Shown in pieces: positions 1 through 64,000 of a DNA stretch of 64,000 nucleotides. The DNA is from Ignavibacteriota bacterium. GTDB lineage: Bacteria; Bacteroidota; Ignavibacteria; Ignavibacteriales; Melioribacteraceae. Location of the stretch: NCBI GenBank assembly GCA_002698995.1, contig PAAX01000019.1, positions 186,001-250,000 of the forward strand, read 5' to 3'. A program made the translations under genes and the position numbers. The notes under the pieces were generated by a model, which was not told the origin of the DNA, searched no databases, and saw only the letters and a list, made by a program, of their open reading frames with translations. The stretch's first letter is position 1, and each line of letters starts with the position of its first letter.

Positions 1-1496
1 AGCTAAAAAGTAAAACTGCTGACTGGGAATTATGGCGCGAACTTGTTATTCAAAATAATCTCGGATTAATAGAAATTGCTAAAGGAGATTACAATAAAGC
101 AGAAGAATATTTTAATAAGAGCAGGCAATTTAGAGAAGCTAGATTAGGTGATATTAATTCTCAAAATTCTCATGCCTATATTTTAAGAAAACTATTAGAT
201 ATATCGATAAGAAAAAATGATTATAAAAAAGCGGCTGATCTAATAAAATCTCTTTCTAATTATTCAGCAAATAATTTTATTGAGTCTGGTGAAAGAGCTG
301 CAATTAACAATCTAATTGCAAGTTATTATTTTAGAAATAATGATATTAACAAAGCAAAATTTCATAACAATAAAGCAGATTCACTTGCTCTTGAAAAAGA
401 AATTGCTTCAAAAGATAAATTAAATATATATAAGCTTTTTGCTGAGATTGCCTATAAAGAAAAAGATTATAAAATTGCCGGTGATTATTTATTAAGAGTA
501 GTCACCTTAAAAGATTCTATAAATCAAGTTAATAGAGCAGCAAATTATTTACAAATTTTAGCCGAAGATGATTTTGAAAAATTTACTCATGAATTGGAAT
601 TAAATAAAAAAGAATTAGAAGCACTAACAATAATCGGAATTCTTATTTCAATTCTTCTTCTAATATTAACAATCTTTTACTTTTATAAAATCAAACAGAA
701 CAAAAAACTAACGAAAAAGAATATCGAAATTGAACGGCAGAAAGATTTATTAGAAGTACAAAAAAATGAACTCGATAAAATAAATAATGAACTTAAGCAG
801 TTGTACGATGAAAGAAATAAATTCTTTTCTATTATTGCACATGATTTAAGAAGGCCCTTTACAGGAATTCTTGGTTATCTTGATATTTTAGTAAAGGAAT
901 ATGATTCAATAGAGGAAAACGAAAAGAAAGAATTTATAGATCAACTTCATTCAACTACATATTCACTCCATCATTTATTGGAAAATTTACTTAACTGGGC
1001 TTCTATACAAAGGAAAACTATTAGAAATAATCCGCAGAAAATTAAAATCATAAATTCGCTTAATCGGACAATTTTAATATTTACAGAAAATTTAAGAAGA
1101 AAAGAAATCGAAATTGTTGCTACCGATTTTAATGATTATGAAGTATTAGTTGATGAGAATCATCTCGATTTGATTTTTAGAAACCTGCTCTCAAATGCAA
1201 TTAAATTTTCTTATAGAAAAAGTAAAATCGAAATCGGTTCATGCAGAATCGATAATAGTTTTGTTATGATTTATATAAAAGATTACGGTACCGGAATTTC
1301 ACAAGAAAATATTGAAAGATTATTCAAAACCAATCAGCAAATTGAATCTAATAAAGGAACTGAAAATGAAAGAAGTTCCGGACTAGGATTGACTTTATGC
1401 AGAGATTTTATTGAAACAATGGGTGGTACTCTTTCAATCGAATCTGAGCTTAATAACGGAAGTAAATTTATTTTTACAATTCCCGCAGCAGATTAA
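1..1496 (+). CDS. TPR-containing sensor histidine kinase (5' end outside window)
   Basis: The reading frame is open from the left edge (first full codon at base 3), so the start lies outside and about 497 residues are visible. The first ~190 residues are helical TPR-like repeats (for example KGDYNKAEEYFNKS). One membrane segment follows (about bases 630-690), then a coiled coil, then a HisKA domain with the phospho-acceptor His in SIIAHDLRRPF. The HATPase_c domain has an N box (NLLSNAIKFS) and G boxes (DYGTGIS, GLGLTLCRDF). This is the usual layout of Bacteroidota TPR kinases that sense outside the membrane or in the periplasm and phosphorylate a separate regulator. No receiver domain is fused and no regulator gene follows, so its partner is unknown. 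An internal ATG at 594 would leave out the TPR part and is not the true start. Confidence 0.88.
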   Translation, partial: LKSKTADWELWRELVIQNNLGLIEIAKGDYNKAEEYFNKSRQFREARLGDINSQNSHAYILRKLLDISIRKNDYKKAADLIKSLSNYSANNFIESGERAAINNLIASYYFRNNDINKAKFHNNKADSLALEKEIASKDKLNIYKLFAEIAYKEKDYKIAGDYLLRVVTLKDSINQVNRAANYLQILAEDDFEKFTHELELNKKELEALTIIGILISILLLILTIFYFYKIKQNKKLTKKNIEIERQKDLLEVQKNELDKINNELKQLYDERNKFFSIIAHDLRRPFTGILGYLDILVKEYDSIEENEKKEFIDQLHSTTYSLHHLLENLLNWASIQRKTIRNNPQKIKIINSLNRTILIFTENLRRKEIEIVATDFNDYEVLVDENHLDLIFRNLLSNAIKFSYRKSKIEIGSCRIDNSFVMIYIKDYGTGISQENIERLFKTNQQIESNKGTENERSSGLGLTLCRDFIETMGGTLSIESELNNGSKFIFTIPAAD

Positions 1497-1525
1497 CATC
1501 AGCAAATTATAATAAATCAAAATTA

Positions 1526-1547
1526 GGGATGCAAAAATATGCATCCC
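1526..1547. terminator. Hairpin between convergent genes, possible terminator
   Basis: GGGATGC and GCATCCC form a 7-bp stem with an 8-base loop, in the 74-bp gap between the kinase on plus and the lipoprotein gene on minus. Read on the minus strand it is followed by a short T-rich stretch (TAATTTTG), so it could end the lipoprotein transcript. There is no long U-tract, so the call is tentative. Confidence 0.45.
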
Positions 1548-1570
1548 CAAATTACTGATTATCAAATGAT

Positions 1571-1903
1571 TTATTCAAATAATTCATTTTCGTTCGATTT
1601 TTCAATTGCAATTATAAAATCTAATTTTGCTAATTCATTAATTGACTTAAGTCTTCCCTTTCCGGTAAAAATGTTCTTAATAACAGATTCGATTTTTATT
1701 CCGGTCTCTTCAATTTTCTTTCTCTCTAAATCCGTTATTTGCTCCTTAACTTTAGCTAAGAAATTATATTCTACAGAATCGGAAATTTCATCTGAATTAT
1801 TAATTTCAGCTCTTAAAATAGGATCAATCTTATATTGATAATCATTATTCATAGTACCGCAGCCGCTTATTAGAATTACTAACATAAATAATAGTCTAAA
1901 CAT
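1571..1903 (-). CDS. Small putative lipoprotein of unknown function
   Basis: 110 residues. The N-terminus MFRLLFMLVILISGCG is a lipoprotein signal peptide with a lipobox (LISGC, Cys at about 15), so the mature part is probably anchored in a membrane. The rest is charged and predicted helical, with several KxxE pairs and no recognised domain. It lies 21 bp downstream of the S8 protease gene on the same strand and may be co-transcribed with it. I do not recognise a family. An overlapping plus-strand frame of 99 codons covers the same bases but lacks any signal or motif and is taken as a shadow. Confidence 0.7.
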   Translation of the reverse strand: MFRLLFMLVILISGCGTMNNDYQYKIDPILRAEINNSDEISDSVEYNFLAKVKEQITDLERKKIEETGIKIESVIKNIFTGKGRLKSINELAKLDFIIAIEKSNENELFE

Positions 1904-1923
1904 TTTTTCTCCTAATTGACATA

Positions 1924-4152
1924 CTATTTCAATAACATCATTTTACGAACTTGGTTAAAGCTGCCAGTTTTAATTCTGTAAAAATAAACACCGGACGACA
2001 TACTTGATGCATCGAAATTAACTCTATATGTGCCTGCTGATTTTTGCTCGTTTACTAATTCAGCTATTTCGTTTCCTAGAATATCATAAACTTTCAAACT
2101 GACATACTCACTGCTTGGTACAGAATACTCAATACTGGTTGTTGGATTAAAAGGATTCGGGTAATTCTGAGATAATCCAAATTCAGTTGGGATGTTTTCT
2201 TCACCTTCAACAGAAGTAATTAATTGCTTTAATGCAGCGTATGCATCTATTCTTCCCCATCCATATTCATTATTAGGAACAGTTCCTGTTATTTCATCAA
2301 CAACAGATGTATTCTTTAATAATTCATAAGCCTCTTGATAACTCAATTCGGGATTTTGTTCTAACAGTAGAGCAATAACTCCGGTAAAATGAGGAGCTGA
2401 CATACTAGTACCTTGCAAATAAACTATGAAGTCATTTACTATCAATTTATTATTATAATTAGCATCTTTAGAATAACCTGCTGCAATATAGTGCCCTGGT
2501 GCCATAAAATCGGGTTTAATTCTTCCGTCTCTTAATGGACCAATACTTGAAAAAGGTGCCCTCGCTTTGATTGTCCCATTAGCAGAAACAAAGTCACCAT
2601 TTATATTTGTCCATGATAAAGTAGTAGAAAATGCACCTATTGAGAAAACATTAAATGCAGAAGAAGGAGAACCGACCGTCATTAAATTATCACCGCCGAT
2701 TAAATTTTCACTTGGATCAGTATCTGTGTAAAAGAACCCGTTTAATATCCAAGAGTTAAAGAATGCCGATCCATAAGTATATAAATTGAAGTAGTAATTT
2801 TTAATACCGGAATCTTCTTTAAAGTTTAATAGAACACTAAAGTAGAATGGTTCAATACTGTTAGGCTTTCCAGATAAAGTTAATTGTGCAAGAGTATCAC
2901 TATCAATTACAATAAAACCGTTTCCCTCTTCATTATAAGAGACAGCCGGAGAAGTGTATAGAATATTAAAATCCTTATCAAAAACTTGAAGTCCAATATT
3001 GTAATTATCATTCTCCGGATATCCCATAATTATAGCACCACCTGCTGAACTGTCTCTTACTCCAAATAACGTATTACTTTTATCATTATATGAATTTCCC
3101 GACATTTGATATTGCAAGTGAACATTTGAAGAACCTGAATTACCCGCAGATGCAACAATTAATCTCCCCGGTTTAACTAAATTTGTAAGGGCTTCTTCAT
3201 AAAGTGATTTTCCTTGTTCACCTCTAACTGAACCAAGACTTAAATTAATTACTGCAGGTTTACCTAATTGTTCGGCTCTTTTAAAGATATAATCACATCC
3301 ATTAACTATATCATTAGTAGAAAATCCACTTGAACCAGCTCTAAATCCTTTGACAAATACTATATCTGTTTCGGGAGCTACTCCAACTAAAGGATATTCT
3401 TCTCCACCGGCATTGCCTGCTGCAGTACTTGCCACATGTGTACCATGTCCATTATCATCAATTTGATTCGAATTCTGCTGATCTAAATCCACTTTTGTAT
3501 ATTCAGTTCCGTAATCAAATTCCACCGGAGGAGCAGTATCATCGGACATATCCCATAAGTACAAAATTCTATTCCCATTTTCATTATTAAATGCTGGATG
3601 TTCCCAATCAATTCCGCTATCAACAACTCCAACTATAACATCTTTACCTTTATAAGCTTTCGGAAGATCAACGCCTTGATGTACTTTATCAACATTAATA
3701 AAAGTAAGACTGGTATCAAGTAAAGTTGATGAATAACGGCCGGCTTCAACATAAATTATTTCATTATCAAAAACTATTTCAGCTAAATCAATAATCGGTA
3801 GATCCGCAAGAAGTATGTTGCCAATAATATTGGTAACTTTTCCACCAATTAGTTCAATCTCGCTTTTAGTTCTCTCAATATTATCGGATTTAATAAAGGT
3901 TGATAAGAAAAGCTCATTATTCATCTTTCTTATTACTGCATTTCCATCTTTGGGAGCAGTTTCTTTCAAATAACGGAAGTCACTTTTAATATTTGAATAA
4001 ACCATTTTTCTTATTTCAAAATCGACTTTCTTTAATTGTGCTTCAGTAATATTAGCACTTCTAAAAACTTCAAATGTGTTTTGCAAAGTTTGACTAGAGA
4101 TTATTGCCGTAAAAACAAAGAAGTAAATGATCAAATTTATTTTACTTTTCAT
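1924..4152 (-). CDS. Secreted subtilisin-like (S8) serine protease with T9SS sorting domain
   Basis: 742 residues with a signal peptide (residues 1-20, ending near ISSQ). The catalytic triad is visible: Asp178 in VVDSGIDWEHP, His236 in NGHGTHVAS and Ser583 in GTSMSAPH, with the oxyanion Asn338 in ASAGNSG. A long insertion (about 345-500) between Asn and Ser is typical of large subtilases with an extra beta domain. Residues ~25-140 resemble an inhibitor-like propeptide. The last ~85 residues are a T9SS type A sorting domain (YPNPFNPTT ... SGVYFYRIKTGSFNQVRKMMLLK). It is therefore expected to cross the outer membrane by T9SS and act at the cell surface or outside as a broad-specificity endopeptidase. 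A T9SS-tail remnant ends 18 bp before its start. The family call is firm and the substrate is unknown. Confidence 0.93.
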   Translation of the reverse strand: MKSKINLIIYFFVFTAIISSQTLQNTFEVFRSANITEAQLKKVDFEIRKMVYSNIKSDFRYLKETAPKDGNAVIRKMNNELFLSTFIKSDNIERTKSEIELIGGKVTNIIGNILLADLPIIDLAEIVFDNEIIYVEAGRYSSTLLDTSLTFINVDKVHQGVDLPKAYKGKDVIVGVVDSGIDWEHPAFNNENGNRILYLWDMSDDTAPPVEFDYGTEYTKVDLDQQNSNQIDDNGHGTHVASTAAGNAGGEEYPLVGVAPETDIVFVKGFRAGSSGFSTNDIVNGCDYIFKRAEQLGKPAVINLSLGSVRGEQGKSLYEEALTNLVKPGRLIVASAGNSGSSNVHLQYQMSGNSYNDKSNTLFGVRDSSAGGAIIMGYPENDNYNIGLQVFDKDFNILYTSPAVSYNEEGNGFIVIDSDTLAQLTLSGKPNSIEPFYFSVLLNFKEDSGIKNYYFNLYTYGSAFFNSWILNGFFYTDTDPSENLIGGDNLMTVGSPSSAFNVFSIGAFSTTLSWTNINGDFVSANGTIKARAPFSSIGPLRDGRIKPDFMAPGHYIAAGYSKDANYNNKLIVNDFIVYLQGTSMSAPHFTGVIALLLEQNPELSYQEAYELLKNTSVVDEITGTVPNNEYGWGRIDAYAALKQLITSVEGEENIPTEFGLSQNYPNPFNPTTSIEYSVPSSEYVSLKVYDILGNEIAELVNEQKSAGTYRVNFDASSMSSGVYFYRIKTGSFNQVRKMMLLK

Positions 4153-4170
4153 CTTATGATCTTTTCTAAT

Positions 4171-4395
4171 TTATTTAATTAATGTAAGCTTATTAGTTTC
4201 AGAAAATCCGGTAATAGTTATTAATACATAAAAATATATTCCGTTTGCTAATTCAGAGGGATTCACATCAAGATCAAAAAAATAACTCTGCTGAAGTAAT
4301 TCCAATTTATTCTGCAATTGTTCTGGTAGATTTTGATAATAGTATTTTTGCCCTATAAGGAGTAATATTACTGTTATTTTCAAAAATAATTTCAT
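4171..4395 (-). pseudogene. Remnant of a T9SS-tailed protein (signal peptide joined to tail)
   Basis: 74 codons only. The first ~16 residues (MKLFLKITVILLLIGQ) look like a signal peptide, and the C-terminus (ELANGIYFYVLITITGFSETNKLTLIK) is recognisably the last part of a T9SS sorting domain. The passenger domain and the first half of the sorting domain, including the YPNPFNP motif, are missing. The simplest reading is a large internal deletion that left the two ends in frame. Expression as a mini-protein cannot be excluded. Its stop lies 18 bp upstream of the S8 protease ATG on the same strand. Confidence 0.6.
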
Positions 4396-4614
4396 TGCAC
4401 TTTATCTAAATAAAAATTTGTATTATTTGTTGACAGTATATCTTTTTATAAATTGCGAGGCAATAACATTTTGATGCTATGCTATCACTTGACTAGAATT
4501 TGATCTACAACGAGATTTTATTAAAATAAATTCCATTTGATTTAAGCAATAATTCGTAAAATATTTTTTGCATTACAATAATTTGATTAATTGAAAAACC
4601 AAATAGGAGTATTA

Positions 4615-5958
4615 ATGAAAATAGTTTTCCTTTTATTATTTACAATAACATTAACATCAGCACAAATTGAAACAACATGGGAAACACTGAATAATTCACC
4701 ATCAAACACAAGAAAAAATGATATTCATCTAATAGATAAAAATACTATTTGGATTGTAAGTGGACTTGGAGAAGCTCATTTTTCAAGTGATGGCGGTAAC
4801 ACTTGGATTATAATGCATAAATCAGATTCTACTTTTTTTAGAAGTGTTGCATTTTTAAATAATAGTATTGGATTCATTGGTAATCTTGGGCCGGATGAAT
4901 ATGGCGGTCCTTCAATTACCGATAAAAACCTAATCTACAGAACTACGGATGGTGGTTTTTCTTGGAACCCGATTAAGAATATTTCAGGTGAAACCGGAAA
5001 AGGAATTTGCGGAATGCAGACTTTAGGTGATAAATATGTTTATGCAGTAGGTAGAGTTAGAGGTCCAAGTTTTTTTATGAAATCAACAGATGCCGGTGAA
5101 AACTGGATTTCCAAAGATTTAGGATCACTTGCTGACGGTTTAATAGATGTTCACTTTTTTAATCCCGATACCGGAATAATTGTAGGTTTAACTAATAGTA
5201 ATCACTCCTTATCAAAAGGAATAATATTACAGACAAATGACGGTGGTGAAAGCTGGAGTGAAGTTTATCAATCAAGTAGAATTGGTGAGTGGTTTTGGAA
5301 AATTTCTTTTCCTTCCAGAAATGTTGGATATATTTCCCTTCAAAGAAATGTTGGATCTCCGGTTAACTTTGTAAAAACAACAGATGGTGGAAAAACTTGG
5401 TTTGAGAAACAATTTTCATCTGATCCATATTTTGTGCAGGGTATCGGATTTGCAAATGATACGATTGGCTGGATTGGTGGAAACAGCACTCAAACTACTT
5501 ATCAAACTACAAATGGCGGCGATACTTGGTTTCCGGCTGATTTCGGTTCAAGAATTAACAGGTTCAGATTTTTAAATGAAGTAATTGGATTTGCAGCAGG
5601 ACAATCAATTTATAAATACTCTGGTAAAGTTGTTTCTTCAATTGATTATGAAAATATTGTAAATAACTTTTCACTTAGTCAAAATTTTCCTAACCCATTT
5701 AATCCTTCTACAAAAATAAGATTTACTATACCTGAATTGACTCCAATTGATGGTAAATCATCAAACGGATTATTATATACTACAATAAAAATTTATGACA
5801 GCCTTGGTAAACTTGTACAAGTTCTCATTGATGAAGAATTGCGTCCAGGAGAAAATGAAATTGAGTTTTATCCTAACAATTTAAGTTCAGGTGTATATTA
5901 TTATCAATTACAATCAGGAAATTATACAGCTACAAAGAAGATGCTCTATTTAAAGTAA
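4615..5958 (+). CDS. Secreted YCF48/BNR-type beta-propeller protein with T9SS sorting domain
   Basis: The preferred start is ATG 4615, which follows AGGAG by 5 bases and opens directly into a signal peptide (MKIVFLLLFTITLTSAQ). A TTG at 4591 in the same frame would put hydrophilic residues in front of it. The ~447-residue product has repeated blade motifs such as S-DGGNTW, TTDGGFSW, STDAGENW, TNDGGESW, TTDGGKTW and TTNGGDTW, the signature of YCF48/Hcf136-like and BNR propellers. The last ~95 residues are a T9SS sorting domain (FPNPFNPSTKIRF ... GVYYYQLQSGNYTATKKMLYLK). It should be exported by T9SS to the surface. Proteins of this kind are usually non-enzymatic binding or scaffold modules; no ligand can be predicted here. 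Confidence 0.87.
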   Translation: MKIVFLLLFTITLTSAQIETTWETLNNSPSNTRKNDIHLIDKNTIWIVSGLGEAHFSSDGGNTWIIMHKSDSTFFRSVAFLNNSIGFIGNLGPDEYGGPSITDKNLIYRTTDGGFSWNPIKNISGETGKGICGMQTLGDKYVYAVGRVRGPSFFMKSTDAGENWISKDLGSLADGLIDVHFFNPDTGIIVGLTNSNHSLSKGIILQTNDGGESWSEVYQSSRIGEWFWKISFPSRNVGYISLQRNVGSPVNFVKTTDGGKTWFEKQFSSDPYFVQGIGFANDTIGWIGGNSTQTTYQTTNGGDTWFPADFGSRINRFRFLNEVIGFAAGQSIYKYSGKVVSSIDYENIVNNFSLSQNFPNPFNPSTKIRFTIPELTPIDGKSSNGLLYTTIKIYDSLGKLVQVLIDEELRPGENEIEFYPNNLSSGVYYYQLQSGNYTATKKMLYLK

Positions 5959-6179
5959 AAGTCAGATATTCCGATGAGGTATAAATTGATTTTTCAACAA
6001 TAGGTCAAAAATAAATAAATATTCTTCTGCAAAATTAGATTCACAAATGCTTACTTCTAAAAAAATAGCTGCACAATAATAATTAATCACTATTTAGTAA
6101 ATTGTAGTTATGCTATAATCAAGAATATTAATATTATAAGACTTTTAACAATCAAAAGAATTGAGATAAGGAGAAGAAA

Positions 6180-7460
6180 ATGAAGATAATTATTGTTGCT
6201 TTACTAATAATGTTTACATCAATTCTAAGTTTTGATAAGGAAGTAAACAAGGTTGAAATTGTAAAAAGCGATAATGGTTTTCAGCTTCTCAGAAATGGAG
6301 AACCATTCTACATAAAAGGAGCAGGTGGAAAAGGTGATTCAAAAACTTTAGCTGAATACGGCGGTAATTCTATACGAACTTGGGGAGTAGACCAATGGCA
6401 TGAGACTTTTTATGAAGCTGAGAAATACGGATTAACTGTTTTTGCCGGATTGTGGCTTGATCAAGAAAGACAAGGTTTTGATTATAGCGACTCTGCTGCT
6501 GTTAGAAAACAATTTGAAAGTGTGAAAGATTCTATTCTTAAGTATAAAGATCATCCTTCACTTTTAATGTGGGGAGTAGGAAATGAACTTGATCTTAATT
6601 ATACAAATCCGGCTGTATGGGATGCGGTTGAACAAATAGCAAAATTTATTCATGAAGTTGATGGTAATCATCCGGTTACTACAACTACAGCATTTATAGA
6701 AAAAGAAGAAGTAGAGTTGATTAAAGCAAAATGTCCGAATATTGATCTTCTCTCAATTAATGCTTATGCAGGATTGCCGGTTATCAGAAGCTTTTTAAAA
6801 GATTTTGGTTGGGATGGTCCTTATATATTAGGAGAATGGGGAACCTTCGGTCATTGGGAAGTTCCAAAAACAAAATGGAATGAACCTATAGAATTTACAA
6901 GTACGGAAAAAGCTGAACTATATGATAAAACATATAAAGAAAATATATTAACAGATCCGAATTGTATTGGAAGTTATGTGTTTTTGTGGGGAACAAAACA
7001 GGAGAGAACATCAACATGGTACAGTATGTTTTTACCTGATGGTGAAAAAACAGAAGCCGTTGATGTAATTCATAAACTATGGAAAGGCGAATTTCCTAAA
7101 AATAGATCGCCAAAATTAGATTCATTGCAAATTGATTTCAAAAGTGCAAATAGTAGTATCACATTAGAACCTGGCAGCATTCATAAAGCAATTGTGTATA
7201 CAACAGATCCTGATAACGATGATTTAAAAATAGTTTGGGAAATTCTTGAAGAGACAAAAGACAAACGTACAGGTGGTGATGAAGAGCTAAAACCTCCTGC
7301 AGTTGATGGATTAATTGTTAAGTCGGATAATTCTTCTATTACCTTTAAGGCACCTATTAATACTGGGGCTTATCGCCTTTTCGTTTATGTATATGATCAA
7401 AAAGGAGCCGGCGCACATGCTAATTTTCCATTCTATGTGAATCATCCTAGTGAGGAATAA
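6180..7460 (+). CDS. Exported glycoside hydrolase, GH2/GH5-like TIM barrel (clan GH-A)
   Basis: 426 residues. An N-terminal hydrophobic stretch (IIIVALLIMFTSILSF) is a signal peptide. Residues ~28-310 form a clan GH-A barrel: NGEPFYIKGAGG and GGNSIRTWG at the start, the acid/base Glu136 in WGVGNELD and the nucleophile Glu219 in YILGEWG. This layout is seen in GH2 catalytic domains without the sandwich domains and in GH5 enzymes, so a beta-glycosidase or beta-mannosidase is likely but the sugar is not determined. Residues ~315-422 look like an Ig/PKD-type beta domain. Unlike its neighbours it has no T9SS tail, so a periplasmic location is expected. ATG 6180 follows AAGGAGAAG. It faces the next gene across a hairpin. 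Confidence 0.8.
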   Translation: MKIIIVALLIMFTSILSFDKEVNKVEIVKSDNGFQLLRNGEPFYIKGAGGKGDSKTLAEYGGNSIRTWGVDQWHETFYEAEKYGLTVFAGLWLDQERQGFDYSDSAAVRKQFESVKDSILKYKDHPSLLMWGVGNELDLNYTNPAVWDAVEQIAKFIHEVDGNHPVTTTTAFIEKEEVELIKAKCPNIDLLSINAYAGLPVIRSFLKDFGWDGPYILGEWGTFGHWEVPKTKWNEPIEFTSTEKAELYDKTYKENILTDPNCIGSYVFLWGTKQERTSTWYSMFLPDGEKTEAVDVIHKLWKGEFPKNRSPKLDSLQIDFKSANSSITLEPGSIHKAIVYTTDPDNDDLKIVWEILEETKDKRTGGDEELKPPAVDGLIVKSDNSSITFKAPINTGAYRLFVYVYDQKGAGAHANFPFYVNHPSEE

Positions 7461-7525
7461 AGAACCGATAACATAAAACAGAAATTTAGATAAAAACATT
7501 TTTAAAGATTGTTATAATATTAAAG

Positions 7526-7570
7526 ACTGCACATTACAATTTGATCTTTTTAGCTTTTGAAATGTGCAGT
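7526..7570. terminator. Hairpin between convergent genes, possible bidirectional terminator
   Basis: ACTGCACATT (7526-7535) pairs exactly with AATGTGCAGT (7561-7570) across a 25-base, T-rich loop. It lies between the stop of the glycosidase (plus) and the stop of the YCF48-like gene (minus), where a shared terminator is expected. The U-tracts outside the stem are weak. Confidence 0.5.
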
Positions 7571-7586
7571 ATTTGTAAGAATACAT

Positions 7587-9125
7587 TTATTTTATAAACA
7601 TCATTTTACGAACTGAATTAAATTCTCCAACTTGAATTCTGTATATGTAAAGTCCGCTTGCAAGATTAATTGCATTAAAACTTACTTTATAATGCCCTGC
7701 TGATTTTTGTTCGTTTACTAATGTTACAACTTCATTTCCAAGTACATCATAAACTTTTAAAATTACATACTCACTACTTGGTACTGAGTACTCAATACTT
7801 GTAGTAGGATTAAACGGATTAGGATAATTCTGTTGCAAAGCAAATTCAGTTGGTAAATTCGTTGCACGCAACGACTCTACAGTAATTGTTTCTGAGTATT
7901 CGAATTTACCGTCAAAATCGATCTGCTTTAATCTGTATTGCAGCTTACCATCTAAACCTCCGAGGTTTCCTAAAACCTCTGAGGTTTTATCATCTATAAA
8001 GGTATATTCTTTTGGACTGTTGCTGTTTCCACTTCCTTCAACAAATCCTACTTTTTCCCATTGTAGGGACAATTCATGAGTTGTCCCTACAAAAGAACGC
8101 TGAATTTCAAAACCGTAGTTGTTTATTTCTGTAGCAGTCTTCCAATCTATTATAATTTGATTATCATTTATATTTGCTGTGAATGAAATAAGTTCAATTG
8201 GAAGTGCACCATTTGTTGTTCTTCTTATAGTTCCATTCAAGCCTACTGTTGTGCCGTTATTGCCATCAGAAAAATATATGCCGAATAATGTATTTGAAGT
8301 TCCGCTAGCATGCAAGTCCCATGTTGCACCGCCGTTTGAAGTAGAAATAATAGTACCTCCAAAACCACATACTGCAGCATGATTAGCATTAATCATTGAA
8401 ACACTCCAGAAAGTTGAGTTAGTACTTTCGCTATCTTGTGAAGTCCAGGTTTCCCCTCCGTCAGTAGTTCTGATTATTGCATTATTCCAGCCGACCGCAG
8501 TTCCAATATTTAGATCAATAAATGATACATCTTCCAATTCATCTGTAATTCCACTTGACTTAGAAACCCAGGATGCTCCTTTGTCTGTTGTTTTTAGAAT
8601 TACTCCACCATCTCCAACTGCAACAGCAGTATTTTCATCTAAAAATGAAATACCATTTAAGTGATTTATAGTAGTACTGTTTTGAATTGTCCATGTAGTA
8701 CCACCATTAGTTGTATTTACTATTCGTCCATTGAAACCAACAGCAATTCCATTATCAGCATTCCCAAAATCGATGTCGTATAAGTGGCGTGTTGTATTAC
8801 TTGTTTGAGCAGTCCATGAATTTCCACCATTGGTAGTATTCAAAATAGTTCCATCACTTCCGGCAACATATATTATGTCATTGTTAATAAATGAAGTTCC
8901 TGATAAACTGGTAGCTGTATTACTAGTTTGTTGCAGCCAGTTGGTACCACCATCGGATGTATGCAGAATAATTCCCCCGCTTCCAACTATTACCCCGATG
9001 TTATTATCAAAGAATTTAACATCATCCAGCGAATTCGTCGTGCCGCTAGTTTGCCCGCTCCATGTTTGTGCTTTTATATCTATAAAAAAAGTAAATACTA
9101 ATAAAACAATAAAAAGTCTTTCCAT
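7587..9125 (-). CDS. Secreted YCF48-like propeller protein with T9SS tail and three translated palindromes
   Basis: 512 residues. Signal peptide (MERLFIVLLVFTFFIDIKAQ), then about seven blades each with a (H/N/R)TTDGG-type loop (HTSDGGTNW, NTTNGGNSW, KTTDKGASW, RTTDGGETW and others), a YCF48/Hcf136-like propeller. From ~residue 310 comes a linker of the common Bacteroidota form (PIELISFTANINDNQIIIDW ... YRLKQIDFDGKFEYSE), then a T9SS sorting domain (YPNPFNPTTSIEYSVPSSEY ... RKMMFIK). Three short palindromic repeats lie inside the linker and are translated in frame (see the repeat entries), which makes the linker longer than usual. The protein is expected at the cell surface; no enzymatic motif is seen. 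Confidence 0.85.
   Translation of the reverse strand: MERLFIVLLVFTFFIDIKAQTWSGQTSGTTNSLDDVKFFDNNIGVIVGSGGIILHTSDGGTNWLQQTSNTATSLSGTSFINNDIIYVAGSDGTILNTTNGGNSWTAQTSNTTRHLYDIDFGNADNGIAVGFNGRIVNTTNGGTTWTIQNSTTINHLNGISFLDENTAVAVGDGGVILKTTDKGASWVSKSSGITDELEDVSFIDLNIGTAVGWNNAIIRTTDGGETWTSQDSESTNSTFWSVSMINANHAAVCGFGGTIISTSNGGATWDLHASGTSNTLFGIYFSDGNNGTTVGLNGTIRRTTNGALPIELISFTANINDNQIIIDWKTATEINNYGFEIQRSFVGTTHELSLQWEKVGFVEGSGNSNSPKEYTFIDDKTSEVLGNLGGLDGKLQYRLKQIDFDGKFEYSETITVESLRATNLPTEFALQQNYPNPFNPTTSIEYSVPSSEYVILKVYDVLGNEVVTLVNEQKSAGHYKVSFNAINLASGLYIYRIQVGEFNSVRKMMFIK
7852..7881. repeat. Palindromic repeat (TGTAGAGACGTTGC type) inside CDS
   Basis: The core CGTTGC-AC-GCAACG is a perfect palindrome. 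On the minus strand the 30 bases match 24 of 30 positions of the ideal palindrome with arms TGTAGAGACGTTGCA. It encodes about ESLRATN just before the T9SS domain, where related proteins go straight from the FDG...E linker to LPTEF. Confidence 0.6.
7954..7989. repeat. AAACCTCCGAGGTTT palindromic repeat inside CDS
   Basis: Two half-elements (AAACCTCCGAGGTTT and AAAACCTCTGAGGTTTT), each palindromic, are also nearly reverse complements of each other. On the minus strand they are read as about KTSEVLGNLGGLD, which looks inserted into the linker between FIDD and KLQYRLKQIDFDG. The same element is intergenic at 16313-16347 and 32362-32417. Confidence 0.75.
8061..8092. repeat. Palindromic repeat (TTGTAGGGACAA type) inside CDS
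   Basis: The 12-base arms TTGTAGGGACAA and TTGTCCCTACAA are perfect reverse complements around an 8-base centre (TTCATGAG). On minus it encodes roughly VGTTHELSLQ between QRSF and WEKVGF, where related linkers are shorter. The ends TGTAGGGAC are shared with the TGTAGAGAC elements elsewhere in the window. Confidence 0.75.
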
Positions 9126-9278
9126 TTTTCCCTCCTGCTAAATTGTATTTCACTGGGATCAATATCACACTCGACATCCCATTTCACAATCCCACCTTTG
9201 GGGGATTAGGTTAATTCTTGATACTATTGTGATTTTATGTACAATGTGGAAATGTGGTAAGAGTAAAGTTTAAGTTTG

Positions 9279-9908
9279 TTATATTTCTCCGCGGAAGGAC
9301 TTTGCTATTACTTCGGCTTTCGAGTTTACATGTAATTTTCTATAGATGTTCTTTGCGTGGGATTTTATTGTTTCGAGTGTATTGCCTAAGTTCGCGGCTA
9401 TCATTTTAAAACTTTGTCCGTCCACCATGCAGGCAACAATTTGTTTTTCTTTTTCTGTAAGCTGACTTTCAATTTTGCTTTTTGGTTTTTCAAAAAAGTT
9501 AAGTAACTTTCTTGCGACTTCGGGTGAAAGAGTGGTACCGCCATTGTAAGTATCTATAATTGCCTGCTTAATTTTTTCAAGCGGAGTATTCTTCATCAAA
9601 TAACCAACCGCGCCGGCTTGTATAGCTCCGAATATTTTATCCGAATCATCAAACACGGTAAGCATGATGATATTCACATCTGGCAATTTTTCTTTTATTA
9701 ATTTGATTGCGTTCAATCCGGATATTCCAGGCAGACCTATATCAAGTAAAATTACATCAACCGGAAAATCATTTTTATCTGCTGCTTTAAGAAAATCCTC
9801 AACCGATTCAACAGCAATATTACAAATAAATTCTTCTCTTGTTGAGATAAACTCAAATAAAGGATTACGTATATCTTCCAAATCTTCTACTATTGCTACT
9901 GAAATCAT
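9279..9908 (-). CDS. NarL/LuxR-family DNA-binding response regulator
   Basis: 209 residues. Receiver domain at 1-120 with the acidic pocket EDLED near the start, phospho-acceptor Asp56 in ILLDIGLPGISG, switch Thr in MLTVFDDS and Lys in LMKNTPL. A GerE/LuxR helix-turn-helix fills ~140-205 (LTEKEKQIVACMVDGQSFKMIAANLGNTLETIKSHAKNIYRKL). It starts 51 bp downstream of the propeller histidine kinase stop on the same strand, so the two form a cognate pair: the kinase phosphorylates Asp56 and this protein regulates transcription. Targets are unknown; the flanking secreted proteins are candidates only by position. Confidence 0.95.
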   Translation of the reverse strand: MISVAIVEDLEDIRNPLFEFISTREEFICNIAVESVEDFLKAADKNDFPVDVILLDIGLPGISGLNAIKLIKEKLPDVNIIMLTVFDDSDKIFGAIQAGAVGYLMKNTPLEKIKQAIIDTYNGGTTLSPEVARKLLNFFEKPKSKIESQLTEKEKQIVACMVDGQSFKMIAANLGNTLETIKSHAKNIYRKLHVNSKAEVIAKSFRGEI

Positions 9909-9959
9909 GTTGCCTATCTAATTAAATAATATTGATTTACAAATACCACAAACGTGGGA

Positions 9960-12900
9960 TCATTTTAGTTCGACGATCAATTGTACTGTTAAACCGTTAT
10001 CATTGATAAAATTAATTTTTCCGTCAATCAATTCTGCTCTATGTTTCATATTCTTTAATCCGCTCCCTTTACTTGCTATCTCATCAGGCAAACCGAAACC
10101 GTTATCAACAACAGACATAATTAGTTTGTCACTATTTTCAGAAATTTTTATTGTTATTAAATCCGCTCCGGAATATTTCACCGCATTATTAATTGCTTCT
10201 TTTAGGATCAGAAAAATATTTTGTCTTAGAGTAACTTTTAAATTTATTTGTGGATTTGATATTCTAATATGGAAATCAATCTTAATTTCTTTACTCGATG
10301 CTAAATCAATCGCGGTACTTTTTATTCTGTCAGTTAGGCTTTCCAGTTTATCGTTTCTCGAATCTATTGACCAGATTACATCGTTCATCACATTAATCAT
10401 TGCACCGCTTTTCGTCTGAATGATTTCACCTTTCTTTTTGATTTTGTCAATATCAGTTTCATAGTTAATCATGCTCGCATTAATAGCAATCTGCGATAAT
10501 GATGAACCTACCTCATCGTGCAGATCGCTTGCAATTTTCAACCTGAGTTTATCCATTTCAAGTTTACGCTGAATTTTTATATAGTAAAATCGATAAGCGA
10601 CAAAAAGAATTATTGAGAGAACCAGTGTATAGAACCAATAAGTTCTGTAAAACGGTGGAGTAACTATTATACTTAGAACTGTCGGTTGGTCATTCCAGAT
10701 TCCGTCATTGTTAGATGCTATTACTTTTAACTTATAATTACCGGGATCTAAATTCGTAAAAGTAGCATAACGAAAATTTTCAAGGTCAATCCAAGTGTCA
10801 TGAAATCCTTCCAGCAAATATTTATAATTATTTCTTTCGGGATCAGTAAACTCAAGTGCTGCAAATGTAAAAGAGAGAATATTTTGGAAATATGAAACTT
10901 CCAATGTATTGTTCTTCAATTTTTTTGGTTCAATTACTTTATCAACCACTTTGATTCTTGTTATCTCTACATGTGGAAGGTTTGAATTGTCTTTTATTTC
11001 CTCCGGTTTGAAATAATTAAATCCGTTTATACCGCCGAAGTAAATTGTTCCGTCGGATGATTTATAACAAGAAGCTTGATTAAATTCGTTGCTCTGCAAA
11101 CCATCACGTTGAGTATAATTCCTAAAAACACGTTTATCGTTTTCTATATAAGATTTTGACAAACCGTTATTAGTACTAATCCATAAATTACCTTGATCGT
11201 CTTCAACGATACCATAAATTAAATTGTTTGCAAGTCCGTCTTCTTCAAGATAAAAAGTAATTTCACCGCTTTCAGGATCGAGTCTGTTTAAGCCTTGGTT
11301 TGTTCCTATCCATATAACTCTGCTGGTTGTGATACAAATGTGATTGATTTTATTGTCACTAATATTATTAGTTCCTTTTCCACTTTTATAGATTTTGATA
11401 TCGATAGGAATAATTTCATCATTAGTTTTTTCGAAATTAACTAGATATAAACCGTCATATGCTGTTGCAACCCATAGATTATCATGGACATCAATCATCA
11501 TATAATTTACGGATTTACTTAATATGTTAGTTTGAGTTTTCCAAATATCATTAAAGTATTGAAAAGTATTTTCAGCGGGATGATAAAAAGCAACACCGCT
11601 TTGTGTAGCGAGCAGTAGATGATTTTTGAAAGGCTCAATTTGTTTAATTCTCATCTTGCGGTTAACAGCAGAATATATTCTGTCATCAAAAAATATTTTT
11701 GAAGTTTGTTTTTCTGAAATGTTGTATTTATAAAGCCCGTCATCGGTTGTAATCCAAACAATACTTCCGTCTTCATACATCGAGAAAACAGTATTCTCAC
11801 TCAAACCGCTTAGGTCAATCTTCGCTAGATTTTGATTTTCTTTTGAAGTAAAAGTTTTGTTAAAGATGTCAATTCCTTTACCGTGTGTACCTATCCAAAG
11901 ATTCGAATCTTTATCAACCATAAATGATCTAACGTAAGGATATGACAAACTTATTTTTTGTTTTTTATCCGCTCTGATGTGTTGAAATTTAGGCGGCTTC
12001 GGGTTGAACTTATTTAGTCCTGCACCCCAAGTCCCCGCCCACATTATTCCGCCTCTATCTTGAAAAATCTTTCTAACATAATTGCCGCTTATACTTTTGG
12101 GATTAGTGTCTTCATTGCGGAAAATCTTATATTCTATATTTTGTATATCCTCTATGAATTTGAATCTTACAATACCGTTTAAGTAAGTGGCAATCCAGAA
12201 TGTAGAATCACTATCTTGATAAGTATCCAATACAATATTCGCAGGAAATGAATTTGGATTATACGGGTCTTTCACAAGTCGAATAATCTTACCGACTTTC
12301 GGATCGAGATAATTCATCCCTTTGCGTGTACCGATCCAAAGTTTTTGATTTTTATCCTCATAAATCGAAACAATAAAGTTTTCAGTTAAGCTGTTATTAT
12401 TATTTTCATCATGATAAAATCTTTCAAAGCTGCTATTAGATTTATTAAATTTATTTAGTCCGTCACCTGTACCAATCCAAATTGTCCCATCTTGTGTAAT
12501 ACAAATTGCCCTGATAAAGTTGTTGCTTAATGATGTGCTATTCTTTGGATCATTTTTATAGAATGTAAATTCATTATTAGTTCTATCATAAATTGAAATG
12601 CCGCCGCCCCAAGTACCGATCCATAAATTTCCATCTTTATCTTCTTTTATATCACGAATTGTATTGTGTGAAAGTGAATTTAGATTTGTCGAATCAGAAA
12701 TGAACCGCGCGACGACGCCGGTATTAAGATCAATTTTGTTTAATCCACCGTATTCGGTTCCGAGCCAAAGATTTTCGTTTTTGTCAAGATGTAAAACATT
12801 AATCCAATTTTCAGATATTGTATTAGAATCGTTGGGATTATTCTTATAAATCTTAAATTCGTAACCATCAAATCTATTTAGCCCATCTTGAGTAGCAACC

Positions 12901-13055
12901 CAAATGAACCCTTTTGAATCCTGCACAATATCAAGAACAACACTTTGAGATAATCCGTCCTCTAACGAATATCTCTCAAAATCAATTTTATCTTGTGAAA
13001 AGGTTGCTGCACTGATTAAAAGAATAAGCAGAAAAGAATTTGAAATAAATTTCAC
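9960..13055 (-). CDS. Two-component-regulator-propeller sensor histidine kinase (HisKA_3 type)
   Basis: 1031 residues. Signal peptide (to about residue 20, TFSQ), then ~650 residues of regulator-propeller repeats with the W-(I/V/L)-(G/A)-T signature (FIWVATQDGLNRF, NLWLGTEYGGLNKI, TIWIGTGDGLNKF and more), forming two seven-bladed periplasmic propellers. A Y_Y_Y domain follows (YKYLLEGFHDTW ... LDPGNYKLKV), then one membrane helix (YWFYTLVLSIILFVAYRFYY). The cytoplasmic end has a HisKA_3 dimerisation domain with the phospho-His in SDLHDEVGSSLSQ and a HATPase (LKEAINNAVKYSG, DNGFGLP, GSGLKNM). Unlike many Bacteroides homologues it is not a hybrid; the regulator is the next gene. In the family such propellers sense periplasmic glycans or other ligands, but no sugar-use locus is adjacent. 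Confidence 0.95.
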   Translation of the reverse strand: MKFISNSFLLILLISAATFSQDKIDFERYSLEDGLSQSVVLDIVQDSKGFIWVATQDGLNRFDGYEFKIYKNNPNDSNTISENWINVLHLDKNENLWLGTEYGGLNKIDLNTGVVARFISDSTNLNSLSHNTIRDIKEDKDGNLWIGTWGGGISIYDRTNNEFTFYKNDPKNSTSLSNNFIRAICITQDGTIWIGTGDGLNKFNKSNSSFERFYHDENNNNSLTENFIVSIYEDKNQKLWIGTRKGMNYLDPKVGKIIRLVKDPYNPNSFPANIVLDTYQDSDSTFWIATYLNGIVRFKFIEDIQNIEYKIFRNEDTNPKSISGNYVRKIFQDRGGIMWAGTWGAGLNKFNPKPPKFQHIRADKKQKISLSYPYVRSFMVDKDSNLWIGTHGKGIDIFNKTFTSKENQNLAKIDLSGLSENTVFSMYEDGSIVWITTDDGLYKYNISEKQTSKIFFDDRIYSAVNRKMRIKQIEPFKNHLLLATQSGVAFYHPAENTFQYFNDIWKTQTNILSKSVNYMMIDVHDNLWVATAYDGLYLVNFEKTNDEIIPIDIKIYKSGKGTNNISDNKINHICITTSRVIWIGTNQGLNRLDPESGEITFYLEEDGLANNLIYGIVEDDQGNLWISTNNGLSKSYIENDKRVFRNYTQRDGLQSNEFNQASCYKSSDGTIYFGGINGFNYFKPEEIKDNSNLPHVEITRIKVVDKVIEPKKLKNNTLEVSYFQNILSFTFAALEFTDPERNNYKYLLEGFHDTWIDLENFRYATFTNLDPGNYKLKVIASNNDGIWNDQPTVLSIIVTPPFYRTYWFYTLVLSIILFVAYRFYYIKIQRKLEMDKLRLKIASDLHDEVGSSLSQIAINASMINYETDIDKIKKKGEIIQTKSGAMINVMNDVIWSIDSRNDKLESLTDRIKSTAIDLASSKEIKIDFHIRISNPQINLKVTLRQNIFLILKEAINNAVKYSGADLITIKISENSDKLIMSVVDNGFGLPDEIASKGSGLKNMKHRAELIDGKINFINDNGLTVQLIVELK

Positions 13056-13178
13056 AATATGCCTGTAACAGTGATTTTTTTGAAGATAAGAATATTATAG
13101 AATAGTTACAGAAATTTATTTCGACATAAGATCCAAGCTTAATAAAATATATTTTACTAAATAGTTAAGTGGATTAAA

Positions 13179-13604
13179 TTACATCTTCACTTTATTGATA
13201 TCTTCAACAGGCAGCCAGTCATCCATATTTCCGTAATTAGATTTATCTATTTCGAATGGCATTATTGGTTTTACATCTACAACTGAAATTAAAACTAAAT
13301 ATCTCTTTCCTCCCCATCTTTTTATCTGTGCTTCGGATAATTCCAACTCTTTTTCATATTTCATAATTAAATTCTTTGATTCTTCTTCTGTCATTTTATC
13401 TGAATTAAAAACCTTACTAACTTTTCCGAATGCTTTTATTTCCCCTTCACCATTATTGTTAATAAAAAAAAGATGATCACCTTCAAATACTTTTCCATAA
13501 GGTAATTTCCTGCCGGTCGCCCCTCTTATAATCATCTTTTTCGTTCCGTTTAATAATTTTTCCAGTTCATTTGCTTTAGTATCCAGATAAACTACATGAT
13601 CCAT
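13179..13604 (-). CDS. ASCH/PUA-like domain protein
   Basis: 141 residues, no signal peptide. MDHVVYLDTKANELEKLLNGTKKMIIRGATGRKLPYGKVFEGDHLFFINN has the pattern of an ASCH/PUA-like beta-barrel: a basic K-MIIRG segment followed by a GDxLFF strand. Later strands (GEIKAFGKVSKVF, RYLVLISVVDVKPI) fit the same fold. Such domains bind RNA or modified bases, and some cleave acylated cytidines, but the function here is not known. It stands alone between the kinase and the divergent cytochrome gene; SD-like AAGGGAAAAG precedes ATG 13604. Confidence 0.6.
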   Translation of the reverse strand: MDHVVYLDTKANELEKLLNGTKKMIIRGATGRKLPYGKVFEGDHLFFINNNGEGEIKAFGKVSKVFNSDKMTEEESKNLIMKYEKELELSEAQIKRWGGKRYLVLISVVDVKPIMPFEIDKSNYGNMDDWLPVEDINKVKM

Positions 13605-13758
13605 AATCTTTTCCCTTTATTATGAAAAATAATTTAGACGCAGATATCTTTAATTGGTTTTCAGTAAATATTGATAAATAATTTAAATGATCGAATTCTG
13701 GAGTTGATTATCTTAATATTATTTGATAAGTTCATTTTAACTAATTAAAGGGGCCCAT

Positions 13759-15090
13759 ATGAATAAGTTAATCGTTTTATTGTTGTTTACAATTGTCTGT
13801 TATTCTCAAACTGCTTCGCAATTAGGTGATTTTAAGTATGAAGATTTCGAAACTCCGCAGTATTGCGGCACATCTTGTCATACCGATTTTTACCAACAGT
13901 GGAAGCAAGCAATGATGTCACAAGCATACACACATCATTGGGATGAAATCGAATATTTTAAACTGGCTGTTCCTCATGCAGAAAAAGACAAAAATGTTGA
14001 AGAGGTTAAAGCAGGATGCAACGGTTGCCATTCACCTATTGCGTATTTAGCCGGAGATGTTCCTCCCCCATTGCCAAGTGCAAACTCAAGAGCAAATGAA
14101 TCGGTTTCGTGCGACGTTTGTCATACTATTACCGGATTTGCCGGAGATACTCCATACAATTTCAATTATATCATGAAACCGGGTAAAGTAAAAAACAGTA
14201 CGAGGAAAGGTGAAATCCAATCACCAGCTCATGAGATAGTTAAGAATGAATTTTTAGGTACGGGAGATTTCTGCGGTATTTGTCATAATGAGAAAAGTCC
14301 TTACGGAGCTTGGGTTAAATCAACTCACTTAGAATGGAAAGAAGGACCTTATTACGAGCAAGGTGTTCAATGCCAGGATTGTCATATGACAAAAGGTGAA
14401 ATGAAGAGTGCATCAATGGGAGCGACTTATAAAGATACAAAACTTCATTTATTCCACGGAGCTCATGATGATTGGAAAGTTAAAGGAACTATCGAAGTTA
14501 GAATTCACCCCGATATAAGAGAAGTTGAACCGGGAGAAGTTGTAAAACTGACTGCTGCATTATTTAATCAAAAAACCGGGCATAAATTTCCAACCGGTTC
14601 TGTTGAAGATAGAATTGTTTGGCTTCATGTTGAAGCTAAAGATTCTAATGGCAAAATCTATCATCTTCCTGTAGATAAAAAAGGCTTTGACGGTGAAGAA
14701 TATACAATTGCAGCAGATGTTCTGGCTTATCAAGATATGGGAATTGCTTTAGATGATCCTAATTTCAAGGGAGTTCAGAGGGATGCTGTGCCTGTTGGTG
14801 ATAGAATTTTTAGAAAGCCATATTTCGATCCTCAAGGAAGAATGACCATTCAACAGTGGAATACAAAATCATTTGGTGTCGATTATAGAATTGGTCCGAA
14901 AGAAACAAAGTTGGAAACATTTACATTTAATCTCCCATTTGATATTGCTGAAGGGAAGGTTGAAGTAACCGCCGCAGTTTATTATCAAAAATTAATTACT
15001 TCGGTCGGTGAATTTTTGGAAGTACCTAAAGATGAAATGGAAACTATAAAAGTCGGTGAACACAAAACTGAATTTACAGTATTTTATTAG
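13759..15090 (+). CDS. Exported multihaem cytochrome c (five haem-binding sites)
   Basis: 443 residues with a signal peptide (MNKLIVLLLFTIVCYSQ). Four canonical CXXCH motifs are visible: CNGCH (87-91), CDVCH (118-122), CGICH (172-176) and CQDCH (205-209). The first site is CGTSCH (36-41), a CX3CH variant. The N-terminal half (YCGTSCHTDFYQQWKQAMMSQAYTHH) is like cytochrome c554-type and multihaem electron carriers. From ~240 to the end the protein is haem-free and beta-rich (TAALFNQKTGHKFPTGSVEDRIVWLHVEA), as in several Ignavibacteria and Deltaproteobacteria cytochromes. It lies 9 bp before the haem-tagged porin gene and is probably co-transcribed, suggesting a periplasm-to-surface electron route. 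The redox partner is not identifiable. Confidence 0.88.
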   Translation: MNKLIVLLLFTIVCYSQTASQLGDFKYEDFETPQYCGTSCHTDFYQQWKQAMMSQAYTHHWDEIEYFKLAVPHAEKDKNVEEVKAGCNGCHSPIAYLAGDVPPPLPSANSRANESVSCDVCHTITGFAGDTPYNFNYIMKPGKVKNSTRKGEIQSPAHEIVKNEFLGTGDFCGICHNEKSPYGAWVKSTHLEWKEGPYYEQGVQCQDCHMTKGEMKSASMGATYKDTKLHLFHGAHDDWKVKGTIEVRIHPDIREVEPGEVVKLTAALFNQKTGHKFPTGSVEDRIVWLHVEAKDSNGKIYHLPVDKKGFDGEEYTIAADVLAYQDMGIALDDPNFKGVQRDAVPVGDRIFRKPYFDPQGRMTIQQWNTKSFGVDYRIGPKETKLETFTFNLPFDIAEGKVEVTAAVYYQKLITSVGEFLEVPKDEMETIKVGEHKTEFTVFY

Positions 15091-15099
15091 GAGATAAAG

Positions 15100-16278
15100 A
15101 TGAAAAATAGTTTAATCAAATTATTATTACCGCTTTTTATATTTTTATTAATTGCTGAAACAGTTTCAGCAATTCCGGCATTCGGAAGAAAATATAATAT
15201 GAGTTGTACAACATGCCATTCCCCTTTTCCAAGATTGAAAGATTACGGTGATGAGTTTGCATGAAACGGTTTTGTACTTTCCGATAAAGAGAATCCACGT
15301 TATTATGTTGAAACCGGGGATGAGAATTTATCATTAATAAGAGATTTCCCTATAGCTGTAAGGCTTGAAGGACTTGTAACTTATAACAACAACAATTCCG
15401 AAAAGAGTGATTTTAATGCTCCTTATAATCTAAAACTTCTTTCAGGTGGTGAATTTGCGCCGAATATTTCATACTATTTCTACTTCTTTTTAAGTGAAAG
15501 AGGTGAAGTTGCCGGTGTTGAAGATGCATTTATAATGTTCAATAATCTTTTTGGAACTGAACTTGATTTGTATGTAGGACAGTTTCAGGTTTCCGATCCA
15601 TTGTTTAAACGTGAATTAAGATTGACGTTTGATGATTACCATATCTACAAAAATAAAATCGGTAATTCTAGAATCGATCTAACTTATGATAGAGGTATAA
15701 TGCTTACCTACGGTTTTGATACAGGAACAGATATTATTGTTGAAGTTTTGAACGGAACTGGTATAGGTGATGCCGACGGTCAGAGAAATTTTGATTTTGA
15801 TAAACATAAAAACTTTGCCGGTCGATTATCCCAAGATATAGGTGATTACATTAGAATTGGTGCTTTCGGCTATTGGGGAAAAGAAGATCTAGATGATGGA
15901 GTAAATCTATTTACAAATGAAGTTTACATGGTTGGTCCCGATTTAACTCTTGCCTTTAATGACATTGTAGAAATTAATTTTCAATATTTATTGAGAAATG
16001 ATAAACAGCCTTTGAATCCAACACTTATTAAAGATGCAGTTGAAACAAAAGGAATGATGGGTGAATTTATTTTAACTCCAAACGGTGATAAAAGCAAATG
16101 GTACGCTGCTGCTTTATATAACTGGCAGAAATCTGATTTAGCAGCTTATGATATTTCAAGAGTTACCGGACATTTAGGATGGGTCTTGAGAACTAATCTT
16201 CGTTTGTACGGCGAATTTACTTATGATGCAGAATTTAAATACGGGCAATTTGGTGTAGGATTTGTTTCTGCTTTCTAA
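15100..16278 (+). pseudogene. Haem-tagged outer-membrane porin interrupted by in-frame TGA
   Basis: ATG 15100 follows TTAGGAGATAAAG. The frame reads signal peptide (LLLPLFIFLLIAETVSA), a single haem site MSCTTCHSPFPRLKDYGDEFA, then TGA at 15262-15264 (codon 55), and continues open to TAA 16276-16278 with a convincing beta-barrel product: alternating strands, many aromatic ends and a C-terminal Phe (GFVSAF) as in BAM-dependent porins. Without the stop it would be a ~392-residue haem-porin. One GGA-to-TGA change would explain it, since Gly in FA-G-NGF suits the motif. No frameshift is present and codon use after the stop is normal, so the event is recent, a sequence error, or read through. An internal ATG at 15535 would give only a partial barrel. 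Confidence 0.75.
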
Positions 16279-16312
16279 TATTATTTTTTTATGCAATTAC
16301 AATTTTTCACTT

Positions 16313-16347
16313 AAACCTCCGAGGTTTTAAAAACCTCGGAGGTTTTA
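16313..16347. repeat. AAACCTCCGAGGTTTT inverted repeat between convergent genes
   Basis: AAACCTCCGAGGTTTT and AAAACCTCGGAGGTTT are perfect reverse complements, giving a long hairpin; each half is also palindromic. It sits between the porin stop (plus) and the AGE-protein stop (minus) and ends in T/A runs, so it may act as a bidirectional terminator. Just after it (16380-16412) the phrase CGTCTATACGT occurs twice. Confidence 0.8.
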
Positions 16348-16419
16348 AATAAACTTTTCAATCCAACATCTCAACTACTCTACGTCTATACGTTTCTGCG
16401 TCTATACGTCTCAACATTT

Positions 16420-18201
16420 TTACTTAACAAACAGCATCTTTTTAACAGAAGTAAAATTTCCAGCTTGTAATTTATAGAGATACATTCCGCTTGTTAAACT
16501 GCCGGCATTAAAATTAACAGAGTAATTTCCTGCTGATTTTTGTTCGTTTACAAGAGACGCAATCTCATTGCCGAGTATGTCATAAACCTTTAAAGATACA
16601 TACTCATTACTCGGTACTGAATACTCAATACTGGTAGTAGGATTAAACGGATTAGGATAATTCTGATAAAGCTTAAAATCATCTGCTAATAATTTATTTT
16701 CTTTCGGTACATTTACCGGATTAGTAACTTCAAAAGTTACAGTAAATTCACCTCCAACTTCAGGAGACAAAATTAATATTCTTTTTTGAGGATCATAATT
16801 TGTATATACATTATCATTGTGATTAACACCGGTAATAATAAGATCAGAACTTATTGCTAAAGGATTGAGATTTACTGTTCTTTCTTGATTATAAGGTTCA
16901 AAATAATAATGAAGCGTTAACTGATTATTCGTTAAGAAAAACGTACCGTATAAATAGTTATAATAACCTAATTCAATTGAGTGGTAACCGGCTTTTCCGC
17001 CGCTCCCCTTGTGCTCGCCCCAAGTCTCATCTCCGTATCTAGTTCTATTTTCATAAACCTCGCCATATACATGATCAACAAAATAATTCATAAAAAAATG
17101 ATTTGTTTCATCTGCCATTTGGAGATACTTTTCATCATTAGTTAATTCATACATCTGCAAACCTGCAACTACAGCCTGCTCCATCTGCCACCAAGCTTTT
17201 GCCGTATCGGGATTTCCCCACATCTGCATTTCGCCCGTTACTCTGTTGTAATCTTTATATGGTCCGCCGAATTCATGATCATACCCTTTTTCTAATACAT
17301 CATTAATGAGTTTTTTTGCTGCATCCAGATATTGACTATTAGGAGCGTAATGATAAATTCTGGCAAAACACCAGGCTGTTTTAAGCACATGCCCCATAAT
17401 GGTTAATGTTTCATTCGATTTTGGCTGCCAAGATGAATTGTATTCTTCTGCAAATCCAATAGCTTGATCGTCCATACTTGCTACCAAATGATTAAGCATA
17501 TTGTCCGCAATTTTTTCCATCTTATTTAAGTATACAGGATCTTGAGTCATTAAATAAAGATATAAAAGATGAGTTGTGATTGCATCAACAGTAGCATTAA
17601 AACTCTTGTCATTCTTGCTGCTCCAGTTTCTTGAGGCATAATCATAATAACCAAAATTTACTGGATCATTATCCCATAAATTTTCTTCATTGCTGTTGTA
17701 TCCTTTCATCAGCCAATTGAATATTGATGTGTCCCCGGTTACTTCATAATAAGCACTAATTCCAAGCAATGCATAATGCTGATAAAAAGCTGTCTTATTT
17801 TGATTGATATTAACCGGATTTCCATTCTGATCAATTTCATTAAACCAGCCGCCGTATGTATTATCCCATGCATTAGTAAACATAAACTCAAGTGCTTCTT
17901 TTGCTTTATCAAGATATTCTTTTTTTCCTGTTACTTGATACGCTCTTGTTAAACCGTATGCATTTCTGGATTGTGTAAGCATATTTTTATTCAGTCCCCA
18001 ATTAGAAATAACAGAGCCGGTTTTGCTGATATTAGTATAAAATCCCCCTGAATTATTATCCCATGTATTCATCCAGAAAGATGCACAGCTATCAATCAAT
18101 CCAATATTCTTTTCCGGTTTAATTAAATAAGGTGATTTTAATTGGTATTGCGAAAATATCGAAGTGCTGAGCAATAGCAATAATAGTAAATAGTTTTTCA
18201 T
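16420..18201 (-). CDS. Secreted AGE-family (N-acylglucosamine 2-epimerase-like) protein with T9SS tail
   Basis: The chosen start is ATG 18201, which opens directly into a signal peptide (MKNYLLLLLLLSTSIFSQ); a longer frame from 18243 adds 14 non-signal residues. The ~593-residue product has an (alpha/alpha)6 barrel at about 25-430 with AGE/cellobiose 2-epimerase motifs (WDNNSGGFYTNI, YGGWFNEIDQNG, KTAFYQHYALLGISAYYEVTGD, GHVLKTAWCFARIY, KAWWQMEQAVVAGL). It then has a beta linker and a T9SS sorting domain (YPNPFNPTTSIEY ... MYLYKLQAGNFTSVKKMLFVK). AGE-fold enzymes epimerise or isomerise sugars, or act as glucuronyl-type hydrolases; an exported one would act on extracellular oligosaccharides. 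The exact reaction cannot be assigned. Confidence 0.82.
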   Translation of the reverse strand: MKNYLLLLLLLSTSIFSQYQLKSPYLIKPEKNIGLIDSCASFWMNTWDNNSGGFYTNISKTGSVISNWGLNKNMLTQSRNAYGLTRAYQVTGKKEYLDKAKEALEFMFTNAWDNTYGGWFNEIDQNGNPVNINQNKTAFYQHYALLGISAYYEVTGDTSIFNWLMKGYNSNEENLWDNDPVNFGYYDYASRNWSSKNDKSFNATVDAITTHLLYLYLMTQDPVYLNKMEKIADNMLNHLVASMDDQAIGFAEEYNSSWQPKSNETLTIMGHVLKTAWCFARIYHYAPNSQYLDAAKKLINDVLEKGYDHEFGGPYKDYNRVTGEMQMWGNPDTAKAWWQMEQAVVAGLQMYELTNDEKYLQMADETNHFFMNYFVDHVYGEVYENRTRYGDETWGEHKGSGGKAGYHSIELGYYNYLYGTFFLTNNQLTLHYYFEPYNQERTVNLNPLAISSDLIITGVNHNDNVYTNYDPQKRILILSPEVGGEFTVTFEVTNPVNVPKENKLLADDFKLYQNYPNPFNPTTSIEYSVPSNEYVSLKVYDILGNEIASLVNEQKSAGNYSVNFNAGSLTSGMYLYKLQAGNFTSVKKMLFVK

Positions 18202-18273
18202 AACCGTAATAAAGTTTTTTGTAGTTGAATTAAATATAACCAATTGTGAAATGAGATTATGTCATTTATGATT

Positions 18274-20421
18274 TTATTTGAGTAAAATCATTGTCCTAGA
18301 TTGGCTAAACGAACCTGCTTGAAGTCTATAAATATAAATTCCACTTGATAATGCTGTTTTGTTAATTGGTATATTAACAGCATCAAAAGTAACTGAATAT
18401 TTTCCAGCCGACTGTTCTTCATCAACTAAATCAGCTATTTTATTACCAAGAATATCGAATACACTTAATGTAACAAACTCGTTACTAGGTACTACATACT
18501 CAATTCTGGTACTTGGGTTAAAAGGATTCGGATAATTTTGATACAACATAAATTGATCAGGTACAGCAGCTATATTATTCTCAATTGAAGTTATTGGTTT
18601 GTTGAAGAAGTCAATAATTTCAGTCATTAACTGATTTCTTGTTTCTTCCGAATAAACTGTTTCAAAGGGAAATCCGAAATAGACTATTTTAGCCGGAGTA
18701 TTACCATTTCCAATTAATCCCTCATATTTAATTCCGGCTGTTTTATGATTTGTTACATTTTTATAATTCAAAACAGCTTCTGCATTTTGAGCCGGAATAA
18801 GAGCATCGGCATAGTTTACATTAATAGTTCCATGAGTTCCGTTATCAAAATTTATTGTCGTAAAATTTTCAAAGATTTCTCCTGTTATTCCTTCTGCTGA
18901 ATAATAAGTGCCGGATATACCTCCAGGTGCATCTGCGGAATATTTTGCTTTTAGATAATTCTCTATAAAATACTTATCGCTGCTGTTCCCTTTGTAATCT
19001 AAATCCCAAGCTATTTCCGAACCGGAAATAAATAATCTTCCCCCCTTTTCTAGATAGTTTGCAACTAAAATCTGTTCCGGATAAGAAAGAGATTCATCTG
19101 CTGTTGATTCATCACCTAAAATAAAATCTACATAATCATAATCTGTTAACTCAAAAAGCCGATTCGTAATCGCTTCATTGGAAGCTGATTCAAAAACTAC
19201 ATTGTTGTAATGTGCAGCTTTTCCATGTTCAATTACAAAATCATAACTGTTTCCATCAGACGATCTATCGAATCCATTTACAATTAACATTTTTTTATCT
19301 GATGGTTTTGGAATAACAGCAAGCACTTCAGATGCTTGCGATTTTCCAGTACTGTTTTCTGCAATTAATTTCATATAAATTATTGAATCTGAATTCTCTG
19401 TGTCAAAAGTAAATTCCTCATTATAAAATGAATAAAGAGAATCGAAATTAACACCGTCATTACTTACATAAACATGATATTTATCCACATTCGGTTCTGT
19501 ATCAAGAAGAATTTTAATCTCATTTTCCAATTCAGATTTTAATCCGAATGCTCCTGGTTTATTTGGTAAATTTTCATCAATTAAATATGTAGGCTGATAC
19601 ATAACTCCCGATTCATCACTTAATATTTTATAAAGAATATTATCCTTTAGTATATCTCGGACATTCATCGTATCTCCGTCAACCAATACTTTGGAATACA
19701 AAAATCTAATTCCATGACTATAATCAACGTAATAATTGTAATGAATGTTTGTTAAAGGCTGAATCGGCTGTCCATTTAATTGATGCCATCCATAAATAGT
19801 AACATGGTTCGGTCTGTTCGGATCAACAATTTTATTGCTTATTACTACATCTTTCTTAGTTCCTCCAATCAGTTCACCAAGTTCACCGTTTGCATTATTA
19901 AACTGGGCTTGAATATCACTATTGTGCTGAATGAATTTATATACCTTTTCATTTTCATTTCCAACCGGAGCATAAGGAACGGGAGCCAATTTTACAGCTG
20001 CATTTTGATAAATATTATCGACCAATTTTCTTGTGGGCATAGTTGCACCAAACCAGTCGGCAACAGTCTGCGCTGTTATTGGTCCCATCGGAACTCTGCA
20101 AAAATCGGAATCGCTTCCTATCGAGAGATAATCGGGTATTACCCAATATTTAATTTGATGCAGATTATTATTCAAATCATAAAACTGGGCATTTATTTCA
20201 ACCAAGTTTCTTTGATGCTGTGGTACATTGCCTGATAAAAGCTCATTTTTAATTGCATTTTCCCTATCTGCAAAACTTAGGTTCTTAATTGATTCCATAA
20301 AATCAGAACCTTCAACTGCATTTTCCCCACGCTCGGGTATATTTAATAGGTTATTTGAATTAGTCTGTGCTGAAAGTATTGATAAAGCTGTAATAAAAAT
20401 AACAACCAGTAATTTTTTCAT
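18274..20421 (-). CDS. Secreted protein of unknown function with T9SS tail
   Basis: 715 residues. Signal peptide MKKLLVVIFITALSILSAQ. Residues ~60-265 form a segment I recognise only loosely: HQIKYWVIPDYLSIGSDSDF, VPMGPITAQTVADWFGATMPTRKLVDNIY and NHVTIYGWHQLNGQPIQP, with conserved-looking aromatic and basic residues that could be catalytic. Residues ~290-370 look like a fibronectin-III-type module (EPNVDKYHVYVSNDGVNF). Residues ~380-610 resemble the ThuA/GATase-like or xanthan-lyase-associated alpha/beta fold (LIVNGFDRSS, DYVDFILGDESTADESLS, GGRLFISGSEIAWDL, IVYFGFPFETVYSEETRNQLM). The last ~85 residues are a T9SS sorting domain (YPNPFNPSTRIEY ... SQSRTMILLK). No enzymatic activity is assigned. 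Confidence 0.75.
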   Translation of the reverse strand: MKKLLVVIFITALSILSAQTNSNNLLNIPERGENAVEGSDFMESIKNLSFADRENAIKNELLSGNVPQHQRNLVEINAQFYDLNNNLHQIKYWVIPDYLSIGSDSDFCRVPMGPITAQTVADWFGATMPTRKLVDNIYQNAAVKLAPVPYAPVGNENEKVYKFIQHNSDIQAQFNNANGELGELIGGTKKDVVISNKIVDPNRPNHVTIYGWHQLNGQPIQPLTNIHYNYYVDYSHGIRFLYSKVLVDGDTMNVRDILKDNILYKILSDESGVMYQPTYLIDENLPNKPGAFGLKSELENEIKILLDTEPNVDKYHVYVSNDGVNFDSLYSFYNEEFTFDTENSDSIIYMKLIAENSTGKSQASEVLAVIPKPSDKKMLIVNGFDRSSDGNSYDFVIEHGKAAHYNNVVFESASNEAITNRLFELTDYDYVDFILGDESTADESLSYPEQILVANYLEKGGRLFISGSEIAWDLDYKGNSSDKYFIENYLKAKYSADAPGGISGTYYSAEGITGEIFENFTTINFDNGTHGTINVNYADALIPAQNAEAVLNYKNVTNHKTAGIKYEGLIGNGNTPAKIVYFGFPFETVYSEETRNQLMTEIIDFFNKPITSIENNIAAVPDQFMLYQNYPNPFNPSTRIEYVVPSNEFVTLSVFDILGNKIADLVDEEQSAGKYSVTFDAVNIPINKTALSSGIYIYRLQAGSFSQSRTMILLK

Positions 20422-20464
20422 AAGATTTTTTCATAAGATTTTTTAATGATTAATTAGAAGTCTA

Positions 20465-20911
20465 TTAATTATTTTTTTCTTTCATACCAAAAATAAGAAT
20501 TACAGAAACTGATAATATTGCTAAAGTTAAAACCACTAAACCTGTTTTAATAATTATCTCTTGAATTTCTGATCCCGAATAATCTCCACCCGCGATAGGC
20601 ATCATTTCGGCACCCGCTCCCCATGCGGCTGCAAGTAATGTTGTAAACCAGTTTGTAAATGTGCCGATTAAAGCAAGCCAGAAAGTCCATTTCAATAATT
20701 TTTCCGATAGACTTAATCTATCCCAAATCAATCCAAAAAGAATCAATAACATTCCGTTTAATGTTCCTTCCAAATGACTTGATAAACCCATCCTTGGATT
20801 TTCTAAAACAGGTATTAATAAACCTGTTATTAAACCGAGAAGAAATAAGATAAGTCCAAGACGAACTAATTTTTGTCCCATTTTATATTGATTGCTGTTT
20901 TTCATTTTCAT
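20465..20911 (-). CDS. Hydroxylaminobenzene mutase (HabA/HabB)-like membrane protein
   Basis: 148 residues with four predicted membrane helices. The segment NPRMGLSSHLEGTLNGMLLILFGLIW after the first helix matches what I recall of HabA/HabB, membrane enzymes that rearrange hydroxylaminobenzene to 2-aminophenol, and of their many uncharacterised relatives. The call is by motif recognition only; most genomic homologues have no tested activity. It lies ~28 bp downstream of the adenine deaminase stop on the same strand. Confidence 0.6.
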   Translation of the reverse strand: MKMKNSNQYKMGQKLVRLGLILFLLGLITGLLIPVLENPRMGLSSHLEGTLNGMLLILFGLIWDRLSLSEKLLKWTFWLALIGTFTNWFTTLLAAAWGAGAEMMPIAGGDYSGSEIQEIIIKTGLVVLTLAILSVSVILIFGMKEKNN

Positions 20912-20938
20912 CCCATTACTTTTGAATGATTATATTAA

Positions 20939-21952
20939 TTACATAGAAAACTTTTTAAGCTGATCAATCATTTCATCTCTTCTTTTATCAGATACAAAAC
21001 TGGCTTCAAATGAATTTTTAACTAGCTGATAAATATCCTTTTTCGACAAATTTACTGCTTCTGCAGTTTGAATAAAATTCTCATTAATATATCCCCCGAA
21101 ATATGCGGGATCGTCAGAGTTTACAGTAGCTTTAATTCCGTAATCAAGCATTCTTTTTAACGGATGATTCTTCAAATCATCAACAACTTTCAGCTTAAGA
21201 TTTGAGAGAGGACAAACCGTTAACGCAATCTGCTGCTCGGCAATTCTTTTAATTAAATTTTCATCTTCAAGTGATCTGTTGCCATGATCAATTCTGTGCA
21301 CAGTTAAAATATCCAATGCTTCCCAAACATACTGCGGCGGACCTTCTTCGCCGGCATGTGCTGTTATTTTTAATCCGTCTTCTTTTGCTTTCTTAAATAC
21401 TTCGGTAAATAATGAAGGAGGATTTCCAAGTTCCGATGAATCTAATCCAATTGCATGAATCTTTTCTTTGTGATTTTTGAAATAATTATAAATTTCAAAG
21501 GCAGAGTTTTGATCTAGATGACGCAGAAATGACATAATTAAAAGTGATGATATTCCAAAATCTTTTTCTGCATCTTCCTGTGCTTTAGTAATTCCGTTTA
21601 GAACTGTTTCAAACGGAATTCCTCTATGCGTATGTGTTTGAGGATCAAACATTATTTCAGTATGAATAATATTATCTTCTTTTGCCTTCTTAAAATAAGC
21701 CCAAGTTAAATCATAAAAATCTTCTTCGGTCTGAAGTACTTTTGCACCGGTATAATAAATATCAAGAAACTCTTGAAGGTTATTAAAATTGTAGGCTGAT
21801 TTAAGATCATCAACAGAATTATAATCTATTTTAATTTTATTTCTATCGGCAATTTGAAACATCAATTCCGGTTCAAATGTCCCTTCAATATGAAGATGAA
21901 GTTCCGCTTTCGGAATCTCTTTTATGTAATCCGTTAATGATCTTTCTTCCAT
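20939..21952 (-). CDS. Adenine deaminase (adenosine deaminase superfamily)
   Basis: ATG 21952 is preferred because GAGGTG precedes it and the family N-terminus (IPKAELHLHIEG) follows within 15 residues; a frame from 22000 would add 16 residues. The product of ~337 residues has the metal and catalytic motifs of the superfamily: HLHIEG, HAGEEG, RIDHGNR, CPLSNLKL and NSDDPAYFGG. The stretches FLDIYYTGAKVLQTEEDFYDLTWAYF and IMFDPQTHTHRGI are typical of the branch that deaminates adenine to hypoxanthine (Aah1/PA0148-type) rather than adenosine, so purine salvage is the likely role. Substrate choice is from memory of the family. Confidence 0.83.
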   Translation of the reverse strand: MEERSLTDYIKEIPKAELHLHIEGTFEPELMFQIADRNKIKIDYNSVDDLKSAYNFNNLQEFLDIYYTGAKVLQTEEDFYDLTWAYFKKAKEDNIIHTEIMFDPQTHTHRGIPFETVLNGITKAQEDAEKDFGISSLLIMSFLRHLDQNSAFEIYNYFKNHKEKIHAIGLDSSELGNPPSLFTEVFKKAKEDGLKITAHAGEEGPPQYVWEALDILTVHRIDHGNRSLEDENLIKRIAEQQIALTVCPLSNLKLKVVDDLKNHPLKRMLDYGIKATVNSDDPAYFGGYINENFIQTAEAVNLSKKDIYQLVKNSFEASFVSDKRRDEMIDQLKKFSM

Positions 21953-22097
21953 TTTCACCTCGTTTATTTTCCATAATAAAATAAAAATTAACGAGCACAT
22001 TTATCGAATTAATTTTCATTAATGAAATGATATTTGATAGACTTTGTAAGTCGAACTAATTTTATATATGAGAAAACTATTATCAAAGTTACACGGT

Positions 22098-23567
22098 TTA
22101 TTTCAGTAGAATCATTTTTCGAACTTGACTATTTTTACCGACTTGAAGCTTGTAAAAATAAACTCCGCTTGTTAATTGACTTCCGTCAAAATTAACTTTG
22201 TATTTCCCCGCTTCTTTTCTTTCATTTACCAATTCAGCAGTTTCATTTCCTAGAATGTCATATACTTTTAATATAACATTGGATTGTAAAGACGGGGCAT
22301 GCCCCTTCTCTACAGCAGAAATTGAATACTCAATACTTGTTATAGGATTAAAAGGATTCGGATAATTCTGAAGCAGTTCAAAAGAATCAACAATTTTTAA
22401 TTCCTCTACAGATACAGAATTTGAGGGGAAAAAATATTCTAATATCAAATCTGTAGTAGCTCTCCATAATCCCCAGCTGTGCCCTTCATTAAATTCCTTT
22501 CCATCAATTTCATATCCAAGTGAAGTCATCTGAAAAAGGAAGTTTCTCATGTTGGAATATAGAGATTCATATTTTCCCCAAACCGAGTAATATTTAATAT
22601 TCTTTTTATCCCCAGAAATTATCATGTTGTAAACTTCATAATTGTTTGGCCAGAATGCGGCTGAATGAAGTCCGCACAAACCAAAAACATCTGGATATTG
22701 ATAACTTATAAGAGCACTTATATTTCCGCCGAATGAATCCCCCATTATCAATCTCTGAATCGGATCTTTTTTGGTTGAATAAATTGAATCTATAATAGGA
22801 ACTAATTCCTCAGCAAAAAAAATGGAATACTTAAATCTGTTAGCAAAAGCATATTCATCATTTCTGTTTGTTGGTCTAACAAACACAGCAATTACTTCTT
22901 CAATTCTATTTTCTGCTATTAGATTATCAATAACATTTTTAGAAGAACCAAGATTTAAATAATCTCCCCCATCTTGAAAATAAACTGTTGGATAAGTTGT
23001 AGTTTTTGAAGTATCATAATTAAAAGGAGTATAAACCGAAACCGAATAATTTTTTGTAGTTATAGCAGAATAAATTGAATGACTCGTAAGTTTTCCTTTA
23101 GGAACAGAAGGATTGAAATTGATTTCAACCGGTTGCACATAACCCGGCATTGCCAATTCTGAGTTAGGTCCAAATCCACCCGGAATTGTATTTGGATTGA
23201 GCGGATCCAAAATCCAATTACCATTAATTACTAATTTGTAATCTATTCTTGCATCATTTTCAAATTCAAGCGATTGATACCAAAGATTAGTACCTGTTAA
23301 TTTCGTCATCGCACTTCCGTTCCAGCCGTTATGATCTCCCGCAACTGCAGCAGATGGTGTATTCCCTCGGTATAAAAAATTTGCAGTGTAGTTTTCGATA
23401 TATGGAATTCCAATCCCCTGTGCGTAATTAATAAAGCTGTCAACTACAGTCTGTTTATCTGTAAGTGATGAAATGCTGTTTACTCTATCAAGAAAATCTT
23501 GAAAGTTAGATGAATAAATAACAATTGCTGAAAATAAAAACAGAAATATAAATTTCATTTTAGTCAT
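22098..23567 (-). CDS. Secreted esterase (enterochelin-esterase/EstD-like) with T9SS tail
   Basis: 489 residues, signal peptide MTKMKFIFLFLFSAIVIYSS (ATG at 23567 or 23558). Residues ~60-150 are an early-set/CBM48-like N-terminal domain (AVAGDHNGWNGSAMTKL ... YKLVINGNWILDPLNP) as in Fes-type esterases. Residues ~160-375 are an alpha/beta hydrolase with the nucleophile Ser278 in MGDSFGGN and a His363 in NEGHSWGLWR. The last ~100 residues are a T9SS sorting domain with the usual start (YPNPFNPITSIEYSI) and end (RKMILLK). A palindromic repeat at 22285-22314 is translated inside that sorting domain. The substrate may be a carbohydrate or siderophore ester; it cannot be chosen from sequence. Confidence 0.85.
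   Translation of the reverse strand: MTKMKFIFLFLFSAIVIYSSNFQDFLDRVNSISSLTDKQTVVDSFINYAQGIGIPYIENYTANFLYRGNTPSAAVAGDHNGWNGSAMTKLTGTNLWYQSLEFENDARIDYKLVINGNWILDPLNPNTIPGGFGPNSELAMPGYVQPVEINFNPSVPKGKLTSHSIYSAITTKNYSVSVYTPFNYDTSKTTTYPTVYFQDGGDYLNLGSSKNVIDNLIAENRIEEVIAVFVRPTNRNDEYAFANRFKYSIFFAEELVPIIDSIYSTKKDPIQRLIMGDSFGGNISALISYQYPDVFGLCGLHSAAFWPNNYEVYNMIISGDKKNIKYYSVWGKYESLYSNMRNFLFQMTSLGYEIDGKEFNEGHSWGLWRATTDLILEYFFPSNSVSVEELKIVDSFELLQNYPNPFNPITSIEYSISAVEKGHAPSLQSNVILKVYDILGNETAELVNERKEAGKYKVNFDGSQLTSGVYFYKLQVGKNSQVRKMILLK
22285..22314. repeat. Palindromic repeat (GGGGCATGCCCC core) inside a T9SS sorting domain
   Basis: Arms TGTARAGA surround a perfect GGGGCATGCCCC palindrome. On the minus strand it encodes about VEKGHAPSLQ between EYSISA and SNVILKVYD; sister domains in the window read EYSVPSSEYVILKVYD with no such residues. 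The outer bases match those of the TGTAGAGAC elements at 26139 and 27406. Confidence 0.75.
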
Positions 23568-26115
<2,548 letters not shown>

Positions 26116-26138
26116 TTTATTAAAAATCACACATAAGT

Positions 26139-26166
26139 GTAGAGACGTAGCGCGCTACGTCTCTAC
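26139..26166. repeat. Perfect palindrome (TGTAGAGACG family) after katG
   Basis: The 14-base arm GTAGAGACGTAGCG is followed directly by its exact reverse complement. It lies 24 bp after the katG stop and 40 bp before the stop of the convergent DUF4199 gene. The position suits a bidirectional terminator, though no long U-tract follows. Confidence 0.85.
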
Positions 26167-26205
26167 TACTCAAGTTTTTACTTCTATTGGCATTTACACT
26201 ATTAC

Positions 26206-26694
26206 TCAATTCGTACTTTTCTTTTTTGTGAAAGCTGCAACAATTGCGGTTGTTATTATTCCCATTAATAAAGCCCAAACGGTACTTTGAATGATATAAT
26301 TTGATAAATTGAATTGAGCTTCTGCATCAGTAATGCTTTTATGATATCCAACTTTAACAGAATACTCAATAACATTCTTAAAATAATCCGGAGTTATAAT
26401 AGTTGAAATTATCCATTGTGTTAAAGGACTGAATATTGTAACAATTACCGTAATTATTAATCCGGCGATAAATCCTTGTTTATATGTCATTACTCCGTTA
26501 TAGTAATTCTTTCTTTTATCCAGCAATGCGAAAACGTAAAGTGCAATTGCAACAATTGCATAAAGCATTGTTAAATATTGGTGTTTATCTATATGCTCAT
26601 CATGCAGCCCGGCTAATCGTTCTAAAACCATCCATAATAAAAGTGAGCCGATAAAAATAAAAGCCCATTTAACTTCGATTTTTATTTTATTCAT
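26206..26694 (-). CDS. DUF4199 family membrane protein
   Basis: 162 residues with four predicted membrane helices: FIFIGSLLLWMVLERLAG, LTMLYAIVAIALYVFALL, FIAGLIITVIVTIFSPLTQW and WALLMGIITTAIVAAF. The pattern of MTYKQGFIAGL after helix 2 and ...TPDYFKNVIEY after helix 3 is that of the DUF4199 family found across Bacteroidota. No function is known. It is the last ordinary gene before the repeat-rich accessory region. Confidence 0.75.
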   Translation of the reverse strand: MNKIKIEVKWAFIFIGSLLLWMVLERLAGLHDEHIDKHQYLTMLYAIVAIALYVFALLDKRKNYYNGVMTYKQGFIAGLIITVIVTIFSPLTQWIISTIITPDYFKNVIEYSVKVGYHKSITDAEAQFNLSNYIIQSTVWALLMGIITTAIVAAFTKKKSTN

Positions 26695-26901
26695 TTAGTC
26701 CCCTCTTAAATTGATTTTATAATTTTTCATGCAGTATGACTGCCCCAACCGTAATTTATTAATTTTTTCTTTTACTGCATCAAATTATTTTTTCCAAAAT
26801 TACAATTGTTTTATAAGCACATCATACGATGTATAAGTGAGTTCTTTCAAGAGTGTCATAATCGCATCATGATGCAGTATGTTTATTAATTTAATGACTC
26901 A

Positions 26902-26922
26902 GGTCATGGTGCGACCATGACC
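26902..26922. repeat. GGTCATGGT palindrome, copy 1
   Basis: GGTCATGGT-GCG-ACCATGACC, a perfect 9-bp stem. It is followed by CTCCTTGCAAT; the second copy at 27949 is followed by CTACTTGCAAT, so the flank is duplicated too. Confidence 0.8.
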
Positions 26923-26984
26923 TCCTTGCAATGGTTTTATAAGGACAACATGATTCAGATCATTGGAAAATTATTCAGCCAATT

Positions 26985-27042
26985 GTAGAGACGTAGCGTC
27001 AGCCTCGTCAAGACAGAGTCTTGACGGGTGCTACGTCTCTAC
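26985..27042. repeat. TGTAGAGACG palindrome with a second hairpin nested in its centre
   Basis: The outer arms GTAGAGACGTAGC and GCTACGTCTCTAC match those at 26139 and 27406. The centre holds an independent perfect hairpin CGTCAAGAC-AGA-GTCTTGACG, as if one palindromic element had inserted into another. Confidence 0.8.
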
Positions 27043-27118
27043 TTTGCAGATAATCGATGGTATTTTTCCCCCGACTTGAAAGTCGTGGTTAATGTTACTT
27101 AAGTCAACGTTGAGGGAA

Positions 27119-27297
27119 TGTACAAATTAAATTCGGTGTCCAAACGCTGGGTGGATGAATGTACAAATTACATTCGCTGACCATGTGCTGGGTGGACAAA
27201 TGTACAAATTACATTCCTTGTCCAAACGGTGGGTGAAGGAATGTACAAATTACATTCAGTGACCAAACGCTGGGTGGACAAATGTACAAATTACATT
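27119..27297. repeat. Tandem array A, 41-bp period (four full copies plus a partial)
   Basis: The phrase TGTACAAATTA starts at 27119, 27160, 27201, 27242 and 27283, exactly 41 bp apart. Each unit holds an imperfect hairpin AATGTA-CAAAT-TACATT and a spacer close to CCAAACGCTGGGTGGA. Copies differ at several positions. The fifth copy runs into the 92-bp tail repeat. Confidence 0.92.
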
Positions 27298-27372
27298 AAT
27301 TAGTTCATCAAGTTCCTTCGGAGGTAGATTCTAAAGTGAAAAAAGTATTTAAATTGCCGTCCGATTTATCGG
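27281..27372. repeat. 92-bp direct repeat, copy 1 (tail of array A)
   Basis: Bases 27281-27372 recur at 27819-27910 with one difference. The segment contains GGAGGT followed 10 bases later by GTGAAAAAAG, which could start a peptide of 15-16 codons (VKKVFKLPSDLS...). The two copies end differently, at a palindrome. Confidence 0.92.
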
Positions 27373-27376
27373 ACGG
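27357..27376. repeat. CCGTCCGAT palindrome
   Basis: CCGTCCGAT-TT-ATCGGACGG is a perfect 9-bp stem. The second copy of the surrounding 92-bp repeat contains only the first arm and half of the second (27895-27910), so it was truncated or never completed. Confidence 0.75.
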
Positions 27377-27405
27377 AAAATAGAATGCAAACTCCTCGGT
27401 CTTTA

Positions 27406-27433
27406 GTAGAGACGTAGCACGCTACGTCTCTAC
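27406..27433. repeat. TGTAGAGACG palindrome
   Basis: GTAGAGACGTAGC-AC-GCTACGTCTCTAC, a 13-bp perfect stem almost identical to the one at 26139. Confidence 0.85.
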
Positions 27434-27561
27434 AATTTAACGTCTTTACAAAAATTGTCTGCATTTTTACTCTCGACTTAAAAATCTTGGTTAATGTTAC
27501 GATGTATGAGTGAATCTTTTCAAGAGAATCATGATACAACCAATACCTCCTTGGAAATACC

Positions 27562-27807
27562 TTTAGGGAAGCATCGTCATAATGCCGATTAAAGAAAAAA
27601 CGTTTGGGGAAGATTCGTCACCATGACGATTGATGAAAAAATGTTTGGGGAAGATTCGTCACCATGACGATTGATGAAAAAATGTTTGGGGAAGATTCGT
27701 CACCATGACGATTGAAGAAAAAACATTTGGGAAAGCATCGTCACCATACCGATTGAAGAAAAAACATTTGGGGAAGCATCGTCATCATGACGATTTATGA
27801 AAAAACG
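27562..27807. repeat. Tandem array B, 41-bp period (six copies)
   Basis: Units start at 27562, 27603, 27644, 27685, 27726 and 27767, exactly 41 bp apart; the second and third are identical. Each holds a hairpin TCGTCA-CCA-TGACGA and a spacer with AAACGTTTGGGGAA. The stem differs from array A but the period is the same and the spacers look related. Confidence 0.92.
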
Positions 27808-27818
27808 AAAATTGAACG

Positions 27819-27910
27819 AATGTACAAATTACATTAATTAGTTCATCAAGTTCCTTCGGAGGTAAATTCTAAAGTGAAAAAAGTATTTAAATTGCCGTCC
27901 GATTTATCGG
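27819..27910. repeat. 92-bp direct repeat, copy 2 (tail of array B)
   Basis: It matches 27281-27372 with one mismatch (GGAGGTAAA for GGAGGTAGA). It begins with AATGTACAAATTACATT, the array A hairpin, although it follows array B. Confidence 0.92.
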
Positions 27911-27948
27911 CTTATTTTATTTAAAATACTTTAGAGACGTTTATTTCC

Positions 27949-27969
27949 GGTCATGGTGCGACCATGATC
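27949..27969. repeat. GGTCATGGT palindrome, copy 2
   Basis: GGTCATGGT-GCG-ACCATGATC; one base departs from the perfect copy at 26902. Confidence 0.75.
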
Positions 27970-28220
27970 TACTTGCAATTAGAATCAATGAGATTTTTAC
28001 GAAAAATAACATAACTGAGAAATATTTTTTAATGTCATTTACAGCCTTTGGATTATATTAGCTGATAATTTATAGTTTATATTTGTATTGGGTATAGTGA
28101 CCGCTTTGGGATTAGTCTTTAGATTTATTGAAAAAAGATTCATAAAATTCAAAGAACATGTCTGCAAATATTTTGCAGTGGTAATGTATTATCCTCTTGA
28201 CTTTTTACTAATTTAAGATG

Positions 28221-29252
28221 TTATGTGTGAATTTCACAATACTGCTCTTTAAAATCTCTCTCATCAACAAAGTAAAGATTATTTCTAGCTCTTGTACAAG
28301 CAACGTAAAGTTTATTTTTTACAATAGGTTTTAAGTCTAACAATGAGTTATTTTTAAAACTATCACTTGTCCCCTTATTAAGGACTACACATACATTATT
28401 ATAGTGATCAATTCCTTTAGACTCACCCCAATTACTCGAATTTAAGTTATATACGTAATGCTTATTATAAAACAATTTTACTACTTCATTATCGCTAATA
28501 ATATTTCTAATATCGCAAGGTTCTGATAGCATATTTACTTGTGTTTCATTTTCATTGTGTGAGTGAATTTCTATACCAAGGTTATTATTTATAAAGTCGC
28601 AAACAGTTGGACTACATCGATAACTTCTCAACAAACTTTTAGTATCGATCTCAAGTCCTAGCCCTTCAAAATACGATTTATAAGTTTCGTAATCGTTGTG
28701 CAGATTAGAATTAACACTCCCATCGCGGCTAGTATCATAAGTGTGTTGGTAGAAATCTCCCACAAATAAAATATTAGTGTTTGCTTTTGCTAGGTACTTT
28801 AAGAAATTAAAATCGTGTCCAGCAAAGTCTTGTACCTCATCGATAAAAATAAAATCAAAATACTTTTCTATTCTTTTCAAAACTGCATCTATAATATTAT
28901 TAAAAACTAGAAAACGAGAAATTCGATTTGAATATAATCTTTTATATTTATCTATATATCTATCTGTATCTCTTGCATATTTATTCGGATTTGGTTTAAA
29001 ATTTATACCCTTCGTATCGTATTGAAGAAAACAAAACGGTTTGAAACAAAAAGCATATATAAAATTGAAATAAGTATAAAGACGAATACTATTAGGAATA
29101 AATCCAAACTTATCTATAATTTTCGCTTTTAAGTTGTTGTAATTATTCACGGTATAAGTAATTATTAATGCTCTTTTAGACTCATCTAAATCTGTTATAA
29201 TATTTGTTGTCTTACCAGAACCGGCAACAGCAAAAATTACTCTTTTATCCAT
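28221..29252 (-). CDS. Short UvrD-like (SF1) helicase, GajB-like
   Basis: 343 residues. Helicase motif I is AVAGSGKTT (8-16), motif II FIDEVQDF (137-143), motif III LFVGDFYQHTYD (162-173), motif IV LLRSYRC (207-213) and motif VI LYVACTRARNNLYFV (315-329). Both RecA-like cores are present but the 1B and 2B insertions of UvrD/PcrA are greatly reduced; GajB is usually near 500 residues. Its ATG lies inside the end of the OLD-family gene (16-bp overlap), so the two are translated together. In Gabija the helicase-like subunit is thought to respond to DNA ends or nucleotide depletion and activate the GajA nuclease. The gene is AT-rich with many AAT/TAT codons, fitting transfer. Confidence 0.85.
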   Translation of the reverse strand: MDKRVIFAVAGSGKTTNIITDLDESKRALIITYTVNNYNNLKAKIIDKFGFIPNSIRLYTYFNFIYAFCFKPFCFLQYDTKGINFKPNPNKYARDTDRYIDKYKRLYSNRISRFLVFNNIIDAVLKRIEKYFDFIFIDEVQDFAGHDFNFLKYLAKANTNILFVGDFYQHTYDTSRDGSVNSNLHNDYETYKSYFEGLGLEIDTKSLLRSYRCSPTVCDFINNNLGIEIHSHNENETQVNMLSEPCDIRNIISDNEVVKLFYNKHYVYNLNSSNWGESKGIDHYNNVCVVLNKGTSDSFKNNSLLDLKPIVKNKLYVACTRARNNLYFVDERDFKEQYCEIHT

Positions 29253-30796
29253 TCCAGAGCTTCTCTAATGTATGATGGTACATTTAAGTAATCACCCTTT
29301 TTCTGTAAAAGTTCAAAAGCAATTTCAGCTTTGTTTTTCAACATATAATCCAAAACAGGTAAAGTTCGCCGCCCAGCCGAAAATAGTTCGTTGCAAATAT
29401 CTGTATTATCATTGAACAAACATATTTCAAAAGTACTATCGTCGTTATTTGTTGGGGCAAATACCTTAATACTGTCTGATATAAAATCCTCATAATTATC
29501 AATACAGTTTGATTGATAGTTTCCATCGTTATCTCTAATTACAGCTGTTTTGAGACCTAATATTTGGGCAATCTCTAAATATCGCTTAAAACTAACACCC
29601 CCAACAGAAATAATGTGTATATCATTTTGTGAAATTTCTTCGTTAAAAGTATTCTTAAAAAACTGTTCAAGGAGAATATATTCAGCATCTCCTTCTACAA
29701 GTAAGACTTTTTTGGACAGAACAAAATCAAGTAAGTTGTTGTTAGGTGCTTTAATAAAAAATTTTGCGGTGCTTTCTTCCAAAGAATTTAGGAGAGTGTA
29801 TTTTTCACTACTACTATTAAGCAAGATTGCATTCCTTAAGTCGAGCCTAGAAGTAATCATATTACTATGAGTGGAAATTAGCAGTTGAGTATTTTTAGTA
29901 TTAGCTATTTTTTTAATTAGTTTGTTTACATTTATATGGCTTAAATGATTTTCAGGTTCTTCAACTAAAATTAAATCAAGGTTATCTTCACTTTTGCTCA
30001 GAGCAAAATCGGTTTTAATAAAACACTGGCGACCTTTTCCTTTGTTCTCAATATCAATATCATCATCGAACAATGTTAGATCAGTTTCTAAATTGGACTT
30101 AGAATTATTTCTGATTGCAAATTTATAATTTTGTAGTCTTGAATTTATGTTGCTTAAGCTACTATCAGAATAATCTTTTTTTGCTTTACGGTAATCATTG
30201 TAATGTTTTGGCTTCTCATTCTCAGATATTGTGTTATTATACATTCCACGTATATATTCTCGTAAAGAATATTCTGTTCCAATTTGTGAATGATCGATTG
30301 AAATATGCTTTAGAAAAGGTCTATAACCAGTATAAGATTCCCCGGCAAAGGTAAAATAATTTATTGAGTAATATTCAAAAGGGAAAATGCATTCGTCAAC
30401 TGATATTATATCATTAACTTCTTTACTCAAGTCATCATTTGGTACACATTCAAATCGCAATCCATCAAAATCTCTTTTTTCAGAATTATTTTGTCCAAAT
30501 AAATTTGGTTCATTTTGCTCATTAAAGTATAATTCAACAAATAATTTGGGAAGATTATCATATTTGCGATCGGATTGCAAGAATTGATTGATTACTTCAT
30601 AATTAAAAATACTTTCCAGATATAATGAGTCTATTTTTTTCTTTTTTCCGCTAATTGTTAAATTAATAGCTTCAAGAATAGTGGTTTTACCCGATTCATT
30701 ATCACCAATAAGTACATTTAATTCTTTATCAAGCTCAAGTTCTAGTTCTTTGAATCTTTTGTAATTATGCAATTTTAATTTTTTTATAAAACTCAT
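29237..30796 (-). CDS. OLD-family ATPase-TOPRIM nuclease, GajA-like
   Basis: 519 residues. The N-terminal ABC/RecF-like ATPase has Walker A GDNESGKTT (31-39), Walker B LDLILVEEP (273-281) and an H-loop LLISTHSN (305-312). The C-terminal TOPRIM domain has Glu368 in VLLVEGDAEYILLEQFF and Asp422/Asp424 in AVIRDNDGN, followed later by NDDSTFEICLF. This is the class 2 OLD layout, which is typically paired with a UvrD-like helicase, as here. In the Gabija anti-phage system GajA is a site-specific nicking endonuclease held off by ATP. No other defence gene is adjacent on this strand. The pair lies to the left of tRNA-Phe in repeat-rich DNA. Confidence 0.88.
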   Translation of the reverse strand: MSFIKKLKLHNYKRFKELELELDKELNVLIGDNESGKTTILEAINLTISGKKKKIDSLYLESIFNYEVINQFLQSDRKYDNLPKLFVELYFNEQNEPNLFGQNNSEKRDFDGLRFECVPNDDLSKEVNDIISVDECIFPFEYYSINYFTFAGESYTGYRPFLKHISIDHSQIGTEYSLREYIRGMYNNTISENEKPKHYNDYRKAKKDYSDSSLSNINSRLQNYKFAIRNNSKSNLETDLTLFDDDIDIENKGKGRQCFIKTDFALSKSEDNLDLILVEEPENHLSHINVNKLIKKIANTKNTQLLISTHSNMITSRLDLRNAILLNSSSEKYTLLNSLEESTAKFFIKAPNNNLLDFVLSKKVLLVEGDAEYILLEQFFKNTFNEEISQNDIHIISVGGVSFKRYLEIAQILGLKTAVIRDNDGNYQSNCIDNYEDFISDSIKVFAPTNNDDSTFEICLFNDNTDICNELFSAGRRTLPVLDYMLKNKAEIAFELLQKKGDYLNVPSYIREALEWIKE

Positions 30797-31379
30797 AGTT
30801 GATACCTAATATAATTTGCACAAATAACTCTTAATTAAGCCTATCAAAAATATCCCTAAAAATCCATGAACTAGAGGATTTCTTTGTTCTAAACAATCAT
30901 TTTTATATTCTCAAAACGAGACTAAAAATCTTTTTAATTAAAAACCTATCTACCTACAATTAATAATAAAACAATTAACACAAACCCTTCCCCCAAAAAT
31001 TAAATTTCGAGCTTTGATTTATCTTTTTCTTCTAAAATAAAATTATCCAAAAAGGAATGATTTTGATTTGGTAATGAAAGTTTTATATGTCTTTTTAGTT
31101 TATTAATTGTAAAGACCTTAAAAGCTAACAGATGGAATTCAAATTAAAGGATTAAACCTTATAACGCAACTTAAATATTAAAGAATAATGACCTTTATAA
31201 AGATTTTTATCACATGTAATTCTCTTTAATCTTACGAAACAACAATTAGAATAATACGTCAAATCTTCTAATTATTTATGATTTATGATTTAATTCTAGT
31301 TAGTGTGCAGACTTATATCGAAATCCTATACAAAACAATTCATCTTCAATTTTACTCTTACAATAAAGGAATTCTTCTT
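30797..31379. other. Intergenic region with no recognised gene
   Basis: 583 bp of AT-rich DNA between the divergent OLD-family and TraB-like genes. It must contain promoters for both, but I see no confident -10/-35 pair, no hairpin of note and no repeat shared with the rest of the window. Confidence 0.5.
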
Positions 31380-32267
31380 ATGGATAGATTCAAAAAAGTA
31401 ATAAAGATAGTATCAATCTCAGCAATTGTATTAATTGCAATTATAACATTCTTATTTCTATTTGATGTACTGTGGAAATCTCCAAGTTTTTACAAAGTGG
31501 AAACTGAAACAAAACTAAATAAACCGATAATGGATATGGTAGAATATGAAGAAATTATTGCAGTCCATAGAAGACCATACTGCTATTCAATAGAATCTAA
31601 AAGCGGCGGCAAAGTTTATGTTTTGGGAATTGAGCATACAAAAGATGCAGAGAATTCACAATTCGATACAATAAATCGTATCTGGAATGAAGCAGATCCA
31701 ACAACTGCATTGGTTGAAGGGAGAATTGGATTTTTATTTACTTGGTTTCAAAATCCCATTACTGAGTATGGTGAAAGCGGCTTGACGGCAGAATTAGCAA
31801 AAGAAAAAGGGATTAAATTATATACATGGGAGCCAACCCGGGATGATGAAATAAAAAGTTTAATAAAGAAATATTCAGCAGAACAACTTGCAATGTTTTA
31901 TTCATTCAGACCATATTTCAGTAATATGAGATTCGGTAAGCCTGCAAATCCGGAAGAACAATTGCAATCATACTTAGAAAGCAGAACTGATACAAAACAT
32001 TTAAGAGGTGTTATTAAATCTTGGTATGAACTGGATAGTTTATGGAATAAAGATTATCCGAATATTAATTGGAGAGATTATTCTGATGAATACGGCTGGC
32101 CGGAAGGATATTTGAGCAGCATTGCAAATGAATCAAACTTATACAGAGATTATCACCTTGTTCAAATAATTAATGAATTAGTAAAAAAAGGCGAGAGAGT
32201 ATTTGTAACAATGGGATCTAGTCATGCCCCAAGAATAGAAAGTACATTAAGAGATTTGCTGGAATAA
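31380..32267 (+). CDS. Membrane-anchored TraB/GumN-like protein
   Basis: ATG 31380 is chosen because AAAGGA lies 9 bases before it and a membrane helix follows at once (VSISAIVLIAIITFLFLFDVL); a frame from 31278 adds 34 residues without SD support. The ~295-residue product has the spaced motifs of the TraB/PrgY/GumN superfamily: a first VYVLGIEHT, then ALVEGR, and near the end VFVTMGSSHAPRIE (GxxH). These supply metal-binding His and Glu in relatives such as Tiki proteases. The domain would lie outside the cytoplasm, tethered by the N-terminal helix. Substrate and role are unknown. Confidence 0.6.
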   Translation: MDRFKKVIKIVSISAIVLIAIITFLFLFDVLWKSPSFYKVETETKLNKPIMDMVEYEEIIAVHRRPYCYSIESKSGGKVYVLGIEHTKDAENSQFDTINRIWNEADPTTALVEGRIGFLFTWFQNPITEYGESGLTAELAKEKGIKLYTWEPTRDDEIKSLIKKYSAEQLAMFYSFRPYFSNMRFGKPANPEEQLQSYLESRTDTKHLRGVIKSWYELDSLWNKDYPNINWRDYSDEYGWPEGYLSSIANESNLYRDYHLVQIINELVKKGERVFVTMGSSHAPRIESTLRDLLE

Positions 32268-32442
32268 ATGATTGTAGTAATTTCCGTAGTGTAAATTAAA
32301 TTTCGATTTTAATGGAATAATTCAGAAGTAGATTAAATTTCTGGCTGCCAACTATAAAAGCAAACCTCCGAGGTTTTTTCCTGAAGGGAGTCCTTGGGAC
32401 TAAACCTCGGAGGTTTTTAAATGATAGGATAAAATTCAAATG
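32268..32442. other. Gap after the TraB-like gene
   Basis: 175 bp with no gene; its only clear content is the palindromic element at 32362-32417. An open frame on minus at 32436-32729 consists of repeats and tRNA remnant and is not accepted as a gene. Confidence 0.6.
32362..32417. repeat. AAACCTCCGAGGTTT inverted repeat with 24-base centre
   Basis: AAACCTCCGAGGTTT at one end and AAACCTCGGAGGTTT at the other, with a centre that itself can pair (TCCTGAAGGGA / TCCTTGGGA). It follows the TraB-like stop. A half copy (AAACCTCCGAGGTTT) lies at 32692-32706. Confidence 0.85.
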
Positions 32443-32443
32443 G

Positions 32444-32501
32444 GTTTAAAATAAAAAACCCCGCTTCGGTTTGCGGGGTTAAAGTTTTTTGTGGGCAGAG
32501 A
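32444..32501. repeat. 58-bp exact copy of the tRNA-Phe 3' end and terminator
   Basis: These 58 bases recur exactly at 32734-32791 (offset 290). They include the minus-strand terminator hairpin and the first bases of the acceptor arm of tRNA-Phe. Confidence 0.95.
32453..32481 (-). terminator. Duplicate copy of the tRNA-Phe terminator
   Basis: Minus strand: CCCCGC-loop-GCGGGG followed by six T, identical to the terminator at 32743. It now ends only the tRNA remnant. Confidence 0.8.
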
Positions 32502-32553
32502 TCCCGCATTTTGCGGGATAAACTCCATCAAACCGCCAACACAAGAATTTTCA
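32493..32553 (-). pseudogene. Partial tRNA-Phe copy (3' half, interrupted by a palindrome)
   Basis: Aligned with the intact tRNA at 32782-32854, it matches the acceptor and T-arm side up to the anticodon loop (ACACAAGAATTTTCA for ACACAAGGATTTTCA) and then stops matching. In the T-arm it carries a palindrome ATCCCGC-ATTTT-GCGGGAT (32501-32519). About 26 of the 32 bases after the palindrome agree. It cannot fold as a tRNA. Confidence 0.8.
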
Positions 32554-32742
32554 AAATGGTTGAAAAAAATGTTTCGGTAATACAAAATAAATTTTTGTTT
32601 GAGGGAATTACGATTCATCACTTTTAGAATTCTAGAATAACTTGGCATCGGGAAAGGTTTAGAAATAAACTGAATCACAAACTTATAAAGCAAACCTCCG
32701 AGGTTTTTAAACATGATAAAAAAAATCAAAACTGTTTAAAAT

Positions 32743-32771
32743 AAAAAACCCCGCTTCGGTTTGCGGGGTTA
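32743..32771 (-). terminator. Terminator of tRNA-Phe
   Basis: On the minus strand CCCCGC and GCGGGG form a stem around AAACCGAA, followed by six T. It lies 11 bases after the 3' end of tRNA-Phe. Confidence 0.9.
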
Positions 32772-32781
32772 AAGTTTTTTG

Positions 32782-32854
32782 TGGGCAGAGACGGAATCGA
32801 ACCGCCGACACAAGGATTTTCAGTCCTTTGCTCTACCGACTGAGCTATCTGCCC
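32782..32854 (-). tRNA. tRNA-Phe (GAA)
   Basis: Read on minus: acceptor GGGCAGA / TCTGCCC, D-arm GCTC-AGTCGGTA-GAGC, anticodon stem AAGGA / TCCTT with loop CTGAAAA (anticodon GAA), T-arm GGCGG-TTCGATT-CCGTC, discriminator A. CCA is not encoded. A terminator follows, then a partial copy 290 bp away. Confidence 0.97.
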
Positions 32855-32917
32855 ATCCTCAAAAAACACAGACACAAATATAAAGATTATCGTATTATTT
32901 ACAAATAAAAATATTAA

Positions 32918-33919
32918 TTAATCACCTAAAGTTGCTACCATAACAGCTTTAATGGTGTGCAGTCTGTTTTCTGCTTCATCAAAAACTATTGAATGTTTGG
33001 ATTCAAAAACATCTTCGGTAACTTCCATTGATTCCAAACCGAATTTTTGATAAATCTCTTCCCCTACTGTTGTTTCTCTATTATGGAAAGCAGGTAAACA
33101 GTGCATAAATTTAACATCAGGATTTCCGGTATTTTTAATCATTTCCATATTAACTTGGTAAGGTTTCATCATGTTAATTCTTTCGTTCCACACTTCATCA
33201 GGTTCACCCATAGAAACCCAGACATCTGTGTAGAGGAAATCTGCTCCTTCAACACCTTTAACCGGATCTTCTGTTAAAGTAATTGCTGCGCCGGTTTCTT
33301 TTGCAATTTCTTTACATTGAGCAACTAATTCTTCATTAGGCCACAAAGATTTAGGTGCAACTGCTCTAAATTTCATTCCCATTTTAGCACAGCCTACCAT
33401 TAATGAATTACCCATGTTGTTTCTTGCATCTCCAAGATAGCAGAGTGTAACTTCATTTAATGGTTTGTTTGAGTGTTCCATAATTGTTAGGAAGTCTGCT
33501 AATATTTGAGTCGGATGAAATTCATTTGTTAATCCGTTCCATACCGGAACTCCGGCATAAGCACCAAGTTCTTCAACAATTTCTTGACCGTATCCACGGT
33601 ATTCAATACCATCGTACATTCTGCCTAAAACTCTTGCAGTATCTTTCATTGATTCTTTCTTTCCCATCTGCGAGCCTGAAGGACCGAGGTAAGTTACTCC
33701 GGCACCTTGATCTAATGCAGCGACTTCAAATGCACATCTGGTTCTGGTTGAATCTTTAGCAAATAAGAGAACAACATTTTTCCCTTTTAGTCTTTGTCTT
33801 TCTGTCCCGGCATATTTTGCCGCTTTTAAATCTTTGGATAAATCCAAAAGAAATTTTATTTCTTCAGGAGTAAAATCTAGAAGTTTTAGAAAATTTCTAT
33901 TTCTTAAGTTAAATGCCAT
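32918..33919 (-). CDS. argF: Ornithine carbamoyltransferase
   Basis: ATG 33919 (with GAGG a few bases before) gives 333 residues; a GTG one codon earlier is also possible. The carbamoyl-phosphate site is [13 protein letters not shown], the HPTQ motif is in [12 protein letters not shown], the ornithine-loop DVWVSMGE and catalytic [11 protein letters not shown] are intact, so it transfers a carbamoyl group between ornithine and citrulline. It lies downstream of carbamate kinase on the same strand, separated by 250 bp of repeats. That neighbour suggests the catabolic (ArcB-like) direction, citrulline to carbamoyl phosphate, but no arginine deiminase gene is in the window and an anabolic role is possible. 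Confidence 0.93.
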
Positions 33920-33960
33920 CACATCCTCATCTTATATTTTATTACATTTTCGTTTTTGAG

Positions 33961-33992
33961 ATTCCGGTATTCCAAAAAGCGGAAACCGGAAT
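33961..33992. repeat. ATTCCGGT inverted repeat
   Basis: ATTCCGGTATTCC and GGAAACCGGAAT pair with one mismatch around AAAAAGC. It lies between argF and arcC. This kind of CATTCCGG element is scattered in many genomes. Confidence 0.7.
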
Positions 33993-34100
33993 GACCTAAA
34001 TATTTTTCTGATTATAACAATGAACAATTTGAAAACAAGTCTGCATAAACCATGATATATAGTTCTTTCAAATTCAGATTCAAGTAGTACTAGTCTACTT

Positions 34101-34180
34101 GATAAACTTTATAAACTTGAAAAACTTTACAAACTTTAAGAACTTTATGAACTTTAAGAACTTGATAAACTCTATAAACT
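34101..34180. repeat. Degenerate AACTTTATAAACTT-type tandem repeat
   Basis: Successive variants of AACTTTA-AAACTT (AACTTTATAAACTT, AACTTTACAAACTTT, AACTTTATGAACTTT, AACTTGATAAACTCT) repeat with a period of about 11-13 bases. It overlaps the last codons of arcC. Confidence 0.65.
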
Positions 34181-35119
34181 GGCTACAATTCTAGTTCCGC
34201 AATTTTCTTTATCAAGTTCGGAAGCTTCTGTTATTATAGTTTCTTTACCGCCGTTTTCAATGTACTTTACACATGCTTCAACTTTTGGTCCCATACTGCC
34301 GGAAGCAAAATGTCCTTCAGCAAGATATTTTTTTGCTTCATCAAGAGTAATTTTATCAAGTTGTTTCTGATCCGGTTTACCATAGTTGATATATACTTTA
34401 GGTACATCTGTAATGATAAAGAATTCATCAGCTTTAATATCACTTGCAAGCAATGATGAAGCTAAATCTTTATCAATTACAGCTTCCTGCGCATCAAATC
34501 TGTTGTTTTCATCAAGATAAATAGGAACTCCACCGCCCCCGACTGCAATTACAATATTTCCTTTTTTAGCAAGATCGCGAATTAGTTTTTTGTTTATTAC
34601 ATCAATTGGTTTAGGTGAAGGGACTACTCTTCTCCATCCTCTTTTTCTTGGATCTTCTTTGAATACCCAATTATTAGCTTTAGCCAATAATTCAGCTTCT
34701 TCTTTGAGATAATATTGTCCCACCGGTTTAGTAGGATTTTTGAATGCGGGATCATTAATATCCACAAGAGTTTCGGTAATTATTGTAAGAACATTTTTCT
34801 TGATCTTTCTTTCGGTAAGAACATTACGAAGCATTCTTTCAATCATATAACCGATTCCCCCTTGGGAATCGGCTACACAAATATCTAAAGGCATTTTAGG
34901 AATCTTAAATTGGTTATACCCAGCTTCATTTCTGAGAAGAATATTTCCAACTTGAGGTCCGTTGCCATGAGTTATAATAAGGTTGTAATCTTTCTCAATA
35001 AGTTTTATAATCTTTTGGCAGGTATCATAAGCATTTTTTTCCTGCTGCTCTATGGTACCAATTTCATCTCCTCTTAAAAGAGCATTTCCGCCAAAAGCTG
35101 CTACAGCCAACTTTTTCAT
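34172..35119 (-). CDS. arcC: Carbamate kinase
   Basis: 315 residues, the family's normal length. Motifs of the amino acid kinase fold are clear: AAFGGNALLRGDE at the start, ITHGNGPQVGNILLRNE, KNVLTIITETLVD, GWRRVVPSPKP, VIAVGGGGVPIYLDEN, VIDKDLASSLLASDI and FASGSMGPKVEACVKYIE. It makes ATP from carbamoyl phosphate (or the reverse). ATG 35119 overlaps the stop of the upstream GTPase gene by 4 bp (ATGA), indicating translational coupling. The ornithine carbamoyltransferase gene follows. Confidence 0.96.
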   Translation of the reverse strand: MKKLAVAAFGGNALLRGDEIGTIEQQEKNAYDTCQKIIKLIEKDYNLIITHGNGPQVGNILLRNEAGYNQFKIPKMPLDICVADSQGGIGYMIERMLRNVLTERKIKKNVLTIITETLVDINDPAFKNPTKPVGQYYLKEEAELLAKANNWVFKEDPRKRGWRRVVPSPKPIDVINKKLIRDLAKKGNIVIAVGGGGVPIYLDENNRFDAQEAVIDKDLASSLLASDIKADEFFIITDVPKVYINYGKPDQKQLDKITLDEAKKYLAEGHFASGSMGPKVEACVKYIENGGKETIITEASELDKENCGTRIVASL

Positions 35120-36435
35120 AAAATCCCTTTGTCTTTCAATACTGATTCAACAGTTATATCACCAATTTCTTGAAGTTCATATTTAACTCTAGTATTAGGT
35201 TTGTTGATGTTCAGAATTCTTCCTAAGTCAATTGGAGTACCAATTACTACAGAATCACAGTCAACTTTGTTAATTGTTTCTTCAAGATCTTTCATCTGCT
35301 GTTCGCCATAACCCATTGCAGGAAGCAATACACCGATGTTTGGATATTTTTCGTAAGTCTCGGTTATTGATTTTACAGTATAAGGTCTTGGATCAACTAT
35401 TTCAGAAGCGCCTAATTTTTGAGCAGCAACAGTACCGGCACCATATTTCATTTCGCCGTGAGTTAAAGTCGGACCATCTTCAACAACCAACACTCTTTTT
35501 CCTTTTATAACAGAAGGATTATCAACAGTTAAAGGAGAAGCACCTTCAATTATTGTTGCAGTTGGATTAACAGATTTAGAATTGTTAATTACTTCGAGAA
35601 TTTTGTCTGCATCAGCAGAATCAATTTTATTAACTACAACTGCATCTGCCATTCTTAATGTAGTATTGCCAGGATAGTACATCATTTCGTGTCCTGGTCT
35701 GTGCGGATCAACAACAGTAAAAGTAACATCAGCTTTATAGAATGACATATCATTATTACCGCCGTCCCATAAAATTACATCAGCTTCTTTTTCTGCTTCT
35801 CTTAAAATTGCTTCATAATCAACACCGGCATAAATAACTCCGCCAAGAGCAATATGTGGTTCATATTCTTCAATTTCTTCTATAGTACATTCGTGAGTCT
35901 TTAAATCTTCAAGAGTAGCAAATCTTTGTACTTTTTGTTTTACTAAATCACCGTAAGGCATTGGGTGACGGATAGCAACAACTTTTTTACCAGCTTCTCT
36001 TAATAATCTAACAATTTTACGAGAAGTTTGAGATTTACCGCAGCCTGTTCTAACTGCCAAAACTGCAACAACCGGTTTAGTAGATTTAATCATTGTTTCT
36101 TCACCGCCGAGTAATCTGAAAGATACTCCGGCAGCATTAACTATAGAAGCTTTTGTCATTACATAATTAAAAGGAACATCGGAATAAGAGAAAACAACTT
36201 CATGAACATCTAATTCTTTGATTAATTTTTCTAATTCAGATTCTTCATAGATTTTAATTCCATTAGGATATAATTTACCGGCTAATTCAGCAGGATAAAC
36301 TCTACCATCAATATTAGGAATTTGAGTTGCAGTAAAAGCAACAACATTATAATCTTCGTTATCTCTGAAATAAACATTAAAGTTATGGAAATCGCGTCCA
36401 GCCGCGCCCATGATTAATACATTTTTACGAGCCAT
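35116..36435 (-). CDS. Cyclic 2,3-diphosphoglycerate synthetase-like GTPase
   Basis: ATG 36435 is preferred: CTGGAGG stands 11 bases before it, whereas the longer frame begins at a TTG that overlaps the glmS stop. The ~439-residue product starts MARKNVLIMGAAGRDFHNFN and has a Rossmann-like N-terminal part and a P-loop region KPVVAVLAVRTGCGKSQTSRKIVRLL, with DGGNNDMSFYKADVTFTVVDPHRPGHE and VVVNKIDSAD. This resembles archaeal cyclic 2,3-diphosphoglycerate synthetase (CpgS), but most bacterial relatives are untested. Coupling to arcC and argF points to a role in carbamoyl-phosphate or arginine metabolism rather than cDPG synthesis. Cytoplasmic. Confidence 0.78.
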   Translation of the reverse strand: MARKNVLIMGAAGRDFHNFNVYFRDNEDYNVVAFTATQIPNIDGRVYPAELAGKLYPNGIKIYEESELEKLIKELDVHEVVFSYSDVPFNYVMTKASIVNAAGVSFRLLGGEETMIKSTKPVVAVLAVRTGCGKSQTSRKIVRLLREAGKKVVAIRHPMPYGDLVKQKVQRFATLEDLKTHECTIEEIEEYEPHIALGGVIYAGVDYEAILREAEKEADVILWDGGNNDMSFYKADVTFTVVDPHRPGHEMMYYPGNTTLRMADAVVVNKIDSADADKILEVINNSKSVNPTATIIEGASPLTVDNPSVIKGKRVLVVEDGPTLTHGEMKYGAGTVAAQKLGASEIVDPRPYTVKSITETYEKYPNIGVLLPAMGYGEQQMKDLEETINKVDCDSVVIGTPIDLGRILNINKPNTRVKYELQEIGDITVESVLKDKGIL

Positions 36436-36457
36436 AGTTTTTTTAACCTCCAGGTTA

Positions 36458-38290
36458 TTATTCAACAGTTACACTTTTTGCTAAGTTACGCGGTTGATCA
36501 ACATTAAGTCCTTTCTTAACAGCAATATGATAAGCCAATAACTGCAGAGGAATTACTGTTAGTATCGGCATTAACATTCTTATTGTTTGCGGGACTTTAA
36601 TTACATGATCAACCAATTTATCTATTTGATCATCATCTTCATTAGCTATAGCAATTACTTTTCCTTTTCTGGCTTTAACTTCTTCAATATTGCTTAATAC
36701 TTTATCATAAACTGAATCTTTAGGAGCAATTACAACCGTTGGCATATTTTCATCAATTAATGCAATAGGACCATGTTTCATTTCGGCAGCAGGATATCCT
36801 TCGGCATGAATGTATGATATTTCTTTCAGCTTTAATGCACCTTCAAGTGCTACTGGAAAGTTGTAACCTCTTCCTAAATAAAGGAAGTTTTTTGCATCGA
36901 CAAATTTCTCTGCAATATGTTCTATCTGATCATTTATTTTTAATATACGAGCTATTTTATCAGGCAGTGAATCAATCTCTTCTATAATTTTTTTTCCGTC
37001 TATTAACGACAGATTTCTTTTTCTAGCTGCAAGCAGAGTAATTAACGAAAGAACAACTAATTGAGAAGTAAATGCTTTAGTTGATGCAACTCCAATTTCC
37101 GGTCCGGCATGAATATAAACTCCGGCTGTACTTTCTCTTGCAATCGAACTTCCGACAACATTACAGACACCAAGAACCAAAGCTCCTTTTCTTTTAGCTT
37201 CTTTCATTGCTGCAAGAGTATCTGCTGTTTCACCCGATTGTGAGATAAAGATCATTGTATCATCAGGCTGAATTACAGGATTTCTGTAACGGAATTCGGA
37301 AGCATAATCAACTTCAACCGGTATTCCGGCATACTGCTCAAGCATGTACTCCCCAACTAAACCGGCATGCCAAGAAGTACCGCAAGCAGAAATTACAATT
37401 CTTCTTGAATAGGCAATACGATTATCAAATCCTTCTAATCCGCCAAGTTTGGAAATGCCATCTTCATAAAGGAGTCTTCCTCTCATTGAATTACGAACAG
37501 ATTCAGGCTGTTCCATAATTTCTTTGAGCATATAATGCTGGTACCCCCCTTTGCTTATTTCCTCTAATGCAATTTTTACTTCATGTACTTCTTTTACAAT
37601 TTCTTCATCGGAAATTGATCTTGCTTGAAATTTATCTTTATAAACAACTGCTATTTCATCATCTTCCAAGTAAACAATTTGACTTGTATAAGCGATAAGT
37701 GCATTTACATCTGAAGCAATATAATTTTCTCCGTCGCCAATACCGATTACAAGTGGAGAACCTTTTTTGGCAACAATAATTTTATCCGGTTCATCGGAAT
37801 AAATAACACAAATTCCATAAGCTCCTTCAACTTCATTTAAGGAATATCTTACTGAATTAAAAAGATCATTTCCTTTTTTAATAAATGAATCGATTAGATG
37901 AACCAATACTTCCGAATCGGTTTCTGAATTAAAATTGTATCCTTTAGAAATGAGTGCGGTTTTTAAAACTGAATAATTTTCAATAATTCCGTTATGAATT
38001 AAGTAAAGGGTTTTATCGGAATTAAAATGAGGATGTGCATTAGTTTCATTTGGAGCGCCGTGAGTTGCCCATCTTGTATGTCCAATACCAATATTTCCTT
38101 GAAGTTGTTCGTGTTTTACTTTTTCTTCAAGAGCACTTACTTTACCTTTCACTTTTATTAAATCGGATTTACCCAAATTTATTGAAGCTACTCCGGCAGA
38201 GTCGTAACCTCTGTATTCTAGTCTTTTTAGTCCTTCTATCAATATAGGAACGGAATTTTGATTTCCGATATACCCAACTATTCCACACAT
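36458..38290 (-). CDS. glmS: Glutamine--fructose-6-phosphate aminotransferase
   Basis: ATG 38290 is the true start because Met must be followed by the catalytic Cys (MCGIVGYIG); a GTG three codons upstream would bury it. About 610 residues: class II glutaminase domain at ~1-225 (GIGHTRWATHGAPNETNAHPH, LIHNGIIENY), then two SIS isomerase domains (ACGTSWHAGLVGEYMLE, ISQSGETADTLAAMKEAK, GRGYNFPVALEGALKLKEISY) and the C-terminal DQPRNLAKSVTVE. It makes glucosamine-6-phosphate, the entry to amino sugars for peptidoglycan and lipopolysaccharide. The GTPase gene follows closely, so both may share a transcript. Confidence 0.98.
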   Translation of the reverse strand: MCGIVGYIGNQNSVPILIEGLKRLEYRGYDSAGVASINLGKSDLIKVKGKVSALEEKVKHEQLQGNIGIGHTRWATHGAPNETNAHPHFNSDKTLYLIHNGIIENYSVLKTALISKGYNFNSETDSEVLVHLIDSFIKKGNDLFNSVRYSLNEVEGAYGICVIYSDEPDKIIVAKKGSPLVIGIGDGENYIASDVNALIAYTSQIVYLEDDEIAVVYKDKFQARSISDEEIVKEVHEVKIALEEISKGGYQHYMLKEIMEQPESVRNSMRGRLLYEDGISKLGGLEGFDNRIAYSRRIVISACGTSWHAGLVGEYMLEQYAGIPVEVDYASEFRYRNPVIQPDDTMIFISQSGETADTLAAMKEAKRKGALVLGVCNVVGSSIARESTAGVYIHAGPEIGVASTKAFTSQLVVLSLITLLAARKRNLSLIDGKKIIEEIDSLPDKIARILKINDQIEHIAEKFVDAKNFLYLGRGYNFPVALEGALKLKEISYIHAEGYPAAEMKHGPIALIDENMPTVVIAPKDSVYDKVLSNIEEVKARKGKVIAIANEDDDQIDKLVDHVIKVPQTIRMLMPILTVIPLQLLAYHIAVKKGLNVDQPRNLAKSVTVE

Positions 38291-38425
38291 AATTGGCACC
38301 CCTAGTTTTAATTAATAATAAAAATTTAGAAATGAATATAAGGAAATGTTATAGATCAGGACAGTGTCTTAATAACAAAGGATTGAGTTTTTGAAAGTAA
38401 AAATTATTTGGTTGTATTTTCAAAA

Positions 38426-41400
38426 TCATCTTACTCTTGCAAGTTTTTTAATTTGGGTCTTTTGTTCTTCATTATTTACAAACGAAATTTTATAAAAATA
38501 TACGCCATTTGCAATATCATTTCCATCTTGATCTTTGCCATCCCAGAAAATTTTATTAAATCCAAACTGTAAAGTTGATACATCTACATCAATTTCTTTA
38601 ATCAATCTTCCGGCAACCGTATAAATTTTAATGTTTACTTCATGCGGTTTTATCGCTCCGGTTAAATTAAATGTGAAGTGAGTTTCATTACTAAAAGGAT
38701 TGGGATAATTGTAAACATCTTTAATGTCATTATCAGTATCAACCATAAAATTGATTTTGTAGCCTGTTGTATCAAAATAATTATTGGATGCATCCTTTGC
38801 CAATACTTCAATTAAATGAGTTCCATCGGTAAATTTTGGTTTCCAGTTAATAATAAATTTTGAATCGGGATACTGTGTATAAGCATAATTCATAGTATCC
38901 GTTTGTGAAATTGATACTTTCTCAAAATTATGATATATGAAAAATGAATTTGTATCTAATGGAAGCGGACTATTATCACTTAACGATATAAATATTTCTG
39001 GTTCGGAAGAAATTAAATCTCCGTTGAGAATTTCAGTTCCGTCAAATGTTATTTCAAATTTAGGTCTTACCGAATCTCTTGAAATAAAGAACTTATTTTC
39101 TGCAAAATTGTTAAAGTCGAAAAACTCCTTCCCTTTTATTTTTGCTGAGACGGATATATTATTTTCAAACAATAGCGGAGTTGAATCAATATCATAACTT
39201 AATAACTTTAGTGAATCGGGTGCGAGACTAATATTACTGGAATAAAATGATGAATCACTATCATTTAAGTAAAATTGAACTTCAACCGAATCAACTTTTG
39301 AATAACCAATATTCTTTAAAGTAAAATTCATTTCGGTTGGTAAACCCTGCATAACAGAATCGGGCATGAATTTCAAATCTTCATCCAATAAAATTATTTC
39401 GGGAAGTGATGAATATCTTAGTGTCATTGAATTCAATCTTATTGGTTCAGAAACACCGGCAGTGCTGTCAGTAAACGAAAATCTCAATCTCAGTTTATTG
39501 TATATATCTGGATTAACATCATTTAGAGGGACGGAATTTCTGGATGAAGAAAACTCTGTAAGTTTATCCCACACTCTTGATAAAGAATTATAACCTTCAA
39601 CAGAAACTTTCCTGCTTCCTTTATAATTATCTTCAGTAAAATTAACTTCCGCTCTGTTCCATTCTAAAGCCGGACCAATTTCAGAGGATACGATTTCACC
39701 TTTAGTCTCTTTATATTTGCCAGTAAAAGTATGAATCTCGGGACGAATACCGCTTCTGAAAATGGAAGCATAAACAACATCATTCACTTCGTCGTATGTC
39801 CATGCGTAATAATTCGGATTTCCGGTAAGCCACTCTTCTTCAAAAAATCCGTCGTTTCCTCTCATTCTTCTCATAAAATTGCTGAGGAAATTTTCATAAG
39901 GATAAATATAACCATCAGCAGCAAAAAAGTATTTAAACCCTTGATAGGTACTGCTGGAAGTTAAAATATCATCTTGTACTTTCTGCCATCCGTTATTAGG
40001 ATCAAAAATTCTAACTACATAATTATCAGTTCCTAATGAATCTGCTCTGGATAAATTATAAACATAATTACCATCGGAAGTAATAAAGAAAAATCCCGGG
40101 GCAACTCTTGAATCACTGTCTCTAATCATTCCATCGGGAATATAATGATGTGTAGTATCACCGGTTGCAGCATCAACTTTAATTAAATAGTAAGGATCTC
40201 CGTTTGGTACATAAATAAAACCATCATGATAAAACATTTGACTTCTTATCAGTGATTCAAATTTACCAACAGTTCCGTATACATTTCCTCTTGTAGTACC
40301 GTTAAATCCGGTACCAATTTTATAAATTTCAGATGGTTGAAAATTATTGAAATAAGCAATGTTTGCAGCATAAATATAAGTGCCGTCAGTTGTAATTGTA
40401 GTTAAACCAAAATTTGAAACCGGCAGTTGAATATTACTGCTGTCGATTTTTCTAATCTGCATTGGTTTAGGGAGATTAATTTTTGTGTTTAATGTTAACG
40501 AACTTGTGACAGTATCATAAAACACATTGGAAGTGTTGAAAAGTTTTAACTGATTTTTATTAGCGAAGAAATAGTAATCTTCTTCCGAACTTTGTGAATT
40601 AATTGTAAATGATTGTTTATCTGTCCAATCACTAAATTTTTCACCGTCATAAAGTCTGGTTCGCCAAAAATAATTTCCATCTGCTAATTTAGGAGATTGC
40701 CAATTTACCAAAGCTCTTTGTGGAATTAATTCATCAGTTTTAATTATTGGATTTGTAAAATTGACCGTACTGTCAATCTCAATAAAATAATGAAATTCTT
40801 GATCGAGGTAATAACCAAAATCAGTAATTACAAATTCAACTTGATCTTTACTTGTATAGAAACCGTTTACCGGCTTAAGTATTTTTGGTGATGATAAATC
40901 AAACGCATTAAAAGTGTTTGAAGCAGTATTATCAGTAAGATCAGGTTCGGGAATTGTATTAATTGTATTTATTTCTGCACGAACTGTATTTATTCCTTCA
41001 ACTGCTGAAGTATATTTAAATTTCACAGAATCAGTCTGTCCGAATGATTCCATATTAACATTAAAAATTTCATAAGTAGTATCTTGGTTTTCAATAAAGA
41101 AACGGACTGTAACAGTAGTATCTTTAAATGCACTCCCTTTATTTATGAATACTGCTTTTACTTCAACAGTATCACCAATAACAGGATTAGAAGGAGTAAT
41201 TGTTATTTGATTCGGTTCAATGTAAAAATCAGGTTCTTTCGGGATTGCAATTTCAACTGCAGGATCACCAAAATATGTAAGCAAAGAAATATGATCTCTT
41301 TTAGTTCCAAACAAACCACCGGCAGCTTGTTTTATTTTTGCATTCATAAAAGCATTACCGGCAATTGTATTATGATTATCAAATAATTCAGTAAACAAGA

Positions 41401-44137
41401 AATTATTATAATTTACACCCTGCACATAGAATGTTAATCCAGCATTACCAATAAAAACAATACTTCCTTTATCTTTTACTTTGTTAAATACTTCACCGAA
41501 AACATCTTGATTTTCAAAATGCCCGGTATAGCAAGTAACGCTCAAAACTAAAGGTAGTTTACCTTGATTTTCGAGAAGATAAATATCGTCATTCAGAAAA
41601 ACCAAATCCCATTGATAACCGCCGCCGTGTCCATAAAAATTAACAACCGAAACACCGTTATTAATTTTCTCTCTTATCTGCGGACCTTCACCTTGAAAAG
41701 GAGCTTGTTCAGGAAATGCCGGGTCAGGAAATCTGAATACTTTTTCTGTAGGAAATCCATTAGGTTTTAAAAATCTATTCTCAAGATCAATATTTCCGTT
41801 ATTAAATCCGAAATCCTGTTCATCCTCTGCATCTTGTCCGGCACCAATTAACAGAACTTTCTCTTTCCAATCTTTTGAATCATCAATTGGGTAATTGATA
41901 ATTTTATCGACTAATATTTCTGCTTCCTCAATTGTTTCGCAAGATATTCTTCCTATTGCTGCATCCGGAATCAAATCATCTCCGGCCACTGCTGCTATTG
42001 CGTTATCACTTGATATTTGTCCGTACGTAATTGCTTTATAAGGAATTGAAGGAATATAATTTTCTCTACTTGATTTCAGAAGTTTTCTGTAATCATAACT
42101 CATATCACCGAATAACACCACAAATGAAGGAGGATTTCCATTCCAGTTTTCAAATGTATATTTTACAAATTTTTGTAAAGCGTACGGATCTAACATCCCA
42201 AATGAAAATTCATCATAGATCGATTGTATATCAGCAATAAAAACTTTTGGATTCTCAAATCCGTTAAGATTGTTTCTTCTAAATTCAGCAAGTCTTTCAG
42301 CCTGCTCAATAAATTTTGGATGAGTAATTATAAGATAATCAGCTTGGTTGCCGGTATTTCTTAAATTTGATCGATTATCACTTTTAATTGAATCAACAGA
42401 TTTATAATAATTATTTGAAACCATAAAATAATCAGTTCTTGCGGTAACTGTGTCCATCCAATAAGTAGTATTATCGGGATCATTCAAAAAATTAATATTG
42501 GCAATTATTTTATTTTTTGAAGGGACATAAACTTTAGCGTTTGTGCTTGTCCATTGCCAAACTTGAAATCTTGTAATACCTATAACATTAGGTGGACTTT
42601 TGAAAAAATATTTATTTCCGTTTTCAGCTCTATTATATCTCCAATAATCGAATTGGAACCAGTTAACTCTAAACTCATCATAACCGTTACTGCATGCATT
42701 TCCATAGGCATTAACTTGAACTAAGTTACCGCTCGGATAAATATTTATTGCTCCTTCATCAACAATAAATTTTTTCTCAAACAGAGCTTCACTTTGTGCA
42801 TCCCAAGTCATTTCACCAATAAATTGATTGGTTAATAATATTTCTGCTTTATGATCAGGATTGCAATTCTGTCTGTTTATTCCATGCAATGCAACTCTTA
42901 AAGTTACTTCTTTATTTAAGGGACTCGGATTAGAAAAAGGACTAAATCTAGTTTCAAATCTTTGCTGCTGTGTTCCGGCATTTCCACTTACTTTTCCCCA
43001 ATACCAATGATCTCTGTTATCGTCGTTTGCAAGTCCCATTCTTTCATAAAGGGAATCAACTTCATAATGGACAGTTTCCAATACTTGTTTATATGTTGAA
43101 GAATAATTATTCGGAAATCCGTTTGATGATTGATAGAAAAGGGTTTCTTCTCTGCTATCTTCAAATGTTAACCAATAAACATTACTTCTTGTATAAATAT
43201 TCTGTTGATGAAAAAGTGTTGGAGTTGGTTTATAACCAACGAATTGGAAATAATCTCCCGATTGGAAAAATCCTTCTTCAGAATTTTTTATATCAATCGG
43301 AATTTGATTTCCTTCATTATAAATTTTTATTGAATTTATCGGAATTTTATCAATTATGTCAAATTGTGTTTTTAAATCATCATAACTGATTCTGTACACA
43401 TCAGTCTTTGATACAAAGATTTTAAAGTAATTTATATTGGGATCATACCAATCATAGTCTGCAGACTGTAATTGGTTTGATGAAACTAGACTTGCTGAAA
43501 AATTAGCTGCTACGTTTTTATTCAGTACACTCTTCAGTAAAAAATCAGTAGTTAGAAAATCATTTGCAAAACTGTAATTGTTCTTCCCTTTAATTTGATT
43601 AAAACGAATTTCCAATCGGATTTTATCTGATATTAAAAGTTCTCTATTAGAAGGATTATATTGAAAAGGTGAAACAGAAACCGGCTGAACTTTTGCAAAT
43701 CTGAATTGAAATTTTTCATGAAGTTTAACATTAGTTTCCGGGAAATAACTGTTCAAAGAGTATGTCAATTTATCAAAATATAATTCACTGTGTTTCGAAT
43801 CTAAATTCTGCAATTCATTAAAAGGAATTATCAGTTTATTTGACGATAATTTAGAAGTAATTATTTGATAAGATATTTCGGGATTAGAATTTTGAGGAAC
43901 TGCAATATTAAATGAATAAGCCGGAAGCCAAGGTTCCCCTTCTTCTCTTGTAGATGCACTCCAGCTGGTTATAATTTTTTGAAATGAATTATTGTTTACA
44001 ACTGTATCTTTAATTTTATAAGTGCCGGAAAAAGATATTTCGGCAATAAATTTAGATTCCGTAGATTCAATAATTTTTATGTTTTGTGCTGATAAAGTTA
44101 GTCCAATAAAAAGCAAAGCGATTAATCTATTTAGCAT
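38426..44137 (-). CDS. Gingipain-like C25 peptidase, putative T9SS sortase (PorU2-like)
   Basis: 1903 residues with a signal peptide (MLNRLIALLFIGLTLSAQ). The C25 domain lies at ~600-990: YLIITHPKFIEQAERLAEFRR, FVVLFGDMSYDYR, the catalytic His837 in VVNFYGHGGG and Cys869 in LSVTCYTGHFENQ. Afterwards come Ig/CARDB-like domains, a fibronectin-like stretch, more beta domains, and a C-terminal T9SS/FlgD-like sorting domain (YNYPNPFSNETHF ... KQTQIKKLARVR). Size and layout match proteins annotated as T9SS sortase PorU2 in this class. In Porphyromonas, PorU removes the sorting domain and joins cargo to A-LPS. It overlaps the O-antigen ligase gene by 11 bp. It could instead be an ordinary secreted gingipain-like protease. 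Confidence 0.82.
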   Translation of the reverse strand: MLNRLIALLFIGLTLSAQNIKIIESTESKFIAEISFSGTYKIKDTVVNNNSFQKIITSWSASTREEGEPWLPAYSFNIAVPQNSNPEISYQIITSKLSSNKLIIPFNELQNLDSKHSELYFDKLTYSLNSYFPETNVKLHEKFQFRFAKVQPVSVSPFQYNPSNRELLISDKIRLEIRFNQIKGKNNYSFANDFLTTDFLLKSVLNKNVAANFSASLVSSNQLQSADYDWYDPNINYFKIFVSKTDVYRISYDDLKTQFDIIDKIPINSIKIYNEGNQIPIDIKNSEEGFFQSGDYFQFVGYKPTPTLFHQQNIYTRSNVYWLTFEDSREETLFYQSSNGFPNNYSSTYKQVLETVHYEVDSLYERMGLANDDNRDHWYWGKVSGNAGTQQQRFETRFSPFSNPSPLNKEVTLRVALHGINRQNCNPDHKAEILLTNQFIGEMTWDAQSEALFEKKFIVDEGAINIYPSGNLVQVNAYGNACSNGYDEFRVNWFQFDYWRYNRAENGNKYFFKSPPNVIGITRFQVWQWTSTNAKVYVPSKNKIIANINFLNDPDNTTYWMDTVTARTDYFMVSNNYYKSVDSIKSDNRSNLRNTGNQADYLIITHPKFIEQAERLAEFRRNNLNGFENPKVFIADIQSIYDEFSFGMLDPYALQKFVKYTFENWNGNPPSFVVLFGDMSYDYRKLLKSSRENYIPSIPYKAITYGQISSDNAIAAVAGDDLIPDAAIGRISCETIEEAEILVDKIINYPIDDSKDWKEKVLLIGAGQDAEDEQDFGFNNGNIDLENRFLKPNGFPTEKVFRFPDPAFPEQAPFQGEGPQIREKINNGVSVVNFYGHGGGYQWDLVFLNDDIYLLENQGKLPLVLSVTCYTGHFENQDVFGEVFNKVKDKGSIVFIGNAGLTFYVQGVNYNNFLFTELFDNHNTIAGNAFMNAKIKQAAGGLFGTKRDHISLLTYFGDPAVEIAIPKEPDFYIEPNQITITPSNPVIGDTVEVKAVFINKGSAFKDTTVTVRFFIENQDTTYEIFNVNMESFGQTDSVKFKYTSAVEGINTVRAEINTINTIPEPDLTDNTASNTFNAFDLSSPKILKPVNGFYTSKDQVEFVITDFGYYLDQEFHYFIEIDSTVNFTNPIIKTDELIPQRALVNWQSPKLADGNYFWRTRLYDGEKFSDWTDKQSFTINSQSSEEDYYFFANKNQLKLFNTSNVFYDTVTSSLTLNTKINLPKPMQIRKIDSSNIQLPVSNFGLTTITTDGTYIYAANIAYFNNFQPSEIYKIGTGFNGTTRGNVYGTVGKFESLIRSQMFYHDGFIYVPNGDPYYLIKVDAATGDTTHHYIPDGMIRDSDSRVAPGFFFITSDGNYVYNLSRADSLGTDNYVVRIFDPNNGWQKVQDDILTSSSTYQGFKYFFAADGYIYPYENFLSNFMRRMRGNDGFFEEEWLTGNPNYYAWTYDEVNDVVYASIFRSGIRPEIHTFTGKYKETKGEIVSSEIGPALEWNRAEVNFTEDNYKGSRKVSVEGYNSLSRVWDKLTEFSSSRNSVPLNDVNPDIYNKLRLRFSFTDSTAGVSEPIRLNSMTLRYSSLPEIILLDEDLKFMPDSVMQGLPTEMNFTLKNIGYSKVDSVEVQFYLNDSDSSFYSSNISLAPDSLKLLSYDIDSTPLLFENNISVSAKIKGKEFFDFNNFAENKFFISRDSVRPKFEITFDGTEILNGDLISSEPEIFISLSDNSPLPLDTNSFFIYHNFEKVSISQTDTMNYAYTQYPDSKFIINWKPKFTDGTHLIEVLAKDASNNYFDTTGYKINFMVDTDNDIKDVYNYPNPFSNETHFTFNLTGAIKPHEVNIKIYTVAGRLIKEIDVDVSTLQFGFNKIFWDGKDQDGNDIANGVYFYKISFVNNEEQKTQIKKLARVR

Positions 44138-45512
44138 AAACTCTATTTTTATTTATTGTAGAAAAGAATACAGCTAAAACAATCCATAAAGGTAAATCTC
44201 TTTCAATCCATCCGTAAGAAAATATTCCAATTGATTCAAAGATACCTCTTGCAAGAGCTCCGGTAAAAAGTGAAATTGCTAAGGCAGTTATTCTGAAATC
44301 AGTATAATTACTTCCCTTAAACTTATTGAAATATCGAAATGCAAGATTATAAAATAGTACCGCAAATGCCACAGTAAAAAGTAATCCTAACAAGCCAAGT
44401 TCTGAAAAGTAAAATAGAAAGAAATTGTGTGCATGTCCAAGTCCGGCTTCTGAATAAACAAAATTAATAGATTGTTCATCCCAAGTACCTAACATCACCG
44501 GTAAATATTTATAAATAAAATTAGGAAACATTCCGGGACCAACGCCAAAAATAATATTGTTTGAAATAATATCGTATGCAATATCCCAAATGTAACTTCT
44601 TGTATTTACAATTCTTTCAAATCTTAACACGGTAGAAATTAAATCATAGATCGGTGTAAATAAAATCAGAATCACAACAAATAAAGAGGAAAATAATAAA
44701 AGTCTTTTGAGAAGTTTTCTATTAATCAAAAATAAATAAATGAGAGTTCCAACAGCCGCTGCCAATATTGATGCACGAGAGTTTGTAATTATGAGTGAAA
44801 CAGAAATTATAGCAAGAAGTACAAAGTAAAATATTCTGCTGGCTTGATGTTTCTCTTTAGATAAGAAAAAAACTATAACCGGAACTGCGGTTGATAATAA
44901 AACTCCGGCTGCATTAATATTGCTGTAAATTCCCCCGTATCTAATTACTACATTTGAAATTATAAACCCTATGCCGGCTTTATAAAACTCAATTAAAACA
45001 GAAATTGATAATACCAGAGCAGCAATAATTAAAACTAATAAAAAATTCCTTTTACCGTTTTTTGATTCTTGTGAAAGTGCAGTATAAATGAAAATCATTG
45101 AAAGAAAGACCAATGATTTAACTGCAAATGTAATTCCATTTATGTATGCGGAATTTATAAATCCAGAAATCAACAGCACAGTAATTAAATATCCAAATAA
45201 AAAGTATAAACTTTTGGGGAACAGATTAAAATCAATAGTTAAACCAAACTTATTCACATACTTAAAGGTAAGCCAAGCTAAAATAACTAATGTTAATATT
45301 GGTCTGATTATTTCACTTACATCACTTGTAAAAATTAAAAATGCAAATAGAGTAAGTGGAATTAAAACTTCATCAGAAAGAGTATAGAATAAAACAGCAG
45401 CGCTTATTAGAGCTAATCCGATTACTAAATTATGAATCAGCAAAACAGTAATTAACGGAAGAATAAATGCTAAACCAATTTGTACTTTTCTATTTTCTAA
45501 AAGATTTTCCAA
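44127..45512 (-). CDS. O-antigen ligase / Wzy-like membrane protein
   Basis: 461 residues, about 11-12 membrane helices. The large loop near 330-370 and RYGGIYSNINAAGVLLSTAVPV plus IITNSRASILAAAVGTLIYL (the SRA motif) are typical of the O-antigen ligase (WaaL) / polymerase domain. PGMFPNFIYKY ... GLGHAHNFFLFYFSELGLLGL holds the HAHN(x)F signature. It would move a polysaccharide from undecaprenyl carrier to a lipid or protein acceptor, or polymerise it, in the inner membrane facing the periplasm. It overlaps the flippase gene by 23 bp and the PorU2-like gene by 11 bp. Confidence 0.85.
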   Translation of the reverse strand: MENLLENRKVQIGLAFILPLITVLLIHNLVIGLALISAAVLFYTLSDEVLIPLTLFAFLIFTSDVSEIIRPILTLVILAWLTFKYVNKFGLTIDFNLFPKSLYFLFGYLITVLLISGFINSAYINGITFAVKSLVFLSMIFIYTALSQESKNGKRNFLLVLIIAALVLSISVLIEFYKAGIGFIISNVVIRYGGIYSNINAAGVLLSTAVPVIVFFLSKEKHQASRIFYFVLLAIISVSLIITNSRASILAAAVGTLIYLFLINRKLLKRLLLFSSLFVVILILFTPIYDLISTVLRFERIVNTRSYIWDIAYDIISNNIIFGVGPGMFPNFIYKYLPVMLGTWDEQSINFVYSEAGLGHAHNFFLFYFSELGLLGLLFTVAFAVLFYNLAFRYFNKFKGSNYTDFRITALAISLFTGALARGIFESIGIFSYGWIERDLPLWIVLAVFFSTINKNRVYAK

Positions 45513-47031
45513 ACGAAAGCATAACCTTTTTTGTTATGGAGTTATTTGAATTATCCGCAAAATAAATTGTACTGAAATAAATTACTACAAATAACAGCAT
45601 TTCCAATATTTCAAAAAATAGTGATTCAGTAAGAAAAATTTTCAGAATAAGTTTGGAAATAAGGAATATCAACATAGCAAGAATTGATAAGTAAAATAAA
45701 TTCTTTAAGTATTCCTTATAAAAAAATAATTTCAACTTATAAACTAAAATTCCAATACCGCCGATAAGTAGAATTGAGTAACTTAAAACCGTAGATAAAG
45801 CAAGTGCATTTTGCTTTAATGCATCAACAAAATAAAGATTGATAAAATATTTTGCTGCAACAGATATAATAACTAAAATCAAAAATGATCTTAATAGCTG
45901 TGCACTGTACAATATTTTGTTTATAACCGAATAGGAAGCGTAAAATACTAATCCAAGTGCTAATATATTAAGAAGAGATGAAGTCATTAAAGTATCATTA
46001 AAATTAAATACACCGCGCTGATAAATAATTCTAATTATTGATACACCATGAAAAATAAAAAGAATTACAACAGGAAGCAGCAGTATAACAACCGCATTTA
46101 AGCTGTCGCTTATCCCCCTTTCAAAACTCTTTTTTTCTTCGTCATTATGAAATGTTTGAGAAAATTTTGGAAGAAGAATTGCGGCAACAGTCGCCCCGAA
46201 AATTGACATTGGGAGATTGAAAATAGTTAATGCATAATTATAAGCAGAAATACCCCCTTGATCTACATAAGGATAAAAATACCTATCAATTATTATATAA
46301 GATAAACTAAAAAACTCGATCAAAATTGTTATGGAAAACGAAGAGAGTTTAACCTTTGAAAATGAACTAAAACTTTTTACTCTGGGAAAACTAAGTTTGA
46401 TATATTTTCTTAAAACAAAAATTATAAAAAGTATTTGAAAAGTATTTGCAGTCAGATACGAAATTGGGATTGAATAAATATCAAAAGAACTTGAAAGTAA
46501 GATAATTAACAAAAGTAGAATTGTATTATTTGCTAGTTGAATTATATAAGGGATATTAACTTTATTATTAGCAACAAAATATGAAGCACAGATAGAAAAT
46601 GCAGTATTTATTGGTATTGTAAAAATTATTATTGTAAAAATAGTTTTAACTAAACCGCATTCCTCGGATGATAAATTCTCTGTATAAAATTCTATTATTA
46701 CATTATTTGCAGCAAAAAGTATCAAACTAATTAATAAACCGAATCCAACAAATAGCCATAAAGATTCATTGAAAAATTCAGAATCATTATTATGTTCTTT
46801 TTTATACTTATAATAATTTGGGATGAAATAATTCTGTGATAAATAATAGATAACCGAATTAAGCATCAAAGGAATTGCAACACCGATTAAGTATAAATCA
46901 AAGTTTTTAGTAGTACCAAATTCATTAGCAAAAAATATTTCTCTTCCAATTCCAATAACCTTAGTAATTATTAAAATGATGGTGAGAAAAAAAGAGGCTT
47001 TTACAATTGATTCTTTGGTTTGTTTTGACAT
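45490..47031 (-). CDS. Lipid-linked oligosaccharide flippase (MurJ/Wzx-like)
   Basis: 513 residues with 13-14 membrane helices in the MOP/MviN pattern: ASFFLTIILIITKVIGIGREIFFANEFG, LPMSIFGATVAAILLPKFSQTFH, VSIIRIIYQRGVFNFNDT. The R-E-I-FFA near the start and the IYQRGVF motif are those of MviN/MurJ. It could translocate lipid II or, given its neighbours, a polysaccharide repeat unit. Two glycosyltransferase genes precede it with no gap (it starts where the GT4 gene ends) and an O-antigen ligase gene follows, so a Wzx-like role is favoured. Confidence 0.82.
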   Translation of the reverse strand: MSKQTKESIVKASFFLTIILIITKVIGIGREIFFANEFGTTKNFDLYLIGVAIPLMLNSVIYYLSQNYFIPNYYKYKKEHNNDSEFFNESLWLFVGFGLLISLILFAANNVIIEFYTENLSSEECGLVKTIFTIIIFTIPINTAFSICASYFVANNKVNIPYIIQLANNTILLLLIILLSSSFDIYSIPISYLTANTFQILFIIFVLRKYIKLSFPRVKSFSSFSKVKLSSFSITILIEFFSLSYIIIDRYFYPYVDQGGISAYNYALTIFNLPMSIFGATVAAILLPKFSQTFHNDEEKKSFERGISDSLNAVVILLLPVVILFIFHGVSIIRIIYQRGVFNFNDTLMTSSLLNILALGLVFYASYSVINKILYSAQLLRSFLILVIISVAAKYFINLYFVDALKQNALALSTVLSYSILLIGGIGILVYKLKLFFYKEYLKNLFYLSILAMLIFLISKLILKIFLTESLFFEILEMLLFVVIYFSTIYFADNSNNSITKKVMLSFGKSFRK

Positions 47032-48138
47032 TTACTGGAGAATTGATTTATAAAGATTTATCATTTCTTTTAAGTTAGATTCAAAGTTGTAATTATTGAT
47101 TACAAATTCTCTGCCACTGTTCCCCATTTCTTTTCTTAATTCAGCATTCACTATAAGACTGTTTATTTTTTCGGCAGCAGATTTATAATCTTCAGATTCA
47201 ACAATAAAACCGGTTTCATTATTTACAACTACTTCCGGAAGTCCACCTACATTACTTACTATTACCGGTTTTCTGCAAGAACTAGCTTCAATAATAGATA
47301 CGCCAAAGCTTTCGGCTCTTGACAAATAAACTTCTATATCCATATAGTTATGAAATTTATTTATTTCATCCGGATTCACATAACCGTTAAATGAAATATC
47401 ATCGGCAATTCCTAGTTCAAAAGATAACTTCTTAAGTTCTTCTTCTTTACTTCCTTTTCCAACAATTAACAGTTTTAGGTCTTTTCCATTATTAATAGAT
47501 TTAACTTCTTTGAACGCTTTAATTAAAAGATCGATACCATATTTTTCTTCTAAATTTTTAACGGTACCAATAACCAAAGATCCGTTGTAAGGTCTTTCTG
47601 TTGAAAGAATATTGAAGAAATCAATATCAATTCCAAAGGGAATAATAAAAGCTTTTTTCGTGGAATAATCTTTAAGCTTTTCAGCCATTGATTTGCTTGT
47701 AGCAGTGATTACTTTTGCTCTTGAAAGATTGAATTTGAAAATTGCTTTATGAATTGGAGAATGTGTAGGAAAAAGCATTATATCTTGTCCCCACAACGAA
47801 ATTACAAAATTCTTAAATCCGGTTAAAGCACCTAGCAAACCATAACTGGAGGCAAAATGAGCATGAACAATATCCGGTTTAAAATCATTAATTACATTTT
47901 TAAGTTTACTTAAAACGGTAAGATATTTTATTTTCTTAAAACTACCACTGTTTGAAAGAAATGTTGAACTATTAAAATGATGAGAAATTACTTTTATATC
48001 GGTGAAATTATCAAATAACTTTGTCTCAATTTCTGATAAAGTAAAAATGGTAATTTTATAATTATGTTTAACAAGATTGGTAGCCCACTTAATAGTATGT
48101 GGCGAATTGACATCGGCTAATAATAATAATTTTATCAA
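47032..48138 (-). CDS. Glycosyltransferase family 4
   Basis: 368 residues. GT-B fold: LLLLADVNSPHTIKWATNLV at the start, DIVHAHFASSYGLLG, the nucleotide-sugar region VIGTVKNLEEKYGIDLLIKAF, and the E-x7-E element near EVYLSRAESFGVSIIEASSCRKPVIVSNVGGLPEVV. This fits GT4 enzymes that use NDP-sugars and retain the anomeric configuration. The start codon is TTG at 48138, overlapping the TGA of the GT9 gene (TTGA), so it is translationally coupled. It acts at the cytoplasmic face in glycan assembly; the sugar is unknown. Confidence 0.9.
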   Translation of the reverse strand: MIKLLLLADVNSPHTIKWATNLVKHNYKITIFTLSEIETKLFDNFTDIKVISHHFNSSTFLSNSGSFKKIKYLTVLSKLKNVINDFKPDIVHAHFASSYGLLGALTGFKNFVISLWGQDIMLFPTHSPIHKAIFKFNLSRAKVITATSKSMAEKLKDYSTKKAFIIPFGIDIDFFNILSTERPYNGSLVIGTVKNLEEKYGIDLLIKAFKEVKSINNGKDLKLLIVGKGSKEEELKKLSFELGIADDISFNGYVNPDEINKFHNYMDIEVYLSRAESFGVSIIEASSCRKPVIVSNVGGLPEVVVNNETGFIVESEDYKSAAEKINSLIVNAELRKEMGNSGREFVINNYNFESNLKEMINLYKSILQ

Positions 48139-49247
48139 ATTACAGCTGTCTTTTTATTTATATAAAATTGAATTAGTTCTAAAAATCTTATTATTTCATA
48201 ATAAACTTCATCAACAGTAAGCTGATGCATACATTCAAAAGAAGGACATCCTTTTCTTCCTGCAAAAGTAAAGCAATATTGGCTGTCATACAACGGTGAG
48301 CAAGAAATATTTTTAATAATTTTAGAATGAAAAATACTTTGAACCATAGTAAAATCGGGATTTGTTGGTCCGTATATTGTAAATGTTGGTTTTCCAAGTA
48401 TACGGGCAATATAAATGGGACCAGAATCATTACCAATTAAAATAGAGCAATTTTTTATTTCATTTACAAGATCGTCTATTGTGTTTGTCTCTACAAAATT
48501 TATTTTTTCGGAAATCAAATAATTTCTTATCTCATGCGGCATATCATCAGGATGAAAAATTATGGAGACCGAATGATCTTTAGAAAGCAACTCATAAAGA
48601 GTAATAAATTTTTTCAAGTTCCATTCTTTAGCTTTCCAGCCGGCAAATGGATGAATTAAAATTGGTTTATCATTCTGCAGTAAAACAGGAAATTCTTTTT
48701 CCCAGTCAAATGGAATTTTGTTATTAAAAGGATCGGCAATATATAAAAACCTATCAATCAAAGATCTTAAATGAAGCGGATTTACAAAATTATCATAAAC
48801 TCCACTGCAATAGTAATCATTGTGTCCATAAGTTTCTGATTTCATTCCAAGGATTGCAGAAGCTGATCTTACCTGACAAGTTAGATCATAAATTTTTTTG
48901 AATCTAAATCCTGCAATCTTTTTTCTTACCTTAAAAGAGGCAATTCTTCCTTTCAACCAAAATTCATCTTCGTTAATCGGTACCAAATTTATATCTAATG
49001 TTTCCTTAAGAATGGGTAAAGATAAATCATAACAGAATACAACAATATTTTCTTTTTTATAAATTTCAATCAAATGCTTTATAGCAGGAATTACAAAAAC
49101 CGTATCTCCTAATTTTTTAAATACAATTATACCAACCTTTTCAGAACCTCTTAAAAATAAAAAGGATTTTAAGAATCTAAGAAAATTGTGTACGACGTAA
49201 ATAATTATTTCAGCATTAAAAAATAAATACTTTCTCATAGCCCTCAT
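48135..49247 (-). CDS. Glycosyltransferase family 9 (heptosyltransferase-like)
   Basis: 370 residues. ADP-heptose:LPS heptosyltransferase-like motifs: VGIIVFKKLGDTVFVIPAIKHLIEIY near residue 36, WKAKEWNLKKFITLYELL and ILIGNDSGPIYIARILGKPTFTIYGPTNP. It probably adds a sugar to an LPS core or similar lipid. It is the first gene of the GT9-GT4-flippase-ligase-C25 operon, all on the minus strand with overlaps or no gaps. A C-terminal Cys group (CSPLYDSQYCFTFAGRKGCPSFECMH) is an unusual addition and could bind metal. The stop is TGA. Confidence 0.88.
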   Translation of the reverse strand: MRAMRKYLFFNAEIIIYVVHNFLRFLKSFLFLRGSEKVGIIVFKKLGDTVFVIPAIKHLIEIYKKENIVVFCYDLSLPILKETLDINLVPINEDEFWLKGRIASFKVRKKIAGFRFKKIYDLTCQVRSASAILGMKSETYGHNDYYCSGVYDNFVNPLHLRSLIDRFLYIADPFNNKIPFDWEKEFPVLLQNDKPILIHPFAGWKAKEWNLKKFITLYELLSKDHSVSIIFHPDDMPHEIRNYLISEKINFVETNTIDDLVNEIKNCSILIGNDSGPIYIARILGKPTFTIYGPTNPDFTMVQSIFHSKIIKNISCSPLYDSQYCFTFAGRKGCPSFECMHQLTVDEVYYEIIRFLELIQFYINKKTAVI

Positions 49248-49473
49248 GCAACAAAGTTTTTAAAATAATCATTTTTAGTAAAATAATTTGAGGATTTTGA
49301 TGATTACTTATTATTTTCGGATAATAAATCCGCATTTAAATAATTTTCAAGTGCAAATATAAATTACTTTAAAAATATTATCGAAATAGGAGCACTTGAG
49401 TTCAAATGTAAATAAAATTAGTTCGCATTTATTTGATCTATTTAATAACTTTGGAATTGAAAAATTGTAACAT

Positions 49474-49547
<74 letters not shown>

Positions 49548-49587
49548 CAAAAGTTATACTTTTGATGACCACTCATCCGGGGTAATT

Positions 49588-50049
49588 TTGCTCTTCTCTG
49601 AAAAAGATTATATGTTTATGTACAGTGCGCTTCAGCAGGCTCAATATGCTTTTGATGAAGATGAAGTTCCGGTTGGAGCCGTAATTGTTAAAGAAAACAA
49701 AATAATTGCCCGCGGTTTTAATCAAAACAAAAAATTAAATGACCCTACAGCTCACGCAGAAATGATAGCAATTACCTCAGCTGCAAATTACCTTAATGCA
49801 CCATTTCTTGAACAGTGCTCAATTTATATTACTTTGGAGCCATGTTTGATGTGTACCGGAGCAATATTAAATTCCAGGATATCAAATATTTACTTTGCTG
49901 CTTTTGAACCTAAATCGGGTGCTCTTGGTTCTATATTGAATGCTGCGCATCTAAATGAAAATTTAAAAGTTTATTCAGGTTTATTGGAATCTGAATCAAA
50001 AAATCTATTACAAGAATTCTTTAAGAAAAAAAGAACAAACTATAATTAA
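49588..50049 (+). CDS. tadA: tRNA-specific adenosine deaminase TadA
   Basis: The zinc and catalytic motifs of the cytidine deaminase fold are TAHAEM (HAE) and EPCLMCTGAI (PCxxC), and DEDEVPVGAVIV is the TadA hallmark. The protein deaminates A34 of tRNA-Arg(ACG) to inosine. The frame extends upstream to 49543 inside the tRNA gene, so that GTG cannot be a normal start. TTG 49588 after CCGGGG leaves the right family length (153 residues); ATG 49612 is the other candidate but would remove the helix before YSALQQA. The adk gene follows after 15 bp. Confidence 0.93.
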   Translation: MLFSEKDYMFMYSALQQAQYAFDEDEVPVGAVIVKENKIIARGFNQNKKLNDPTAHAEMIAITSAANYLNAPFLEQCSIYITLEPCLMCTGAILNSRISNIYFAAFEPKSGALGSILNAAHLNENLKVYSGLLESESKNLLQEFFKKKRTNYN

Positions 50050-50064
50050 CAAAAAAAGGGATTT

Positions 50065-50715
50065 ATGGAAATCATACTTTTTGGTGCACCCGGTGTTGGT
50101 AAAGGAACTCAAGCTAAAATACTATCATCAAAACTGCATATTCCTCATATTTCAACTGGTGATATTCTTAGAACTGCAATATCAAAAAAGACTGAATTAG
50201 GTCTAAAGGCTAAAGCTATAATGGATTTGGGCAACCTGGTTCCAGATGATATTATGGGGGGAATAATTAAAGATGCATTAAACGATCCAAAATCAAAAAA
50301 CGGATTTATTTTAGATGGGTTTCCAAGAACTATTGAACAAGCCGATATATTAGATAAAATCTTTAAAGAACTAGGAATTACAAAAGCACAATTAATATTA
50401 ATTACTGCCGAAGATGAATTAATAATTAAAAGACTTTCAGCAAGAAGAGCCTGTAACGCATGCGGTAATATTGTTAATCTTAATTATCTGAAAGATTCTA
50501 AAAAGTGTCCTGCTTGCGGTTCCGTTGATTCTTTTATTAAAAGAAAAGATGATGAAGTAGATATAATAAAAAATAGATTGAAAGTATTTCATCAAACCAC
50601 AGAACCGGTTTTGAAATACTATGAAAATAAATCCGATTTATTTGTTGTTGACGGAACTCTTCCTGTTGACGAAGTTACCCGCAGAATAATAAACTCAATT
50701 GAAGCTAAGAAGTAG
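50065..50715 (+). CDS. adk: Adenylate kinase
   Basis: 216 residues. P-loop FGAPGVGKGTQAK, AMP-binding STGDILR, DGFPRTIEQAD and the LID domain with four cysteines (CNACG ... CPACG), the zinc-binding type common outside the enterics. It converts AMP and ATP into two ADP in the cytoplasm. AAAAAAGGGA precedes ATG 50065. Its stop overlaps the convergent ftsE stop by 11 bp. Confidence 0.98.
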   Translation: MEIILFGAPGVGKGTQAKILSSKLHIPHISTGDILRTAISKKTELGLKAKAIMDLGNLVPDDIMGGIIKDALNDPKSKNGFILDGFPRTIEQADILDKIFKELGITKAQLILITAEDELIIKRLSARRACNACGNIVNLNYLKDSKKCPACGSVDSFIKRKDDEVDIIKNRLKVFHQTTEPVLKYYENKSDLFVVDGTLPVDEVTRRIINSIEAKK

Positions 50716-51382
50716 CGCTTTTTTTAAGCGTTACTCTTACTGCTTTTCCATCCGATACTTTAATAATTTTAGCTTCGGTTCTTTTTACCAAATCGTAATT
50801 GTGAGTTGCAAATAAAACTGAGGTTCCTCTGTTATTAATTTTTTTTAGAATATTTAAAATTTCTAATGAGGTTTCGGGATCCAAGTTTCCGGTCGGTTCA
50901 TCGGCTAAAATTAACATCGGATCGTTAATCATTGCTCTAGCTATAGCAACCCTCTGTTTTTCTCCTCCAGAAAGCTGATTAGGCATATTTGTTTGTTTAT
51001 GAGTTAATCCAACATCAGATAAAGCAAATAATACTTTTCTTTTTATTAATTTACTAGGAGTACCGGTAACATGAAGAACAAATGCAAGATTGTCAAAAAT
51101 ATTTCTATCACTTAAAAGTTTAAAGTCCTGAAAAACTATTCCGATCTTTCTTCTTAAAAAAGGTAATTGTTTAGGTGTAATTGAATCCGAACTGAATTCA
51201 CCAAACTGCACATATCCGGCTGTAGGGAGTATATTCATATATATCAATTGCAGAAGCGTAGATTTTCCCGCTCCGCTTTTTCCTATTAAAAAAGTAAAAT
51301 CTCCTTGATCAATAGTAAAATGGAGATCTTTAAAGACTTGCTGATTTGTATATGAAAACTCTACACGATTAAATGTTAACAT
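50705..51382 (-). CDS. ftsE: FtsE-like ABC transporter ATPase
   Basis: 225 residues. Walker A LIGKSGAGKSTLL, Q-loop FQDFKLL, signature NQLSGGEKQRVAIARAM, Walker B LILADEPTGNLD, H-loop FATHNYDLV. Length and the NLDPETSLEILNIL pattern match FtsE, which with the membrane protein FtsX links cell division to peptidoglycan hydrolases. No ftsX lies next to it: upstream is a methyltransferase gene overlapping by 14 bp. It may pair with an FtsX elsewhere, or be a LolD/MacB-type ATPase; FtsE is favoured by the high similarity in VFQDFKLLSDRNIFDNLAF. Confidence 0.85.
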   Translation of the reverse strand: MLTFNRVEFSYTNQQVFKDLHFTIDQGDFTFLIGKSGAGKSTLLQLIYMNILPTAGYVQFGEFSSDSITPKQLPFLRRKIGIVFQDFKLLSDRNIFDNLAFVLHVTGTPSKLIKRKVLFALSDVGLTHKQTNMPNQLSGGEKQRVAIARAMINDPMLILADEPTGNLDPETSLEILNILKKINNRGTSVLFATHNYDLVKRTEAKIIKVSDGKAVRVTLKKSATS

Positions 51383-52121
51383 TATTTTTGCCTAATACAA
51401 ATTGTGCTCTTAATGATTTCTCATGCAAATCCTCAAAAGTAAATGCTTCAAAAACATCAAGAAGCTGCAAATTACTTTGAGATATGATTTCAATCATTTC
51501 TTCTATTGAATAAATTCTCTGCTTATGTTCTTCTTTAAACTCAATATCATCTTTTTTAATCGAAAAAATATTGTAATGAATTTTATTCATTTTATCATAA
51601 TTGCTTTGCTGAATATAATAAAAATCATTGTACTTCCCTTTCCTATTAAGATGCTTCAAATATTTTTGACTGTTCAATTCAAGACTTACATCAAAAGTAA
51701 AAATACCATCATCAGTCAATATTTTCTCTATTTCATTTATACATTTGAGTATGTCTTTATCATCAATTAGATAATTGATACTGTCGAAAGTTGAAATTAC
51801 TGTATTAAATTTCTGCTTGAACGGAAGCAATGTCATATCGCAGCAAATTTTTGTAAAATCATCCTCTACTGCTTTAAGCATGTCATTTGACAAATCTGTA
51901 AAGATAAATTTACTGCTAAATATTGAAAATGCCGTTCCAAGCTTACCGGTACCGCTGGCTAATTCTAATACAATCAATTCTCCTTCAATATATTCTCTTA
52001 TCACATCATAGATATATTTAGCCCAATCTTTATAATCGATCTTACGCATTAAGTAATCATAAATTTCAGCAATTATAGTGTAATCTTTGGATTGCTTAGG
52101 CATTTTACTTTCTTCTGCCAT
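51369..52121 (-). CDS. Class I SAM-dependent methyltransferase
   Basis: 250 residues. The Rossmann motif I is LIVLELASGTGKLG, followed by FIFTDLSNDML and VISTFDSINYLIDDKD, typical of small-molecule or protein methyltransferases of the Methyltransf_25 type. The substrate cannot be inferred. The ATG at 52121 overlaps the pdxA end by 17 bp, and its own end overlaps ftsE. An overlap of this type on one strand suggests an operon of pdxA-methyltransferase-ftsE. Confidence 0.85.
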   Translation of the reverse strand: MAEESKMPKQSKDYTIIAEIYDYLMRKIDYKDWAKYIYDVIREYIEGELIVLELASGTGKLGTAFSIFSSKFIFTDLSNDMLKAVEDDFTKICCDMTLLPFKQKFNTVISTFDSINYLIDDKDILKCINEIEKILTDDGIFTFDVSLELNSQKYLKHLNRKGKYNDFYYIQQSNYDKMNKIHYNIFSIKKDDIEFKEEHKQRIYSIEEMIEIISQSNLQLLDVFEAFTFEDLHEKSLRAQFVLGKNNVNI

Positions 52122-53073
52122 CTGATATTATTGAAGCCCATTTAAATGATTCAATAATACTATTTGGATTGGCTTTGTTCTGCCATGCAATATCATATGC
52201 GGTTCCATGATCCGGCGATGTTCTGACAAACGGAAGTCCGCATGTGTAATTAACACCTTTATCAAAATTCAACATCTTAAATGGAATTAATACTTGATCA
52301 TGATACATTCCGACTGTACAGTCATAGTTTTCATAAAGCCGGTTTGCAAAAAAAGCATCCGGTACAAAAGGACCGACTGCAATATTTTGGAATTTATTAA
52401 CTACCTCTTCAATAATAAATTCTTCTCTCCCAATCCTTCCTTTTTCACCGGCATGAGGATTAAGTCCAAGTACAGCTATTTTAGGATTTTCAATTCCCAA
52501 ATCTTTTCGAAGGGTATTGATTGTTAATTCAATTTTTTCCTTTAATGATTTCTTTTGTATAAGAGAAGAGATTTTTTTTATAGGTTCATGAATTGTAAAT
52601 AACATGGCATGAAAACAATCCGATAAAAACATCATACCATACTTTTTTGTACCGCTTAGTTCTGCATATAATTCCGTATGACCGGGAAAATCAATTCCGG
52701 CAAGATTAAAAGCTGTTTTAGATATTGGAGCAGTTATTACAGACTCGGCATAACCTTTTTTAATTATTTTGTATGATCTTGTAATTGCCTTATATGCGGC
52801 TCTGCCAGAGGCTTTTGTCGGCTCTCCGATTTTAATTTTATAACTGCCTAAATCAATTACTTGAATCTTATTATAACCGCTTTTAGAAATTTCTTTTATC
52901 AAATCAAAATGAAATTCAGGCTTTATAATTTCTGCTATTTCATTAAAAACATTATGTGGTATTAGAAAATATATTTTATTGTACTTGGCAGGATCAATTT
53001 GATTTATTGCTTTTATACAAATTTCGGGGCCAATTCCATTAAAATCGCCGCAAGTTAAAACAAAGTTTTGCAT
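52105..53073 (-). CDS. pdxA: 4-hydroxythreonine-4-phosphate dehydrogenase
   Basis: 322 residues, normal for PdxA. The start TCGDFNGIGPEI, TAPISKTAF and GHTELYAELSGTKKYGMMF (metal-binding His) are typical, with GMYHDQVLIPFKML and RTSPDHGTAYDIAWQNKA near the end. It oxidises 4-phosphohydroxy-L-threonine in the DXP-dependent route to pyridoxal phosphate. It follows the GWxTD gene by one base and overlaps the methyltransferase. Confidence 0.96.
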   Translation of the reverse strand: MQNFVLTCGDFNGIGPEICIKAINQIDPAKYNKIYFLIPHNVFNEIAEIIKPEFHFDLIKEISKSGYNKIQVIDLGSYKIKIGEPTKASGRAAYKAITRSYKIIKKGYAESVITAPISKTAFNLAGIDFPGHTELYAELSGTKKYGMMFLSDCFHAMLFTIHEPIKKISSLIQKKSLKEKIELTINTLRKDLGIENPKIAVLGLNPHAGEKGRIGREEFIIEEVVNKFQNIAVGPFVPDAFFANRLYENYDCTVGMYHDQVLIPFKMLNFDKGVNYTCGLPFVRTSPDHGTAYDIAWQNKANPNSIIESFKWASIISDGRRK

Positions 53074-53074
53074 T

Positions 53075-54322
53075 TTATTTCTCTAAAATAAAATTACCGG
53101 TTCCTGTGTTATCGGTAAAAATAAACTTCTTTTCTAATTGTTCATATTGCCAAATTTCCAAAACTTTATTATTAGAAAAAACTCTTTCATTACTTGACGG
53201 TTCGCCGTATTTAATAAAAACTTTTCCCCTATCGGTTTTGGCACCATCAGATTTATTAATTGAAGAGAAGTTATCAATTGCAAAATCAATTCTCGAATAA
53301 AATTCACTCATTATTTCATTAAAAGTTGTTTCCGGAGTTTTGTCCATTTTCTTCCAGAATTTTTTCAAGGAATAATAAAGTGAATCGGAATCTGCTCTAT
53401 AAATTTCATCAACTACTTTTTCATCAAAGTAATCAAATAAAATTAAAATTGCTTCTTTAACATTTCTTAAACTTCTTGGTTTGTTTATCCAGACTGATCT
53501 TAAGTCAAATTTCTTTTCTTCCTTATCACTTTTTATATGAATAATAAATTCATCTTCATCTATCATTTTGTTTATATCTTTTAAAATGATAAAATGGTGA
53601 TTATCCGATTTATTTTTCGAAACTATGATTTTATTAGAACAATTAAGAAAATTAAGTTCTTCATTTTTGATCAGAGAATAATCGTTCTGTTTAAGAGATT
53701 TTCCATATTGGATAATATCAACTGATAAATCATATACTTCTGTAGTATTTAGCGGAATCAGTATAGAATAATTTTCCGATGAAAATGGAAGAACTCCTTC
53801 AAAGTTTGCAAGTCTGAAAAGATCATTAGAATTATCACAGTTAGTCAATTTAGATTCAATGACAATAGGTTTTCCAAATATAAAATCATTCGGATTCGGA
53901 ACTTCTATATCAAACTTTTTTAGAATAACATCTTTATCGGCATAAAGCAGATTAACTAAAGGGACAACTGAGTAATTTCCTTGATTTAATGAAATAGCTG
54001 TAACCCCTTCAATAAATGATAAATCGGAATTTGTTTGATTATAATCATCCACACTAACATTGAATTCATCAGAGACTCTCTTAACCAAATTCATGTTCTC
54101 ATCCATTACATCATAGCTGATAGTGATACCAGATTTATAATGACTATTATCTTTAACAAAAAAGAGATTATCATAAGATACTCTAAATGAGATGTAAAGA
54201 TTTAAGGTAGAATCTTTTTTTAATAGATTCCACTCTAAGTAAATTGGTTTTGAAAAATTCTGCGGATAAATAATTGTAAATGCAGAAAAAATAAAAAGAA
54301 GTCTAAAAAAGAATAATTTCAT
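53075..54322 (-). CDS. Exported GWxTD-domain protein
   Basis: 415 residues with a signal peptide (MKLFFFRLLFIFSAFTIIYPQ). The middle is beta-rich. Residues ~300-415 hold the GWxTD-type C-terminal domain: FDYFDEKVVDEIYRADSDSLYYSLKKFW ... GKVFIKYGEPSSNERVFSNNKVLEIWQYEQLEKKFIFTD. The usual G-W-x-T-D motif is not evident in exact form, so this is an assignment by the KYGEP and EIWQY segments. The family is common in Ignavibacteria and Chlorobi with no known function; it is probably periplasmic. Confidence 0.78.
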   Translation of the reverse strand: MKLFFFRLLFIFSAFTIIYPQNFSKPIYLEWNLLKKDSTLNLYISFRVSYDNLFFVKDNSHYKSGITISYDVMDENMNLVKRVSDEFNVSVDDYNQTNSDLSFIEGVTAISLNQGNYSVVPLVNLLYADKDVILKKFDIEVPNPNDFIFGKPIVIESKLTNCDNSNDLFRLANFEGVLPFSSENYSILIPLNTTEVYDLSVDIIQYGKSLKQNDYSLIKNEELNFLNCSNKIIVSKNKSDNHHFIILKDINKMIDEDEFIIHIKSDKEEKKFDLRSVWINKPRSLRNVKEAILILFDYFDEKVVDEIYRADSDSLYYSLKKFWKKMDKTPETTFNEIMSEFYSRIDFAIDNFSSINKSDGAKTDRGKVFIKYGEPSSNERVFSNNKVLEIWQYEQLEKKFIFTDNTGTGNFILEK

Positions 54323-54336
54323 TTATAGAAAATCTT

Positions 54337-55590
54337 TTAACTGTTCATCATCATCATGAATTCTTTATTGTTCTTAGTTCCTTTTATTTTATCAGTTAAA
54401 AACTCCATTGCTTCAACTGAATCAAAGTCACTTAGAATTTTTCTAAGAATCCAAACTTTATTTAATTCTTCTTCGGTCATTAATAATTCTTCTTTTCTTG
54501 TACCAGATTTATTAACATCAATTGCCGGGAATATTCTTCTATCTGCAAGATCTCTATCAAGAACAAGCTCCATATTACCGGTACCTTTGAATTCTTCAAA
54601 AATAACTTCATCCATTCTGCTTCCGGTTTCAATAAGTGCTGTAGCAATTATAGTTAAACTTCCGCCGTCTTCCGTATTTCTAGCTGATCCAAAAAATCTT
54701 TTTGGTTTATGTAAAGCATTAGCATCCACACCACCGGAAAGAATTCTACCGCTATGAGGAATTACAGTATTATGAGCGCGGGCTAACCTTGTAATAGAAT
54801 CAAGAAGAATTACAACATCGTCACCAGCTTCAACCATTCTTTTAGCTTTTTCACTAACCATATTTGCAACTTGAACGTGTCTATCAGCCGGTTCATCAAA
54901 TGTAGAACTTATAACTTCTGCCTGAACCGAACGCTGCATATCAGTTACTTCTTCCGGACGTTCATCAATTAAAAGCATTATTAATTTTACTTCGGGGTGA
55001 TTTCTTGTTATAGAGTTTGCTATTTTTTGGAGTAATACAGTTTTACCACTTTTGGGTGGTGATACAATTAATCCTCTCTGTCCTTTACCAATTGGTGCCA
55101 GCATATCCATAATTCTCATAGAATATTCACCAGGTGCAGATTCCAATCTGATTCTTCTTGTTGGATAAAGCGGGGTTAAGTTATCAAATAAAGTTCTTTC
55201 TCTTATTGCCTCAGGATCTTTTCCATTTACAGCTTCAACTCTTAAAAGAGCAAAAAATCTTTCCCCTTCTTTAGGAGGACGAACTTGACCGGAAACAAAA
55301 TCACCGGTTCTTAAGCTGAAACGTTTAATCTGTGAAGGAGAGACATAAATATCATCTGGTGAAGGTAAATAATTATAATCTGCTGATCTTAAGAAGCCGT
55401 AACCATCAGAAAGAACTTCCAAAACACCTTTAGAGAAAGTTAAGCCGTCTTTGGCAGTTTGAGCTTCTAAAATTCTAAAAATCAGTTCTTGTTTACGCAG
55501 ATCTGAATAACCGTTAAGTTTTAGATCTTTTGCGATTTTGTAGAGGTCAACAATTTTTTTTGATTGGAGATCTGAAATATCCATTGGCAT
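54337..55590 (-). CDS. rho: Transcription termination factor Rho
   Basis: 417 residues, the usual length. N-terminal Rho_N helical domain, then the RNA-binding cold-shock-like domain ([37 protein letters not shown]). The RecA-type ATPase has Walker [41 protein letters not shown] and [34 protein letters not shown]. It is an RNA-dependent hexameric helicase that ends transcription. The GWxTD gene begins 14 bp after its stop. Two in-frame ATGs (55590, 55584) are equally possible starts. Confidence 0.98.
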
Positions 55591-55717
55591 GAAAAAATTC
55601 CTATTACTTATTAATTAAAAACATTTTTTAATTGGGGTTACCTTTTTGAGTATTTGCTTATGAACTTGTTGAATGGAACAAGCGGTAAACGAAATTTATC
55701 CCTGTTCCATAAAAATG

Positions 55718-56986
55718 TCAAGATATTTTTACGTTTTTTTCAGAAAGTATTTCCCCCAGCATGTAAATACTTCCCATTACTACTAAAAGTGAATCAAATT
55801 TTTCTGTGGTTTTATATTTTTCAATAAATGCAATTTTATCCAAAACTTCTATTACTGATATATGATTTTTAACTGCTGCCGCTTTTAATTCAGAAGTTGG
55901 AAGAGCTTTAGGATAATTGAATGATGAAATATAAATATTATTAAAGATTTTTGATAATTTTATTATCATTTCTTCATAATTTTTATCATTGCTTACTCCA
56001 AACAAAACATTTAGTTCAGAATAGTTTTGCTTCCTACTTCTAATAAAATTTAATAATGTTTCTAATCCCTCTAAATTATGGGCTGCGTCAAAAATTATTT
56101 CAGGTGAATCATTAACCTTTTCTAATCTGCAACTATGCCCGCTATTTGCAATCACATTTCTCAATCCTTTTGAAATCTTCAATTCATTAAATATTTCAAA
56201 TGTTTTAGTAAACGACAAAACAGCTAAGGCAGCATTTAAATATTGATGTTTCCCTAACAAAGGAAGCTCATAAATTTTAAATGTCTTTCCTTTTACTAAA
56301 AGTTCAACATGATCATTAAATAATTCTAAATTTTTCATCAACGGAATTAAAACTGCATTTTTTTCTTCAACGACTTTTTCTATAGATAGTTCAGCTTCTG
56401 AAACAAGATTACCAATAAATACTTTAGAGTTAGGTTTTATTATTCCGGCTTTTTCCCAAGCAATCTTTGAAAGATCATTCCCTAATATATTAGTATGCTC
56501 CAAACTTATAGATGTAATTAAGCATGCAATAGGATTTTCAATCAAATTTGTTGCGTCTAATCTGCCTCCCAATCCGACTTCAATAACAGCATAATCAACA
56601 TCGTTTTCATAAAAATACTTAAAAGCCAATGCAGTTGTGATTTCAAAAAATGTCGGTTCATGCTGAATTATATATTCATCAATTTCTTGAATAAATTTTC
56701 CGATGTAATCATCATCTATTTCAACACCGTTGATTCTAATTCTTTCGTTAAATCTTACAAGATGCGGCGAAGTATATAATCCGGTTTTATATCCATGTTC
56801 GATTAAAATACTAGATAGAAAAGAAGCTGTACTCCCCTTACCGTTTGAACCGGCAATGTGAAAACATTTTAATTTTTTGTGAGGATTACCGATAAATTCC
56901 AATAATCCCATTACATTATCCAATCCAAGTTTGATATTGAATTGTCGCATTGAATAAAGTTTTTGAAGTGCTTGATTGATATCCAT
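55718..56986 (-). CDS. folC: Folylpolyglutamate synthase / dihydrofolate synthase
   Basis: 422 residues. Mur-ligase-like fold: FHIAGSNGKGSTASFLSSIL (P-loop), TSPHLVRFNERIRINGVEI, EVGLGGRLDATNLI, and DAAHNLEGLETLLNF. It adds glutamate to dihydropteroate or to tetrahydrofolate. Its start codon overlaps the pyrD stop by one base, so it is coupled to the pyrD gene. The stop is TGA, which shows that UGA is used as an ordinary stop in this genome. Confidence 0.96.
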   Translation of the reverse strand: MDINQALQKLYSMRQFNIKLGLDNVMGLLEFIGNPHKKLKCFHIAGSNGKGSTASFLSSILIEHGYKTGLYTSPHLVRFNERIRINGVEIDDDYIGKFIQEIDEYIIQHEPTFFEITTALAFKYFYENDVDYAVIEVGLGGRLDATNLIENPIACLITSISLEHTNILGNDLSKIAWEKAGIIKPNSKVFIGNLVSEAELSIEKVVEEKNAVLIPLMKNLELFNDHVELLVKGKTFKIYELPLLGKHQYLNAALAVLSFTKTFEIFNELKISKGLRNVIANSGHSCRLEKVNDSPEIIFDAAHNLEGLETLLNFIRSRKQNYSELNVLFGVSNDKNYEEMIIKLSKIFNNIYISSFNYPKALPTSELKAAAVKNHISVIEVLDKIAFIEKYKTTEKFDSLLVVMGSIYMLGEILSEKNVKIS

Positions 56987-57909
56987 TACTCTAAATTATA
57001 TGATGCGGTAAGTTCTGAAATACTTTTAATTTTCATTTGACTGCAATATGATTCCAATCCTTCAATTATTTCAATACCAGCATTCGGATTAATAAAATTG
57101 ACAGTCCCAATTTGAAAAGCAGACGCACCTGCAATCATAAATTCTACTGCATCTTTCCAGTCCATAATTCCACCGATCCCAATTATTGGGATATCAACTT
57201 TTCTGCTTATTTCAAGAACTTTTGCAATTGCTACAGGTTTTATAGCCGGACCTGATAATCCACCGGTTACATTATTAATTTTTGGTTTCTTATTCCAAAT
57301 ATTAAATGAAGCACCAACTAAAGTATTAATTGCAGAAACTGCATCTCCCCCTTCATCTTTTACAACTTTTGCAAATTCAGAAATATTTGAAGTGTTTGGT
57401 GATAATTTAATTATAATCGGTTTGTTTGTAACTGCTCTAACTTTTTCAGTTATCCTGCCTACTGAGGAAATATCATTTCCAAAAATTAATCCACCTTCTT
57501 TTACATTTGGGCAGGAAACATTTATTTCAAATCCCTTTATAGTATCTTCGCCATCTAAGGTTTTGGTACATTCAACATATTCTTCTATAGAACTTGCAGC
57601 AATATTGCAGACTAAAGTAGAATTAACTTCTTTCAGAAACGGAATTTTATCATTAATAAAACTTTCCAATCCTACATTTGCAAGACCAATTGCGTTTAGC
57701 ATTCCGGAAGGAGTTTCCACAATTCTTTGAGGAGGATTTCCTTTTCTTGGATTAAGTGAAACTGACTTTGTTACTATTGCACCAATTTTACTTAAATCGG
57801 TAAAATTAGAAATCTCATTCCCATATCCAACCGTACCGGATGCAAGCATAACAGGATTTTTTAATTTCAATCCACCTATATTTACTGATAAATCTATTCT
57901 TTCACTCAT
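56986..57909 (-). CDS. pyrD: Dihydroorotate dehydrogenase, class 1B catalytic subunit
   Basis: 307 residues. GGLKLKNPVMLASGTVGYGNE at the start, INVSCPNVKEGG with the catalytic Cys, VVKDEGGDAVSAINTL and IIGIGGIMDWKDAVEFMIAGASAFQIGT (FMN-phosphate site). Oxidises dihydroorotate to orotate, passing electrons to PyrK and NAD. Its start overlaps the pyrK stop by 4 bp (ATGA), and class 1B enzymes require that partner. Confidence 0.97.
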   Translation of the reverse strand: MSERIDLSVNIGGLKLKNPVMLASGTVGYGNEISNFTDLSKIGAIVTKSVSLNPRKGNPPQRIVETPSGMLNAIGLANVGLESFINDKIPFLKEVNSTLVCNIAASSIEEYVECTKTLDGEDTIKGFEINVSCPNVKEGGLIFGNDISSVGRITEKVRAVTNKPIIIKLSPNTSNISEFAKVVKDEGGDAVSAINTLVGASFNIWNKKPKINNVTGGLSGPAIKPVAIAKVLEISRKVDIPIIGIGGIMDWKDAVEFMIAGASAFQIGTVNFINPNAGIEIIEGLESYCSQMKIKSISELTASYNLE

Positions 57910-58667
57910 ATCAAAATATCCTTAGCATTAAATACAGGACCATCTTTACAAACAAGTTTATAAGGAGATTTTTTATCCGAAGATTCAATTGGGCAGCCTT
58001 GACAAATACCAAATCCGCAAGCCATTGCACATTCAGTTGATAATTCACAATTAATATTATTAGCTAAGCAGTATTCCTGAAGAGCTTTTAACATCGGATT
58101 TGGTCCGCAAGCAAATACTTTGCATTTATTCTCAGTAAAAATATTTTCATGCTTTTTTATAAGCTGAAAAACATTTCCATGAAAACCAATACTTCCATCA
58201 TCAGTTGCTATATTAACATTTGCCAACTTCCAAGTAATTACATTTGGTTTTGATCTTCCACCCACGAATGATTTAACTTTTTTTTCTTTTGACAATTTAT
58301 TAAGTAATAACGGAAACGGAGCTGAACCTAAACCACCAGCAACAATAACTGCAGTATCAAAATCATCATCAAGATTAAAGCCGTTGCCCAGAGGACCAAT
58401 TAAATCAATATTATCCCCTTCTTTCTTTAAGGAAAGAAGTTTTGTTCCTTCTCCATGAATATCAAACATGAATGTAAGTATATCATTTTCCACATTTGAA
58501 ATACTAAAAGGTCTGCGCAGTAAAGGGAAATAACTATCCGATACCTTTATATTAAAAAACTGTCCAGGACTAGATTTTTCTGCCAACTCTTTTGATCTAG
58601 CTTTAAGTAGAAAAACATTGTTTTGAAGTTGTTCTAATGCTACAACGGGAATTTTAGAGATTTGCAC
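57906..58667 (-). CDS. pyrK: Dihydroorotate dehydrogenase electron-transfer subunit
   Basis: 253 residues. FAD domain with LLRRPFSISNVE, then LIGPLGNGFNLDDDFDTAVIVAGGLGSAPFPLLLNKL for NAD binding. Four Cys near the end (STECAMACGFGICQGCP ... YKLVCKDGPVF) bind a [2Fe-2S] cluster. It carries electrons from PyrD to NAD in pyrimidine synthesis and is coupled to pyrD. Confidence 0.97.
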   Translation of the reverse strand: MQISKIPVVALEQLQNNVFLLKARSKELAEKSSPGQFFNIKVSDSYFPLLRRPFSISNVENDILTFMFDIHGEGTKLLSLKKEGDNIDLIGPLGNGFNLDDDFDTAVIVAGGLGSAPFPLLLNKLSKEKKVKSFVGGRSKPNVITWKLANVNIATDDGSIGFHGNVFQLIKKHENIFTENKCKVFACGPNPMLKALQEYCLANNINCELSTECAMACGFGICQGCPIESSDKKSPYKLVCKDGPVFNAKDILI

Positions 58668-58704
58668 TAAATACCTTTGAAATTGTTTATTAACAAATTT
58701 TTAT

Positions 58705-59364
58705 TCAGATTATTTTGGATAGCTTTTCAGATTTCTCAATTGCTGTAATTTTATCTAATCTTCTTTGATGTCTTCCACCGGCAAAATCAGTATTCATCCA
58801 AGTTTTAAGAATACTTAGAATTGTTTCTTCTCCAAGCGACTTAGCACCCAGAACAAGTACATTTGCATTATTATGTTCTCTTGCACTTTTAGCCGAGAAT
58901 TCATTATAACAAGTAGCTGCTCTAATTCCATTAAATTTATTTGCAGTAATAGCAGAAGGAATTCCGGTTGCATCTAAAATTAAACCAAAATCAACTTCCC
59001 TTTTTAAAACTTTTTGAGCACACTCGGCAGCATAATCGGGATAATCACATGAATCTTCGTTATAAGTACCTACATCAATAATATCATAATTTATTGATGA
59101 AAGATATTTTGCTATTATCTGCTTCATCTTAAATCCGGTATGATCAGAAGCCAAGCAAACTTTATTTAACTTTTTACTTTGATTTATATCAATATGTTCA
59201 TCGTTAATTTTCTTTAATTCATCTGTACTTACAACTTTTAATCCGAGTTCTTTAATTTTATCTTTTGCCAGAGCAGTAACCAGATCTCCTTTATCAATTG
59301 GAATAATTCTGATGTTTGCTTTTGCTAGACGAATTACTTCTTGTTCTGTAATTAACTTTTTCAT
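58705..59364 (-). CDS. RpiB/LacA/LacB-family protein with N-terminal extension, catalytic Cys replaced
   Basis: 219 residues. Residues ~68-200 are an RpiB fold (KVCLASDHTGFKMKQIIAKYL, NGIRAATCYNEFSAKSAREHNNANVLVLGAKSLGEE). In E. coli RpiB the catalytic cysteine sits in CGTGIGMSIAANK; here the segment reads LDATGIPSAITANK, so Cys is Asp and the Glu of the actinobacterial type is also absent. The first ~65 residues (LITEQEVIRLAKANIRIIPIDKGDLVTALAKDKIKELGL) form an extra segment not in ordinary RpiB; a similar sequence stands at the front of some microcompartment-linked proteins. It may act on another sugar phosphate. The stop is TGA and its start abuts the manC stop. Confidence 0.72.
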   Translation of the reverse strand: MKKLITEQEVIRLAKANIRIIPIDKGDLVTALAKDKIKELGLKVVSTDELKKINDEHIDINQSKKLNKVCLASDHTGFKMKQIIAKYLSSINYDIIDVGTYNEDSCDYPDYAAECAQKVLKREVDFGLILDATGIPSAITANKFNGIRAATCYNEFSAKSAREHNNANVLVLGAKSLGEETILSILKTWMNTDFAGGRHQRRLDKITAIEKSEKLSKII

Positions 59365-60438
59365 TTATAAAAGATCAGCCCTGTTATGCATTCTTAAATG
59401 GTCAACAACCTGCTTAACTTCTTGAGAATTTTCTCTATTGCAAATTAGTAAAGCTTCATTAGTATTTATAACTATTAATTGTTCAACACCAATTAAAGCA
59501 GTAAATTTTTTTGGAGAAAAGATATATGAGCCAAAAGTTTTTTCGGTGTAAATATCGCCTATTTTTACATTTGCGTCATTATCTTTATCTGAAAGATAAT
59601 AAACCTCTTCCCAACTTCCCACATCACTCCAGTCAAAATAACCTTTAATGCAGTACACATTATCAGATTTTTCCATCAAACCATAATCTATAGAAATAGA
59701 TTTTAACTGACCGTAAGCACCAACCAATTCTCTATCAAAATCTACTGCACCAATTTTTGATTCTAGCTTTAGTATTTCATCATAAAGATCAGGCATATGT
59801 TTTTTTAATTCTTTGAATATTATATCTGCTCTCCAAATAAACATACCGGAATTCCATAGAAAATCCCCAGCAATGATAAATCTTCGGGCTGTTTCTAAGT
59901 TAGGTTTTTCTGCATAAGTAAGAACAGGAAATACTGAATTATCAACGTATCTCTCATCTATTTGAATATAACCGTAACCAGTCTCAGGTCTAGATGGTTT
60001 TATACCTATCGTTACAAGTCCATCAGACTTTTTAGCAAATTCAACTGCTTTTAAAATTGTTTTCTGAAATGAAGTAACATCATTAATTAGATGATCTGAA
60101 GGTAAATTTACTATTATAGCATTTTCATTTTTCTGTTTGATTAACATACTTGCCAATGCTATACAAGCAGCAGTATTTTTCCTGAATGGTTCATCAATAA
60201 TATTCTCTTCGGGAATATCTTTTAATTGAGCTTTAACTCTAGGTTTTTGAATTCTGTTTGTAATAATGAAAGTATTTTCTTTTGGTATTATCGGAGATAT
60301 TCTATCAACTGTATCTTGAATCATAGAATTATTTCCGAATATTCTAATTAAGTGTTTTGGTTTTGCCTCTTTGCTTCTGGGCCAGAATCTGCTGCCTATT
60401 CCACCTGCCATTATAACTGCAAATAAGTCATTATTCAT
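59365..60438 (-). CDS. manC: Mannose-1-phosphate guanylyltransferase
   Basis: 357 residues. Nucleotidyltransferase start AVIMAGGIGSRFWPRSKEAKPKHL, then NLPSDHLI, TIGIKPSRPETGYGYIQ, FLWNSGMFIWRADII and GYFDWSDVGSWEEVY. It makes GDP-mannose from mannose-1-phosphate and GTP, a precursor for polysaccharides such as LPS. The PMI-type C-terminal domain of longer ManC proteins is absent, as usual for the ~360-residue bacterial form. It abuts the RpiB-like gene. Confidence 0.94.
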   Translation of the reverse strand: MNNDLFAVIMAGGIGSRFWPRSKEAKPKHLIRIFGNNSMIQDTVDRISPIIPKENTFIITNRIQKPRVKAQLKDIPEENIIDEPFRKNTAACIALASMLIKQKNENAIIVNLPSDHLINDVTSFQKTILKAVEFAKKSDGLVTIGIKPSRPETGYGYIQIDERYVDNSVFPVLTYAEKPNLETARRFIIAGDFLWNSGMFIWRADIIFKELKKHMPDLYDEILKLESKIGAVDFDRELVGAYGQLKSISIDYGLMEKSDNVYCIKGYFDWSDVGSWEEVYYLSDKDNDANVKIGDIYTEKTFGSYIFSPKKFTALIGVEQLIVINTNEALLICNRENSQEVKQVVDHLRMHNRADLL

Positions 60439-60448
60439 CTTAAAATCC

Positions 60449-61327
60449 TTAAATATTCTTTGCGAAGACTTGCGCTTTCTTTAAATAATTTGTTATGTCA
60501 ACATCTTTATCTTTTACAACAGCAACAATTACAATTAAACATGCTCTCATTGATTCAATAAAATCATTATTAGGATTAACTTTTTCTTCAGCTAATAATT
60601 TTAAACCTTTTGCAAAAGTATAATGCATTTCCGAAATTATATCGAATCCTATTTTAGTGGAAAGCTCTCCATTTTTTTCAACAATCTGCATTGTACCAAT
60701 TATTTCATCAATCGAATATTTATTTGACTCGATACTTTTTAGCAATGAATCAATTTCTTTGATTGGCTTTAAAATTATTTTTATAAAATCTTCAAAATCA
60801 ATTTCATCTTCTTCTACATCAAGTATAAATTCTTCTTTTAATTTTTGAGTTACTACTTCTTCCGGAATTTCATTTTTCTCTTCGGCAGCTTCTGTTTTTT
60901 TGATTTGAATTTTTTGTTCAATCTGATTATCCAATATTTCCGATTTACTTTTCATTTTAGATAAATCAATTTTTACATCTTTGTTTCTCATTTCATTAAA
61001 AATTGCTCGAAGCTCATTTGCAGTAATTCCATCCAAAAGATTGCTTAGTTCTCTTACCATATTATGACTGTGTTCTTTGAACTTATCACTCAATCGTAAA
61101 AAATCTACTTTGCTTTTGGCAATATATTGATAAGATTCACCAAGCTTAATTGCTAGTTTTGAGAGAAAAGTGTTTTTCTTCATAGAAGAAATATCTTCTT
61201 CCATATTTACACTTTCATTTAGAAATTCTCTTATAAGAGCTACAACTTCAATCTTCTCGCTGCTTAAACGTAGATTATTTGCAGCAATTACAATGCACTG
61301 AACAATATATTGTTTAGGAATATCCAT
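60449..61327 (-). CDS. Helical cytoplasmic protein of unknown function
   Basis: 292 residues, no signal peptide or membrane helix. Two helical parts: ~1-115 (QYIVQCIVIAANNLRLSSEKIEVVALIREF ... RELSNLLDGITANELRAIF) and ~185-292 (DFIKIILKPIKEIDSLLKSIESNKYSIDEI ... MRACLIVIVAVVKDKDVDITNYLKKAQVF), joined by an acidic and lysine-rich linker (KIQIKKTEAAEEKNEIPEE). I recognise no family. It lies 2 bp downstream of alr and 10 bp before manC, so it belongs to the same operon. Confidence 0.75.
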   Translation of the reverse strand: MDIPKQYIVQCIVIAANNLRLSSEKIEVVALIREFLNESVNMEEDISSMKKNTFLSKLAIKLGESYQYIAKSKVDFLRLSDKFKEHSHNMVRELSNLLDGITANELRAIFNEMRNKDVKIDLSKMKSKSEILDNQIEQKIQIKKTEAAEEKNEIPEEVVTQKLKEEFILDVEEDEIDFEDFIKIILKPIKEIDSLLKSIESNKYSIDEIIGTMQIVEKNGELSTKIGFDIISEMHYTFAKGLKLLAEEKVNPNNDFIESMRACLIVIVAVVKDKDVDITNYLKKAQVFAKNI

Positions 61328-61329
61328 TT

Positions 61330-62439
61330 CTATTTATACTTTCTTGGGACTCTTTTACTAATTCCACATGTAATTTCATAAGGAATTGCATTGATTAATT
61401 TGCTCCAATCCCAAGCATTAATCTCATAACTTTTACTCTTACCAAGAAGCTGAATATTGGTTCCGGTTTTTAATAATTTACTCCCCGATTCGAACATTAG
61501 TCTGTCCATTGTAATTGTTCCAATCTGTTTAAACTTTTTATCGGAGATAATGCATTCAATTTTATTGGTAAGATTTCTAGGAATACCGTCAGCATAACCA
61601 ATTGGAACTGTGAAAATGTTTGTTTCATTTTTGGCAATATATCTTCTTCCGTAACTAACCGATTCCCCTTTTTTAATTTTTCTTACATTTTCAACTTCAG
61701 AAATTATTGACATCACAGGCTTTAGTTTTATAGATTCTGAAGTTTCCAATGAGGGATAATATCCATATAATGAAATTCCGGGACGAACCATGTCGAAATA
61801 ACTTTCGGGCATATCAATTATTGCCCCCGAATTTGCGCAATGAATTTTTCCTATTTCAATTTTTTGGAATTTTAATTCTTCTATTACTTTTTTAAACCGG
61901 TTTAACTGCTGATTGGCATAAGTTTTATCTTTTTCATCCGAAGTTGCAAAGTGAGTATAAATTCCATCAACAACTACATTTTTAATTTTTGACAATCTAA
62001 TAATTTGTTCAACTGCTTCTTTGTAAGAAATTCCCAGTCTTCCCATTCCGGTTTCAATATTCACATGTACTTTTAATTTTTTGGAAAGTTTCAAGGATGA
62101 AAGTTGTTTTATCTGATCAGCATTAGTAATTGTAGGCATTAAATCAAATCTATAATATTCTTTTAACTCATCTGAAGTGAAAGGAGAAAAAGTTAAGATT
62201 GGCTGATCAACGATCTTAGATTTTCTTAATTCCTTTCCTTCTTCAAACAAAGCGACAGCATAATAATCCGGTCTATTATTTTTTAATGATTGTAAAGCCT
62301 CAACACATTTAATCATTCCATGTCCATAAGCATCAGCTTTTACAACAGCCATCATTTTAGAGTTTTTAACTTTCTTCTTAATTTGTAAATAATTGTATTT
62401 TAGATTGGAAAGATTAATTAAAGCGTAAGTCGGTCTCAT
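61330..62439 (-). CDS. alr: Alanine racemase
   Basis: 369 residues, typical length. The PLP lysine is in MMAVVKADAYGHGMIKCV, and the second base Tyr is in ESVSYGRRYIA followed by IFTVPIGYADGIPR; MVRPGISLYGYYPS is also conserved. It makes D-alanine for peptidoglycan. It is the first gene of the minus-strand run that includes manC and pyrKD. A 187-bp gap separates it from the divergent VWA gene. Confidence 0.97.
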   Translation of the reverse strand: MRPTYALINLSNLKYNYLQIKKKVKNSKMMAVVKADAYGHGMIKCVEALQSLKNNRPDYYAVALFEEGKELRKSKIVDQPILTFSPFTSDELKEYYRFDLMPTITNADQIKQLSSLKLSKKLKVHVNIETGMGRLGISYKEAVEQIIRLSKIKNVVVDGIYTHFATSDEKDKTYANQQLNRFKKVIEELKFQKIEIGKIHCANSGAIIDMPESYFDMVRPGISLYGYYPSLETSESIKLKPVMSIISEVENVRKIKKGESVSYGRRYIAKNETNIFTVPIGYADGIPRNLTNKIECIISDKKFKQIGTITMDRLMFESGSKLLKTGTNIQLLGKSKSYEINAWDWSKLINAIPYEITCGISKRVPRKYK

Positions 62440-62626
62440 TAAATATCTTCAATTTTTTGTTTAACAAATTTAATGATTTATTCACATTCAAATCTAATAA
62501 TTCGTTTATTTTCTCTCATATTGAATCCATTTACCATATTAATTACTGCTTATGAAAGTATGCAAGGAATAATGTATATTCAAATAAGAACTTTTGTCTG
62601 ATATAATTGGTTTAGAAAGGGAAAAA

Positions 62627-63724
62627 ATGATCGGATATAAATTTACTGAATATATTCCGCAAGCCGGAAAAAATAAATTTGAACAGCTTTTAGATGTTTT
62701 CCTTCAGCTTCTCAATATCTTTTCAGGTGATGTTTCAGAGGCTTTAACATACCTAAATGAGCTTGATAGAAGATACAACTTAACAGATGATCAATATGGT
62801 GTTGGAGATTTCATTCAAGAGCTTAAAGACAGAGGATATATTAAGGATGATGAAAATAATCCTCAGCAGTTTAAAATGACCTCAAAATCCGAACAATCAA
62901 TAAGAAAGAAATCTCTGGAAGAAATTTTTAATAAACTGAAAAAAGGTAATACGGGAAACCATAAAACTCCTTACAGCGGACTGGGAGATGAGAATATTTC
63001 TGAAAAAAGAAGTTTCCAATTTGGAGATACTTTAGATCAAATTGATATGACTTCTTCAATTAAAAATTCTCAAATCAATCATGGTCTGGATAATTTTTTC
63101 TTAACTGAAGATGATCTTGAAGTTGATGAAAGAGAATATAAAACTAACACAGCAACCGTATTAATGATTGATATTTCTCATTCAATGATTTTATACGGCG
63201 AAGATAGAATTACACCGGCAAAAAAAGTTGCAATGGCTTTATCTGAATTAATTACAACTCAATATCCAAAAGACACATTGGATATAATTGTATTTGGGAA
63301 TGATGCTTGGCCAATTGAAATCAAAGATCTTCCTTACCTTCAAGTTGGTCCTTATCACACCAATACTTTTGCCGGATTGGAACTTGCAGTTGATATTTTA
63401 AGAAGAAGAAAAACAAACAATAAACAAATCTTTATGATTACTGATGGAAAACCAACTTGCTTAAAAATCGGAATAAAATATTATAAAAACAGTTTTGGTC
63501 TTGATAGAAAGATTATTAATAAAACTTTGGATCAGGCTGCCAGATGCAGAAAACTTGGAATTCCGATAACAACATTTATGTTTGCGAGGGATCCTTATCT
63601 GCAGCAGTTTGTAAGGGATTTTACAAAAATAAATCAAGGACGAGCATACTACAGCAGTCTCAACGGTTTAGGAGAATATCTGTTTGAAGATTTTGTTAGA
63701 AACAGAAGAAAAAATTTAAGGTAA
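62627..63724 (+). CDS. VWA-domain protein, partner of a MoxR-like ATPase
   Basis: ATG 62627 (AAAGGGAAAA just before it) is chosen over a TTG at 62594. About 365 residues: a helical N-terminal part, then a von Willebrand A domain from ~185 with an intact metal site (TATVLMIDISHSMIL, DxSxS), IIVFGNDAWPIEI, QVGPYHTNTFAGLELAVDIL and IFMITDGKPTC. Such proteins work with an AAA+ ATPase in metal insertion or as chaperones; the following gene is that ATPase (15-bp gap). Which enzyme they serve is unknown. Confidence 0.85.
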   Translation: MIGYKFTEYIPQAGKNKFEQLLDVFLQLLNIFSGDVSEALTYLNELDRRYNLTDDQYGVGDFIQELKDRGYIKDDENNPQQFKMTSKSEQSIRKKSLEEIFNKLKKGNTGNHKTPYSGLGDENISEKRSFQFGDTLDQIDMTSSIKNSQINHGLDNFFLTEDDLEVDEREYKTNTATVLMIDISHSMILYGEDRITPAKKVAMALSELITTQYPKDTLDIIVFGNDAWPIEIKDLPYLQVGPYHTNTFAGLELAVDILRRRKTNNKQIFMITDGKPTCLKIGIKYYKNSFGLDRKIINKTLDQAARCRKLGIPITTFMFARDPYLQQFVRDFTKINQGRAYYSSLNGLGEYLFEDFVRNRRKNLR

Positions 63725-63739
63725 AGGAGCATAAATTAA

Positions 63740-64000
63740 ATGATAAAGAATTTTGAAAAAATAAAAACTCTTAGCGATCTTAAAAAATCCGGTTATGTAT
63801 CAAGATCAATTAAGGAAGAAATGAGAGAAAATCTAATTGCTTCTTTAAGAGGAAACAAAAATCCATTCAGCGGAATAATTGGATATGATGAAACGGTAAT
63901 TCCGGATATTCAATCATCAATATTATCAAGACATAATTTAATTCTGCTTGGTTTGCGTGGACAAGCAAAAACAAAAATAGCGAGATTGATGGTAAATCTT
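63740..64000 (+). CDS. MoxR/ChlI-like AAA+ ATPase (3' end outside window)
   Basis: AAAGGAG lies 10 bases before ATG 63740. 87 codons are visible: MIKNFEKIKTLSDLKKSGY ... GNKNPFSGIIGYDETVIPDIQSSIL, then RHNLILLGLRGQAKTKIARLMVNL. The GLRGQAKT segment is a Walker A of the magnesium-chelatase/MoxR kind, in which RG-AKT is normal. It continues past the right edge. With the VWA gene before it this forms the usual AAA+/VWA pair. Confidence 0.8.
   Translation, partial: MIKNFEKIKTLSDLKKSGYVSRSIKEEMRENLIASLRGNKNPFSGIIGYDETVIPDIQSSILSRHNLILLGLRGQAKTKIARLMVNL

Follow-up and report, generated by a model that had tools for sequence, protein, structure and literature searches.

The window, by which we mean the whole stretch of 64,000 nucleotides analysed here, contains an intact tRNA-Phe gene and, on its 3' side and in direct orientation, a displaced fragment of the same gene that carries a palindrome in its T-arm. 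The features found at the locus are, from the intact gene outwards:

32781..32854, minus strand: intact tRNA-Phe (GAA), the presumed restored, attL-like side (ARAGORN and Rfam)
32734..32780, minus strand: terminator of tRNA-Phe, within the 58-bp exact repeat (repeat comparison)
32692..32706, no strand: AAACCTCCGAGGTTT palindrome downstream of the intact tRNA-Phe's terminator, in the same relative place as 32402-32416
32554..32691, no strand: 138 bp between the repeat blocks, presumed remainder of an element
32527..32553, minus strand: displaced copy of tRNA-Phe nt 33-59 (anticodon loop to T-loop), 89% identical
32502..32526, minus strand: palindromic element GGAGTTTATCCCGCAAAATGCGGGA, standing for the tRNA's TCCG (pattern and alignment)
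32491..32501, minus strand: displaced copy, 3' acceptor strand TCTCTGCCCAC (repeat comparison)
32444..32490, minus strand: displaced copy of the tRNA-Phe terminator (part of the 58-nt exact block)
32362..32416, no strand: two AAACCTCSGAGGTTT palindromes (32362-32376 and 32402-32416) past the displaced terminator

Displaced copy of tRNA-Phe in the window

The two sides of the locus are related by a direct repeat (32402-32501 and 32692-32791, at a spacing of 290 bp), which is 88% identical over 100 nt and has a core of 58 exact nt (32444-32501 = 32734-32791), made of the terminator and the last tRNA-Phe nucleotides, that cannot be extended at either end. This repeat comparison confirmed what the initial annotation had read at the locus, namely that the 3' half of tRNA-Phe is repeated together with its terminator, 58 bp being exact. 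Weaker similarity continues beyond the terminator into the AAACCTCSGAGGTTT palindrome. In the second block, nt 33-59 of tRNA-Phe match 32527-32553 (E 3e-4), the match beginning at nt 33, with which the border of the displaced fragment falls in a tRNA loop, the anticodon loop. Similarity 5' of this loop was not found at the search sensitivity used in the window, nor was any further tRNA-Phe remnant, the remaining matches having E values of 0.2 or worse. The two tRNAs of the window were the sole Rfam matches at gathering scores.

Between the two tRNA-Phe blocks, 25 nt (32502-32526) occupy the place of the four tRNA bases TCCG; the earlier reading of a palindrome that had entered the remnant T-arm is right. 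The palindrome, ATCCCGCATTTTGCGGGAT at 32501-32519, is perfect and is the window's only match of its pattern, with none in 100 shuffles.

No integrase lies between the two copies, where only a mechanical ORF of 97 aa (32436-32729, minus strand) crosses the 138 bp. PF00589 has no match in the window; on the contig it has one, at a distance of 193 kb. To the left of the displaced copy lies a Gabija pair, GajB (28221-29252) and GajA (29237-30796), both on the minus strand, with UvrD-like and OLD-like TOPRIM domains, and the region from 28 to 31.5 kb has a low GC content (0.24-0.30 in 1-kb windows). The defence pair and the repeat arrays are indeed on the same side, as had been pointed out; both are outside the repeat pair, and nothing here links them to the presumed element. 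The arrays are two, both tandem with a 41-bp period and with differing units, at 27116-27297 and 27555-27807. Additionally, the AAACCTCSGAGGTTT palindrome occurs seven times in the window with at most one mismatch, against zero expected, as close pairs at 7954-7987, 16313-16345 and 32362-32416 and as a single copy at 32692-32706.

Integrative elements at tRNA-Phe in relatives

The surroundings of tRNA-Phe were compared in 34 relative loci for extra copies of the gene, a comparison that the initial annotation had called for. An extra tRNA-Phe-derived copy is present on the 3' side in six of them (G008, G027, G029, G012, G024 and G002), being a complete second tRNA-Phe gene in tandem in G012, degenerate in G024 and detected by pattern in G002. 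The available sequence of 27 of the 34 loci, four of which have less than 0.6 kb beyond the tRNA, has no extra copy, and the duplication is therefore not a fixed feature; the remaining locus, G020, was left unjudged at a contig end.

Four integrases of the window's own genome served to build a local profile, which was run over the 34 loci and the window; it placed an integrase just 3' of tRNA-Phe in two of the relative loci, G026 and G029, and gave no other match in this set. In G029, the order is tRNA-Phe, a truncated integrase that follows at about 160 nt, one further ORF, and a tRNA copy from nt 30, which lies 1.76 kb from tRNA-Phe and carries the palindrome family of the window; like the window's fragment, this copy has its border close to the anticodon loop. 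The 199-aa integrase ORF of G029 is Phage_int_SAM_5 in Pfam, without the catalytic domain. In G040, an integrase also adjoins tRNA-Phe, and no displaced copy was found over 198 kb downstream.

The G026 integrase has matches in 85 of the 164 genomes of the order, and among the best 30 of these 85, tRNA-Phe sequence is present at eight integrase loci: four intact, three partial (G147, G055 and G053) and one cut by a contig end (G109). A ninth blast match among the integrase loci, L307, is a tRNA-Thr. Other kinds of tRNA (Pro/Arg/His/Glu, Leu, Met, Ser and Thr) are found in 11 of the remaining integrase loci. Two of the partial copies belong to elements with the following layout:

G147, C1:1997339-1997266: intact tRNA-Phe
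G147, 1987420-1987360: displaced copy, tRNA nt 14-74, 100% identical
G147, about 1987521-1988537: integrase, beside the displaced copy
G055, C35:54-127: intact tRNA-Phe
G055, 7298-7357: displaced copy, tRNA nt 15-74, 100% identical
G055, 6206-7216: integrase

The integrases of both elements are tyrosine integrases. The G147 element has 9.8 kb between the intact tRNA-Phe and the displaced copy, with a DnaB-like helicase in its interior, and its exact block of 98 bp includes the terminator, as in the window; the G055 element has 7.2 kb, and its two terminators differ. Just past the displaced copy of G055 there is another tRNA-Phe copy with the palindrome family of the window, and this outer copy is taken to mark an earlier insertion. 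In G053, an integrase adjoins two tRNA-Phe copies in succession, whose T-loops hold another palindrome, on a contig that does not hold the intact tRNA-Phe. By eye, a different palindrome follows GGTTC in displaced or second tRNA-Phe copies (L318 in G053, L070 in G027), with no tRNA bases lost. Thus, the integrase genes and attachment-site copies that the initial annotation had suggested seeking in other strains are present in G147 and G055 and decayed in G029, and tRNA-Phe is an integration site in the order. The end of the similarity at the anticodon loop, which had been given as a mark of such an event, holds for the window (nt 33) and likewise for G029, but not for G147, G055 and G053, whose duplicated block begins at nt 14/15, within the D-loop.

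On this evidence, the window probably holds the scar of an element, since almost entirely deleted, that entered tRNA-Phe at its 3' part by means of a tRNA-targeting tyrosine integrase. This agrees with the initial annotation and is supported by G147, G055 and G029. Because the window keeps no integrase, we infer the integrative origin of its copy, complete elements of the same layout being seen in relatives. An element would have inserted into the 3' part of tRNA-Phe via its tyrosine integrase and supplied its own 3' part and terminator, so that the gene would have stayed intact while the old 3' part moved to the far end. The subsequent deletion would have taken nearly the whole element, so that just 138 bp now separate the displaced fragment from the intact tRNA. 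This fragment would have been free to decay, and GGAGTTTAYCCCG-loop-CGGGR would have come to replace the TCCG of its T-arm.

The window shares with known tRNA-targeting integrative elements and their scars the 3' tRNA fragment in direct repeat, the intact tRNA and, in relatives, the integrase family, as well as the two successive fragments at one tRNA seen in G055 and G053; it differs from them in having no integrase or cargo, in the terminator within the duplicated block and in the palindrome in the fragment. Gene fragments of tRNAs are themselves the subject of PMC9897764.

What counts against the scar is that no integrase remains between the copies and that weak similarity carries on beyond the terminator into a palindrome, as a segmental duplication would also give. 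Also against it are the finding of integrases 3' of tRNA-Phe in only two of the 34 relative loci and the case of G040, with an integrase beside the tRNA but no displaced copy detected. An unlikely alternative is a tandem duplication of tRNA-Phe and its terminator that decayed without any mobile element, losing its 5' half. Plain duplication does happen here, as the two full tandem tRNA-Phe genes of G012 indicate, and in G036, G097 and G029 intact tRNA-Arg genes have beside them partial 5' halves of the same tRNA, which are no scars of 3' integration. However, a duplication of this kind does not account well for a border that is abrupt near the anticodon loop, with nothing similar found 5' of it, when the same border occurs in G029 with an integrase fragment between the copies and elements of the same layout occupy tRNA-Phe in G147 and G055.

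The palindrome family and its TNCG footprint

The displaced copies of G008 and G029 have GGAGTTTAYC at the same T-arm position as the window, followed by hairpins that differ. The 15-mer GTTYRATGGAGTTTA is found in 11 of the 164 genomes of the order, against four of 164 for the reversed control, six of the 11 contexts being tRNA-like and five not. The 18-mer GGTTYRATGGAGTTTAYC has nine sites in eight of the 391 genomes of the class, with no control matches, and a 20-letter pattern was found in 10 contigs of the genome collection (six Neomarinimicrobiota, two Ignavibacteriae, one Bacteroidetes and one Proteobacteria-labelled MAG). A case in G329 sits, by eye, in a copy resembling tRNA-Tyr. Carriage of the tRNA-like form by phages was considered and rejected: seven viral contigs match the 18-mer, and there ARAGORN found no tRNA and the context is unlike one.

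The family GGAGTTTAYCCCG-loop-CGGGR is dispersed. Its pattern GGAGTTTAYCCCGN{3,20}CGGG occurs in 54 of the 164 genomes of the order and in 24 of 247 genomes drawn from the phylum (eight of them outside the class), with zero matches of the reversed control in both sets. The window's genome has one match and G231 has 56 matches at 48 distinct places; in many of the 25 contexts read there (L333-L361), the copy is, by eye, enclosed by one or the other of two host palindromes, with an arm on each side. The hairpin is not tied to tRNA-Phe: in addition to partial copies of this tRNA and, by eye, the inside of other palindromes, its sites include incomplete copies of tRNA-Arg, Pro, Leu, Met and Cys, each beside an intact gene for the same tRNA. 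In G069, G073 and G118 (L162, L163 and L180), it is traversed by open frames of 659, 214 and 731 codons, respectively, one of them RHS-like by eye. In G036 (L161 and L213, C1 3311924-3312308), five units at a spacing of 90 bp adjoin an intact tRNA-Arg, each consisting of a tRNA-Arg 5' half whose anticodon loop holds the palindrome. In the literature searched, with most subscription papers outside it, no description of the family, including its string GGAGTTTATCCCG, was found.

A functional RNA conserved next to tRNA-Phe, as opposed to debris, is a very improbable reading of the hairpin-bearing fragment: the arrangement GGTTCRAT-GGAGTTTAYC-hairpin-acceptor strand does recur in records of the class and of Neomarinimicrobiota with different hairpin sequences, but the palindrome is not confined to this setting, since partial copies of other tRNAs have it, as do open reading frames and other palindromes; moreover, the fragments vary in length, no 5' acceptor strand is present in those that were read, and just eight of the 391 genomes of the class have the exact 18-mer.

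The bases lost at the palindrome were examined by matching its flanks elsewhere. In a loose set of 124 instances, defined by GGAGTTTAY and a stem of at least 4 bp and including some chance matches and some mutually related cases, the flanks have a match elsewhere in 85, the commonest gap being 4 nt in 41 and TNCG in 33. The same number of random placements, which were not matched for repetitiveness, gave 88 with a flank match, six with a 4-nt gap and none with TNCG. In a strict set of 99 instances with CCCG...CGGG stems, 30 have no flank match and 69 have one, the commonest gap being clearly TNCG in 26, tied in nine and a different one in 34. The flanks of the 26 clear TNCG cases are tRNA-like except in two, which are the repeat TTTTCT|TGCG|CAAAGA, and flanks that are repeated palindromes gave mixed gaps. 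By tRNA, the replaced tetranucleotide is TCCG in Phe, TACG/TCCG in Arg, TTCG in Leu, TGCG/TACG in Pro, TTCG in Met and TTCG in Cys. A partial copy of tRNA-Arg(CCG) in G029, read by eye, has lost TCCG likewise.

It is thus well shown that the palindrome replaces TNCG at tRNA sites. At most palindrome sites the rule would be no more than a possibility, and for non-tRNA targets it was weakened by the stricter recount of 99 instances.

Likeness to REP sequences and search for a mobiliser

Among known repeats, the palindrome family looks like a variant of REP sequences with an unusual footprint. As in REP sequences, the palindrome is 20-40 nt long, with a conserved unpaired 5' tag, is dispersed, has stems and loops that vary between genomes, and is sometimes within other palindromes or coding genes. 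According to PMC3733652, PMC6006769 and PMC8266576, REP families have GTAG or CGTC tags and Y1 transposases; the insertion of REP sequences into small palindromes is on record in PMC3733652, where the GTAG-23 REP of T. roseum is sometimes inside other palindromes. The family described here differs in its tag, which is GGAGTTTA and not GT[AG]G or CGTC, in the replacement of TNCG at tRNA sites and in that no Y1 gene flanked by copies of the palindrome was found in the loci examined. 'GGAG' as the start of a word is absent from the same three papers. The palindromic elements of Rickettsia, as described in PMC3733652, are similar in being palindromic inserts, some through open reading frames (here in G069, G073 and G118); they belong to other organisms, and the likeness is one of description and not of sequence.

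Y1 genes are common in the order, being present in 146 of the 164 genomes. Around these (RAYT) genes, none of the 30 loci fetched has a GGAGTTTAYCCCG hairpin; other hairpins were found beside some of them, in a scan that located the ORF in about half of the loci. A Y1-like ORF is near palindrome copies at two places, G029 C1 and G073 C58, the latter a locus chosen because a Y1 gene was already listed there. Among 88 loci fetched regardless of Y1 (157 kb), one has a Y1 gene near a copy, against a background of one in 520 kb, numbers too small to be decisive; in G231, the three Y1 genes and the palindrome copies share no contig. A role of RAYT (Y1) as the mobiliser of the palindrome is not supported by these results.

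Most likely, the unit would move as a REP-like element, perhaps via single-stranded hairpins. Since a functional single-copy tRNA presumably cannot afford the loss of its bases, gains would survive in displaced or duplicated tRNA fragments. Here it is tentatively proposed that palindromic mini-elements of Ignavibacteria-like and related bacteria may spread by swapping TNCG for GGAGTTTAYCCCG-loop-CGGGR in tRNA copies, perhaps also in the loops of other hairpins, through a putative and possibly ssDNA-based machinery other than the usual RAYT/GTAG pair, with displaced tRNA fragments as safe harbours.

The scar itself is ordinary, a feature of a known kind. The palindrome matters more, being a repeat that is dispersed and that leaves a sharp footprint at tRNA sites: the four bases TNCG are lost and one unit is gained, as a comparison of the broken tRNA copies with the adjoining intact tRNA makes visible. 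Because this footprint is sharp, the mechanism of a REP-like repeat becomes testable.
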